Source: an uncultured Pelagibacteraceae bacterium (GTDB lineage: Bacteria > Pseudomonadota > Alphaproteobacteria > Pelagibacterales > Pelagibacteraceae). From it: 41,066 bases of DNA. The notes beneath the pieces were generated by a model that was not told the DNA's origin, searched no databases, and saw only the letters and a list, made by a program, of their open reading frames with translations. Numbering within the stretch: the first letter of the stretch is position 1; each line of letters opens with the position of its first letter. The DNA is taken from positions 1 to 41,066 of the forward strand of contig CACLMD010000007.1 in the NCBI GenBank assembly GCA_902607945.1. The letters run 5' to 3'. This document shows positions 1 to 41,066 of the stretch, in pieces. A program made the translations under genes and the position numbers.

Positions 1-2
1 TA

Positions 3-332
3 TCTAAACCAGAAAATAGAGATCAGGCTTTAACCATATTAAAAAAGTTAAATGGAAAAAAGCATCAACTGGTTAGTTCGGTATGTATTTCAAAGAACGG
101 GTCTATGGTTTGGAATTATACTGATAAAGCCACACTAACCATGAAAAATTTTACTGATGGTGAGTTAAAATTATATTTATCTAAAATATCAGATGAAAAA
201 TTATATGCTTATAATGTTTACCAAATCGAGGGTGATGGAAAAAATTTATTTTCAGATATAAATGGTGATGAAAATACAATAATGGGTTTACCAATAAAAC
301 AAATTAAAGAATACCTGAAGGAGGTACAATGA
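3..332 (+). CDS. maf: Maf-like nucleotide pyrophosphatase, C-terminal part (5' end outside window)
   Basis: The open frame runs in from the window edge; the first in-frame ATG at 105 is internal, not a start. The visible 109 residues match the C-terminal half of Maf/YhdE-type nucleoside triphosphate pyrophosphatases, which hydrolyse non-canonical or modified NTPs in the cytoplasm. The clues are an early SKPENRDQA stretch followed by LKKLNGKKHQLVSSVCI (the family's conserved 'KP.D...A...L..LSG..H.V.T' region), and near the end a YQIEGDG and a GLPI motif, which correspond to the family's 'Y.IQG.G' and 'V.GLP' signatures. The catalytic N-terminal part is not present, so activity cannot be judged. 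It overlaps aroE by 4 bases (ATGA), so the two are likely translationally coupled; maf-aroE-coaE-dnaQ is a common alphaproteobacterial order. Confidence 0.82.
   Translation, partial: SKPENRDQALTILKKLNGKKHQLVSSVCISKNGSMVWNYTDKATLTMKNFTDGELKLYLSKISDEKLYAYNVYQIEGDGKNLFSDINGDENTIMGLPIKQIKEYLKEVQ
318..325 (+). promoter_or_regulatory. Consensus Shine-Dalgarno site for aroE, inside the maf 3' end
   Basis: AAGGAGGT lies four bases before the aroE ATG and is read as codons of the last Maf residues. It is one of very few full-length SD matches in this window, where most starts have none, and supports 329 as the aroE start. Confidence 0.7.
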
Positions 333-1120
333 AAAAATATTTGGTAATTGGAAATCCTATTGAACATTCTTTATCACCAAGGCTGCATAACTTTTGGATT
401 AAAACTAACAATCTTGATGCAATTTATGAGAAAAAAAAATTAAATTATAGTGAAATTGATAATTTAATTTTAGATGTAAAAAAAAAAAAAATCCATGGGA
501 TTAATGTTACAGTTCCTTTTAAAAAAACTGTAATTCCTTATCTAGATCAATTAAGTTTCGAATCAGAAAATACTCAATCGGTTAATACTATTTACTTAGA
601 CAATGACAAATTAGTTGGTCATAACACTGATATTGAGGGATTTGAAAGAAGTATTAAAGATTTAAAATTAGACATAACAAATAAAAAAATTTTAATATTA
701 GGAGCGGGTGGTGTCGTACCATCCATAATTTTTGCCCTTTATAAAATGAAAGTGATTGAAATTATAGTTAGTAATAGAACTAAAAGCAAAGCAGACAGTT
801 TGAAAGATTTGTTTAAAAATTTAACGATAGTAGATTGGGGTACGGTTCCTGAGGTTGATATTATTATAAATGCAACAAGTATAGGATTGAAAAAAAATGA
901 TAAAATAAATTTAGATATTTCCAAAATAGGTCCAAACAAATTTTTTTACGATGTAATTTATAAGCCCAATCAAACAAATTTTTTAAAAGAAGGCCAAAAG
1001 CTAGGCAATAGAACAGAAAATGGTAAATTAATGTTCATTTATCAAGCACTTGCATCTTTTAAAGTATGGCATGGAGTTGAACCCAAAATAAATGAGGAAT
1101 TAATTAAAATTTTAGATTAA
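329..1120 (+). CDS. aroE: Shikimate dehydrogenase (NADP+)
   Basis: Reduces 3-dehydroshikimate to shikimate with NADPH in the aromatic amino acid pathway. The 263-residue length is normal for AroE. Visible landmarks: the shikimate-binding NPIEHSLSPRLHN at 9-21; GINVTVPFK with the catalytic lysine at K65; GHNTD with Asn99/Asp101; the glycine-rich GAGGV nucleotide loop at 125-129; NRT at 149-151, which usually reads the NADP 2'-phosphate; NATSIG at 181-186; and a late NGKLMFIYQA with the substrate-contacting Gln239. The start is supported by the strong SD. The stop shares a base with the coaE start (TAATG). The gene sits in a tight maf-aroE-coaE-dnaQ run. No residue of the active site appears missing. 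Confidence 0.95.
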   Translation: MKKYLVIGNPIEHSLSPRLHNFWIKTNNLDAIYEKKKLNYSEIDNLILDVKKKKIHGINVTVPFKKTVIPYLDQLSFESENTQSVNTIYLDNDKLVGHNTDIEGFERSIKDLKLDITNKKILILGAGGVVPSIIFALYKMKVIEIIVSNRTKSKADSLKDLFKNLTIVDWGTVPEVDIIINATSIGLKKNDKINLDISKIGPNKFFYDVIYKPNQTNFLKEGQKLGNRTENGKLMFIYQALASFKVWHGVEPKINEELIKILD

Positions 1121-1689
1121 TGATTAAGATTGGAATTTTAGGTGGTATTGGTTCAGGAAAAAGTTACATAGCAAAAAATTTTGGCTATCCTGTTTTCAAT
1201 GCTGATTTAGAGGTTGGTAAATTATATCAAAATAATAAAAAAATTTATTATCAATTAAAAAAGAATTTACCTAAATTTATTTATTCTTTTCCAATAAATA
1301 AAAATGAAATTATCAAAGCTATTTTGGTAAATAAATCTAATCTTAATAAAATTATTAAAATCGTTCATTTAGAAGTAAGAAAAAAAATGAAGATTTTTTT
1401 AAGAAAAAATAGAAATACAAAAATTGTAGTTTTGGATATACCCCTTTTGTTAGAGAATAAACTCAATAGTAAAAAAGATATTTTAGTTTTTGTTCAATCA
1501 AACAGGTCTGATATATTAAAAAGATTAAAAAAAAGGAAAAATTTTAATAAAGTGCTTTTTAGTAAATTTGAAAAAATTCAATTACCACTTAGTTTTAAAA
1601 GAAAAAAATCAAAGTTTATTATTAAAAATGATTTTACAAGAAAAACAATTAGAAGACATATAAGACATATTTTAAATGAGATCATATAA
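1120..1689 (+). CDS. coaE: Dephospho-CoA kinase
   Basis: Catalyses the last step of coenzyme A synthesis, ATP-dependent phosphorylation of dephospho-CoA on the 3' hydroxyl. The P-loop GGIGSGKS is at residues 8-15. The following FNADLEVGKLY (Asp29) matches the family's conserved D-x-(I/L) substrate-site segment. A LDIPLLLE motif in the middle is also typical of CoaE. At 189 residues it is slightly shorter than enterobacterial CoaE (about 200). The protein is extremely lysine-rich, as is usual in low-GC marine alphaproteobacteria. It starts at the TAATG junction with aroE and ends directly before dnaQ, so it is almost certainly co-transcribed. Confidence 0.92.
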   Translation: MIKIGILGGIGSGKSYIAKNFGYPVFNADLEVGKLYQNNKKIYYQLKKNLPKFIYSFPINKNEIIKAILVNKSNLNKIIKIVHLEVRKKMKIFLRKNRNTKIVVLDIPLLLENKLNSKKDILVFVQSNRSDILKRLKKRKNFNKVLFSKFEKIQLPLSFKRKKSKFIIKNDFTRKTIRRHIRHILNEII

Positions 1690-2355
1690 ATGAAAGAAGT
1701 AGTATTAGATACTGAGACAACAGGCTTATCTGTTAAAGAGGGTCATAGGATTGTTGAAATAGGATGTATTGAACTTGATAATTTGATACCAACGAAAAGA
1801 AAATTTCATTGCTATTTAAATCCAGATAGAAAAGTTTCCCAGAAAGCTCTGGAAGTTCATGGGTACACAGATGATTTTTTATCAAATCAAAAAAAATTTA
1901 AACAAGTTTTTGAGGAGTTTTCAAATTTTATTGATGGCAAAAAGTTAATAATACACAACGCTGAGTTTGATATAGCCCATCTTAACCATGAACTAGAGCT
2001 ACTTGGGAAAAAAAAGTTAAATAATGAGATTATAGATACTTTGACTCTAGCAAGAGATAAATTTCCTGGGTCGCCTATAAGTTTAGATGCTTTATGTAAA
2101 AGATATAGAATTGATAATTCTAAAAGAGAAAAACATACTGCATTGATTGATTGTGATTTATTAGCAAAAGTTTATATCAATTTAATTGATCAAAAAGAAC
2201 CATCTTTAGATTTTCAAAAGCAAGACGAAAAATCACAAGTTTTAGAAAATGTAAATGTTCCATATTTTAAGAAAATAATTAAAGTTTCTTTAGAAGAAGA
2301 AAAAGAACATAAAGAATTTTTAAAAAAAAGCTTAAAGAAAAATTTTTTTAATTAG
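1690..2355 (+). CDS. dnaQ: DNA polymerase III epsilon subunit (3'-5' proofreading exonuclease)
   Basis: Proofreading DEDDh exonuclease of the replicative polymerase. Exo I is LDTETTG with Asp7 and Glu9; Exo II is the IIHNAEFDIAHLNHE region with Asp94; Exo III is HTALID with His149 and Asp154. Length (221) fits bacterial DnaQ. The C-terminal tail of about 45 residues after the exonuclease domain is the part that usually binds the polymerase alpha subunit; here it is lysine/glutamate-rich and not otherwise recognisable. The ATG follows the coaE stop without a gap. The 3' end overlaps the convergent secB gene by 8 bases. Confidence 0.93.
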   Translation: MKEVVLDTETTGLSVKEGHRIVEIGCIELDNLIPTKRKFHCYLNPDRKVSQKALEVHGYTDDFLSNQKKFKQVFEEFSNFIDGKKLIIHNAEFDIAHLNHELELLGKKKLNNEIIDTLTLARDKFPGSPISLDALCKRYRIDNSKREKHTALIDCDLLAKVYINLIDQKEPSLDFQKQDEKSQVLENVNVPYFKKIIKVSLEEEKEHKEFLKKSLKKNFFN

Positions 2356-2770
2356 ATCTTTCATTATAAAGTTTGTTAAAATCAATTTTTTTTTCTAATT
2401 TAATTGTTGGATGTCCAGAGTTATGTATTAAATTATGAAAAGAAGTTTCTAAATCAGGATAAATTTTTGTAGGGACATCACAAAGAATAATTTTTTCAAA
2501 ATCTTTCTTTTCTTTAACATCATCGTCTACTTTTATGACTGTTGCATAGATAATTTCATAATACGATTTTTTATCATTATTTTCTTTATCTTCAAATTTT
2601 AAAGTAGTGTTAACCTCTATTAACTTATTTTTTAAAGCTTTAGAGGTAATATCTATATTTAATTGATACTTTGAAATGTGGTCTTTAACAAATAGGAATG
2701 TTTCTATATCAGGTGTTTCGCTTGACATATCTTTAATATATTTTGCTAAAATTTTAAATTTTTCTGTCAT
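2348..2770 (-). CDS. secB: Protein-export chaperone SecB
   Basis: Cytoplasmic tetrameric chaperone that keeps exported precursors unfolded and hands them to SecA. Recognised from YIKDMSSETPDIETF near the N-terminus (family: 'Y.KDLSFE.P'), from a region compatible with the SecB core sheet, and from a C-terminal KIDFNKLYNE motif (family: 'vDF..LY'). At 140 residues it is slightly short; proteobacterial SecB is about 150-165. The typical middle signature is divergent, so the assignment rests on the ends and on synteny beside dnaQ and fxsA. It overlaps the upstream fxsA by 17 bases and the convergent dnaQ by 8. Confidence 0.85.
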   Translation of the reverse strand: MTEKFKILAKYIKDMSSETPDIETFLFVKDHISKYQLNIDITSKALKNKLIEVNTTLKFEDKENNDKKSYYEIIYATVIKVDDDVKEKKDFEKIILCDVPTKIYPDLETSFHNLIHNSGHPTIKLEKKIDFNKLYNERSN

Positions 2771-3179
2771 CGTTGTCTTCTATATCCTCATACTCACCAT
2801 CTATAAAATTATTTTTCTTAACTTCATTTTTTTTGAATTTAGTCGACAAGTTTCCAAATATTAATTTTCTAGAAACAGGAAATATAAGTAAAAAACCTAA
2901 AAAGTCTGTTGCAAAACCAGGAATAATTAAAAGAATTGCAGCAAAAGCAATTGCTGCACCAGAAATTATTTCATAAGCAGGGACTTGATTTTTAACTATC
3001 TGCATAAATCCTGATTTAAGAGTATTTAAACCCTCATATTTTGCGTAATAAACACCGATGATTGCAGTAATGAATATTAGAAAAATTGTATTAAATGCTC
3101 CGATTTGTGCCCCAATCTTTATAAATAGGTAAATTTCTAAAATAGGTATTAAAATTACTAATAATAAAACTGGGTTCAT
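2754..3179 (-). CDS. fxsA: FxsA family membrane protein
   Basis: Small inner-membrane protein of the FxsA family, whose E. coli member affects exclusion of phage T7 by F plasmids; its cellular role is unknown. Hydrophobic segments lie at about residues 2-22, 26-46 and 72-100. The N-terminus fits the family pattern 'P..E...li.iG..iG...ti.liv.ta..G', here as PILEIYLFIKIGAQIGAF. The GFATDFLGFLLIFPVSR segment matches the conserved 'PG..tD..G.lLl.P..R'. The tail is charged and acidic. It is first in a minus-strand fxsA-secB pair, divergent from the Tim44-like gene across a 57-base gap that carries a dyad. Confidence 0.88.
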   Translation of the reverse strand: MNPVLLLVILIPILEIYLFIKIGAQIGAFNTIFLIFITAIIGVYYAKYEGLNTLKSGFMQIVKNQVPAYEIISGAAIAFAAILLIIPGFATDFLGFLLIFPVSRKLIFGNLSTKFKKNEVKKNNFIDGEYEDIEDNDDRKI

Positions 3180-3188
3180 TTGTCTTTA

Positions 3189-3229
3189 ATGTAATTGTTA
3201 GTTGAAATTAATCAACATAGTAATTACAT
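3189..3229. promoter_or_regulatory. Nested inverted repeat between fxsA and the Tim44-like gene
   Basis: Outer arms ATGTAATT (3189-3196) and AATTACAT (3222-3229) enclose inner arms GTTGA (3201-3205) and TCAAC (3212-3216) around a 6-base loop. The element fills most of the 57-base divergent spacer and would be in the leader of both genes. It could be an operator or an RNA hairpin. The symmetry is seen; the function is inferred. Confidence 0.4.
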
Positions 3230-3236
3230 TTAGGTC

Positions 3237-3833
3237 ATGAATTATAGTTTTGAATATATAGATATAATATTACTTGCAATGATTGCGGGGTTTATTTTTT
3301 TAAGATTAAGAGGAATTTTAGGAAAAAGAACGGGATTTGAGGGTAAAGCCCCATCACAATTTGAAAAAGTATTAAACAATGTTCATATCGAAAAAAAAAC
3401 TACCCAAAAAGAAAATTTTGATAATGCAGCACAACAAGAGTTTTTAAAAGGAGCAAAAATAGCGTATGAAACAATTATTACTGATTTTAGTGACAACGAT
3501 AATAAGCTAACTTCAAGTAAACCTTTATTAAGCAAAAGTGTGCATGATCAATTTGAAGTAGCTTTAAAAGAGAGAAGCAAAAGAGGTCATTTTGCTGAAA
3601 TAACTTTTATTGGAGTTAACTCTGCTAAAATTAAAGAACATAAAAAAATAAATAAAATTTTAAATGTTACAGTTGACTTTGTAAGCGAGGTAATTACTTG
3701 CATTAAAGATAAAGATCAAAAAATCATTTCAGGAGACCCAGAAAAAATCAAAAAAATTTATGATACTTGGGTTTTTTCAAGGGATACAAAATCAAATAAT
3801 CCAAATTGGCAATTAGTAAATATACTCACATAA
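3237..3833 (+). CDS. Tim44-like domain protein (TimA type)
   Basis: Predicted inner-membrane-anchored protein with one N-terminal hydrophobic segment (about 8-24), a basic linker with GILGKRTGFEG, and a C-terminal Tim44-like/Mba1 fold domain (about 65-198). The ending DTWVFSRDTKSNNPNWQLV is characteristic of alphaproteobacterial Tim44-like proteins ('W.f.R...s.dpnW.L'). Bacterial homologues of the mitochondrial import component Tim44 are membrane associated, but their function is unsettled. Start: an ATG seven bases after the dyad. The stop TAA is followed immediately by the TTG start of the Smr gene. In many alphaproteobacteria an MltA lytic transglycosylase lies between these two; it is absent here. 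Confidence 0.88.
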   Translation: MNYSFEYIDIILLAMIAGFIFLRLRGILGKRTGFEGKAPSQFEKVLNNVHIEKKTTQKENFDNAAQQEFLKGAKIAYETIITDFSDNDNKLTSSKPLLSKSVHDQFEVALKERSKRGHFAEITFIGVNSAKIKEHKKINKILNVTVDFVSEVITCIKDKDQKIISGDPEKIKKIYDTWVFSRDTKSNNPNWQLVNILT

Positions 3834-4268
3834 TTGAACGATAAGATTTCAGATAAAGATAAACAGGCATGGAAAAATTTTTTATCTAGTAATGAAAAGT
3901 TACCAAATAAAGATAATAAAATAAATACAAGCCCAAACGTAAAGATTAAGCATATAGATTTACATGGTTTTACTCTACAAGAAGCTAATAAAACTATAGA
4001 AAAATTTATTAATGACTCATTTAACCATAATGTTTCAAAAATTATTGTTGTTACAGGTAAGGGCTTGCATTCAAGTGTTGAAAAAGACCCGTATGTTTCA
4101 AAAGATTTAAGTATATTAAAATATTCTGTGCCAGACTTTATAGAAAATAATCCTGATTTAATGAAAAAAGTTATTGAGATAAAAGATGCAGCAATTAAAG
4201 ACGGTGGTAGTGGAGCTTTTTATATATTTTTGAAAAAAAAAAATAATAAATTTAAGAATGAAATATAA
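3834..4268 (+). CDS. Smr domain protein (MutS2-type endonuclease domain)
   Basis: Small stand-alone Smr-domain protein of 144 residues. The domain starts at IDLHGFTLQEA (family 'LDLHG.t..eA') near residue 41, continues with VVTGKGLHS, and ends with GGSGAFYIFLKKK. Smr domains are nicking nucleases or RNA endonucleases in characterised cases; the substrate here is unknown. The start is a TTG directly abutting the upstream stop. No ATG occurs in frame before the conserved domain, so the TTG is the best available start. It belongs with the Tim44-like gene as a two-gene unit and converges on hslU with a 14-base gap. Confidence 0.87.
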   Translation: MNDKISDKDKQAWKNFLSSNEKLPNKDNKINTSPNVKIKHIDLHGFTLQEANKTIEKFINDSFNHNVSKIIVVTGKGLHSSVEKDPYVSKDLSILKYSVPDFIENNPDLMKKVIEIKDAAIKDGGSGAFYIFLKKKNNKFKNEI

Positions 4269-4282
4269 GGATTATACTAATT

Positions 4283-5656
4283 TTAAAGAATAAACTTTGA
4301 TAAATCAGTATCCTTAACTAAATTATCTAAGTTTTTGTTTATATACTCTTTATTAATAACTATTTTTTCTCCAGATCGATCAGTTGCAGTAAAACTAATA
4401 TCATCTAAAATTTTTTCAATAATAGTATGTAATCTTCTAGCTCCAATATTTTCAACAGTTGCATTAACCTCTGATGCTATTTTAGCAATTGTATCAATGC
4501 CATCTTCAGAGAACTCAAGATCAACATTTTCTGTCTTTAACAAAGCAACATATTGTTTGATTAAGCTATAATCAGGCTCTCTTAGTATTCTTTTAAAATC
4601 ATCACTAGTTAAAGCTTCTAGCTCAACTCTTATAGGTAATCTTCCTTGTAGTTCGGGAAGTAGATCAGAAGGTTTTGCAAGTTGAAATGCTCCAGATGCA
4701 ATAAATAAAATATGATCTGTTTTAATAGGTCCATGTTTAGTATTAACAGTTGTACCTTCAATTAAAGGCAATAAATCTCTTTGGACACCTTCTCTTGATA
4801 CATCTCCACCTACTCTATCAGTTCTTGCTGAAATTTTATCAATTTCATCTAGGAAAACTATACCATTATTTTCAGTTGATAATTTTGCAGCTTTTATAAT
4901 TTTATCTTCTTCAATTAATTTATCTGACTCATCATTAATTAAAATCTCATGAGATTCTTTTACACTCATTTTTCTTTTCTTTTCTTTATTACCCATAGAT
5001 TTACCAATCATTTCACCAATATTAATCATACCCACATTAGCACCAGGCATGCCAGGAATTTCAAATGATGTTCCTCCAGGACCAGCATCGCTGACTACAA
5101 TTTCTATTTCGTTATCATCTAAATCACCATTTCTAAGTCTCTTCCTGAAACTCTCTCTTGTTGCTAAGCTCGCTTTTTTACCAACTAGAGCATCTAAAAC
5201 TTTCTCTTCAGCAGATTTTTGAGCTTGAGTAAAAACCTCTTTTCTTTTTTTTACTTTTTCCATTGAAATGGCAATTTCAATTAAATCTCTAACTATTTGT
5301 TCAACATCTCTTCCAACATATCCAACTTCAGTAAACCTTGTTGCTTCAACTTTCACAAAAGGAGCTTCAGCAAGTTTTGAAAGTCTTCTTGAAATTTCAG
5401 TCTTTCCAACCCCTGTTGGCCCAATCATTAAAATATTTTTAGGTAAAACCTCATTCTTCATTTCACCTTTAAGAGCCTGTCTTCTCCATCTATTTCTTAA
5501 CGCAACAGCAACAGCTTTTTTGGCTTTGTTTTGACCAACAACAAATCGATCTAACTCAGAAACTATTTCTCTAGGAGATAAAGAACTCACTAAAGATGTT
5601 TCTTCTTTTTCAGTTTTATCTTTTGGATGAAGGGGTGTTACGTTTGAATTATCCAT
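4283..5656 (-). CDS. hslU: HslU, ATPase subunit of the HslUV protease
   Basis: AAA+ unfoldase that feeds substrates into the HslV peptidase. Walker A GPTGVGKT is at residues 79-86, Walker B VFLDEID ends at Asp270-Glu271-Ile-Asp, and the sensor/arginine region [10 protein letters not shown] lies further on. The I-domain is recognisable between about 110 and 250, with the [15 protein letters not shown] segment. The C-terminus DLSKFIL resembles the conserved HslU tail that inserts into HslV. Length (457) is standard. Its ATG shares a base with the upstream hslV stop, so hslV-hslU form a coupled minus-strand operon. Confidence 0.97.
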
Positions 5657-6171
5657 TATATTTTTTCAACTTTAATATTGTCATTAGTAAAAACACATAT
5701 TTCAGCAGCAACTTTAATTGCTCTTTTCGCAACGTCTTCTGCTGACATTTTACCTTCCATTAAAACTTTACCTGCAGCTAAAGCATAATTTCCACCAGAA
5801 CCAATTCCTATTACATCTCCTTCAGGTTCTAAAACATCTCCAGTTCCAGAAATAATATAGCTATTATTTTTATCTCCAACAGCCATTAAAGCTTCCAACC
5901 TTCTTAAATATTTATCTGTTCGCCAATCTTTTGCTAGTTCAACAGCAGCTCTTGATAAGTTTCCCGCATGTTTTTCAAGTTTTCCTTCTAATCTTTCAAA
6001 TAAAGTTAAAGCATCAGCTGTTGATCCTGCAAAACCAGCTACCACATCTCTTTTTTCTATTTTTCTAACTTTTGAAGCAGTGCTTTTAACCACTGTATTT
6101 CCCATACTAACTTGTCCATCACCAGCTACGACTACTTCTTTATTTTTCCTAACTAACACAATTGTTGTCAT
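5656..6171 (-). CDS. hslV: HslV, peptidase subunit of the HslUV protease
   Basis: Threonine peptidase forming the proteolytic core of HslUV. After removal of Met1 the N-terminal Thr2 would be the nucleophile ([20 protein letters not shown]). Family landmarks are [27 protein letters not shown] and [13 protein letters not shown]. The length of 171 is normal. This start is certain because the catalytic threonine must be exposed. The gene is divergent from hisB, an arrangement shared with many alphaproteobacteria. Confidence 0.97.
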
Positions 6172-6209
6172 ACTTGATAAATGGTAACGATTTTTAATTC
6201 TTCAAGTAT
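6170..6209. promoter_or_regulatory. Possible dyad in the hslV/hisB divergent spacer
   Basis: ATACTTGA (6170-6177, overlapping the hslV start codon) is inverted as TCAAGTAT (6202-6209) with a 24-base loop. Eight matching bases in an A+T-rich spacer is weak evidence, so this is recorded only as a candidate regulatory site. Confidence 0.2.
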
Positions 6210-6259
6210 TGATACTGATATTGATATAGAAGGATTATGTATGTATACCTCTAAAATAT

Positions 6260-6850
6260 ATGGCTAGAAAAGGAAAAGTATCTCGAAAAACTAAAGAAAC
6301 AAGCATCAACGTTGAGGTTAATATTGATGGCAAAGGTAAGTACCAAATTGACACTGGCATAGGTTTTTTGGATCACATGTTAGAACAATTATCAAAGCAT
6401 TCATTAATTGATATAAAAGTTAAAGCAAAAGGAGATACACATATTGACCTTCACCACACCACGGAGGATACTGGAATTGCTATAGGGGAAGCTTTAAAAA
6501 AAGCAGCTAAAAAATTTGTAGGTATAAAAAGATATGCACATGCAATGATACCAATGGATGAAACGTTATCTCGTGTAGCGGTTGATGTTTCGAATAGACC
6601 TTATCTGATATGGAAAGTAAAATTAAAGGTAGAGAAACTTGGAGAGATGGATACTGAATTATTTAAAGAGTGGTTTCAGGCCTTCTCACAATCAGCTGGT
6701 ATAACCTTACACATTGAAAATATTTATGGAGAAAATAGTCACCATATTATTGAATCTTGCTATAAAGGCCTAGCACGATCTTTAAGAGCTGCATTAGAGA
6801 TGGATCCTAGAAATAAGAAGAGCGTCCCATCCACCAAAGGCTCGTTATAA
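6260..6850 (+). CDS. hisB: Imidazoleglycerol-phosphate dehydratase
   Basis: Dehydrates imidazole glycerol phosphate to imidazole acetol phosphate in histidine synthesis. This is the monofunctional dehydratase form (196 residues), with no N-terminal phosphatase domain. Metal-binding motifs are present: GFLDHM (His39), HHTTEDTG (His65, His66, Glu69) and a second His-His-x-x-Glu in NSHHIIES. The C-terminus ends with the conserved PSTKGSL. Two upstream ATGs (6237, 6241) are out of frame, which supports 6260. It opens the plus-strand operon hisB-hisH-(lyase)-hisA-hisF-hisE-hinT-acetyltransferase. Confidence 0.96.
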
Positions 6851-6855
6851 GTTTA

Positions 6856-7482
6856 ATGAACGTCACAATTGTTGATTATAATTCGGGCAATATAAGCTCG
6901 GTGATAAACTCCTTTAAGGAAGTTGCTAGAGATAAAGTAAACATTGAGGTAACTTCAGATTTAAATAATATTAAATTCTCAGATAAAGTTGTTTTGCCAG
7001 GGCAGGGCTCGTTCAAAAGTTGTGTTGACGCACTTAATAGTATTAATGGGTTGGTTGATACTTTAAATGAGTTTGTAATTAATAATAAAAAACCCCTACT
7101 TGGAATTTGTGTTGGATTACAAATGTTCGCAGATATTGGTTTTGAAGAAACAGAAACTAAAGGACTTGGTTGGATATCAGGCAAAGTATCAAAAATAGAT
7201 AATCAAAATGGAAAGTTCAAACTTCCTCATATTGGTTGGAATGAAATAAACATTCTAAAGGATGGTAAAATTTTTAAAGATATAGAAAATAACTCACACA
7301 TGTATTTTGTACATAGCTATGAATTTATTCCTGAAGATAAAAGTGTAATTTCAGCAACAACAGACTATTCGTCAAATATTGTTTGTTCAGTTGAAAAAGA
7401 AAATATTTTTGGAACTCAATTTCATCCAGAGAAGAGTGATAAAATTGGATTAAAAATAATTAATAATTTTATAAATTTATAA
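6856..7482 (+). CDS. hisH: Imidazole glycerol phosphate synthase, glutaminase subunit
   Basis: Class I glutamine amidotransferase that releases ammonia from glutamine for HisF. The catalytic triad is visible: nucleophile Cys85 in GICVGLQMF, and His190/Glu192 in FGTQFHPEKS. N-terminal IVDYNSGNISSV is typical of HisH. The length is 208. It follows hisB after 5 bases. Its partner hisF is separated from it by the lyase-like gene and hisA, but all are in one tight run. Confidence 0.96.
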   Translation: MNVTIVDYNSGNISSVINSFKEVARDKVNIEVTSDLNNIKFSDKVVLPGQGSFKSCVDALNSINGLVDTLNEFVINNKKPLLGICVGLQMFADIGFEETETKGLGWISGKVSKIDNQNGKFKLPHIGWNEINILKDGKIFKDIENNSHMYFVHSYEFIPEDKSVISATTDYSSNIVCSVEKENIFGTQFHPEKSDKIGLKIINNFINL

Positions 7483-7483
7483 A

Positions 7484-8323
7484 ATGATAAAAATTTTAAC
7501 TATAGTAATTCTATTTTCTTTTTATTGTAGCGCATCTTTTTCTGATAATCATAAAACAAAATTTAAAGATATCACAGGATTTAAAAAACAATTTATTTCA
7601 ATGCATAAAAAAAAGGAAAATAGAATTAAAGAAGTTAAAAAATCTGACGGTTTTCCAGTTTATGAAGGAGAAACTAGTATTCAATTTACCGTCAATCGGG
7701 AAGACGCAGGCTGTGGTACTGGCAAAGCTCAAACTACACAAATCCAGTGTGATGGAAAAGGTAATAGAAGTAGGCAAGAGTTACATCTAGGTAATATGAA
7801 GTTAAAAAATAAGGAGTATATTTATGAATATGCAGTTTACTTTGATGAAAACTATGAACCTTTAGAGAAAGGTGCAGTTGTTATAATTGTCCAAATGCAT
7901 ACTGATAATAAAGCCAAGGGTTGTCATAGTTGTTGTCATTTTTGGTTTCAAGACTTTAAATATAAAGGAGAGCGTTATTATAGTTGGGCGAGTAAAGCAG
8001 CATATTCATCTGAGCCAGTAGTTATAGGAAAAATTAATGAACTTAAAGGAAAATGGACTCATATTAAATTTCATGTTTTGTGGAAGTTAGATGAAACAGG
8101 AAGATTTAAAATTTACAAAAATAATAAAGTAGTTGTTGATCTTAAAAATATAAAAACTTTGGCTGATACTTGTACTGGAGGTTATATGAAAATAGGAATT
8201 TATAGACATAGAACAATAGGATATTGGAATTCTGATTGGGAAAGTCTACAAGATCAAACTATTTATCTGGATAATATAGTTTTAAGAAAACCTAAAGAAG
8301 AAGAAAAATTTAGAAACAATTAA
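7484..8323 (+). CDS. Secreted polysaccharide lyase-like protein (heparin lyase I type fold) inside the his operon
   Basis: 279 residues with an N-terminal hydrophobic signal-like segment (about 2-20, ending near SASFS), so probably exported to the periplasm. The body resembles the PF14099 polysaccharide lyase family, which includes heparin lyase I: RQELHLG ('R.EL'), a central WTHIKFHVLWKLDETGRFKIYKNN (shown in part: 'W...k.hv.Ws....G...vw.ng') and YMKIGIYRH, a strong family signature. It is cysteine-rich for this genome (a GCHSCCHFW cluster and a C-x-x-x-x-x-C pair near 77-89). No lipobox is seen. Substrate is unknown; family membership is inferred from motifs only. It starts two bases after the hisH stop and ends directly before hisA, so it is co-transcribed with histidine genes although no link in function is obvious. 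Confidence 0.7.
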   Translation: MIKILTIVILFSFYCSASFSDNHKTKFKDITGFKKQFISMHKKKENRIKEVKKSDGFPVYEGETSIQFTVNREDAGCGTGKAQTTQIQCDGKGNRSRQELHLGNMKLKNKEYIYEYAVYFDENYEPLEKGAVVIIVQMHTDNKAKGCHSCCHFWFQDFKYKGERYYSWASKAAYSSEPVVIGKINELKGKWTHIKFHVLWKLDETGRFKIYKNNKVVVDLKNIKTLADTCTGGYMKIGIYRHRTIGYWNSDWESLQDQTIYLDNIVLRKPKEEEKFRNN

Positions 8324-9049
8324 ATGAAAATATTTCCAGCAATAGATATAAAAGATAAAAAGTGTGTAAGGTTGGTCAAAGGAGACTTTGATAATAAAAC
8401 TGAATATGAAATGTCCCCAGTTGAACAGGCTGGCAAATATAAGGAACATGGGTTTAAAAACTTACATATAATTGATTTAGACGGGGCTTTAACTGGAGAA
8501 ACAGTTAATTTGGATATAATTCAGGAGATAATTAAAAAATTTGATTTAAAAATTGAAATTGGTGGCGGTATTAGAAACTTTGAAAGTATTCAGAAATATA
8601 CTGATGCTGGTGTTGAAAAAGTTATTTTAGGAAGTGCTGCTATAAAAGATAAAAATTTTTTAAAAGAAGCGTGTGAAAAATTTCCAGGCAAAATTGCATT
8701 AGGTTTGGATGCTAAAGATGGATATTTATCTGTCTCTGGTTGGAAAGAAAATTCAAATCAATTAACTCTAGATTACTTGAAAGAAGTTATTGATTATGGT
8801 GCAAGTAGATTAATTTATACTGATATTAATCGAGATGGAATGAAGCAAAGTCCTAACTTTGGGGAAACATCAAAGGTTGCTAATATATCTAATTGTCCAG
8901 TAATAATATCAGGTGGAGTTTCTTCAATTGATGATATTAAAAAAGCCAAGGAATTAAATAATAAAAACATCGAAGGCATTATAGTTGGAAAAGCAATATA
9001 TGATGGTGATATTAAATTAGAGGAACTTGTAAAGGAATTAGATGCTTAA
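8324..9049 (+). CDS. hisA: Phosphoribosylformimino-5-aminoimidazole carboxamide ribotide isomerase
   Basis: TIM-barrel isomerase converting ProFAR to PRFAR in histidine synthesis. Length (241) is standard. Catalytic and phosphate-binding motifs: FPAIDI with Asp8, [34 protein letters not shown] and ISGGVSS. The two half-barrel repeats shared with HisF are recognisable. It starts immediately after the lyase-like gene stop and overlaps hisF by 8 bases. Confidence 0.96.
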
Positions 9050-9797
9050 AAATAGAATAATACCTTGCTTAGATGTTAAAAATGGTCGTGTTGTAAAAGG
9101 TATTAATTTTGTAGACTTAAAAGACGCAGGCGATCCGGTTGAACAAGCCAAAATTTATAGTGATGGTGGAGCAGATGAAATTTGTTTTTTAGATATTACT
9201 GCTTCTAACGAAAATAGAGAAACAATCTACGATGTGGTTAAAAAAACCGCAAAGAAATGCTTTGTACCCTTAACAGTTGGTGGTGGCGTTAAAAGCGTAG
9301 ATGATATTAATAAACTACTTAATTGTGGTGCTGACAAAGTTTCAATAAATACAGCGGCAGTAGAAAATTCAAAAGTTGTTTCAGATAGCTCAAAAAAATT
9401 TGGATCTCAATGTATTGTTGTTGCAATAGATGCAAAAAAGAATGGAGATAAATGGGAAGTATTTACTCATGGTGGAAGAAACAATAGTGGTATTAATGCT
9501 TTAGAATATGCGAAACAAATGGAAAAAAATGGTGCAGGAGAATTATTAGTAACTTCAATGGATAGAGATGGAACCCAAGTTGGTTATGATATTGATTTGA
9601 TGTCTAAAATTTCGTCTATAGTTAATATTCCTGTAATTGCATCAGGTGGAGTAGGTAATTTAGATCATTTGGTAGATGGGATTAAATTAGGCAAGGCTAG
9701 TGCTGTTCTAGCTGCATCCATATTTCATTATGGAAAACATTCAGTTAAAGAGGCAAAGGAATATTTGGACTCAAAAGGAATACCTGTTAGAATTTAA
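9042..9797 (+). CDS. hisF: Imidazole glycerol phosphate synthase, cyclase subunit
   Basis: TIM-barrel cyclase that uses HisH-derived ammonia to make imidazole glycerol phosphate and AICAR. Motifs: [15 protein letters not shown] with catalytic Asp11, [27 protein letters not shown] with the second catalytic aspartate, TSMDRDGT, and IASGGVGN. The length of 251 is normal. The AICAR by-product feeds purine synthesis, whose last enzyme PurH is encoded about 8 kb away. It ends one base before hisE. Confidence 0.97.
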
Positions 9798-9798
9798 T

Positions 9799-10071
9799 AT
9801 GCTTAATACTTTGGAAAGTTTATTAAAACTTGCAAGAGAGAGAAAAAAAAATCCTGTAGAGGGCTCCTATACAAACAAATTACTTGGTAATAAATCTTTA
9901 AGCAAAGAAAAGATCTTGGAAGAGATTAACGAACTTATCGAAGCAGTTGAGAATAATTCAAACAAAATTCATGAGGCAGCAGATGTCTTTTATCATTTGA
10001 TAATATACTTGGAGGCAAATGATATAAAAGTAGAGGATGTTATGAGCGAATTAAATAAACGAAAAAAATGA
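9799..10071 (+). CDS. hisE: Phosphoribosyl-ATP pyrophosphatase
   Basis: MazG-like all-alpha pyrophosphatase for the second step of histidine synthesis; stand-alone and not fused to HisI. The 90-residue product has the expected LLKLARERKKNPVEGSYTN start, an EEINELIEAV metal-binding helix and EAADVFYHL. An in-frame ATG at 9730 would add 23 residues lying inside hisF; the ATG at 9799, one base after the hisF stop, gives the normal HisE length and N-terminus and is chosen here. The stop overlaps the hinT start (ATGA). Confidence 0.93.
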   Translation: MLNTLESLLKLARERKKNPVEGSYTNKLLGNKSLSKEKILEEINELIEAVENNSNKIHEAADVFYHLIIYLEANDIKVEDVMSELNKRKK

Positions 10072-10433
10072 GTTACGACGATAATAATATTTTTGCTAAA
10101 ATTTTAAGAGGTGAAATACCCTGTAAAAAAATTTATGAGGATGATTATGTTTTATCATTTCATGATATCAATCCCCAAAAAAAAATTCATGCGTTAGTTA
10201 TTCCTAAAGGAAAATATGTTGATCTTGACGACTTCAGTGAAAACGCAAGTTCGGAAGAAATGGTTGGTTTACTAAAAGGAATTAATATAGTTGCAAAAAA
10301 ATTAAAAATTTCAGCCGATACAGGAAAAGGATACAGAGCATTAGCAAATATAAGTGAAGATGGAGGTCAAGAGGTTCCTCATTTACATTTTCATTTATTT
10401 GGTGGCGAAAAAATAGGAAAAATGGTTGAGTGA
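10068..10433 (+). CDS. hinT: Histidine triad (HIT) nucleotide-binding protein, HinT type
   Basis: Cytosolic purine nucleoside phosphoramidate hydrolase of the HIT branch I. The histidine triad HLHFHLF has His105, His107 and His109. The N-terminal NIFAKILRGEIPCKKIYEDD and HALVIPK motifs are typical. Its 121 residues fit the family. It is coupled to hisE (4-base overlap) and to the downstream acetyltransferase (GTGA overlap). HinT next to hisE is frequent in alphaproteobacteria. Confidence 0.94.
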   Translation: MSYDDNNIFAKILRGEIPCKKIYEDDYVLSFHDINPQKKIHALVIPKGKYVDLDDFSENASSEEMVGLLKGINIVAKKLKISADTGKGYRALANISEDGGQEVPHLHFHLFGGEKIGKMVE

Positions 10434-10936
10434 GTGAAAACATTACCAGAAATTATTTAGAGATAAAGTCTATCAATGCTTTAAATGAGAGCATTTCTCC
10501 TAAGTTAGAATGTTCAATTAACCTTGTAAAACCAGATGATTTTCAAATTAATAAGTTTTTCTATAAAAATGTTGGTAAAAAACATAGATGGACTGATCGA
10601 CTAATTTGGTCAGATTCTGATTGGATTAAATATTCTTCAGATAAAAAAGTTGAAACACACATATTAAAAGTAAAAAAAGATCTTGCAGGTTACTTTGAGT
10701 TAATTTGTCATTTAGATCTTCAAGAAATTGAAATTGCATATTTTGGTTTGTTGGAAGAATATCATAATAAAAAGTTAGGAGGATATCTACTCTCAGCTGC
10801 AATTAAAATGTGTTTTGATAAAAAAGATATTAAAAGAGTTTGGGTTCATACATGCACATTTGATCACACAAATGCATTGAAAAATTATTTAGCAAGAGGC
10901 ATGAAGATTTATAAAAAAGAAACTATTAAGATCTAG
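10430..10936 (+). CDS. GNAT family N-acetyltransferase
   Basis: A 168-residue protein with a GNAT fold in its C-terminal half: a beta-4-like IEIAYFGLLEEYHNKKLGGYL segment (family acetyl-CoA loop 'Q/R-x-x-G-x-G/A'; here about positions 108-125, with the loop reading KKLGGY) and the later VHTCTFDHTNALKNYLARGM, typical of 'N..A...Y...Gf'. The substrate is unknown. The start is a GTG overlapping the hinT stop; there is no nearby ATG. The 3' end overlaps the convergent lolA by 4 bases. Confidence 0.82.
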   Translation: MSENITRNYLEIKSINALNESISPKLECSINLVKPDDFQINKFFYKNVGKKHRWTDRLIWSDSDWIKYSSDKKVETHILKVKKDLAGYFELICHLDLQEIEIAYFGLLEEYHNKKLGGYLLSAAIKMCFDKKDIKRVWVHTCTFDHTNALKNYLARGMKIYKKETIKI

Positions 10937-11484
10937 TTTGCTGAAGGAAGTTTAAAAAAATTTTTTTCTAATTTTTGGTTTTTTTTTATAACTGAAAGAT
11001 ATGTAATATTTAAATTTTGGTAAATATCTAAAGTTTGCCATCCTACTAAATTAAAATTACTGATATCAAAAAAAACATTAATTTCATTTCCATCTTTAAA
11101 AATTGTAAAATTTATAAATTTGTCATTGATAATTCTTTCTTCTAGATTTTTAATTTCGTTAATTAAAAATTTTTTATCAAGAATGTAATTTAGGGGAGTT
11201 TTTTCAATTGCATATCTATAATAGGTTCCATTTTTTGTTTTTATTACAAGTGATTTCCCATTTGAAATCAAAACTTTATCATTGGATTTTTTGTATTTAC
11301 AAAAAATTTTTTTTGGATACTCAATTATACAATTTCCATTTTCAATTTTACCATTTATGTTTTGTTCAAAATTAAAGTTGAAATTTTTTATATTTACAAG
11401 ATTATTAATTATATTATTTTTGATTGAACCAAATGCTGAATTGTTAAAATTAATTAATAAGAATATTAATAGAATTTTTCTCAT
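10933..11484 (-). CDS. lolA: Outer-membrane lipoprotein carrier protein LolA
   Basis: Periplasmic shuttle that moves lipoproteins from LolCDE to the outer membrane. The 183-residue precursor begins with a signal peptide (about 1-19, MRKILLIFLLINFNNSAFG). The mature part shows the LolA pattern: FNFNFEQN near the N-terminus, GNCIIEYPKKIFCKY ('G.i.i.rP.rfrw.Y'), ISNGKSLVI ('sDGk.lwi.') and WQTLDIYQN. Sequence conservation is low, so the call rests on these motifs plus the ftsK-lolA order common in alphaproteobacteria. It follows ftsK with a one-base overlap. Confidence 0.86.
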   Translation of the reverse strand: MRKILLIFLLINFNNSAFGSIKNNIINNLVNIKNFNFNFEQNINGKIENGNCIIEYPKKIFCKYKKSNDKVLISNGKSLVIKTKNGTYYRYAIEKTPLNYILDKKFLINEIKNLEERIINDKFINFTIFKDGNEINVFFDISNFNLVGWQTLDIYQNLNITYLSVIKKNQKLEKNFFKLPSAN

Positions 11485-13574
11485 TAAAGAACATCTCTTT
11501 TGCCAACATGATTTGCTTTACTTACAATACCCTCGTCTTCCATCATATCAATAATTCTTGCCGCCCTATTGTAGCCAATTTGTAATTTTCTCTGAAGAAA
11601 AGAAGTTGATGCTTTACCTTCTGATTTGATAATTTCTAGAGCAGTATGATAAAGTTCATCTTTATCACCACTACTTTTAGAACTATCTGCAATTTCTTTT
11701 TCATCTGCAAAATTTAATATTTCATCTATATAATCTGGTTCCGCTTGTGATCTTAAAAAATTATTGATTTTTTCTATTTCATTATCAGATACAAAAGGAG
11801 CATGAATTCTTACAACTTTATTTGCTGAGGACATGTAAAGCATATCTCCCTTACCAAGAAGTTGTTCAGCACCTTGTTCTCCTAATATTGTTCTACTATC
11901 TATTTTAGATGTAACTTGAAAAGAAATTCTAGTTGGAAAATTAGCTTTAATTGTTCCTGTAATTACATCAACACTCGGTCTCTGAGTAGCCATTATTATA
12001 TGAATTCCAGCAGCTCTAGCCATTTGAGATAATTTTTGAATATAATTTTCTATTTCTTTGCCAGCTACAAGCATGAGATCAGACATCTCATCAACAACCA
12101 CGACTATATAAGGCATTGGCAATCTATGTTTAGCATTATAACTATCAATATTTCTAACACCTTCCTTTGTCATCAATCGATATCTACTTTCCATTTCTTT
12201 AACCACCCAACCGAGCACAGAAGCTGCTTTTTTAGCCTCAGTTATTACAGGGCATAGCAAATGAGGGATACCTTCATATGTAGAAAGCTCCAACATTTTT
12301 GGGTCAATTAAAATAAATTTACAGTTTTCAGAGTTATGCCTGTAAAGAAGAGATAAAATAATTGTGTTTATACAAACTGATTTTCCAGATCCTGTGGTCC
12401 CTGCTATTAAAAGGTGAGGCATTGAAGTTAAATCACCAATTATAGGTTCGCCTGAAATATTTTTCCCTAAAGCTATTGGTAGTTTGATTTCTTTTTTTTT
12501 AAAATCAGCATTATCTAAAATTTCACTTAAATAGACATTTTCTCTTAATGAGTTTGGTAATTCTATACCTACAGTATTACTTCCTGGAATAATAGAAATT
12601 CGAGCAGATTCCGAACTTGTATTTCTTGCTATATCATCTGATAGATTAATTATTTTTGATACTTTTACACCTGCAGCTGGTTCAAATTCATTTAATGTAA
12701 CTACTGGACCATGACTTACTTTCTTAATATTACCATTAACACCAAAATCTAATAAAATTTTTTCAAGGAATTTAGGATTATGATTCTCATCTTTGAAAGA
12801 ATTTTCTCTTTCTTTTTTTGTGGGAGTTTTTAATAAATCTAAATCTGGAATTTTAAATTTTGGTTTTTCATTTTCTTTAATTTTTTCTGCCCTAATAAAA
12901 GGAAGATCCTCTTGAATTAAATCTTTAATTTGATCTTGAGGAATATATTCGCTTATAATTTCACTTTTATCAGTATAGGGTTTACTATTATTTTTTTTAA
13001 AAAGGTTTACAGTTTTTTTAAAAAAAATCCAAGATTTTTGAATATTAAAATTAATACTTAATAAAAATAATCCTAAAATTAAAATTAGTAAAAAGTAATA
13101 TAAGACATATGGTTGTGAGCTGATTATATTACCAAAAAAACTTTGATTTAAATATTGCCCGACAAATCCACCATTTCCATTTATGTATAGTGCAAATGTT
13201 TCTTGCTTAAAATAATCGAGGAACAACGATCCAAATATACAGTAAAGAACAGAAAAAAAAATATTTTCAATTATTAGAAATAAGTCTTTACCTTTAAAAA
13301 CATTAACTCCAGTTACAACAAGTGTAATTGATAATAAATAAGAAACTAATCCAATTGATTGGAAAAATAAATCTGCAATATAACTGCCTTGAAATCCTAA
13401 AAGGTTATTTATTTTAGTATTTTCTGGAAATATAAAGTTAGGATCGGTTGGAGAATAAGATGCTAATGCTATTAACAACAAAAAACCAATTATTGTTAAA
13501 AATGTTCCAAAAATTTCAATCAATCTATTGATCGAGAATTGAAGTACTGTATTAGCTATTTTTTTAATATTCAT
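11484..13574 (-). CDS. ftsK: DNA translocase FtsK
   Basis: Septum-anchored DNA pump for chromosome segregation and dimer resolution. Four transmembrane segments lie in the first 175 residues (about 20-40, 66-92, 98-118, 155-174). A short linker (about 175-265) replaces the long linker of E. coli FtsK, giving 696 residues in total. The motor follows: SHGPVVTLNEFEPAAGVKV (288 on), Walker A GTTGSGKS at 392-399 and Walker B VVVVDE ending at Asp495-Glu496. The C-terminal winged-helix gamma domain, which reads KOPS sites, is present in the last 65 residues (RKLQIGYNRAARIIDMMEDE). Divergent from the UbiH-type gene. Confidence 0.96.
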   Translation of the reverse strand: MNIKKIANTVLQFSINRLIEIFGTFLTIIGFLLLIALASYSPTDPNFIFPENTKINNLLGFQGSYIADLFFQSIGLVSYLLSITLVVTGVNVFKGKDLFLIIENIFFSVLYCIFGSLFLDYFKQETFALYINGNGGFVGQYLNQSFFGNIISSQPYVLYYFLLILILGLFLLSINFNIQKSWIFFKKTVNLFKKNNSKPYTDKSEIISEYIPQDQIKDLIQEDLPFIRAEKIKENEKPKFKIPDLDLLKTPTKKERENSFKDENHNPKFLEKILLDFGVNGNIKKVSHGPVVTLNEFEPAAGVKVSKIINLSDDIARNTSSESARISIIPGSNTVGIELPNSLRENVYLSEILDNADFKKKEIKLPIALGKNISGEPIIGDLTSMPHLLIAGTTGSGKSVCINTIILSLLYRHNSENCKFILIDPKMLELSTYEGIPHLLCPVITEAKKAASVLGWVVKEMESRYRLMTKEGVRNIDSYNAKHRLPMPYIVVVVDEMSDLMLVAGKEIENYIQKLSQMARAAGIHIIMATQRPSVDVITGTIKANFPTRISFQVTSKIDSRTILGEQGAEQLLGKGDMLYMSSANKVVRIHAPFVSDNEIEKINNFLRSQAEPDYIDEILNFADEKEIADSSKSSGDKDELYHTALEIIKSEGKASTSFLQRKLQIGYNRAARIIDMMEDEGIVSKANHVGKRDVL

Positions 13575-13635
13575 TTTAATGAATCAAATTTAACACTTTG
13601 TATCACCTAATTTTTGTTGTTAAAATTAATTTGTT

Positions 13636-14715
13636 ATGAAAGTTTGTATTATTGGTGATGGATTAGTGAGTTTAACATTAGCCAACATGTTAATTAAAAA
13701 AGAATTGGCAGTAGATATTTTATCATCTAAAAAAAATAATAATTATGATAAATCCAGAACGTTAGGTATTTCAAAATCAAACATTAATTACTTAAAAAAT
13801 GAAATATCAGATATAAAAAAAATTTTATGGAAAATAAATAAAATAAAAGTTTATACAGAAAAAAATTCTTCTGAGGAAATATTAAAATTTCATGATAATG
13901 AAGAAATTTTCTCAATTAGTACAAATTATAAATTACAGAAGTTGTTAAGAAATAAATTAAAAAAAAGTAAATTTATTAAATTTAAAAAAATTGTTGATTA
14001 TAATTATATTATTAAGCAGGGATATAAATTGATTATTAATTGTAACCCTAAACATCAAATTACAAAAAAATTTTTTTCAAAAAAGTTAGAAAAAAATTAT
14101 AATAGTTACGCTTACACCACAATTATTAATCATAAAAAAATTACCAAAAATAATATCGCTATTCAAAATTTTACTAATAATGGTCCGATTGCTTTTTTAC
14201 CGATATCTGAAACTCAAACTTCTGTAGTTTATTCCTTAAGAACAAAAAATAATAAAAATACTCCAGATATAAAAAATTTGATAAGAAAATATAATCCAAA
14301 TTATACAATAACAAAAATTAATAATTATAATTGTTTTGAATTGAGATCCTCTCATTTAAGAAAATATTACAAAGATAACATTCTTGCTTTTGGTGATTTG
14401 CTTCATAAAATTCATCCTTTGGCAGGACAAGGATTTAATATGTCGTTAAGAGACATTAGACTTTTATCAGACTTAATTGATAAAAAAATTGATCTGGGTT
14501 TAGATCTAGATAGCTCCTTATGTGTTGAATTTCAAAAAAAATCTCAAGATAAAAATTATCTTTTTTTAACTGGTATCGATTATATTTATGAGTTATTTAA
14601 TTTTGAAAGTACAATTAATTCCAAAATGCTAATAAAGACTATAAGGGTAATTGGAAAAAATAAAATTATAAATTCTTTTTTTAAAAAATTTGCGGATAAA
14701 GGCCTTAGAATTTAA
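13636..14715 (+). CDS. UbiH/COQ6-type FAD-dependent hydroxylase
   Basis: Flavoprotein monooxygenase of the ubiquinone-biosynthesis hydroxylase family. N-terminal dinucleotide fold starts MKVCIIGDGLVSLTLANML (G7-x-G9). RTLGIS near 41-46 matches the 'R..als' motif, and the second FAD motif is AFGDLLHKIHPLAGQGFN with Gly253, Asp254 and the AGQG at 263-266. Asp254 is conserved although the usual 'GDAAH' reads GDLLH. At 359 residues it is shorter than E. coli UbiH/UbiF (about 390). Which ring position it hydroxylates cannot be told from sequence. It is convergent with the Lon-N-domain gene at a 3-base gap. Confidence 0.88.
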   Translation: MKVCIIGDGLVSLTLANMLIKKELAVDILSSKKNNNYDKSRTLGISKSNINYLKNEISDIKKILWKINKIKVYTEKNSSEEILKFHDNEEIFSISTNYKLQKLLRNKLKKSKFIKFKKIVDYNYIIKQGYKLIINCNPKHQITKKFFSKKLEKNYNSYAYTTIINHKKITKNNIAIQNFTNNGPIAFLPISETQTSVVYSLRTKNNKNTPDIKNLIRKYNPNYTITKINNYNCFELRSSHLRKYYKDNILAFGDLLHKIHPLAGQGFNMSLRDIRLLSDLIDKKIDLGLDLDSSLCVEFQKKSQDKNYLFLTGIDYIYELFNFESTINSKMLIKTIRVIGKNKIINSFFKKFADKGLRI

Positions 14716-14718
14716 AAT

Positions 14719-15357
14719 TTATTGAAGTGTTGTATTTTGATATTCATCAAAACTATACGTAGATAAAATTTCAGCTATTTTATTTTTTCTTAATTCTAAA
14801 CTTACCGCTTCTAACAAAATTTGTTTCTCTTCTAAACTAAATGGAGACGCCATAGCCAAAGCATTGATTGTTTCATCTAAATTTTGTTTCTCAAGTGCTT
14901 GCCAATTAATGATAAATCCTCTTTTTTCAAATAGTGTTTTTAAGTCTTTAAAGATTAATTCTAAATCAGAAAATTTTAAATTTTCTTTTTTTTCATTTAA
15001 ATCTTCAAGATAATTTTCGTAACTTACTTCGCATTCTCTGTATTTTTTGTCTGATTTAAGTTCATTCGTAATTTTAAATCTAATAATTCCTTTTAAATCA
15101 ATTAGATATCTTCCATCATTGATCTCTTTAAAGCTGGTTATTTTCCCCAAACATCCAATTTCATGAAGCTCTGGATTGAGTGTTTTACTCTCATTTATAT
15201 TTTTTGGCTGTATCATTCCTATTAATTTCTCTGATTTCATACTATCATTTATCATCTCAATATATCTTGATTCAAAAATGTTAAGTGGAACTGTAGTTTT
15301 TGGAAAAATTATGAAGTTGCTTAAAGGAAAAATAGGTATTTTTTTTGGAAATTTCAT
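14719..15357 (-). CDS. Lon N-terminal (substrate-binding) domain protein
   Basis: A 212-residue protein consisting of only the Lon-type LAN domain; there is no ATPase or protease part. The start KIPIFPLSNFIIFPKTTVPL is the hallmark 'lPlFPL...vlfPg..lpL.ifE.RY', followed by FESRYIEMI, GCLGKITSF and DGRYLIDLKGIIRF. The helical C-terminal part (about 120-212) is typical. Such stand-alone proteins are widespread in alphaproteobacteria; their role is unknown and often assumed to be in protein quality control. The flanking genes are not related. Confidence 0.9.
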   Translation of the reverse strand: MKFPKKIPIFPLSNFIIFPKTTVPLNIFESRYIEMINDSMKSEKLIGMIQPKNINESKTLNPELHEIGCLGKITSFKEINDGRYLIDLKGIIRFKITNELKSDKKYRECEVSYENYLEDLNEKKENLKFSDLELIFKDLKTLFEKRGFIINWQALEKQNLDETINALAMASPFSLEEKQILLEAVSLELRKNKIAEILSTYSFDEYQNTTLQ

Positions 15358-15397
15358 TATTATAAGTTTAAGTATACCTTTAAAAAATAAATAACAA

Positions 15398-16252
15398 ATG
15401 ATTTTTTGGATCGCTTCATACCCTAAAAATGGAAATACATGGTTAAGATCTCTCTTAAGTGCATACTATTATACAAAAGATGGTAATTTTATAAATGATA
15501 AAATTTTAAAAAATATTCCCCAATTTCCAGAAAAAAGATACTTTGATAATTTTAATTATGATAAAAGTATACCTGTTTCAACAACTCAGTTTTGGATTAA
15601 AGCTCAAGAGTCAATTAATAAAGAAAAGAAAATAAAATTTTTTAAAACTCATAATATTTATGGTTCTATAAATAACAATAAATTTTCTAATAGACATAAT
15701 TCTATTGGAGGAGTTTATATAATTAGAGATCCAAGAAATGTGATAACTTCTATTTCAAATCATTTTGAGATGAATAAAGATGAAGCATTAAATTTTATGA
15801 TAAATGAAAAAAAATTTACTTATGATTATTTTAAAAAAAATGACTACAGTGATTTTCAACTAATAAGTTCCTGGGAAAAGAATTATAAGTCTTGGGTTAA
15901 TAATAGTGATTTCCCAGTCAAGTTAGTTAAGTATGAAGATTTAACTAACCAAACCTTTCATATAATTAAAGATTTAATTATTTTTATTAACAAAACTTGT
16001 AAAATAAATAATGATTTTGATAAGTTAAAAGCTCAGAATGCAATAAAAACCACATCCTTTGAAAATTTAAAAAAAATTGAGATGGATTATGGTTTTTCAG
16101 AGTCTATAAAATCAAAAAAACAGAAAAATAACAAAGTACCATTTTTTCACCTTGGACCAAGTAATGATTGGAAAAAAATTTTTGATACTAGCTTTGCCTC
16201 CAAACTTAATGAAATCTTTAAAGAAAGCTTAAAAGAATTACATTACTATTAA
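15398..16252 (+). CDS. Sulfotransferase family protein (paralogue 1)
   Basis: A 284-residue PAPS-dependent sulfotransferase-like protein (PF00685 type). The 5'-phosphosulfate loop is IASYPKNGNTW (Pro9-Lys10 to Trp15), a KTH motif is at 83-85, and the 3'-phosphate site is IIRDPRNVITSISNHF (Arg110, Ser118). KYEDL further on is also typical. It has no signal peptide or membrane segment, so it is probably cytoplasmic; the acceptor, which could be a glycan or lipid, is unknown. A paralogue with the same N-terminal pattern lies just beyond tRNA-Gly. Divergent from the Lon-domain gene over 40 bases. Confidence 0.88.
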   Translation: MIFWIASYPKNGNTWLRSLLSAYYYTKDGNFINDKILKNIPQFPEKRYFDNFNYDKSIPVSTTQFWIKAQESINKEKKIKFFKTHNIYGSINNNKFSNRHNSIGGVYIIRDPRNVITSISNHFEMNKDEALNFMINEKKFTYDYFKKNDYSDFQLISSWEKNYKSWVNNSDFPVKLVKYEDLTNQTFHIIKDLIIFINKTCKINNDFDKLKAQNAIKTTSFENLKKIEMDYGFSESIKSKKQKNNKVPFFHLGPSNDWKKIFDTSFASKLNEIFKESLKELHYY

Positions 16253-16267
16253 ATCAATTCATATTTC

Positions 16268-16295
16268 TTGCATTTATATAATTGAGAAATATAAT
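16268..16295 (+). promoter_or_regulatory. Candidate sigma-70 promoter for tRNA-Gly
   Basis: TTGCAT (16268-16273), a 16-base spacer and a perfect TATAAT (16290-16295) end about 10 bases before the first tRNA base. Position and spacing are as expected for a tRNA promoter; it lies in the 53-base gap after the first sulfotransferase gene. Confidence 0.5.
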
Positions 16296-16305
16296 AAAAT
16301 TTTTT

Positions 16306-16380
16306 GCGGGCATAGCTCAGTGGTAGAGCGTCTCGTTGCCAACGAGAAGGTCGAGGGTTCGACCCCCTTTGCCCGCTCCA
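16306..16380 (+). tRNA. tRNA-Gly (anticodon GCC), CCA encoded
   Basis: Full cloverleaf: acceptor GCGGGCA pairs with TGCCCGC (7 of 7); discriminator T; encoded CCA at 16378-16380. The anticodon stem TCTCG/CGAGA encloses loop TTGCCAA with anticodon GCC at 16338-16340, reading GGC/GGU. The T arm has GAGGGTTCGACCCCC. D-arm GCTCAGTGGTAGAGC is standard. The second sulfotransferase ATG lies only 14 bases after the CCA with no terminator between, so tRNA and mRNA may share a transcript. Confidence 0.97.
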
Positions 16381-16394
16381 TTAAAAATAGAACT

Positions 16395-17231
16395 ATGATA
16401 ATTTGGATTGCATCTTACCCAAAAAGTGGGAACACATATGTTAGATCGTTTTTATCATCATATTATTATTCAAATAAAGGAAAGTTTGATTTTGAATTAC
16501 TATTAAATATAAAACAATTTCCTGCCTTAAGCTATTCTTCAAAAAAAGCCTATACTTTTTTGGATGCTGCAAATAATTGGATTCCAAATCAAAAAAATTT
16601 TTTTAATAAAGATAAATTTTATTTTTTAAAAACCCACAATTCCCTTGAAGAATATTTTGGAAAAAAATTTACAACCTCATCAGAAACTGCAGGGGCAATT
16701 TATATAGTAAGAGATCCTAGAAATGTAATTTTATCAATGTGCAATCATTATTCGTTAAATTTAGATGAAGCATATGCAAAAATGGTTGATAATAATTCAT
16801 CATTATCTTTTAAAACAGCTGATAGCGATTATAGTAATTTTACTTTTTTAGGGAAATGGTCCGATCATTATTGGTCTTGGAAAAATAATATAAGTTTTAA
16901 AACTTTGATAATCAGATATGAGGACCTTAGAGATAATACTCATGAAGAATTTAAAAAAATCCTTAATTTTATTGAAGACTTAAAAGGAACAAAAAATAAT
17001 ATTGATGAAAAAAAAATGATAAATTCTATTGACTCAACTAGCTTTTCTAATTTAAAGAATAAAGAAAAATTGTATGGTTTTGGTGAAAGCGCGTTTTCTA
17101 AAGATGGAAAATCTATAAATTTTTTTAATCTTGGTTTTAAAAATAGATGGGAAAAACTTTTGTCAAAGGAAATGTCCAATAAAATTAAACATGAATTTAT
17201 TAATGAATTTAAAGATTTAAATTATGAATAA
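16395..17231 (+). CDS. Sulfotransferase family protein (paralogue 2)
   Basis: A 278-residue sulfotransferase-like protein. The 5'-PSB loop is IASYPKSGNTY (Pro9-Lys10 to Tyr15), KTH is at 79-81, the 3'-PB site is YIVRDPRNVILSMCNHY (Arg106, Ser114), and RYEDL follows. Its organisation matches paralogue 1 throughout, so they look like a tandem duplication split by tRNA-Gly. The open frame extends upstream to 16320 inside the tRNA, but those codons are an artefact; the ATG at 16395 gives the same N-terminus (MIIWIASYPK) as paralogue 1 (MIFWIASYPK). The 3' end overlaps the pterin dehydratase gene by 8 bases. The acceptor is unknown. Confidence 0.88.
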   Translation: MIIWIASYPKSGNTYVRSFLSSYYYSNKGKFDFELLLNIKQFPALSYSSKKAYTFLDAANNWIPNQKNFFNKDKFYFLKTHNSLEEYFGKKFTTSSETAGAIYIVRDPRNVILSMCNHYSLNLDEAYAKMVDNNSSLSFKTADSDYSNFTFLGKWSDHYWSWKNNISFKTLIIRYEDLRDNTHEEFKKILNFIEDLKGTKNNIDEKKMINSIDSTSFSNLKNKEKLYGFGESAFSKDGKSINFFNLGFKNRWEKLLSKEMSNKIKHEFINEFKDLNYE

Positions 17232-17568
17232 ATTAAAAGATAAAAAGTGCAAACCATGTGAAGGTGGTGTAATTCCTTTTAATATTTCAGAAATACACAA
17301 ATATCAAAAAAAGGTAGATGGTTGGAATATTATTAAAAATGATAAAGATATTTTTTTTTTAGAAAAAAAATTTAAATTTAAGGATTTTAAAGATAGTCAA
17401 AATTTTGTAAATAATGTTGGAAAGATTTCAGAAGGAGAGGGACACCATCCAGAAATTCTTTTTGGCTGGGGTTATGCGAAGATCAATATTACTACCCATG
17501 CCATTGAAGGTTTATCTGAAAATGATTTTATTTTAGCATCTAAAATTGATCAAATTACTAATGCCTGA
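17224..17568 (+). CDS. phhB: Pterin-4a-carbinolamine dehydratase
   Basis: Dehydrates 4a-hydroxytetrahydrobiopterin-type carbinolamines, in some bacteria assisting phenylalanine hydroxylase, in others in molybdopterin or folate chemistry. The active-site pattern is clear: GEGHHPEI (His74-His75-Pro76), then NITTHAIEGLSENDF with His92, and Asp109 near the end. The 114-residue length is normal. No aromatic amino acid hydroxylase is seen in the window, so its pathway is open. It overlaps the upstream sulfotransferase by 8 bases and the convergent purH by 11. Confidence 0.93.
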   Translation: MNKLKDKKCKPCEGGVIPFNISEIHKYQKKVDGWNIIKNDKDIFFLEKKFKFKDFKDSQNFVNNVGKISEGEGHHPEILFGWGYAKINITTHAIEGLSENDFILASKIDQITNA

Positions 17569-19096
17569 AATGTCTTGTCTTAGAGAATACTAAAACAGTA
17601 TCTGTCTCATTTGCAAATTTGATAATTTCTTTATCCCTAATAGATCCTGCCGGCTGGATTACAGCTTTTACACCCGATTGTACTAATTTTTCAATTCCAT
17701 CAATAAATGGAAAGAAAGCATCAGAAGCAGCGACTATATCTGATAATGGTTTTGTAAACTTCCTCATTTTATTAATTGCTATTTCACAGCTATCTAATCT
17801 ACTGGGTTGACCAGCTCCAATACCGACTGTCGTTTTATTAGAAGCTAAAACTATTGCATTTGATTTTACATATCTACAAACATTAAAAGCAAATATTAAA
17901 TCATTGAATTGAGATTTTGATGGTTTTTTCTTTGATACAATTTTAAAATCAATCTTTTTAAAAATTTTTCTATCTTCTGATTGTATCAAAAAATTTTCAT
18001 TGACTGAATTAAAATTTAGATTTTCAGAAATAGTAAAGTTAGAAGCATCTATCAACCTTAAATTTTTTTTTCTCTTTAAAATTTTAAGAGCATTTTGATC
18101 AAAGTTATTCCCAATTATTACTTCTAAAAATAATTTGTTTAACTCTAAAGCTAACTTTTTTTTAATTCTAAAATTACAGCAAACTATTCCACCAAAAGCA
18201 CTTATTGGGTCACAGTTAATTGCTGATTTATAGGATTCAACACTATCTTTTAAAATAGATACCCCACATGGATTTGCATGTTTAACTATTACTACCCCAG
18301 TATTTTTGGTTAGAGATTTAGAAATTAATAATGAAGAAAAAATATCATTATAGTTATTATAGCCTAATTCTTTTCCATGGAGTTGTTTGATCTTTAATAA
18401 ATGATTTTTTGAATAAATCGCACTTTCTTGGTGTGGATTTTCACCATATTTGAGTTTTTTAATTAAGTTTCCGTAGAAAATTTTTTTTTTTGGAAAATGA
18501 TTATTTGTAATTTTGTTAAAATAACTTGAGATTAGCGCATCGTAGTAAGCAGTTTCTGTAAATGCTATTTGAGACATTTTTTTTCTAAAATCTTTAGACG
18601 TTGAACCTTTAAACTTTACGATTTCTTTGATAAGCTCGTCATACTGTGATTTTGATGTTATAACAGTCACATACTTGTAATTTTTTGCTGCTGCCCTAAC
18701 CATAGTTGGGCCACCAATATCTATATTTTCAATTATTTTTTTATGGTTAGAATTATTTTTTAAAGTTTCTTCAAATGGATAAAAATTTACAATTATCAGG
18801 TCAATATTTTTAAAATTATTTTTTATTAAATCTTGATAATGAGATTTATTGTTTCTTTTATAAAGAATTCCGGCATGAATTTTTGGATGTAATGTTTTAA
18901 CTCTTCCGTCTAAAATCTCAGGTGAGTCAGTATATTCTGATATTTCAGTGCATTTAAATTTTAATTTTTTTATTTCTTTATAAGTTCCACCAGAACTAAT
19001 AATTTCAATTTTATTTTTTTTTAAAGTACTTAATAAAGGTTTTAAATTTTTTTTATCAGATACGGAAATTAGAGCTCTTTTAATTTTTTTCATCAA
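17558..19096 (-). CDS. purH: Bifunctional AICAR transformylase / IMP cyclohydrolase
   Basis: Performs the last two steps of IMP synthesis. The N-terminal MGS-like cyclohydrolase domain shows ALISVSDK, ISSGGTY, ILDGRVKTLHPKIHAGIL and NFYPFE. The C-terminal transformylase has KYGENPHQ, GYNNYND, and the catalytic KHANPCG (Lys272-His273), followed by GIGAGQPSR and SDAFFPFIDG. The length of 512 is standard. It overlaps the upstream heparinase-like gene by 4 bases. The order rpe, heparinase, purH in one minus-strand run resembles other alphaproteobacteria. Confidence 0.97.
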   Translation of the reverse strand: MMKKIKRALISVSDKKNLKPLLSTLKKNKIEIISSGGTYKEIKKLKFKCTEISEYTDSPEILDGRVKTLHPKIHAGILYKRNNKSHYQDLIKNNFKNIDLIIVNFYPFEETLKNNSNHKKIIENIDIGGPTMVRAAAKNYKYVTVITSKSQYDELIKEIVKFKGSTSKDFRKKMSQIAFTETAYYDALISSYFNKITNNHFPKKKIFYGNLIKKLKYGENPHQESAIYSKNHLLKIKQLHGKELGYNNYNDIFSSLLISKSLTKNTGVVIVKHANPCGVSILKDSVESYKSAINCDPISAFGGIVCCNFRIKKKLALELNKLFLEVIIGNNFDQNALKILKRKKNLRLIDASNFTISENLNFNSVNENFLIQSEDRKIFKKIDFKIVSKKKPSKSQFNDLIFAFNVCRYVKSNAIVLASNKTTVGIGAGQPSRLDSCEIAINKMRKFTKPLSDIVAASDAFFPFIDGIEKLVQSGVKAVIQPAGSIRDKEIIKFANETDTVLVFSKTRHFRH

Positions 19097-20721
19097 ATTT
19101 TACTTAATTCCCAAACAATATTTTCATTTTGATTGCTTGTAATTCCAGAAATAAAAATATTTTGGTTTTGAGTATAAGAATTTTTATTACCAAAATATAA
19201 TCCATTATCAATATTAATATCGAAGTTACTACAAGTAAACTTCCAGCCTTCATCATCTAACTCTATTAGAATTGAATTATTGTCCTGTGTTTTCATTAAT
19301 TTTACATCAGGTTCTAGATGAAACCGGATATCAAATTTAATGTTTAAATTTATTTTTTTATTTAAAATTTTATCTATACCTACAAATTTAAATTGTTCAG
19401 GGTAAAATTCAATCTCTCGTTCATGGGTTGTATTATATTTCTTATGATATCCACTATGAGAAGCATTTATTTTCCAATAATTTTTTTCAAAAATAATATT
19501 CTTTTTTAAAATTCTCAAACCATAATCTACTAGATAACCATTATTATATTTTTTGTAATGACATGAAGAGTTATCATCAATAACTAATGTATTATGAGTT
19601 GCTGTTGATTTTGAAAGTACAACTAATTTATTGTTTTTACCTTCATAATATCCACAATTACTAATTAATTTTTTCCCATTTGAGTTTATCTCAAAAGAAA
19701 GTGCCCCAGATTGATACTTCGAAGAAAATTTAGAGGAAGGAGGAGCTCCTACATCCATTACTATAGATATCTTTTTATTATATAAAATTGCATAACCACC
19801 AAATTCTTTATTTTCATTTTTAAATTTATAACCAAATCTTTTTAAGTATTGATCAAATTCAGAGTTATTAGAAATATTATTTCCATTCATTAAGATATTA
19901 GATTTTATATTTTGCCATAAAAAGGCATATCCTTGTCCCAAATAATAGATAGTCTCATTTATGTGTTCTGGAATATCGATTTGAGCTTCCTTAAACCACT
20001 CTCTAATTAAGATATAATATTTAAGATAAAAAGTTAATTGTTTAATATTTCTAGATTTTGGAAATCCGTAATTATCAAAAGCACGGTTAGATATTTTTTT
20101 TAATAAATTTAATCCATAGGGTAAGTAGTTTTTTGCATCTTTGTAGCATATACCAACTAAAATAATAGCAGCACAGCCAATCATTTTATCATCAATTGTT
20201 TTTGAATTATTTATTTGATTAATTAAGTGATTAGTTTGTTTTTGTATCATTTTATTAAATTGATATAGGTAATCTTTGTCACCTTCTTCAATTGTGAGAT
20301 TATGACTTGAAAGCCAAGCTATAATTCTTTTTGAAGTTAGATCAAATTCCCAACTTTTAGAATTATATCTTAAATTTTTTTCTATCCAGCTTGAAATAAT
20401 TTTTTGTGTATTTTTTTTTGATGATTTTAAATCAAGACTAAAAAACCAGTAAAAATTATTTAGTTTTCTAAATTTGTTAATATTTATGTTTCTATTATTC
20501 CATAAATTTTCAGTCATAATATCATCTACATTAATTTTTTTTGTTTGATATTTTATTAATGATGAAAGCAAATGTGGACTTGGTTTATAAAATAAATCCT
20601 CATTATTTATATTTGAAATTTTTTTGTCATAGTAATCTGAAATTAGATAAATATTTCTAATCTGATTTGACGTGCTTAAAAAAATTTGACTAATGAAATT
20701 TAAGGAATTTCTTAAAATCAT
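19093..20721 (-). CDS. Heparinase II/III-like protein
   Basis: A 542-residue protein with an alpha/alpha-toroid-like N-terminal half and a C-terminal heparinase II/III (PF07940-type) beta-sandwich. The C-terminal landmarks are GGYAILYNKKISIVMDVG, then SKYQSGALSFEINSNGKKLISNCG and STATHNTLVIDD (shown in pieces; roughly residues 305-385). The last carries the family's conserved His in 'HnTl.id'. No clear signal peptide is visible. The characterised family cleaves heparin-like acidic polysaccharides, but this alphaproteobacterial subgroup next to purH has no established substrate. It sits between rpe and purH with 4-base gap or overlap on both sides, so it belongs to that operon. Confidence 0.86.
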   Translation of the reverse strand: MILRNSLNFISQIFLSTSNQIRNIYLISDYYDKKISNINNEDLFYKPSPHLLSSLIKYQTKKINVDDIMTENLWNNRNININKFRKLNNFYWFFSLDLKSSKKNTQKIISSWIEKNLRYNSKSWEFDLTSKRIIAWLSSHNLTIEEGDKDYLYQFNKMIQKQTNHLINQINNSKTIDDKMIGCAAIILVGICYKDAKNYLPYGLNLLKKISNRAFDNYGFPKSRNIKQLTFYLKYYILIREWFKEAQIDIPEHINETIYYLGQGYAFLWQNIKSNILMNGNNISNNSEFDQYLKRFGYKFKNENKEFGGYAILYNKKISIVMDVGAPPSSKFSSKYQSGALSFEINSNGKKLISNCGYYEGKNNKLVVLSKSTATHNTLVIDDNSSCHYKKYNNGYLVDYGLRILKKNIIFEKNYWKINASHSGYHKKYNTTHEREIEFYPEQFKFVGIDKILNKKINLNIKFDIRFHLEPDVKLMKTQDNNSILIELDDEGWKFTCSNFDINIDNGLYFGNKNSYTQNQNIFISGITSNQNENIVWELSKI

Positions 20722-20725
20722 TTAA

Positions 20726-21385
20726 TTACGAAGATTTTAATAAATCTATATTTTTTTTTATGTCTCCATTATTACTTTTAAATATTGTAGTTCCTGAGAC
20801 TAGAATATTTGCACCTGCTTCAATCGCAATTTTTGAATTTTGAAAGTTTATTCCACCATCAATTTCAATATCAAAATCAATATTTTTTTCTTTTTGAATA
20901 ATTTTAAGTTCTTTTATTTTTTCTAAAACTTCAGGCATAAACTTTTGACCACCAAAGCCAGGATTGACACTCATAATTAAAACTAAATCAATTTGATTTA
21001 AATAATCTTTAATTATACTAACCTTTGTCTCAGGATTTAAAGATATCCCAACTTTTTTCTTTAATTCTTTAATTTTAGAAATTGAAGCTGATAAATCTTT
21101 TGTTGCTTCTGGGTGAATAGTAATAATGTCGGCGCCTGCATCAGAGTAAGCTTCTATATATTTGTGTACTGGTGAAATCATTAAATGAACATCAAATTTA
21201 ATTGAACTGTTTTTTTTAAGCGCTTTAATAACAGGCGGACCTATTGTTAAATTAGGAACAAAATGACCATCCATAACATCAACATGTATTAAGTCGGCTC
21301 CTGCTTCTTCTAATCTTCTAATTTCATTACCAAGCTGACTAAAGTCAGCAGATAAAATTGATGGTGATATTTGTATTTTTTTCAT
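20726..21385 (-). CDS. rpe: Ribulose-phosphate 3-epimerase
   Basis: TIM-barrel epimerase interconverting ribulose-5-phosphate and xylulose-5-phosphate in the pentose phosphate pathway. Active-site motifs: SPSILSADF, HVDVMDGHFVPN (His34, Asp36), FDVHLMI (His67), MSVNPGFGGQ and the second catalytic aspartate in EIDGGIN. The phosphate-binding ILVSGTTIF is near the C-terminus. The length of 219 is normal. It leads the rpe-heparinase-purH unit and follows a small membrane gene with a 28-base gap. Confidence 0.96.
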   Translation of the reverse strand: MKKIQISPSILSADFSQLGNEIRRLEEAGADLIHVDVMDGHFVPNLTIGPPVIKALKKNSSIKFDVHLMISPVHKYIEAYSDAGADIITIHPEATKDLSASISKIKELKKKVGISLNPETKVSIIKDYLNQIDLVLIMSVNPGFGGQKFMPEVLEKIKELKIIQKEKNIDFDIEIDGGINFQNSKIAIEAGANILVSGTTIFKSNNGDIKKNIDLLKSS

Positions 21386-21413
21386 TGATTACTTTGATTA
21401 CTAGTATCAATTT

Positions 21414-21770
21414 TTAAAATTTTATTGAATTAAAAAATTGATAAATTTGTCTAGATATCTCACTTTCGAGAGGAAAAGAAAGCATTCCCATTACTGAATA
21501 ACCTAAAATATAAGGCATAAGATAAAACCTAATCATAAAAAAAAACCAAGCAACATAAATTGGTATCAAGGGTTGAATTATAAAGGATGGGGTAATAGGT
21601 TTGAATATATTAAGTAAAGGGTTTGTAAATTTTACAAAAACTCTCATAAAGAAAAATTGAGAGTCTTCTCTTTGGAAAATATTCATAGCAACCCTCCCAA
21701 TTAAGGTCCACATAACGATACCAAGAATATAATCTATAATATAAACAAGGGGGTGAAAGTTGGCTGACAT
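21414..21770 (-). CDS. YggT-like small membrane protein (divergent)
   Basis: 118 residues with two hydrophobic regions (about 8-28 and 64-92). The pattern IDYILGIVMWTLIGRVAMN, then FVKFTNPLLNIFKPITPSF resembles YggT/CCB3-type proteins ('t.P.l..ir...P..g'), and can be compared with the clear YggT at 37541 in this window (LTDPFLNRIRRFLPNLG). Function is unknown; YggT proteins are linked to envelope or cytochrome assembly in a few cases. The similarity is by eye, so the family call is moderate. It precedes rpe on the same strand. Confidence 0.6.
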   Translation of the reverse strand: MSANFHPLVYIIDYILGIVMWTLIGRVAMNIFQREDSQFFFMRVFVKFTNPLLNIFKPITPSFIIQPLIPIYVAWFFFMIRFYLMPYILGYSVMGMLSFPLESEISRQIYQFFNSIKF

Positions 21771-21802
21771 TAATTATTTTATAACTTATTGAGAGATGAA
21801 AT

Positions 21803-21829
21803 AAAAGGGGCGAACTAATCGCCCCTTAA
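21803..21829 (-). terminator. Intrinsic terminator of the Na+/solute symporter operon
   Basis: GGGGCGA (21807-21813) pairs with TCGCCCC (21819-21825) around a 5-base loop, extended by two A-T pairs. Read on the minus strand the stem is followed by TTTTATTT. It lies 17 bases after the symporter stop. It is the clearest GC hairpin in the window. Confidence 0.82.
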
Positions 21830-21845
21830 AAGATTTTAGTGATAG

Positions 21846-23648
21846 TTAGATAACAGATTTACCCGCAGGCACTCTTACGTTATCAACCATTTTTTGAGTA
21901 GCTGCATTTGGTGCTGAAGTCATTAAACTTACAACAACCATTGCCACTAAACTTACTGCAGATCCGAAGATACCAAATGTTAACTGTGTAATACCTAAGA
22001 ATCCACTTCCACCATTTCGTACCCAAATTAGGTAACCCATACCAGAAATAAGACCTAAAGCCATACCAGCTATAGCACCTTCTCTGTTAGCTCGTTTCCA
22101 CCATACACCAAGTACAAGTGGGAAGAACAAGCCAGACATCGCAAAGTCAAAAGCCCAAATTACTGAACCTAAGATACCTTGGATCTCCATTGCTGCAATA
22201 GTTGCTCCAGCAAAACCAATTACTACAAGTAATACCCTTGCAACAGTTAGTCTTTTTGCCGTCTCTGCTTTTGGATCAATGATCTTATAGTAAACATCAT
22301 GTGAAATCGCATTAGCAATTGCTAGAATCAAACCATCAGCTGTTGACATGGCAGCAGCCATACCTCCAGCAGCAACTAGACCTGAGATCACGTATGGCAA
22401 CCCAGCTATTTCTGGTGTTGCTAATACTACGGCTTTACCACCCATGAAAAACTCATTTAATTCAAGAGTTCCATTTCCGTTAAAGTCGCTAACAAACATC
22501 AGATTAGCCTGGTTCCAGTTTTGATACCAGTCTATCGCTTGAACTTCTGCTATTGATTTACCGATAATACCAGTTGGTAATGATGGATCAATCAATGACA
22601 ATTTAGATAGTGTCGCTAACATTGGCGCAGAAGAATATAATAGGAAGATAAAGAATAATGACCAACCTACTGATTTTCTTGCTGCTTTTACACTTGGAGT
22701 CGTAAAGTATCTCATCATCACGTGAGGCAATGAAGCTGTTCCCATCATCATTGCTAGTGCTAATGAAATAAACGCCCATGGTGTAGCATTTACTGCAGAG
22801 TGAGCTTTAGTAATTCCAGCCAACCCTTTAGGCACATTTGCTAGATCAGCAGCAGAATTTTTTACAAATCCAAACTGTTGTTCTAACTCACCAATTCTAG
22901 CTACTTCATCAGCTAACATAAAGTGAGGGAAAAAACCTGCCCCAATTTCGTTACTGATCCAGAATACTGGAAGTAAGTAAGCTATAATTAGTACAATGTA
23001 TTGTGCAACCTGTGTCCAAGTTACCCCTCTCATACCACCTAACATTGAACATAGTAAGATACTTACTAATCCAACATAAACTGCGTATTGGAATGGGATA
23101 TCAAGAGCAACAGATGCAATAGTACCTGTAGCGTTAATTTGTGCAGTCACATAGGTAAATGAAGCAACAGTTAAAACTACTACTGCAAGAAACCTAGTTA
23201 AATTACCACCATATCTTGTACCAATAAAATCTGGAACTGTATAACAGCCAAATTTTCTTAGGTAAGGTGCTAATAAAGTTGCAACCAACACGTAACCACC
23301 AGTCCAACCAACAAGTAGTGCCATATAACCGTAACCTTTAAAGTAAATACCGCCTGCCATTGCAACGAATGAAGCACCAGACATCCAGTCTGCTGCTGTC
23401 GCCATTCCGTTGAATACAGTTGGAACTTGTCTTCCAGCTACGTAATATGCATCTGCTTGGGCTGTTCTTGATAGCCAACCTATTAATGCATAGATGAATA
23501 TTGTAAAACACACAAAAGCGATACCTATTGCTTTAGCGGTCATACCCATCTGTTCACCAATTGCCATTAGAATTATAAAACCTATAAAACCTCCAGTATA
23601 GATTCCGTAAACCCTAGGCAAATTGTCTATAAATTTACCTTTAATCAT
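21846..23648 (-). CDS. Na+/solute symporter, large subunit (acetate permease-like, VC2705 type)
   Basis: A 600-residue sodium:solute symporter family protein with about 13 hydrophobic segments. It is of the type that pairs with a DUF4212 small subunit, and it lies near acetyl-CoA synthetase, so acetate or another short carboxylate is the likely substrate. SSS-family landmarks include YVAGRQVPTVFNGMATAADW at 69-88, the GGMRGVTWTQVAQY segment (204-217) and the STADGLILAIANAISHD segment (435-451). Between two membrane segments, residues 388-399 form an EF-hand-like loop. Codons appear richer in C-ending forms than neighbouring genes, consistent with strong expression. The ATG overlaps the small-subunit stop by one base, with a GAGGA SD. 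Confidence 0.92.
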   Translation of the reverse strand: MIKGKFIDNLPRVYGIYTGGFIGFIILMAIGEQMGMTAKAIGIAFVCFTIFIYALIGWLSRTAQADAYYVAGRQVPTVFNGMATAADWMSGASFVAMAGGIYFKGYGYMALLVGWTGGYVLVATLLAPYLRKFGCYTVPDFIGTRYGGNLTRFLAVVVLTVASFTYVTAQINATGTIASVALDIPFQYAVYVGLVSILLCSMLGGMRGVTWTQVAQYIVLIIAYLLPVFWISNEIGAGFFPHFMLADEVARIGELEQQFGFVKNSAADLANVPKGLAGITKAHSAVNATPWAFISLALAMMMGTASLPHVMMRYFTTPSVKAARKSVGWSLFFIFLLYSSAPMLATLSKLSLIDPSLPTGIIGKSIAEVQAIDWYQNWNQANLMFVSDFNGNGTLELNEFFMGGKAVVLATPEIAGLPYVISGLVAAGGMAAAMSTADGLILAIANAISHDVYYKIIDPKAETAKRLTVARVLLVVIGFAGATIAAMEIQGILGSVIWAFDFAMSGLFFPLVLGVWWKRANREGAIAGMALGLISGMGYLIWVRNGGSGFLGITQLTFGIFGSAVSLVAMVVVSLMTSAPNAATQKMVDNVRVPAGKSVI

Positions 23649-23908
23649 TAACTATCCTCACTTTCTGAGAAGCCGAATTCTTCGTCAATTTTTTCTTGCC
23701 TTCCTGCAAACCAGAAAATTAGGATTACAAAAATTCCAAGAGAACCCTGACAAGTGAACCAATAAGTTAAAGGGTAACCAAATGGTCCCCCAACTTCGTT
23801 CATTTCAGCTCCAAAAAGGAAGATGCCAATTGAGAATACAAACCAGATTGCTAAAGTAACAAATAGCAGACCTCTAGTTTTTTCCCAGTGTTGTTCATTT
23901 TTTGACAT
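23648..23908 (-). CDS. Na+/solute symporter, small subunit (DUF4212)
   Basis: 86 residues with two membrane segments (about 14-33 and 46-66). Hallmarks of the DUF4212 small subunit: HWEKTRGLLFVTLAIWF, the LNEVGGPFGYPLTYW-like segment (here MNEVGGPFGYPLTYW) and ACQGSLGIFVILI-like TCQGSLGIFVILIFW. It is always found with the VC2705-type large subunit. It presumably helps assembly or stability of the transporter. A strong SD site precedes it. It leads the two-gene operon. Confidence 0.92.
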   Translation of the reverse strand: MSKNEQHWEKTRGLLFVTLAIWFVFSIGIFLFGAEMNEVGGPFGYPLTYWFTCQGSLGIFVILIFWFAGRQEKIDEEFGFSESEDS

Positions 23909-23913
23909 TTATA

Positions 23914-23920
23914 CCTCTCT
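23914..23920 (-). promoter_or_regulatory. Strong Shine-Dalgarno site for the symporter small subunit
   Basis: Read on the minus strand, AGAGAGG lies 5 bases before the ATG. Most genes here lack an SD, so this suggests efficient translation of the symporter. A perfect 10-base palindrome AGTTATAACT follows just upstream at 23925-23934, overlapping a possible -10 element. Confidence 0.55.
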
Positions 23921-24008
23921 CATTAGTTATAACTGGAAAAACATACCCATTATGAAAGATAATAAAAGTGTAAAAATTACTCATATTAGTGATTTTTTTG
24001 GTCTATAA

Positions 24009-24653
24009 ATGACTAATAACGTTGTTTTTATGGAAAAATATAAATTTACCTGGAGAGACCTGTCTTTGAATGATTTTAAGACATATTTCTTTTCTTTATT
24101 TAAGGCCTTCATTCCAAAGAAAAAAATTAAAAGCTTTGATGAATTAGAAGAATTTATTCAAATGAAATCAGCCTGGGTTTCGCAAGTCACCCTCTATGGT
24201 TATTTGAAAACTAGAATTGGAACAAGATATGTTCTTCATTTTGACAATGAAGAATTTATGAAATCTGTAAATTTAGCTAAATGGAATATTTATGCTGTTT
24301 CTCTTCAGGATCTAACTTTCTTTGCATTCTCTTATTTAAAAGTCCATTTTAACTTAGAGGAAGTGAATAAAGCTAAAGAAATTTTTTTAAAGATTTTAGA
24401 TGATGAAACTTCTAATAACATGCCGCTTGATATAATTGAGGAAGCTAAAAAATCTTTTAATCAAAGGTTAGAAAAAATTAATTGGGAAAGTTATTATAAT
24501 GATATTCCATTTAATCAAAGTGCTTTATCTTTACACAAATGGGCTCCAATAGCTGATGAGTTGAAATCATTAGATAGAAAAATTGTTTTAAATTCTTCAA
24601 TTCTTAAATGGGATGTAATTAAAAAAGAATTTAGGGAAAGAGTCGAATTTTAA
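24009..24653 (+). CDS. Conserved-looking protein of unknown function beside acs and the symporter
   Basis: 214 residues, soluble, no signal peptide and no membrane segment. I do not recognise the family. It has an N-terminal [19 protein letters not shown], a [23 protein letters not shown]-containing region, [13 protein letters not shown], and a predominantly helical, charged C-terminal half. It starts 100 bases from the divergent symporter small subunit and its 3' end overlaps the convergent acs by 4 bases. Its location between acetate uptake and acetate activation suggests a role connected with them, but this is guesswork from context. An internal ATG eight codons in is an alternative start. 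Confidence 0.75.
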
Positions 24654-26743
24654 GTATTTTTTCGATTATCTACTAAACTTTCAACAACACTAGGATCAGC
24701 TAAAGTAGTAGTGTCACCTAATTGATTATGTTCATTCGCTGCAATCTTCCTTAAAATTCTTCTCATAATTTTACCCGATCTTGTTTTTGGCAATCCAGGA
24801 GTAAAATGAATTAAATCAGGTGTTGCAAGAGGGCCTATCTGTTTTCTTACCCACAGTTTTAAATCCCTTTCAAGTTCACCTGTTTCTGTTTCGTTAGAAT
24901 TTAAAGTTACATAACAATATAAACCATTACCTTTTATATCGTGTGGATATCCTACAACAGCAGCCTCAGCTACTTTAGGATGAGCAACAAAAGCACTTTC
25001 AATTTCTGCTGTACCTAGATTATGTCCAGATACAATAATTACATCATCTACTCTTCCTGTGATCCAATAATATCCATCTTTATCTCTTTTACAACCATCG
25101 CCAGTAAAATATTTTCCATCGAATTGAGAAAAATACGTGTCTATAAATCTTTGATGATCACCATAAACTGTTCTCATTTGTCCTGGCCAAGACTGAGATA
25201 TACAAAGTCTTCCTTCACCAGCTCCTTTTATTTCTTTTCCATCTTTATTTAAAAGAGAAGGTTTAATTCCATAAAAAGGCTTTGTAGCAGAACCAGGTTT
25301 TAATGGTATTGCTCCAGTTTGAGGTGCTATCATTATTCCACCTGTTTCTGTTTGCCACCAAGTATCAACTATAGGACACTTAGAATTTCCTACCGTTTTA
25401 TAATACCACATCCATGCCTCAGGGTTTATTGGCTCTCCTACAGTTCCTAATAATTTTAAGGATTTTCTTGATGTTTTATTAACAGGACCATCACCTTCCC
25501 TCATTAATGCCCTAATAGCCGTTGGTGCGGTGTAAAAAGTATTAACTTTATATTTATCAATTATCTGCCACCATCTTGAATTATCAGGATAATTAGGGAT
25601 CCCCTCAAACATTATAGTTGTTGCTCCATTAGCAAGAGGTCCATAAATAATATAGCTATGTCCTGTAACCCAACCTATGTCAGCAGTACACCAATAAACA
25701 TCTTTTGGTTTATAATTAAAAATATATTGATGGGTTATTGATGCATAAACCATGTAACCACCTGTAGTATGTAGTACACCCTTTGGCTTTCCAGTCGATC
25801 CGGAAGTATAAAGGATAAACAGTGGATCTTCCGCATTCATCTCTTCGGGCTCACAATGAGAAGAAGCATCTTTAATCAAATCATGATACCAAACATCTCT
25901 AAAACTATTCCATTCAATTTCGTTTCCTGTTCTTTTGACTACAATACATTTTTTTACATTTGGACAGCTTTGAAGTGCTTCATCAGTTGTTGCTTTTAAA
26001 GGAATTGTTTTTCCTCCTCTAACACCTTCATCTGCTGTAATAATATATTCTGACTCACAATCGTTAACTCTACCTGAAATAGAATCTGCAGAGAATCCTC
26101 CAAAAATAATTGAATGAACAGCACCTATTCTTGCACAAGCTAACATTAAAATTGCTAGTTCAGGTATCATTGTAAGATAAATAGTAACTCGATCTCCTTT
26201 TTGGATTCCTAATTTTTTTAAACCATTTGCTGCTCTAGAAACTTTTTGATGAAGTTGCTTATATGAAATTTTTTGATTATCTTTTGGATCATCCCCAACC
26301 CAAATTATTGCAGTTTTATCTTTTTTATCTTTCAAATGTCTGTCTATACAGTTTGCTGATGCATTTAAAGTTCCATCATAAAACCATTTAATCTTAACAT
26401 CTTTAGAACTATATTTGACTTCTTTAATTTTTTTATAATTTTTTATCCAAGTTATTCTTTTTCCTTCTTTTTTCCAAAATCCATCATTATTTTTAATCGA
26501 CTCATTATATTTTTTTTGATATTGAGATTTATTTACTAAGCCTGCTCTTCCCCACTCGGGTTTGGTTTTAATAATTAGTTCAGAAGGTGTATCTATTTTA
26601 TTAGATTTTATACTGTTTCTTTTTTTTTTAACTTTTCTTCTACGTACTTTTTTTTTAGAAGTTTTTTTTTTAACTTTTCTTCTACTTACTTTTTTTTTAG
26701 AAGTTTTTTTTTTAACTTTTCTTCTTTTCTTTTTTTTTGGCAT
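24650..26743 (-). CDS. acs: Acetyl-CoA synthetase with a lysine/arginine-rich repeat N-terminus
   Basis: AMP-forming acetate:CoA ligase. Adenylation motifs: [15 protein letters not shown] (312-322 for the core), [10 protein letters not shown], and [20 protein letters not shown]; the C-terminal catalytic lysine is in SGKIMRR (Lys658), the site commonly acetylated to switch off Acs. The 697 residues exceed the usual 650 or so because of an extra N-terminal segment of about 50 residues. This is built from tandem copies of a 14-residue basic unit (KKKTSKKK-V-x-RRKV). Core similarity to other Acs starts near [13 protein letters not shown] at 71. No in-frame ATG, GTG or TTG lies between residue 1 and the core, so the extension cannot be dismissed as a wrong start. 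It is the only acs visible here and probably works with the symporter. Confidence 0.95.
26629..26737. repeat. 42-base tandem repeat coding for the basic acs N-terminus
   Basis: TAACTTTTCTTC begins at 26629, 26671 and 26713, exactly 42 bases apart, giving about 2.6 copies. Differences between copies are few (one or two bases). The unit encodes 14 residues in the acs frame. The poly-T/poly-A tracts would make it prone to slippage and copy-number change. Confidence 0.9.
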
Positions 26744-26761
26744 AAGTTATAAATTTTTTAA

Positions 26762-27181
26762 CTAACTTTTACCCATCTTATTCAATATTTTCCAGCTTTT
26801 AGAGTCAATTGGCATTACAGACAGTCTGCTTTGTTTTATTAACGCTAAATGGCTTAATTGCTTGTTTTTTTTGATATCTTCTAGACTTATTGGTTTTTTC
26901 ATTTTATCTAAAAACTTAACTGTAACAGCAACAAAACGACCAGTTTTATCTGTTTTGTCTAAATATGCTTCTTTAATTACCTCCACAACTCCAACAATTT
27001 CTTTCCCAATATTTGAGTGATAAAAAAAACATTGATCTCCTTTTTTCATTTTTTTCAAATTTTTAGCAGCTTGATAATTCCTTACACCGTCCCAAGGAGA
27101 ACCTTTGGCACCAGCTCTTTTTTGTTGATCAATTGACCAAACATCTGGTTCTGATTTCATTAAAAAATAGGATTTTGTCAT
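26762..27181 (-). CDS. EVE domain protein
   Basis: 139-residue single-domain EVE protein (PUA-like fold, formerly DUF55). YFLMKSEPDVWSIDQQ is the hallmark N-terminus ('yWL.KsEP..ysid'), followed by WDGVRNYQAAKNLKKMKKGD ('W.GVRNyqArn.lr.M..GD') and YHSNIGKEIVGV. EVE domains bind modified bases in DNA or RNA; the cellular role in alphaproteobacteria is unknown. It lies 18 bases upstream of acs and may be co-transcribed with it. Confidence 0.93.
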   Translation of the reverse strand: MTKSYFLMKSEPDVWSIDQQKRAGAKGSPWDGVRNYQAAKNLKKMKKGDQCFFYHSNIGKEIVGVVEVIKEAYLDKTDKTGRFVAVTVKFLDKMKKPISLEDIKKNKQLSHLALIKQSRLSVMPIDSKSWKILNKMGKS

Positions 27182-27214
27182 ATCTTATAGGATAGATTTT
27201 TAAGTAATTGTTAT

Positions 27215-28027
27215 TTACTTATATCCTTTAAGTAATCGTTTTTTTTTAATAAATAATTTCCAAAAAATTTTTTTGTAATAAGTCAATTTTCTTGAGTCGT
27301 TGGTATTAGGCCTATTTTTAAAAAGAGTTGAGTGATCTTCTTTAGATACCTCTGTCTCTGGTCTACCATTTGTATAATAATATAATGCAATTGATTTTCT
27401 TGAATTCGATTTATCAGGACAATTCACCGGTTCAGGGTTTCCGTGATAACTGAAGTCATCAGTATTAAATATAACAACTCTATTAAATATAGGTACAATT
27501 TTTTTTCTACATTTTTTCATTTCTCTATCCCAAAGTTCTAAAGACCCACCATAGTTTTCTTTCCAATCATGATTAAGATAAATCAACATATTAATTCTAC
27601 GATCTAATTTCATTTTTGGATGTTTATTAAAGTCTGCATGAATATTTAAATATCCTTTGTCTCTAAGCTCATGGGTTCCACCTCCCCAATGATAAGGATC
27701 AGGTATAAGATACTTTTCAATACCAGATATTTTGTTTAAAAAAGTTACAAATGTTTCTGAGTTTGCGGCATTTAAAAATTCAATAATATTTCCAGATAAC
27801 TGTGTATTATCAAGATTTACTAATTTTTGTTCTGCATCATGATCTAATACTTTTCCTATATTGTCTAGATTTTTTGGGAAATCATCAAGTATGTTATTTA
27901 AAAATTTTGGATCAAAAAAATTATCAAAAACAATGTGAGGAAAGGGTTTTGCGTTTATGTATTCACTACTGAATTTTTCAGCTATTAGATCCAAGTTATA
28001 ATAACTTTGATTTAAATATTTTCTCAT
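27215..28027 (-). CDS. 2-oxoglutarate/Fe(II)-dependent oxygenase
   Basis: 270-residue double-stranded beta-helix hydroxylase (PF13640-like). The iron triad is complete: His130-x-Asp132 in NIHADFN and His195 in SYHGNPEP; Arg210 or a neighbour would bind 2-oxoglutarate (SNSRKSIALYYYT). It has GGSLELWD and RVVIFNTDDFSYHG, both common in this family. The substrate is unknown; relatives often act on glycans or proteins. It begins 9 bases after the VTC-domain gene stop and so is probably part of the same minus-strand unit. Confidence 0.88.
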   Translation of the reverse strand: MRKYLNQSYYNLDLIAEKFSSEYINAKPFPHIVFDNFFDPKFLNNILDDFPKNLDNIGKVLDHDAEQKLVNLDNTQLSGNIIEFLNAANSETFVTFLNKISGIEKYLIPDPYHWGGGTHELRDKGYLNIHADFNKHPKMKLDRRINMLIYLNHDWKENYGGSLELWDREMKKCRKKIVPIFNRVVIFNTDDFSYHGNPEPVNCPDKSNSRKSIALYYYTNGRPETEVSKEDHSTLFKNRPNTNDSRKLTYYKKIFWKLFIKKKRLLKGYK

Positions 28028-28036
28028 AAAGCCTTA

Positions 28037-28627
28037 TTAATTAAAAAATTTTTCATATGCATTACAGTATTTTGAAAATCTAGTTCTATTCATGGGAAAC
28101 ATTAGATATAATTCGTTTAAATCTGCTTTATAATTTGTTTTAATTTCGAAAATTTCTTTTTCCTCATTTTTTATCATTTTATTTTTATATCTATAATATT
28201 TGATATTTTCGTCATGAGTTAACCTTGTATTGTTTATTAAATAGTAATGTCTCAGATATTCAACATAAATTAATGGCTTACAAATGCCATAATCATTGTC
28301 ATGGTATCCATATTTAATTAATTTTTTAAACTTTAATTCATCAATTTCTCTTTTTTCCTTGAAACGTCCTTCTACGCTTGAAATTTTTTTTTCTAAAAAA
28401 AATTTTTTAATTTTTGAATTTGGATAGTTTCTCACTCTAATTTTTTTTCTAGGAAGACATCCCTCTACTGAGTCTTTATACATTTCACTATTTGTATTCT
28501 CAAAATATAAACTTTTTATTATTCTTGAGTCATATAATCTTTTTAAAGACATCCTGTGATATAGTTTTTTAAAATCTATTGTTTGATTTTTTTCTACTAA
28601 TATTTTTTCTTCAATTCTAAAAGACAC
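28037..28627 (-). CDS. VTC domain protein (polyphosphate polymerase-like)
   Basis: 196 residues of the VTC/triphosphate tunnel fold. Residues expected to line the tunnel are present: EEK at 6-8, KKIRVRNY (Lys61 to Tyr68), FFLEKKI with Glu79-Lys81, EGRFKEKR (Arg88-Arg93), TRLTHD (Arg135, Asp139), EIKTNY (Glu161, Lys163) and RFSKY (Arg183, Lys186). In yeast the VTC complex makes polyphosphate from ATP; bacterial VTC-domain proteins are often linked to CotH-like and DUF4956 genes. No membrane segment is seen. Its start lies two bases after the CotH-like gene stop. Activity is inferred from family. Confidence 0.85.
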   Translation of the reverse strand: MSFRIEEKILVEKNQTIDFKKLYHRMSLKRLYDSRIIKSLYFENTNSEMYKDSVEGCLPRKKIRVRNYPNSKIKKFFLEKKISSVEGRFKEKREIDELKFKKLIKYGYHDNDYGICKPLIYVEYLRHYYLINNTRLTHDENIKYYRYKNKMIKNEEKEIFEIKTNYKADLNELYLMFPMNRTRFSKYCNAYEKFFN

Positions 28628-28629
28628 GG

Positions 28630-30942
28630 TTAATAAGTATTAAAAGTTATTTTTGATTGATTGTCTATATAAGTTTTTTTTTTAAAATTTGAGCAGGTGT
28701 GTTCATTAATTTTTATTTGTCCTCCACTAAATTCTTGTTTTTTATTATACGCACTAAAACATATATCAACATCCTTTATCTGAATCTTATTAATACTAGA
28801 TGCTGATCCATCCTTTGAAGCGACTCCAATCTTAGAATTTATAATATTCATATTATCTAATTTAAGAATCGTTTTTTCACCAACTGATAGTCCTTTGTCT
28901 CCACAAGAGTTCACATCTATATTTTTAAAAGTATAAGTACCTCCTGAAACATCGACACAATCATTCTTAGAATTTTTTATAATAGTATTTTTGATAATTA
29001 GATTTGAAAAATCAATATCAAGTCCGTCAGAAAAAGAATTTATTATTTCAATTTTATCAATGTCACCATTAGAACCAACTAAATTTAAAGAATCTTCACA
29101 ATTAGAGTCTTGTACTTTTAAACGTGTATTTTTAAAATTGGATTTATAAAATACTAAGCATCCCGTTAATCCTCTTGAGTCAATAGGAAAAAATTTTAAA
29201 TCACTTTCAAATTTGCTACCAGTAAAGATAATATTCATATTTTTTAAATTGCTATCAATAAAATATGCTCTGGACTCTGGTATTATCTGTGTAATTAAAA
29301 ATGTATTTTTCGTTTTATCGAAGTTAAATTTAATTCCATCATCATAATAAAAGTTAATATTTTCATCTTTAGAGTTGAAATAATTATACTTTTTCGCGTT
29401 ATCTGTATCATATGGATATGCACCTATAAATATATGTTCTTTAGAATCTTTATAAAAGTTTCCTTCCACTAGTTTAGCTTGCTCATCATTATTTAGACTA
29501 ATCTCATCACAACTGTAATAATCTTTACAAATTAAAAAATTATTTTCATTTTTTTCATTAAATTTTTTGAAGACAAAAATAGCATCTTTATTTCTATCTG
29601 ATTTATTTTTCATTGCTTTTTCTAAAGTTTCTTTTTCAAATTTTTTTTCTTCTTCAAACATACCTTCCTTTTTCATTGAAGAATCATAGTCATCTTTAAT
29701 TTTTGATAAGTTATATTTTAATATACCAATTTTTTTTTCAATATTTTTCTCAGAAAAGTCGTAATTTTTATCAAAAAAGTTTCTTTTAAATTTTTGTAAA
29801 TTCAAATTATTCAAAGATTTTTCTAATTTATCTATTGAACTTTTGTAATGAATATTAATTGGTAAATTAATTCGAGTACTTTTATTTTTAAAAATATTAG
29901 GATTTCCATCATAATAGATAGGTTCAAAATAATTTTCTGAATTATTCCAATAAAATGTTCTATTATGCGCATTTAACGCGTGTTCTGCATTGGATATTTT
30001 AAGAATTAAATTATAAATATTTAGATTAGTTACATATTTTTTTTTTAAACTACCTAAATTAAAATTACTTATTCTATCGGTAAAAATTTTATTACCCTGA
30101 TTGTCTTCTAGGAAACTTATTGAGTTTGAATAAATTAGATTTAATCTAGATAATGCATTATAAGAAATTTTTGAATGAATCGGACCTTTCTTAAACCAAT
30201 TACTGTTAGTTTGTCTTACAAACATTCCAATGGAGGCATCTTTTGAGCTTTCAACAAGGCCTATTTCGTAAATATCTAAATCGTTATTTTTAAAGCTCTC
30301 AAGAGATTTAAATAAATCTTTTTCATTTGCTTCAAAAATTCCACTCTCTGTTTTTTTATTATATTCAAGTAATTCTTTTCTAATCTTTTCTTGAAACAAC
30401 ATTTTTTGGTCTAATCCATTAATGTTTACATTTACAAATTTTGTTCTAGGAGAAATATATTTAAGCGTTCTTAAAATCTCAGTTAAGAATATTTCATCCT
30501 CAGAAACTCCTCTTGTACCATCTAAAAGCAACTTAAAATTTGTGATATTTGCAATGTTACCATTTAATAGTTTAACATCTAGTGACTGTCTTACTGTATT
30601 TTCTTGATAATTAATGTGATCTCTAAAATCTCCATTTTGTCTTATTTTGGCTTTTAGTTTACATGAGGAATTATCTGAGTAATTAACTATTATTTCACCA
30701 GAAAATCTTTTTTTTAATTTTTTAGGAATAATTTTCGTATTACTGATTAATATTTTTATATTATTTTCAATCCAGTTTTTATTCTTATTTATTTTAATAT
30801 TAATTACTTTTATTTTATGTTCCTCGTCAACTTTGCAAGAAATGTTATTTTCTGAAAATGATTTATTGGATAAAAGTATAGATAAAATTAAAATATAAAA
30901 TGCTAGAGATAATCTTAATTTTTTACAGTATTTGAGTTTCAA
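28630..30942 (-). CDS. Secreted CotH-like protein with a C-terminal beta-helix
   Basis: 770 residues with an N-terminal signal peptide or anchor (about 10-30, ending KSFSEN). Residues about 75-350 resemble CotH-like kinases: ETLRT-type spacing in DEIFLTEILRTLKYISPRT, FVNVNINGLDQKMLFQEKI (family 'fv.l.iNg.y.G.Y.l.E.id') and a late YFEPIYYDGNP with Asp345, where CotH has a 'W-D-D' like motif. A charged linker (about 400-455) follows. Residues about 505-760 look like a right-handed beta-helix: regular short repeats with DGLDIDFSN, DCVDVSGG, DKGLSVGE. Position between VTC and DUF4956 genes supports the CotH-like call. Catalytic residues are uncertain, so it could be a non-kinase surface protein. 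It overlaps the DUF4956 gene by 20 bases. Confidence 0.72.
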   Translation of the reverse strand: MKLKYCKKLRLSLAFYILILSILLSNKSFSENNISCKVDEEHKIKVINIKINKNKNWIENNIKILISNTKIIPKKLKKRFSGEIIVNYSDNSSCKLKAKIRQNGDFRDHINYQENTVRQSLDVKLLNGNIANITNFKLLLDGTRGVSEDEIFLTEILRTLKYISPRTKFVNVNINGLDQKMLFQEKIRKELLEYNKKTESGIFEANEKDLFKSLESFKNNDLDIYEIGLVESSKDASIGMFVRQTNSNWFKKGPIHSKISYNALSRLNLIYSNSISFLEDNQGNKIFTDRISNFNLGSLKKKYVTNLNIYNLILKISNAEHALNAHNRTFYWNNSENYFEPIYYDGNPNIFKNKSTRINLPINIHYKSSIDKLEKSLNNLNLQKFKRNFFDKNYDFSEKNIEKKIGILKYNLSKIKDDYDSSMKKEGMFEEEKKFEKETLEKAMKNKSDRNKDAIFVFKKFNEKNENNFLICKDYYSCDEISLNNDEQAKLVEGNFYKDSKEHIFIGAYPYDTDNAKKYNYFNSKDENINFYYDDGIKFNFDKTKNTFLITQIIPESRAYFIDSNLKNMNIIFTGSKFESDLKFFPIDSRGLTGCLVFYKSNFKNTRLKVQDSNCEDSLNLVGSNGDIDKIEIINSFSDGLDIDFSNLIIKNTIIKNSKNDCVDVSGGTYTFKNIDVNSCGDKGLSVGEKTILKLDNMNIINSKIGVASKDGSASSINKIQIKDVDICFSAYNKKQEFSGGQIKINEHTCSNFKKKTYIDNQSKITFNTY

Positions 30943-31594
30943 TTTTTTTTATATGTTCTATGTTTTTAATTTCTTCTTTAAATTTAAATAAATCTTTTTT
31001 ATTTTCAAAAATAAAATGATATATAAATTCGTTATTTTCTAAATCATTAGTTGAATTCTTTAGGTTTATATTGTTTTCAAAAAAATCAATATATTTACTC
31101 GTATTAACTTCCAAATTATGATGTTGTGCACCTTCATTAAAAGATATGTTGTAAAAATTTTTATTTTTCTTATTAAAAAGAATATTTATTATTTTAACAA
31201 TAAATAAAATTAAGATAGTGCAAAGCAACAGTTGAATCGCCCATTTAGTTCTCACCGATGTAGCAATTCCAAGTGTTATTAAATCAAAATATATAATTAA
31301 CTCTAATGCGCTTTTTACTGGGTGTCTAAATCTTACTATAGATAAAGCACCTATCATACCAAGAGACAAGGCTATATTTCCTGAAATTGTCTTAGTTATA
31401 ACAAAGGTTATTATCGGTAGAAGCATAAAAGATATTGTTTGAGCATATGATTTTGCCCAAGCTTGGTTTGCAAATATCAAAGTTTGCCTGATAAGAAGAC
31501 CACTTATCACTAATAAAAGATAAGGTTCAATTTCGTTGAAATTTTGAATGTTCATTTTGAGTTTAAAATTATCACTTAATTTCTTAAACCACAA
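30923..31594 (-). CDS. DUF4956 membrane protein
   Basis: 223 residues with about four membrane segments in the first 145 residues (about 23-43, 50-70, 72-90, 100-140) and a soluble C-terminal domain (145-223). GMIGALSIVRFRHPVK at 79-94 is the diagnostic DUF4956 motif. Members are usually next to VTC-domain and CotH-like genes, as here, but function is not established. It leads the run DUF4956-CotH-VTC-oxygenase(-EVE). An internal ATG at codon 14 (31555) is an alternative start; the annotated one adds a basic N-terminus. Confidence 0.9.
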   Translation of the reverse strand: MWFKKLSDNFKLKMNIQNFNEIEPYLLLVISGLLIRQTLIFANQAWAKSYAQTISFMLLPIITFVITKTISGNIALSLGMIGALSIVRFRHPVKSALELIIYFDLITLGIATSVRTKWAIQLLLCTILILFIVKIINILFNKKNKNFYNISFNEGAQHHNLEVNTSKYIDFFENNINLKNSTNDLENNEFIYHFIFENKKDLFKFKEEIKNIEHIKKIETQIL

Positions 31595-31764
31595 ATGATA
31601 AAATAAATAAAGTTTTAAAGTGCTAGATCATAAAAATTCACCACATGGAATGATTTATAATTAAATAAAAGGAATTAAAAAAAAATTATAAGATTATATT
31701 AAAATGATTGATAATTAATTTATATTAAGAGTGTATTGTTATTTTTTTAATATAAAACGATAGA

Positions 31765-32865
31765 ATGAAAAAATATTTTTATAGACTATTTCCAAAAAAA
31801 TTTGATAAAATTTGGAATAAAATAAGAAATACTGAAAATATCGATTCTACTCTTAGACACATAACCGATACATTCATTTCCTCAGAGTCCTATAAAAAAG
31901 TATCTAATTATTGGCACATTAGAAATATTAAAAGTTTTGAGGCCTTAGCAGAATTTGGAATTAATAAATACGGTTCAACAATAGCACCTTACTATTTCAC
32001 ATTTACTTCACTATATCACGATGAATGGTTTAATAATGTTCCAAGTCTTAAGGGAAAGCCTTTTACAATCGATAGTAAGGAACTTTTTAAAAAGCAAAAA
32101 AATTTTTCTTTAAGAGAAAGTATAAGTTATAATTATCTTTGTTATTTACTTTTTTATAGCCTTAAAGAAACCCCTTATTATAAATATTTAGAAAAATTAA
32201 ATGATAAAACTTATCTTGGATTTGATGACCCCTATATATCAATTGATAATATCAATATATCAACAGACAAGCTAGCATCACTATTTGATTGTGAAAAAAT
32301 TTTAGATACATTTGAAGGAGTAAAGATTAATAAAATTTTAGAAATTGGAGCAGGTTCTGGTAGAACTAGTGAAGCTCTTCTTTCAATAAAAAAGGACACA
32401 AAATACATCATATGCGATATTCCTCCAGCAATTTACATTTCTTATAAAAGGTTAAAGATTGCTTTTCCTAATAAAAAAATTTCGTTATTAATCGATGTAA
32501 ATAATAAGACGCAATTAAAAAAAAATATCGAAGAGTCCGATATATCTTTTATATTTCCAGATCATCTAAAACTTTTAGACAAAAATTTTGTTGAATTAAC
32601 AATGGCTATTGATTGCTTGCACGAAATGGATAAACCAACAATTAAATATTATTTTGAACAGGCTGACAGTTTTTCAAAAAATTTTTATTTTAGTGTTTGG
32701 GAAAAAACAGAAGTTCCTTATAGTAAAAATATCTTTAAAAAAGAGAATATTCTCTCATATTACTCTGGTGATTATGATATTCCTAAATCGTGGAAAAATG
32801 TATTAACTAAAAATCTTGTTTTTCCTTCAAACCAAATTGCCCTTGGTTATAAAATTAATAATTAA
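31765..32865 (+). CDS. Putative sugar O-methyltransferase
   Basis: 366-residue SAM-dependent methyltransferase. The SAM loop ILEIGAGSGRTSEA has Glu193 and Gly195-Gly199. IICDIPPAIYISYKRL and MAIDCLHEMD are typical of the family of putative sugar O-methyltransferases (TIGR04371 type), whose members lie in glycan clusters. The N-terminal 150 residues are the family-specific helical region. Acceptor unknown. It is divergent from DUF4956 over 170 bases and convergent with tsaD over 74 bases. Confidence 0.82.
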   Translation: MKKYFYRLFPKKFDKIWNKIRNTENIDSTLRHITDTFISSESYKKVSNYWHIRNIKSFEALAEFGINKYGSTIAPYYFTFTSLYHDEWFNNVPSLKGKPFTIDSKELFKKQKNFSLRESISYNYLCYLLFYSLKETPYYKYLEKLNDKTYLGFDDPYISIDNINISTDKLASLFDCEKILDTFEGVKINKILEIGAGSGRTSEALLSIKKDTKYIICDIPPAIYISYKRLKIAFPNKKISLLIDVNNKTQLKKNIEESDISFIFPDHLKLLDKNFVELTMAIDCLHEMDKPTIKYYFEQADSFSKNFYFSVWEKTEVPYSKNIFKKENILSYYSGDYDIPKSWKNVLTKNLVFPSNQIALGYKINN

Positions 32866-32881
32866 CATACTTTAAGAAATT

Positions 32882-32920
32882 AGCTATCTTATTATATATA
32901 ATCTAAGCTGAGTATTTTAT
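32882..32920 (+). terminator. Weak A+T-rich hairpin after the sugar methyltransferase
   Basis: A perfect palindrome ATTATATATAAT (32891-32902) with outer AGCT arms at 32882-32885 and 32906-32909, followed by a T-rich tract. It lies in the convergent spacer before tsaD. Low stability, so the terminator reading is tentative. Confidence 0.25.
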
Positions 32921-32939
32921 TTTTATAATCAGTATTTCA

Positions 32940-34013
32940 TTATAATTGTACTCCCGCACCTTTAAGAAAAGTAGCATTTTCATCTAAAGGCCATCTAGGT
33001 TTAGCAGGATAGTTTAAATTATTAAATTGTTTTAATTTGAATTTTTCTAATCCAACCATTGCAATCATTGCAGCATTATCACCACAAAATTCAATTGGAG
33101 GAAATATACTTTGATAATTTTCTTCTTCACATAATTTTTTGAGTATTGATCTAATATTTTTATTAGCTGCTACTCCACCAGCAACTACAAATTTTTTGGT
33201 TGATACTTTATTTTGATTTTCAAACTCACTAAATGCAATTTTAGTTTTTTTATACAATATTTCTTCAATAGTCTTTTGAAAAGAAGCAGAAAGATCAAAT
33301 TTTTCTTGATCTGTTTTAATTTTTTTAGATATTTTTAAAACGGCTGTTTTAAGTCCAGCAAAAGATAAGTTGCACCCACCTTTATTGAAAATTGGTTTTG
33401 GTAAAATATATTTGTTTGGATCACCTTTTTTTGCTAGTAACTCAATTTGAGGTCCACCAGGAAATTCTATTCCCAAAAGCTTTGCAGTCTTATCAAATGC
33501 CTCTCCTAAAGCATCATCGATAGTTGTACCTAGTCTTTTATATTTACCAAGACCTTGAACATTTAAAAATTGTGAATGTCCACCAGAAATTAATAAGAGC
33601 AAGTATGGATAGTTTAAATTTGAGTCAAGTTTTGGGCTTAACGCATGACCTTCGAGATGATTAACTGCTATAAAAGGTTTATCTAATGAAGCAGCTAAAG
33701 CTTTGCCAAAACTCAAACCTACAGATAAACAGACTATCAAACCTGGACCTGCTGTAGAAGCAATAGCATCAATATCTTCAATTTTTCTTCCACTGTCATC
33801 AATTGCTTTCTGAACAATCATATCTATTTTTTCCACATGTGATCTTGCTGCCAATTCAGGAACTACCCCTCCAAATTCTTTATGCACATTTACTTGGCTT
33901 GAAATAATATTAGATAAAATCGTAGGGATACCTTGCTCATTTTCTGTTAATAAAGATGCAGCAGTTTCATCACAACTCGATTCAATTCCAAGAATTAAGG
34001 GTTTTTTACTCAT
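32940..34013 (-). CDS. tsaD: tRNA N6-threonylcarbamoyladenosine transferase
   Basis: Transfers the threonylcarbamoyl group to A37 of ANN-decoding tRNAs, with TsaB/TsaE. Motifs: GIESSCDETA, metal ligands His119 and His123 in NHLEGHALSP, LISGGHSQ, DDALGEAFDK, FPGGPQIE, NLSFAGLKTAV and GGVAANKN with a late CGDNAAMIA. The length of 357 is normal. The gene is divergent from hemC, as in many alphaproteobacteria. Confidence 0.97.
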   Translation of the reverse strand: MSKKPLILGIESSCDETAASLLTENEQGIPTILSNIISSQVNVHKEFGGVVPELAARSHVEKIDMIVQKAIDDSGRKIEDIDAIASTAGPGLIVCLSVGLSFGKALAASLDKPFIAVNHLEGHALSPKLDSNLNYPYLLLLISGGHSQFLNVQGLGKYKRLGTTIDDALGEAFDKTAKLLGIEFPGGPQIELLAKKGDPNKYILPKPIFNKGGCNLSFAGLKTAVLKISKKIKTDQEKFDLSASFQKTIEEILYKKTKIAFSEFENQNKVSTKKFVVAGGVAANKNIRSILKKLCEEENYQSIFPPIEFCGDNAAMIAMVGLEKFKLKQFNNLNYPAKPRWPLDENATFLKGAGVQL

Positions 34014-34030
34014 TCAAATAGTTTTTAATA

Positions 34031-34040
34031 ATTGTACAAT
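34031..34040. promoter_or_regulatory. Palindrome in the tsaD/hemC divergent spacer
   Basis: ATTGTACAAT is a perfect 10-base palindrome located 17 bases from the tsaD start and 29 from the hemC start. It could be an operator, but one short palindrome is weak evidence. Confidence 0.25.
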
Positions 34041-34069
34041 CCTAATACAAGCAAGAAATAAATTTATTT

Positions 34070-34987
34070 ATGAATAAGAAACTTACAATAGGTTCAAGAA
34101 GTAGCAAGCTTGCATTAATTTATGCTTTAATTGCAAAAAATAAAATTGTTCAAAACACTCATTTAAATGAAGAAGATATCTTAATTAAAGAAATCACTAC
34201 AAAAGGTGACCAGGTCCAAGATGTAAGGCTATCAGAAGTAGGTGGAAAAGGTTTGTTTTCAACAAATATAGAAAAAGAACTTCAAGATAAAAAAATTGAT
34301 ATTGCGGTTCATGCTTTAAAGGATCTTCCAGCAAAGGAGTCAAAAGGTTTGATTGCCGATATATTTTTAGAGAGAAATGATCCAAGAGAAATTTTAATAA
34401 CAAATGATAGAAAAAAATTAAAAGATTTAAAACCAAATGCAATAATCGGAACATCATCATACAGAAGAGAATTTCAAATAATGAATATTAGAAAAGATCT
34501 TAAGTGCAAACTTATAAGAGGAAATGTTGATACAAGAATTAAAAAATTACGTAACGGATTTTACGATGCTATAATTTTGTCTTATGCAGGAGTTCAATTT
34601 TTAAAAAATGATGATAAGATCTCTGAGATATTTTCTGTAAGTGATATAGTTCCTAGTGCTGGTCAAGGAATTATTTCGCTTCAATGTCGTGATGATAACA
34701 CTGAAATATCTTCTATATTAAAAAAAGTTAATCATAGAGAAACCTATCTAAGAGCTCATGCAGAGAGAAATGTATTAAAGGTTTTAGAAGGAGATTGTGA
34801 GACAGCGGTTGGAGCACATGCCACAATAAATAAAAAAAAAATTATTTTAGAAGCTGAGCTTTTTTCTTTGGATGGTACTCAGAGATTTTACGAAAAAAAA
34901 TCTTCTGAAATTGAAAACGCAAAAGAATTAGGTATAGAAGTAGGGCAAATATTAAAAATGAAATCAAAAGATTCATATAAAAAATAA
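34070..34987 (+). CDS. hemC: Hydroxymethylbilane synthase (porphobilinogen deaminase)
   Basis: Polymerises four porphobilinogens to hydroxymethylbilane in tetrapyrrole synthesis. The dipyrromethane-cofactor cysteine is Cys243 in GDCETAVGAHA; catalytic Asp85 is in HALKDLPA. Other motifs: GGKGLFS, GTSSYRRE, RGNVDTRIKKL and SAGQGIISLQCR. The length of 305 is standard. It is followed by hemD after one base, so the two form an operon with the channel gene beyond. Confidence 0.97.
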   Translation: MNKKLTIGSRSSKLALIYALIAKNKIVQNTHLNEEDILIKEITTKGDQVQDVRLSEVGGKGLFSTNIEKELQDKKIDIAVHALKDLPAKESKGLIADIFLERNDPREILITNDRKKLKDLKPNAIIGTSSYRREFQIMNIRKDLKCKLIRGNVDTRIKKLRNGFYDAIILSYAGVQFLKNDDKISEIFSVSDIVPSAGQGIISLQCRDDNTEISSILKKVNHRETYLRAHAERNVLKVLEGDCETAVGAHATINKKKIILEAELFSLDGTQRFYEKKSSEIENAKELGIEVGQILKMKSKDSYKK

Positions 34988-34988
34988 T

Positions 34989-35687
34989 ATGCATATTTTA
35001 TTAACTAGACCCTTAGAAGATTGTTCTGAAATGATCTTAAAATTTAAATCTTTAGGACATCAAGTTTCACATCTTCCATTGTTAAGCATAGTTAAGTTAA
35101 ATTATGAACAGATTAATTTTTTTGATTATAAAGCTATTATTTTTACAAGTGCCAACGCCGTAAAATTTTTAGATTTAAAAAGTATAAATAAAAACCTTCT
35201 ATGTTTCTGTGTAGGAAGTGCCACTGAAAAAAAAGCTAGAAGTTTTGGCTTTCAAAACGTCATTGCTGCTGAAGGTAATGTTGAAAATTTAAAAGAGCTA
35301 ATCATACAAAATTTTGATCGAAAAAAGGGTAAACTACTTTATGTGAGTGGAGAAACCATCTCAGTTGATCTAGACCAGCAACTGAAAATGGAGGGATATA
35401 ATATCAAAAGAGTCATGAATTATAGAACCATTCTTAATCAAAAATTTGATGAAAAATTTGCTAAAGAATTAAAGCTTAAAATACCAGAAATAGTCTATAT
35501 CTATTCTCAAAATAGCGCCTCAAGTTTCTTAAACTTCATAAAAGTGCATCAATCCGAAAGTCTTTGGATGAATACTAATTTAATGTGTATTGGTGAAAAA
35601 ACCTCGTCAATATTGAATGAAATTAAATGGAAGAAGATATTTCTTTTTAATCCTGGAGAAGAAGAATATTTGTTATATAAAATTTAG
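34989..35687 (+). CDS. hemD: Uroporphyrinogen-III synthase
   Basis: Cyclises hydroxymethylbilane with inversion of ring D. The family is poorly conserved; recognised here from the N-terminal LLTRPLEDC, the YKAIIFTSANAVKF motif ('d.iiFTS.naV'), CVGSATEKKARSFGF and the IYSQNSASSF / MCIGEKTSSIL segment in the second half. The length of 232 is normal and the position directly after hemC makes the call safe. It ends two bases before the MscS-type gene. Confidence 0.92.
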   Translation: MHILLTRPLEDCSEMILKFKSLGHQVSHLPLLSIVKLNYEQINFFDYKAIIFTSANAVKFLDLKSINKNLLCFCVGSATEKKARSFGFQNVIAAEGNVENLKELIIQNFDRKKGKLLYVSGETISVDLDQQLKMEGYNIKRVMNYRTILNQKFDEKFAKELKLKIPEIVYIYSQNSASSFLNFIKVHQSESLWMNTNLMCIGEKTSSILNEIKWKKIFLFNPGEEEYLLYKI

Positions 35688-35689
35688 CT

Positions 35690-36775
35690 ATGGAAATAAT
35701 AAGTAATTTTTCTGATATATTTTTATCTGTTTGGAATAAGGGAATTTTAGGAGTTGATATATTTCAAATATTGATTGGTATTGGAATATTTTTTATTTTT
35801 TTAATTTTTAGAGGTTTAATAAGCAAGCTTATTATTAAAAAATTAGAAGTAATTTCAAAAAAAACAACCAACAAATTAGATGATACTTTTGTAAATGCTT
35901 TAGAAGGCCCAGCAAGATTTTTACCAATTGTCATTGGTTTTTTTATTGCAAGTTATTATATGACTTTCTCTAGTGAAGGTCGAGAAATTGTAGACACTAT
36001 CAATAGAACTTTAATTACAATTTTAATTTTTTGGGTTATTCATCAAATCATTGAGCCAATTTCATATATATTAAGTGGCTTAGATAAGATCTTAACACGA
36101 GAGTTAATTGGATGGATTATTAAATCTCTTAAAATTTTGATATTCATTTTAGGGCTTGCAGCTGTACTTGAACTATGGGGAATAAAAATTGGCCCAATTA
36201 TTGCTGGACTAGGATTGTTTGGTGTTGCTGTTGCATTAGGTGCACAAGATTTATTCAAAAATTTGATTTCAGGAATTTTAGTTCTTGTTGAAAAAAGATT
36301 TAAAATAGGTGATTGGATTTTAGTTGATGGGATAATAGAGGGTATAGTTGAAAAAATTGGATTTCGATCAACAACAATTAGAAAATTTGATAAATCATTA
36401 GCAATAATTCCAAATTTTCAGTTTGCAGAAAATGCTGTTGTTAATGTTAGTGAAACTTCAAATTGGTTAATAAGTTGGATTATCACTCTTCAATATGACA
36501 CAACAGTTGATCAGTTAAAAACTATTAGAGATCAAATTGAAGATCATATAAAAAAAAATGAAGATTTTAATATAAATATTGGGATAGCTGTAAGAGTGGA
36601 TAAATTTTCAGATAGTTCAATTGATATGTATGTCCGATGTTTTACTAAATCGGATAGTTGGAATGACTGGTTAAAAGTTAAGGAAAAATTAGCTATAAAT
36701 ATTAAACAAATAGTTGAAGCAAATAAAGCATCATTTGCTTTCCCAAGTCAATCTATTTACATTGAAAAAAAATAA
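35690..36775 (+). CDS. MscS-family mechanosensitive channel
   Basis: 361 residues with about five membrane segments (roughly 20-40, 78-96, 106-125, 145-165 and 170-190) and a soluble C-terminal MscS domain. The pore-lining helix motif is GLGLFGVAVALGAQDLFKN, followed by VEKRFKIGDWILVDGIIEGIVEKIGFRSTTIR (given here from about 203 on; family 'pf.vGD.i...g..G.V..I..r.T.ir'). The protein is presumably an osmotic release valve in the inner membrane. It follows hemD after 2 bases, although no functional link is evident. Confidence 0.93.
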   Translation: MEIISNFSDIFLSVWNKGILGVDIFQILIGIGIFFIFLIFRGLISKLIIKKLEVISKKTTNKLDDTFVNALEGPARFLPIVIGFFIASYYMTFSSEGREIVDTINRTLITILIFWVIHQIIEPISYILSGLDKILTRELIGWIIKSLKILIFILGLAAVLELWGIKIGPIIAGLGLFGVAVALGAQDLFKNLISGILVLVEKRFKIGDWILVDGIIEGIVEKIGFRSTTIRKFDKSLAIIPNFQFAENAVVNVSETSNWLISWIITLQYDTTVDQLKTIRDQIEDHIKKNEDFNINIGIAVRVDKFSDSSIDMYVRCFTKSDSWNDWLKVKEKLAINIKQIVEANKASFAFPSQSIYIEKK

Positions 36776-36804
36776 AAATTCTTTGACTTTTAAATAAATT
36801 TAAT

Positions 36805-37503
36805 ATGGGTCTAATTAGAAATCTTAAAGAGTTTATTATTGATAATTTGCCTTATTTGTATGTATTCCATGATTTGATTATTAAGAACAAGATTTTCTTG
36901 CCTCGAAAAAGTTATGCACACACAGAAGAAGATTTATTCATTTTAAAAAAATTTAAAAATAAAAAAGGCTTTTACGTAGATGTAGGCTGTCATCATCCTA
37001 CAAGATTAAATAATTGTCATCTTCTATACAAAAATGGATGGAGTGGAATAAATATTGATATTAGTAAATTATCTATAAATCTATTTAATTTAGTTAGAAA
37101 AAGAGACATTAACATTAATAAAGCAGTTTCATTAAAACAAAAAAAAGTTAGATTTTATTATGACAAACTAATTAGTTTTTATATTTCACTCAATAAAAGA
37201 AAAGAGTTAGACAGGTTCAGAGAAATAAGCTCAGATACTTTATCTAATATAATTAGTAAAACTAAATACAAAGATAAAAAGATTGATTTTTTATCAATAG
37301 ACACCGAAGGTAAAGATTTTGAAGTATTAAGATCATTGAATTTTAGAAAATATGATCCAAAATACATCTGTATAGAGATATATCATAATAAAAATGAAAG
37401 ATTTAATGTTAAAAAAAATCTAATATATAAATATTTAATAAAAAAAAATTATAAATTACTTTTGAATAAACGAGAAAACTATATTTTTAAAAAATTTTTT
37501 TGA
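36805..37503 (+). CDS. FkbM family methyltransferase
   Basis: 232-residue SAM-dependent methyltransferase. FYVDVGCHHPT (Asp59, Gly61) is the SAM loop; KIDFLSIDTEGKDFEVL is the hallmark FkbM 'id.lkiD.EG.e..vl' motif. Members O-methylate sugars or polyketides. The acceptor here is unknown. It lies 29 bases after the channel gene and is not tightly coupled. Very lysine-rich. Confidence 0.88.
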   Translation: MGLIRNLKEFIIDNLPYLYVFHDLIIKNKIFLPRKSYAHTEEDLFILKKFKNKKGFYVDVGCHHPTRLNNCHLLYKNGWSGINIDISKLSINLFNLVRKRDININKAVSLKQKKVRFYYDKLISFYISLNKRKELDRFREISSDTLSNIISKTKYKDKKIDFLSIDTEGKDFEVLRSLNFRKYDPKYICIEIYHNKNERFNVKKNLIYKYLIKKNYKLLLNKRENYIFKKFF

Positions 37504-37526
37504 TTGCTTTCTGTTTACGATATAAT
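37500..37526 (+). promoter_or_regulatory. Candidate promoter for yggT-folD
   Basis: TTGATT (37500-37505), a 15-base spacer and TATAAT (37521-37526); the -10 lies in a perfect 14-base palindrome GATATAATTATATC (37519-37532). The spacer is slightly short. The start point would be only a few bases from the yggT ATG. Confidence 0.4.
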
Positions 37527-37540
37527 TATATCCAATCTTC

Positions 37541-37831
37541 ATGATAGCAATTTTTTATTTAACATTACAGGTTTTAAAACTTTATTCATATATTGTAATA
37601 GCCAATGTCATAGTTAGCTGGTTAATTGCTTTTAATGTTTTAAATACACATAATAGATTTGTTTATTCTATTTTAGAGCTAACATATCGATTAACTGATC
37701 CATTTCTGAATAGAATAAGAAGATTTCTGCCTAATTTAGGATCTTTAGACATTTCTCCAATTATACTTCTTTTATTGATTTGGTTTATTGAAATGTGTAT
37801 GAAACTCTATATTGCACCACTAATATTTTAG
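37541..37831 (+). CDS. YggT family membrane protein
   Basis: 96 residues with two hydrophobic segments (about 8-30 and 68-92). The YggT repeat signature is clear: VIVSWLIAFNVLNTHNRF, LTDPFLNRIRRFLPNLG and DISPIILLLLIWF. The function is not firmly known; plant and cyanobacterial relatives assist heme attachment or envelope biogenesis. Located six bases before folD, a pairing common in alphaproteobacteria. Confidence 0.92.
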   Translation: MIAIFYLTLQVLKLYSYIVIANVIVSWLIAFNVLNTHNRFVYSILELTYRLTDPFLNRIRRFLPNLGSLDISPIILLLLIWFIEMCMKLYIAPLIF

Positions 37832-37837
37832 AAAACC

Positions 37838-38683
37838 ATGATTTTAATTGACGGTAAAAAAGCAGCCTCAGAACTTCGAGAGGAACTCAAAAAAGAAGTT
37901 ATTCTGCTTAAAGAAAAATATAATAAAGTTCCTGGTTTATCCGTAATTCTCATCGGAGAAATGGCTCCAAGTCAAATTTATGTTCGTAACAAAGAAAAGT
38001 CTGCTAATGAAGTAGGTTTAAAGTCAGAGGTTATTAAATATCCTGATACAGTTGAAGAAGAAACTATTTTAAAAAAGATTAAAGACTTAAATCATGATGA
38101 GAATGTTTCAGGAATTTTAGTTCAGCTTCCTTTACCAAAGCATATTGATAAACAAAAAGTCATTGAAACTATTATACCTTCAAAAGATGTAGATGGTTTT
38201 CATCCAATGAATGTTGGTAATTTATCTTCAGGTTATGAAAGTTCTGTACCATGCACACCACTTGGATGTTATCTGTTGATTAAAAAAATTGAACCAAACT
38301 TAAATGGTAAAAAAGCAGTTATAGTTGGAAGATCAAATTTAAATGGAAAACCAATGACCCAACTGCTCTTAAAAGAAAATTGTACTGTAACAATCACACA
38401 TTCAAAAACTAAAGATTTAAAAGCAGAGTGCTTAAAGGCTGATATTATTGTTGCAGCAGTAGGTATTCCAGAACTTGTTAAAGGAGATTGGGTTAAAAAA
38501 GATGCTATTGTAATTGACGTTGGAATTAACAAGACTGAAAGAGGTTTATTAGGTGATGTTGCTTTTGATGAAGTTTCAAAAGTTGCAAAAGCATTAACCC
38601 CTGTACCAGGTGGAGTTGGACCAATGACAATCGCTTGTTTACTTAAAAATACTATTGACTGTTTCAAAAGATCGCAAAATTAA
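37838..38683 (+). CDS. folD: Bifunctional methylene-THF dehydrogenase / methenyl-THF cyclohydrolase
   Basis: Interconverts 5,10-methylene-, methenyl- and 10-formyl-tetrahydrofolate, supplying PurH. Active-site Tyr48 and Lys52 lie in QIYVRNKEK; GILVQLPLPKHID, SKDVDGFHPMNVG, CTPLGC, the nucleotide-binding GRSNLNGKPM and TPVPGGVGPMTIACLL are all typical. The length of 281 is normal. It forms a pair with yggT. Confidence 0.97.
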   Translation: MILIDGKKAASELREELKKEVILLKEKYNKVPGLSVILIGEMAPSQIYVRNKEKSANEVGLKSEVIKYPDTVEEETILKKIKDLNHDENVSGILVQLPLPKHIDKQKVIETIIPSKDVDGFHPMNVGNLSSGYESSVPCTPLGCYLLIKKIEPNLNGKKAVIVGRSNLNGKPMTQLLLKENCTVTITHSKTKDLKAECLKADIIVAAVGIPELVKGDWVKKDAIVIDVGINKTERGLLGDVAFDEVSKVAKALTPVPGGVGPMTIACLLKNTIDCFKRSQN

Positions 38684-38720
38684 TATTTAAATCAATAAGT
38701 TTTATTTGTTATGTTGGTCT

Positions 38721-38924
38721 ATGAAAAAACCTAAATATCCTTACAGAATAGCTATTCTTATGGCTATACTTACAGTTCCTCCTATAGGAGCAACTCAACT
38801 AGGTTGGTACTTGTTTGATCAGCAGACTGGATTTGATTATGGTATGATAGTTGGAACATTTTCAGTAGTATATGCTGCTTGGTTAATGTATGAAAAAAAC
38901 TGGAGAGAGGAAGACGAAGACTAA
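38721..38924 (+). CDS. Small membrane protein of unknown function
   Basis: 67 residues with two hydrophobic stretches (about 7-29 and 36-56) and an acidic C-terminus (WREEDED). An upstream in-frame TTG at 38706 would add five residues; the ATG at 38721 is preferred because it puts the basic MKKPKYPYR directly before the first membrane segment. I do not recognise the family. It starts 37 bases after folD and sits three bases before the SHOCT-domain gene, so those two are probably co-transcribed. Confidence 0.7.
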   Translation: MKKPKYPYRIAILMAILTVPPIGATQLGWYLFDQQTGFDYGMIVGTFSVVYAAWLMYEKNWREEDED

Positions 38925-38927
38925 ACT

Positions 38928-39194
38928 ATGGAAAAAATAATTTTTTTTGGATTAGTTATTCCTATTTTTATATTTGTTCTTTATCTAGGTGGTAAAGCTA
39001 TAATGACAGGATTTGGTGCAAAAAGTAAAAATAAATCTAATTCAGAAATTAATACTAATGAAGAAACAGAAAATTCATCAAATGATTCTAAAAATTTAAC
39101 TAGTGAATTAAACAAATTAAATGAGCTTTTAAAAAGTGGTGCCTTAACTCAAGAAGAGTTTGAAAAAGCAAAAAAGAAGATTTTAGATAATTAA
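38928..39194 (+). CDS. Small membrane-anchored SHOCT domain protein
   Basis: 88 residues: a membrane helix (about 4-25), a polar Asn/Ser/Glu-rich linker, and a C-terminal SHOCT motif (LNKLNELLKSGALTQEEFEKAKKKIL, quoted only by its ends; residues about 61-86). SHOCT motifs occur at protein ends and are thought to mediate oligomerisation. The specific role is unknown. It pairs with the preceding small membrane gene and overlaps the convergent sugar dehydrogenase by four bases. Confidence 0.82.
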   Translation: MEKIIFFGLVIPIFIFVLYLGGKAIMTGFGAKSKNKSNSEINTNEETENSSNDSKNLTSELNKLNELLKSGALTQEEFEKAKKKILDN

Positions 39195-40255
39195 TTTTTT
39201 TCCATTAACCACAAACTGTCTCCAGCTAAAAAATAAATTTTTCCATTTTCTGGATGAATCTGAATATCTCTTATTCTACCTATTTCATCTTCAAAAATTA
39301 CTTCTTCAATTACATTTGATAAATCATCAAAAATCAATTTTCTTAAAGATTTATCTTTAAGTGAAGTTACTAGAGCGTGACCATTCCATTCTTTAAACTC
39401 TTCTCCTTTATAGACTGTAATAGCGCTAGTTGCTATTGATGGTACCCAGTATTGAATAGCTTTAGTAAAACCTGGCTTCCATTTAGGACCAATTTTACTA
39501 CCAGAATAATTTTTTCCACCCCAACCTAATATCTTCCAACCATAATTTTCACCTTTTTTAACCTCACCAAACCAATCCCCACCTTTTGCACCATGATTGC
39601 TCATATAAATTTTTTTATCATATGTTGACAATGTCAAACCTTGAGGATTTCTAACTCCAATTTGATAAATTTCAGGCAACCAATTTTTTTTACCTTCAAA
39701 TTTTGGATTATCTTTTGGTATCTTACCATTAGTATGAATTCTGATTATACTACCTGGATGTTTTGTTGGATCTTGGGCAATCATTCCTTGACCCCTTTCA
39801 CCAACTGAGGCATATAAATAATCATCTTTAATCGCTAACCTTGAACCAAAATGATAACCGGAGTCTATAGGTGGATCTGCCTGAAAAATATTTTTAAAAT
39901 TTAATTTTTTTTTATTAAATTTTGCTATTGCAATAGATGTGCTTGTTTTCCAGTCTCCTCTATTTTCTGAGTAAGAAACCCAAATAACTTTATCTTGATA
40001 AATGATATCCAGCAATCCACCTTGCCCATACTCAATAAAATTTAGATTGTGTTTTACTTCTAGAGTTTTTTTTGAACTAATATTCACAATTTTAATTTTT
40101 CCACTTTTTTCTGTAATTATTATTTCTTCATTATTGATAAAAGAAGAACCCCATGGATCTTTAAGATTTAATATTTTCTCAAATCTAAAATTTTCTGAAA
40201 AACTTTTAGAGGAAAATAAAAAAAAAATAATTACTAATGAAAAGTATTTTTTCAC
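39191..40255 (-). CDS. PQQ-dependent sugar dehydrogenase-like protein (glucose/sorbosone dehydrogenase family)
   Basis: Periplasmic beta-propeller protein of the soluble aldose dehydrogenase (Asd) type. Motifs: ITEKSGKIKIVN, GQGGLLDI, HFGSRLAI (the His is the usual active-site base), YASVGERG, PGSIIRI, IGVRNPQGL and NHGAKGGDWFGEV, then GENYGW. A PQQ cofactor is expected but not proven from sequence. The frame is open to an ATG at 40282 that overlaps the SDR gene by 26 bases; the GTG at 40255, one base past the SDR stop, gives a compact signal peptide (VKKYFSLVIIFFLFSSKSFS) and is preferred, making 354 residues. It is probably co-transcribed with the SDR gene. Confidence 0.85.
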   Translation of the reverse strand: MKKYFSLVIIFFLFSSKSFSENFRFEKILNLKDPWGSSFINNEEIIITEKSGKIKIVNISSKKTLEVKHNLNFIEYGQGGLLDIIYQDKVIWVSYSENRGDWKTSTSIAIAKFNKKKLNFKNIFQADPPIDSGYHFGSRLAIKDDYLYASVGERGQGMIAQDPTKHPGSIIRIHTNGKIPKDNPKFEGKKNWLPEIYQIGVRNPQGLTLSTYDKKIYMSNHGAKGGDWFGEVKKGENYGWKILGWGGKNYSGSKIGPKWKPGFTKAIQYWVPSIATSAITVYKGEEFKEWNGHALVTSLKDKSLRKLIFDDLSNVIEEVIFEDEIGRIRDIQIHPENGKIYFLAGDSLWLMEKN

Positions 40256-40256
40256 T

Positions 40257-40967
40257 TTATGATAGTTTCGACCTACCACCATCTACTGCAATAATTTGAC
40301 CTGTCACCCATGAACTGTCTTCAGTAATCAAAAATTTTGCAAGAGAGGCGGAGTCTTTTCCTTCACCCAATCTTTTTAATGGATGGGCTTTTGCGATACC
40401 ATCTGCAATAGTTGTATTTTTTAACATAGGCTCTGCAATTTTTGATTTGGTTAAACTGGGTGCTACACAGTTAACTCTAATATTTGGAGCAAACTCTGCT
40501 GCTAACGAAACTGTTAATCCTTCAACAGCAGCTTTTGCTGAAGCAATAATCGCATGATTTGTAAATCCTCTTTGTGCTGCAACTGTTGAAAATAAAACAA
40601 TTGATCCTTTATTTTTTTTTAAACTTTCTTGATATCCTTTGATAGCTTCGACTGCAGAATAAAGATTTAATTTCATACATTTATTAAAATCCTGTTCATT
40701 AATCATTCTTAGGGGCTTTAAGTCTATTGAGCCAATACAATATGCGATGCCTTGAATATCATTAATATCAGCTTTAACTTTTTCAATAAAACCATCTTCA
40801 AGAACGTCTGCAACAGTATAAGAACACCCAAGTTTATCTGAAATAGAACTTACTTCCTCTTCATTTCTTGCTACTAGGTGAATATCATTACCCGATTTTT
40901 TTAACTGTTCCGCTAAACTTGATCCTATAGATCCTGTCGCACCGAAAATAAGATATTTTTCTGACAT
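40257..40967 (-). CDS. SDR family protein lacking the catalytic tyrosine
   Basis: 236-residue short-chain dehydrogenase/reductase fold. The nucleotide loop is GATGSIG (9-15), an Asn101 corresponds to the family Asn, and the C-terminal VDGG is conserved. The active-site serine is Ser127 and the lysine Lys145 in ASAKAAVEG, but the Tyr of Y-x-x-x-K is replaced by Ile141. Members with this pattern (NHAxIAxAK) are known from marine and other bacteria and often lie next to photolyase-like genes, as here. It may be a non-canonical enzyme. It is divergent from the photolyase-like gene over 27 bases. Confidence 0.9.
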   Translation of the reverse strand: MSEKYLIFGATGSIGSSLAEQLKKSGNDIHLVARNEEEVSSISDKLGCSYTVADVLEDGFIEKVKADINDIQGIAYCIGSIDLKPLRMINEQDFNKCMKLNLYSAVEAIKGYQESLKKNKGSIVLFSTVAAQRGFTNHAIIASAKAAVEGLTVSLAAEFAPNIRVNCVAPSLTKSKIAEPMLKNTTIADGIAKAHPLKRLGEGKDSASLAKFLITEDSSWVTGQIIAVDGGRSKLS

Positions 40968-40994
40968 AAAATTTTTTATTAGTTATATTTATTT

Positions 40995-41066
40995 ATGAAA
41001 TTATTTTTTATACTTGGCAATCAATTATTTCCATTAAAATACCTAGACCGCTTCAAAAAAGACCAC
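40995..41066 (+). CDS. Cryptochrome/photolyase-related protein, N-terminal fragment (3' end outside window)
   Basis: Only 24 codons are visible. MKLFFILGNQL resembles the 'lrLiLGDQL' start of the deoxyribodipyrimidine photolyase-related (FeS-BCP/PhrB-like) family. Context supports it: SDR genes of the neighbouring type are frequently beside such photolyases. The call rests on few residues, so it should be confirmed downstream. Confidence 0.6.
   Translation, partial: MKLFFILGNQLFPLKYLDRFKKDH

Follow-up and report, generated by a model that had tools for sequence, protein, structure and literature searches.

A DUF4956, CotH-fold and VTC-domain gene cassette in a variable slot of a Pelagibacteraceae genome: a candidate envelope module

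The window analysed here is a stretch of 41,066 nucleotides of contig CACLMD010000007.1 (assembly GCA_902607945.1), from an uncultured Pelagibacteraceae bacterium. A sequence-only reading of this DNA had described three adjacent minus-strand genes, named D, C and V below, and the open reading frames were indeed found at the coordinates of Table 1: the ends of D and C share 20 nt, and a gap of 2 nt separates C from V. From this spacing and from the conserved gene order we infer that the three genes are co-transcribed; a scan for promoters and terminators gave counts at the level of shuffled sequence (48 vs 48.1 promoters; 1 vs 1.0 terminators). The 2OG-Fe(II) oxygenase gene had no homologue among the ORFs of 42 fetched neighbourhoods, and is possibly a passenger in the same slot and not a conserved cassette member. 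A role of the locus in anti-phage defence was considered and rejected, PADLOC matching only a generic 2OG model on a neighbour gene. None of the pelDEADAFG genes was present among the four window neighbours scanned with Pfam.

Table 1. Positions of the cassette genes, of domains and residues of C, and of the surrounding slot
Feature	Position	Strand	Description or basis
D	30923..31594	-	DUF4956 membrane protein, 223 aa, TTG start as called
C	28630..30942	-	CotH-fold + beta-helix protein, 770 aa; N-terminal Sec-like signal (by eye)
V	28037..28627	-	VTC-domain (triphosphate tunnel) protein, 196 aa, GTG start
CotH kinase-fold domain of C, aa 43-423	29674..30816	-	structural alignment of model to 5jd9
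His321 codon CAC of C	29980..29982	-	aligned with CotH catalytic Asp (B. subtilis D228)
Right-handed beta-helix domain of C, aa 515-770	28633..29400	-	structural alignment and residue conservation
2OG-Fe(II) oxygenase	27215..28027	-	PF13640, 68.8 bits; 9 nt after V
Putative sugar O-methyltransferase (NanM type), divergent, slot neighbour	31765..32865	+	TIGR04371, 86.6 bits (cut-off 44)
Variable slot holding the cassette	27182..32939	.	between conserved EVE-domain gene and tsaD

V matches PF09359 over residues 4-195 (70 bits, cut-off 23), and the profile of its family matches yeast VTC4 (E 4.7e-15). In an alignment of 39 of 43 V proteins (those below 190 aa were left out), in which the mean column identity is 30%, R4, E6, K8, K62, R64, R66, E79, K81, K90, R126, E161, K163 and K186 are invariant and R135 is conserved at 90% or more. 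The tunnel residues that had been proposed from the sequence were therefore recovered as invariant or, for R135, nearly so, with the exception of Lys61, which is absent from the invariant list; certain invariant residues presumably correspond to catalytic ones in VTC4. By alignment with VTC4 a basic tunnel thus appears to be present, and the full conservation of its residues across such divergent proteins argues for catalysis: V is likely a member of the VTC polyphosphate polymerase family that makes polyphosphate. V shares with VTC4 the TTM tunnel domain and its aligned basic residues. However, whereas the eukaryotic VTC complex has an SPX domain and a transmembrane domain fused to the catalytic subunit, V consists of a single Pfam domain, with neither SPX nor a membrane domain of its own, and no membrane-spanning hydrophobic segment was found in it (maximum hydropathy 0.42); the separate DUF4956 protein may stand in for the domain that V lacks. 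PPK1 and PPK2 were not found in the source genome, which is 68% complete. V does not simply replace PPK1, since among genomes hand-picked from the V-positive and V-negative lists PPK1 was similarly present with (5/17) and without the cassette (5/14).

C alone matched no CotH model in Pfam, and NCBIfam gave nothing useful. The homologues were aligned (38 of 41 kept, C below 700 aa left out), and a profile built from 35 of these 38 matched the Bacillus cereus CotH structure 5jd9 (E=1.2e-18); PF08757 was matched by 8 of the 35 family members. The AlphaFold2 model of C (pLDDT 84.4) aligned with 5jd9 over 295 residues within model range 43..423 (VIA-align; Z 19.1, rmsd 3.9) and with 5jda over 298 residues (Z about 19). 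The kinase fold and the positions of Glu185 and Asp345 are common to C and Bacillus CotH, although the latter comes from a spore former and the host of C belongs to another phylum, without spores. C is probably exported, given its signal-like start.

The catalytic site differs. The D228Q variant of B. subtilis CotH is inactive (PMC7821199, available in part), and the column of this Asp holds His321 in the window protein; C is therefore not a plain CotH kinase. His occupies this column in 51 of 56 beta-helix forms of C and in 3 of 52 other forms, whereas Asp is found in none of the former and in 47 of the latter; two fragments that have the beta-helix but lack the kinase part are outside this residue tally. 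An Asp lies elsewhere in the loop in 21 of the 56, so that a shift in register is possible there, but not for the window protein. Five of the 56 have not even the His, three of which also lack the second Asp. This second residue (D251 of CotH) is kept as D345, with a GAT codon, in C, and in 49 of 54 beta-helix rows. The statement that His occurs only together with the beta-helix would be too strong, as three His rows had no beta-helix match: L087 is cut by a contig end, L071 has a beta-helix fragment beside C on the opposite strand and L128 is a complete ORF of 549 aa without beta-helix. A further alignment comprised the window and 16 loci, and the kinase-domain tree of C was a quick tree.

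The second half of C, which Bacillus CotH does not have, aligns to right-handed beta-helix polysaccharide enzymes (Z 17-20, about 200-240 residues) and contains the invariant residues D617, D639, D642, D644, D661, D664, D682, K683, E689 and K710. The fold is shared with the AlgE/AlgG epimerases and the GH28 polygalacturonases; the catalytic set of GH28 consists of three Asp and one His. In a weak sequence match (E 0.039) to the endopolygalacturonase 1k5c, only two Asp positions of this set align as Asp (Asp639 and Asp661), one acidic position corresponding to Asn660 and the His position to Lys683, and C has in addition an invariant Asp ladder.

D matches PF16316 (41.9 bits, cut-off 30.6). Its predicted model (pLDDT 85.3) contains helices that could span the membrane and a C-terminal ferredoxin-like part that matches ACT/PII-like domains in a structure search. 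G82, A83, L84, S85, R88, R90, F103 and G109 are invariant both in 36 sequences (36 of 38 kept, D below 190 aa left out) and in a larger set of 57, made of the window and 56 of 69 listed D. The homologue of Streptococcus intermedius has been described, in the available part of PMC12345266, with an MgtC transmembrane domain; among the Foldseek and VIA matches listed for D, only the ferredoxin-like domain was matched and the membrane part had no MgtC-fold match. D may act in transport.

The sequence-only reading had also held that the trio recurs in other bacteria. Across 297 genomes of the order, V is present in 37 and C accompanies it in 35 of these, only two genomes having V alone and two C alone, so that the pairing is not due to chance (Fisher 1e-40). 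The order D-C-V was found in 34 of 43 sources examined, and other orders occur in further phyla. The distance matrices of D, C and V are correlated (r 0.83-0.91, 36 loci), and loci found by D alone contained all three genes in 42 of 81 cases. D occurs without V in 12 of the 297 genomes, in four of which (G096, G240, G244 and G278, among 46 D genomes) the match is probably spurious (E 6e-4 to 1e-3); several others lie at contig ends. In 11 relatives the EVE-tsaD flanks are kept, their matches standing 6 bases to 7.1 kb apart, and D, C and V are all missing there. The cassette is accessory and mobile in SAR11. This rarity and the empty slot weaken the earlier argument that presence in a streamlined genome indicates selection. 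SAR11-like cassettes are also carried by the Prochlorococcus records L084 and L085. A viral origin was considered and rejected: scanning viral contigs for the DUF4956 motif gave one relative, with V and D and without C.

Some relatives carry a further gene in the cassette. Two overlapping samples, of 297 and 399 genomes, yielded 5 and 6 genomes with a family-I inorganic pyrophosphatase, 7 distinct ones in all, and every one of the seven enzymes lies inside the D-C-V cassette: five are separate genes (two before D, two between C and V, one after V) and two are fused to the C-terminus of C. They match PF00719 and the DxDxxD motif is visible. The five separate proteins have signal-like starts by eye and one fusion is complete (981 aa, with its own signal and adjoining D and V), which suggests that the pyrophosphatase is exported; one of the two fused C proteins has Ala at the position of His321. 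No family-I pyrophosphatase match was obtained in the window cassette or its genome. Elsewhere, epimerases and glycosyltransferases were the commonest families (raw counts) among the neighbours scanned (123 of 200 non-window ORFs, at least 150 aa long and no more than 2.5 kb away), and in a Calditrichaeota locus a secreted-looking metallophosphoesterase lies between D and C. Surface glycan modification fits this neighbourhood better than phosphate storage does. Four findings go beyond the sequence-only reading: half of C is a beta-helix, His stands where CotH has its catalytic Asp, the location is an accessory one, and in relatives a pyrophosphatase is linked to the cassette; a search of one open-access library found neither the pyrophosphatase link nor the His variant in print.

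The trio itself is known from Gram-positive Pel clusters (available parts of PMC7112168 and PMC12345266), in which the accessory genes SIR_1592-1594 of S. intermedius encode the same three families side by side. Both trios lie beside or near cell-surface polysaccharide genes. However, the gene order differs from that of SAR11, and the same passages ascribe FN3 to the Pel CotH protein, SIR_1594, and mention neither a beta-helix for it nor an exported pyrophosphatase. Moreover, these authors report the trio from Pel loci alone; in the present analysis it occupies a variable SAR11 slot and loci of many phyla.

We tentatively consider D-C-V to be an accessory envelope module that moves phosphoanhydride energy across the inner membrane, a possible reading that may well prove wrong. 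Cytosolic V would make polyphosphate, or short polyphosphate, from ATP; the small membrane protein D, with its sensor-like domain, would anchor V and pass or regulate the product; exported C would use polyphosphate outside, where ATP is absent, and so modify a polysaccharide of the envelope that lies bound along the beta-helix; and the leftover PPi would be hydrolysed, in some cassettes by the dedicated exported pyrophosphatase. The proposal starts from the gene unit, the fold of C and that of part of D, the conserved residues and the linkage or fusion of the pyrophosphatase in relatives; the polymerase activity of V, transport by D and the donor and acceptor of C are its conjectural parts. 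The sequence-only reading had likewise suggested an envelope module for polyphosphate or phosphotransfer: the apparently exported pyrophosphatase of the seven relatives supports it, but its kinase part does not stand as worded, given His for D228. Several points count against the module: His321 may mean that there is no phosphotransfer at all, and 5 of the 56 beta-helix forms lack even this His; only 5 of the 37 V genomes have the pyrophosphatase, the window's cassette being among those without it; D also occurs without V; PPK1 is present both with and without the cassette; and no effect was reported when S. intermedius lost its V homologue. In favour of the module, deletion of the D or C homologue in that species changed the amount of Pel and lowered aggregation (available part of PMC12345266). 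In a specific form that we regard as decidedly improbable, the beta-helix CotH branch would be an extracellular phosphotransferase driven by polyphosphate or triphosphate that V and D supply; its mechanism would involve phospho-His321 or some other residue than Asp, and the tethered pyrophosphatase would destroy PPi; if true, it would be a general answer to how kinases work without ATP.

The same observations can be read otherwise. V and D might make polyphosphate and place it in the periplasm or on the surface, where it would serve as a coat or a store of phosphate; C would then bind or act as a scaffold without catalysis, and the pyrophosphatase would mobilise the end product as Pi. A degenerate kinase site in part of the C branch beside an invariant beta-helix ladder would be expected, as would the linked pyrophosphatase, and two more points speak for this reading: the large, mechanistically unexplained periplasmic phosphate buffer of SAR11 and Prochlorococcus (PMC7250820 and PMC4525184, both in part) and the SAR11-like cassettes of Prochlorococcus records. 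We nevertheless hold storage to be unlikely: the gene neighbourhood is glycan-related, and the buffer is described for SAR11 cells generally, for which the cassette is too rare. Family-I pyrophosphatases, moreover, act poorly on long polyphosphate.

SelO transfers AMP, and C might similarly move AMP or another NMP to a target with release of PPi, which the linked pyrophosphatase would remove; the replacement of the catalytic Asp with retention, in most rows, of the second, metal-binding Asp and the two genomes in which pyrophosphatase and C are directly fused are in keeping with this, but no ATP is expected outside, where the signal of C would send it, and the constant company of V is left unexplained, which makes nucleotidyl transfer very improbable. 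Alternatively, no polyphosphate is made: D could resemble MgtC and regulate the metabolism of phosphate or ATP, V could sense nucleotides or polyphosphate, and C, as a protein kinase or pseudokinase of the envelope, could tune polysaccharide synthesis. The ACT-like domain of D and the MgtC domain described for its S. intermedius homologue point this way, as does the rise of Pel upon deletion of the D homologue and its fall upon deletion of the C homologue, with the V homologue silent in that partly available report (PMC12345266). Such regulation is quite unlikely in our view, as it accounts neither for the tunnel residues fully conserved in V nor for the exported pyrophosphatase.

The source of ATP for spore-coat CotH is listed as an unanswered question in the available part of PMC7821199. 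A concrete hypothesis for the donor follows from the gene of a putative polyphosphate polymerase that accompanies the gene of an apparently exported CotH-fold protein and, in certain genomes, that of an apparently exported pyrophosphatase. The cassette also defines a subset of SAR11, together with certain records of Prochlorococcus, where polyphosphate could exist in the periplasm or at the surface, although the authors of PMC7250820, in its available part, state that bacteria make no polyphosphate in the periplasm. Finally, a beta-helix protein labelled 'CotH kinase' can have lost the catalytic Asp without the name showing it.

The sequence-only reading had proposed three adjacent minus-strand genes, overlapping or abutting, that encode a DUF4956 membrane protein (D), a CotH-like protein (C) and a VTC-domain protein (V), and this arrangement was confirmed: D and C overlap by 20 nt, and a 2-nt gap separates C from V. 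The trio is flanked by a sugar O-methyltransferase gene and a 2OG oxygenase gene. Searched singly, C gave no useful family match; a profile of C homologues matched CotH (5jd9) with E=1.2e-18.

Coordinates and arrangement of cassette genes and associated features
Feature	Source	Position	Strand	Match or arrangement
D	window	30923-31594	minus	DUF4956 match
C	window	28630-30942	minus	CotH fold via profile of homologues
V	window	28037-28627	minus	VTC family match over the length of V
EVE-tsaD interval	window	27182-32939		
Acetyl-CoA synthetase-like protein	window	24650-26743		
His-type C without recognisable beta-helix	L128	7556-9205	plus	complete ORF, 549 aa; in D-C-V cassette
Membrane sulfatase-superfamily protein	L036	7133-9607	minus	3 nt after V
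Calcineurin-like phosphoesterase, secreted-looking	L114	7632-8771	plus	between D and C; Calditrichaeota record
Pyrophosphatase	L045, L050			directly before D
Pyrophosphatase	L049, L176			between C and V
Pyrophosphatase	L056			after V
Pyrophosphatase	L068			fused behind C beta-helix; ends at contig end
Pyrophosphatase	L177			fused behind C beta-helix (981 aa); D and V adjoining

D, C and V form a unit. Among 297 genomes of the order, V and C were each present in 37 and D in 46 (four of these being matches of E 6e-4 to 1e-3). The expected recurrence of the trio in relatives was borne out by this survey, V and C being found together in 35 genomes (Fisher 1e-40), V and D in 34, and C and D in 35. 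In 34 of 43 sources, made up of the window and 42 fetched stretches, the genes stand in the order D-C-V. Contig ends truncate six of the remaining nine, two show rearrangement and the last is a remnant. At L054 (G200:C2), an apparent cassette remnant, D has several stops, V is shortened and C is missing. The pairwise distance matrices of V, D and C from 36 loci are correlated (r 0.83, 0.84 and 0.91), a level reached by none of 2000 permutations. A D-motif scan of named genomes yielded at least 80 loci, to which one from viral contigs was added; among the 81 examined, our ORF calls gave all three genes in 42, D and C in 14, D and V in 10, D alone in 5, C and V in 3, C alone in 3 and none in 4. 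The all-three loci include Bacillota, Bacteroidota, Campylobacterota, Calditrichota, Elusimicrobiota, Cyanobacteriota and one Micrarchaeota record. A contig filed as viral, L158 (IMGVR_UViG_3300010163_000107), carries V and D adjacent, without C.

The model of the window C, predicted from a 17-sequence alignment (pLDDT 84.4), combines a CotH fold spanning residues 43-423 (295 residues aligned to 5jd9, Z 19.1, rmsd 3.9) with a right-handed beta-helix spanning residues 515-770. B. subtilis CotH is inactivated by D228Q and by D251A (PMC7821199). The 5jd9 chain has two Asp 23 residues apart, consistent with this numbering; in the alignment with C they fall at His321 and D345, respectively. In 56 proteins with a beta-helix, the His321 column holds His in 51 (49 of 54 before two later loci were included), Glu in 2, and Ala, Thr and Gln once each, whereas the 52 proteins without a beta-helix mostly have Asp there (47), with three His, one Gly and one Glu. 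One of these three His proteins ends at a contig end and another adjoins an opposite-strand beta-helix fragment; the third, at L128, is a complete ORF, so the association of His with the beta-helix is not absolute. As the rows are related, the 51 His are not independent. In a quick tree, 46 rows without a beta-helix, 5jd9 included, form one starred group that has no beta-helix row inside and Asp in this column in all but one. A shifted Asp is possible in 21 of the 56 beta-helix rows, among them the HHD subgroup, because these have an Asp elsewhere in the His321 loop; the other 35, window included, have none in that loop.

The beta-helix is the best-conserved part of C: conservation reaches at least 90% in 16 of its 145 core columns, compared with 8 of 381 for the kinase part. 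The closest structures are AlgE and AlgG epimerases, polygalacturonases and phage tailspikes (Z 17-20). The invariant D617, D639, D661 and D682 are spaced by 21-22 residues, as would be expected of a ladder on successive rungs. Endopolygalacturonase 1k5c gave a weak match (E 0.039), in which its Asp residues pair with D639 and D661; two further positions are occupied in C by Asn660 and Lys683. Because of this conservation, the Asp spacing and the weak 1k5c match, the beta-helix most likely handles a polysaccharide.

A search of neighbours found family-I inorganic pyrophosphatases adjoining D, C or V. The Pfam model (PF00719) detected the enzyme in 5 of 297 genomes of the order, and our own profile recovered the same five; a control search was positive in 9 of 14 well-known genomes. 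With the Pfam model the enzyme was also found in 6 of 399 genomes of the genus. These samples overlap, four positive genomes being common, which leaves seven distinct genomes, and in all seven the gene lies within the cassette. A random distribution would place all five of the order in V genomes (37) with a probability of 2e-5, adjacency not counted. All seven proteins keep the DxDxxD motif, and signal-peptide-like starts were seen by eye in the five separate enzymes and in L177. The L068 fusion has Ala at the His321 position. No pyrophosphatase was found in the window cassette or in 32 of the 37 V genomes.

VTC4 of yeast makes polyphosphate (polyP) from ATP. Its tunnel domain was aligned by the V family profile, and across 39 V proteins, whose mean column identity is 30%, no substitution occurs at R4, E6, K8, K62, R64, R66, E79, K81, K90, R126, E161, K163 or K186; we infer that V makes polyP from ATP. 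Hydropathy revealed no membrane segment in V. PPK1 and PPK2 were not found in the window genome (832 kb, 68% complete), and PPK1 presence does not track cassette presence.

On the simplest joint reading, V would make polyP in the cytosol, D would couple it to the membrane and C, outside the cell, would use it up in modifying an envelope polymer; short polyP would end as PPi, which would explain a pyrophosphatase in the cassette. Storage, nucleotidyl transfer and regulation are rival readings of the trio. Epimerases, glycosyltransferases and GDP-mannose dehydratases are the commonest neighbour families (raw counts without background, 123 of 200 non-window neighbours scanned). As far as the available part of the S. 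intermedius study goes (PMC12345266), Pel increased when the D homologue was deleted and decreased when the C homologue was, each deletion cut aggregation by over half in one medium, and for the V homologue no change of this kind is described, which speaks against V being strictly needed, at least in S. intermedius. Single neighbours include those of L036 and L114 (see table) and, at L036-L039, an unnamed gene of 282-349 aa that directly precedes C, lying between it and D in those loci that have D.

The trio itself has been noted in Pel clusters (PMC7112168), and C. perfringens NELoc-2 holds VTC, 'tubulin' and CotH genes together (PMC2879425); our guess is that the 'tubulin' genes are DUF4956. 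The authors of PMC12345266 report no instance of this synteny outside Pel loci; the loci collected here by cassette genes, irrespective of pel genes, suggest that it also occurs there. Apparently new beside the known trio are the His variant and the pyrophosphatase link, for which an open-access literature search found no paper; the function of the trio is a proposal.

The trio is accessory. In the window it fills a slot whose borders are an EVE-domain gene and tsaD. Eleven relatives retain both flanking genes, with matches to them 6 bases to 7.1 kb apart, and tblastn and six-frame profile searches found no D, C or V in these stretches; two of the relatives (G026, G142) carry a cassette elsewhere. 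The interval (window, L159-L169) is a variable insertion slot in Pelagibacter. Nearby, the first ~40 residues of the acetyl-CoA synthetase-like protein are Lys/Arg-rich repeats, and matches to 11 relatives cover 639-665 of its 697 residues. D-C-V is also present in two Prochlorococcus single-cell genomes (L084, L085), whose C nests among SAR11 sequences in a quick tree, suggesting SAR11-Prochlorococcus transfer or mixed assembly; the L085 cassette is flanked by MiaE, tetrapyrrole methylase and Dus genes.
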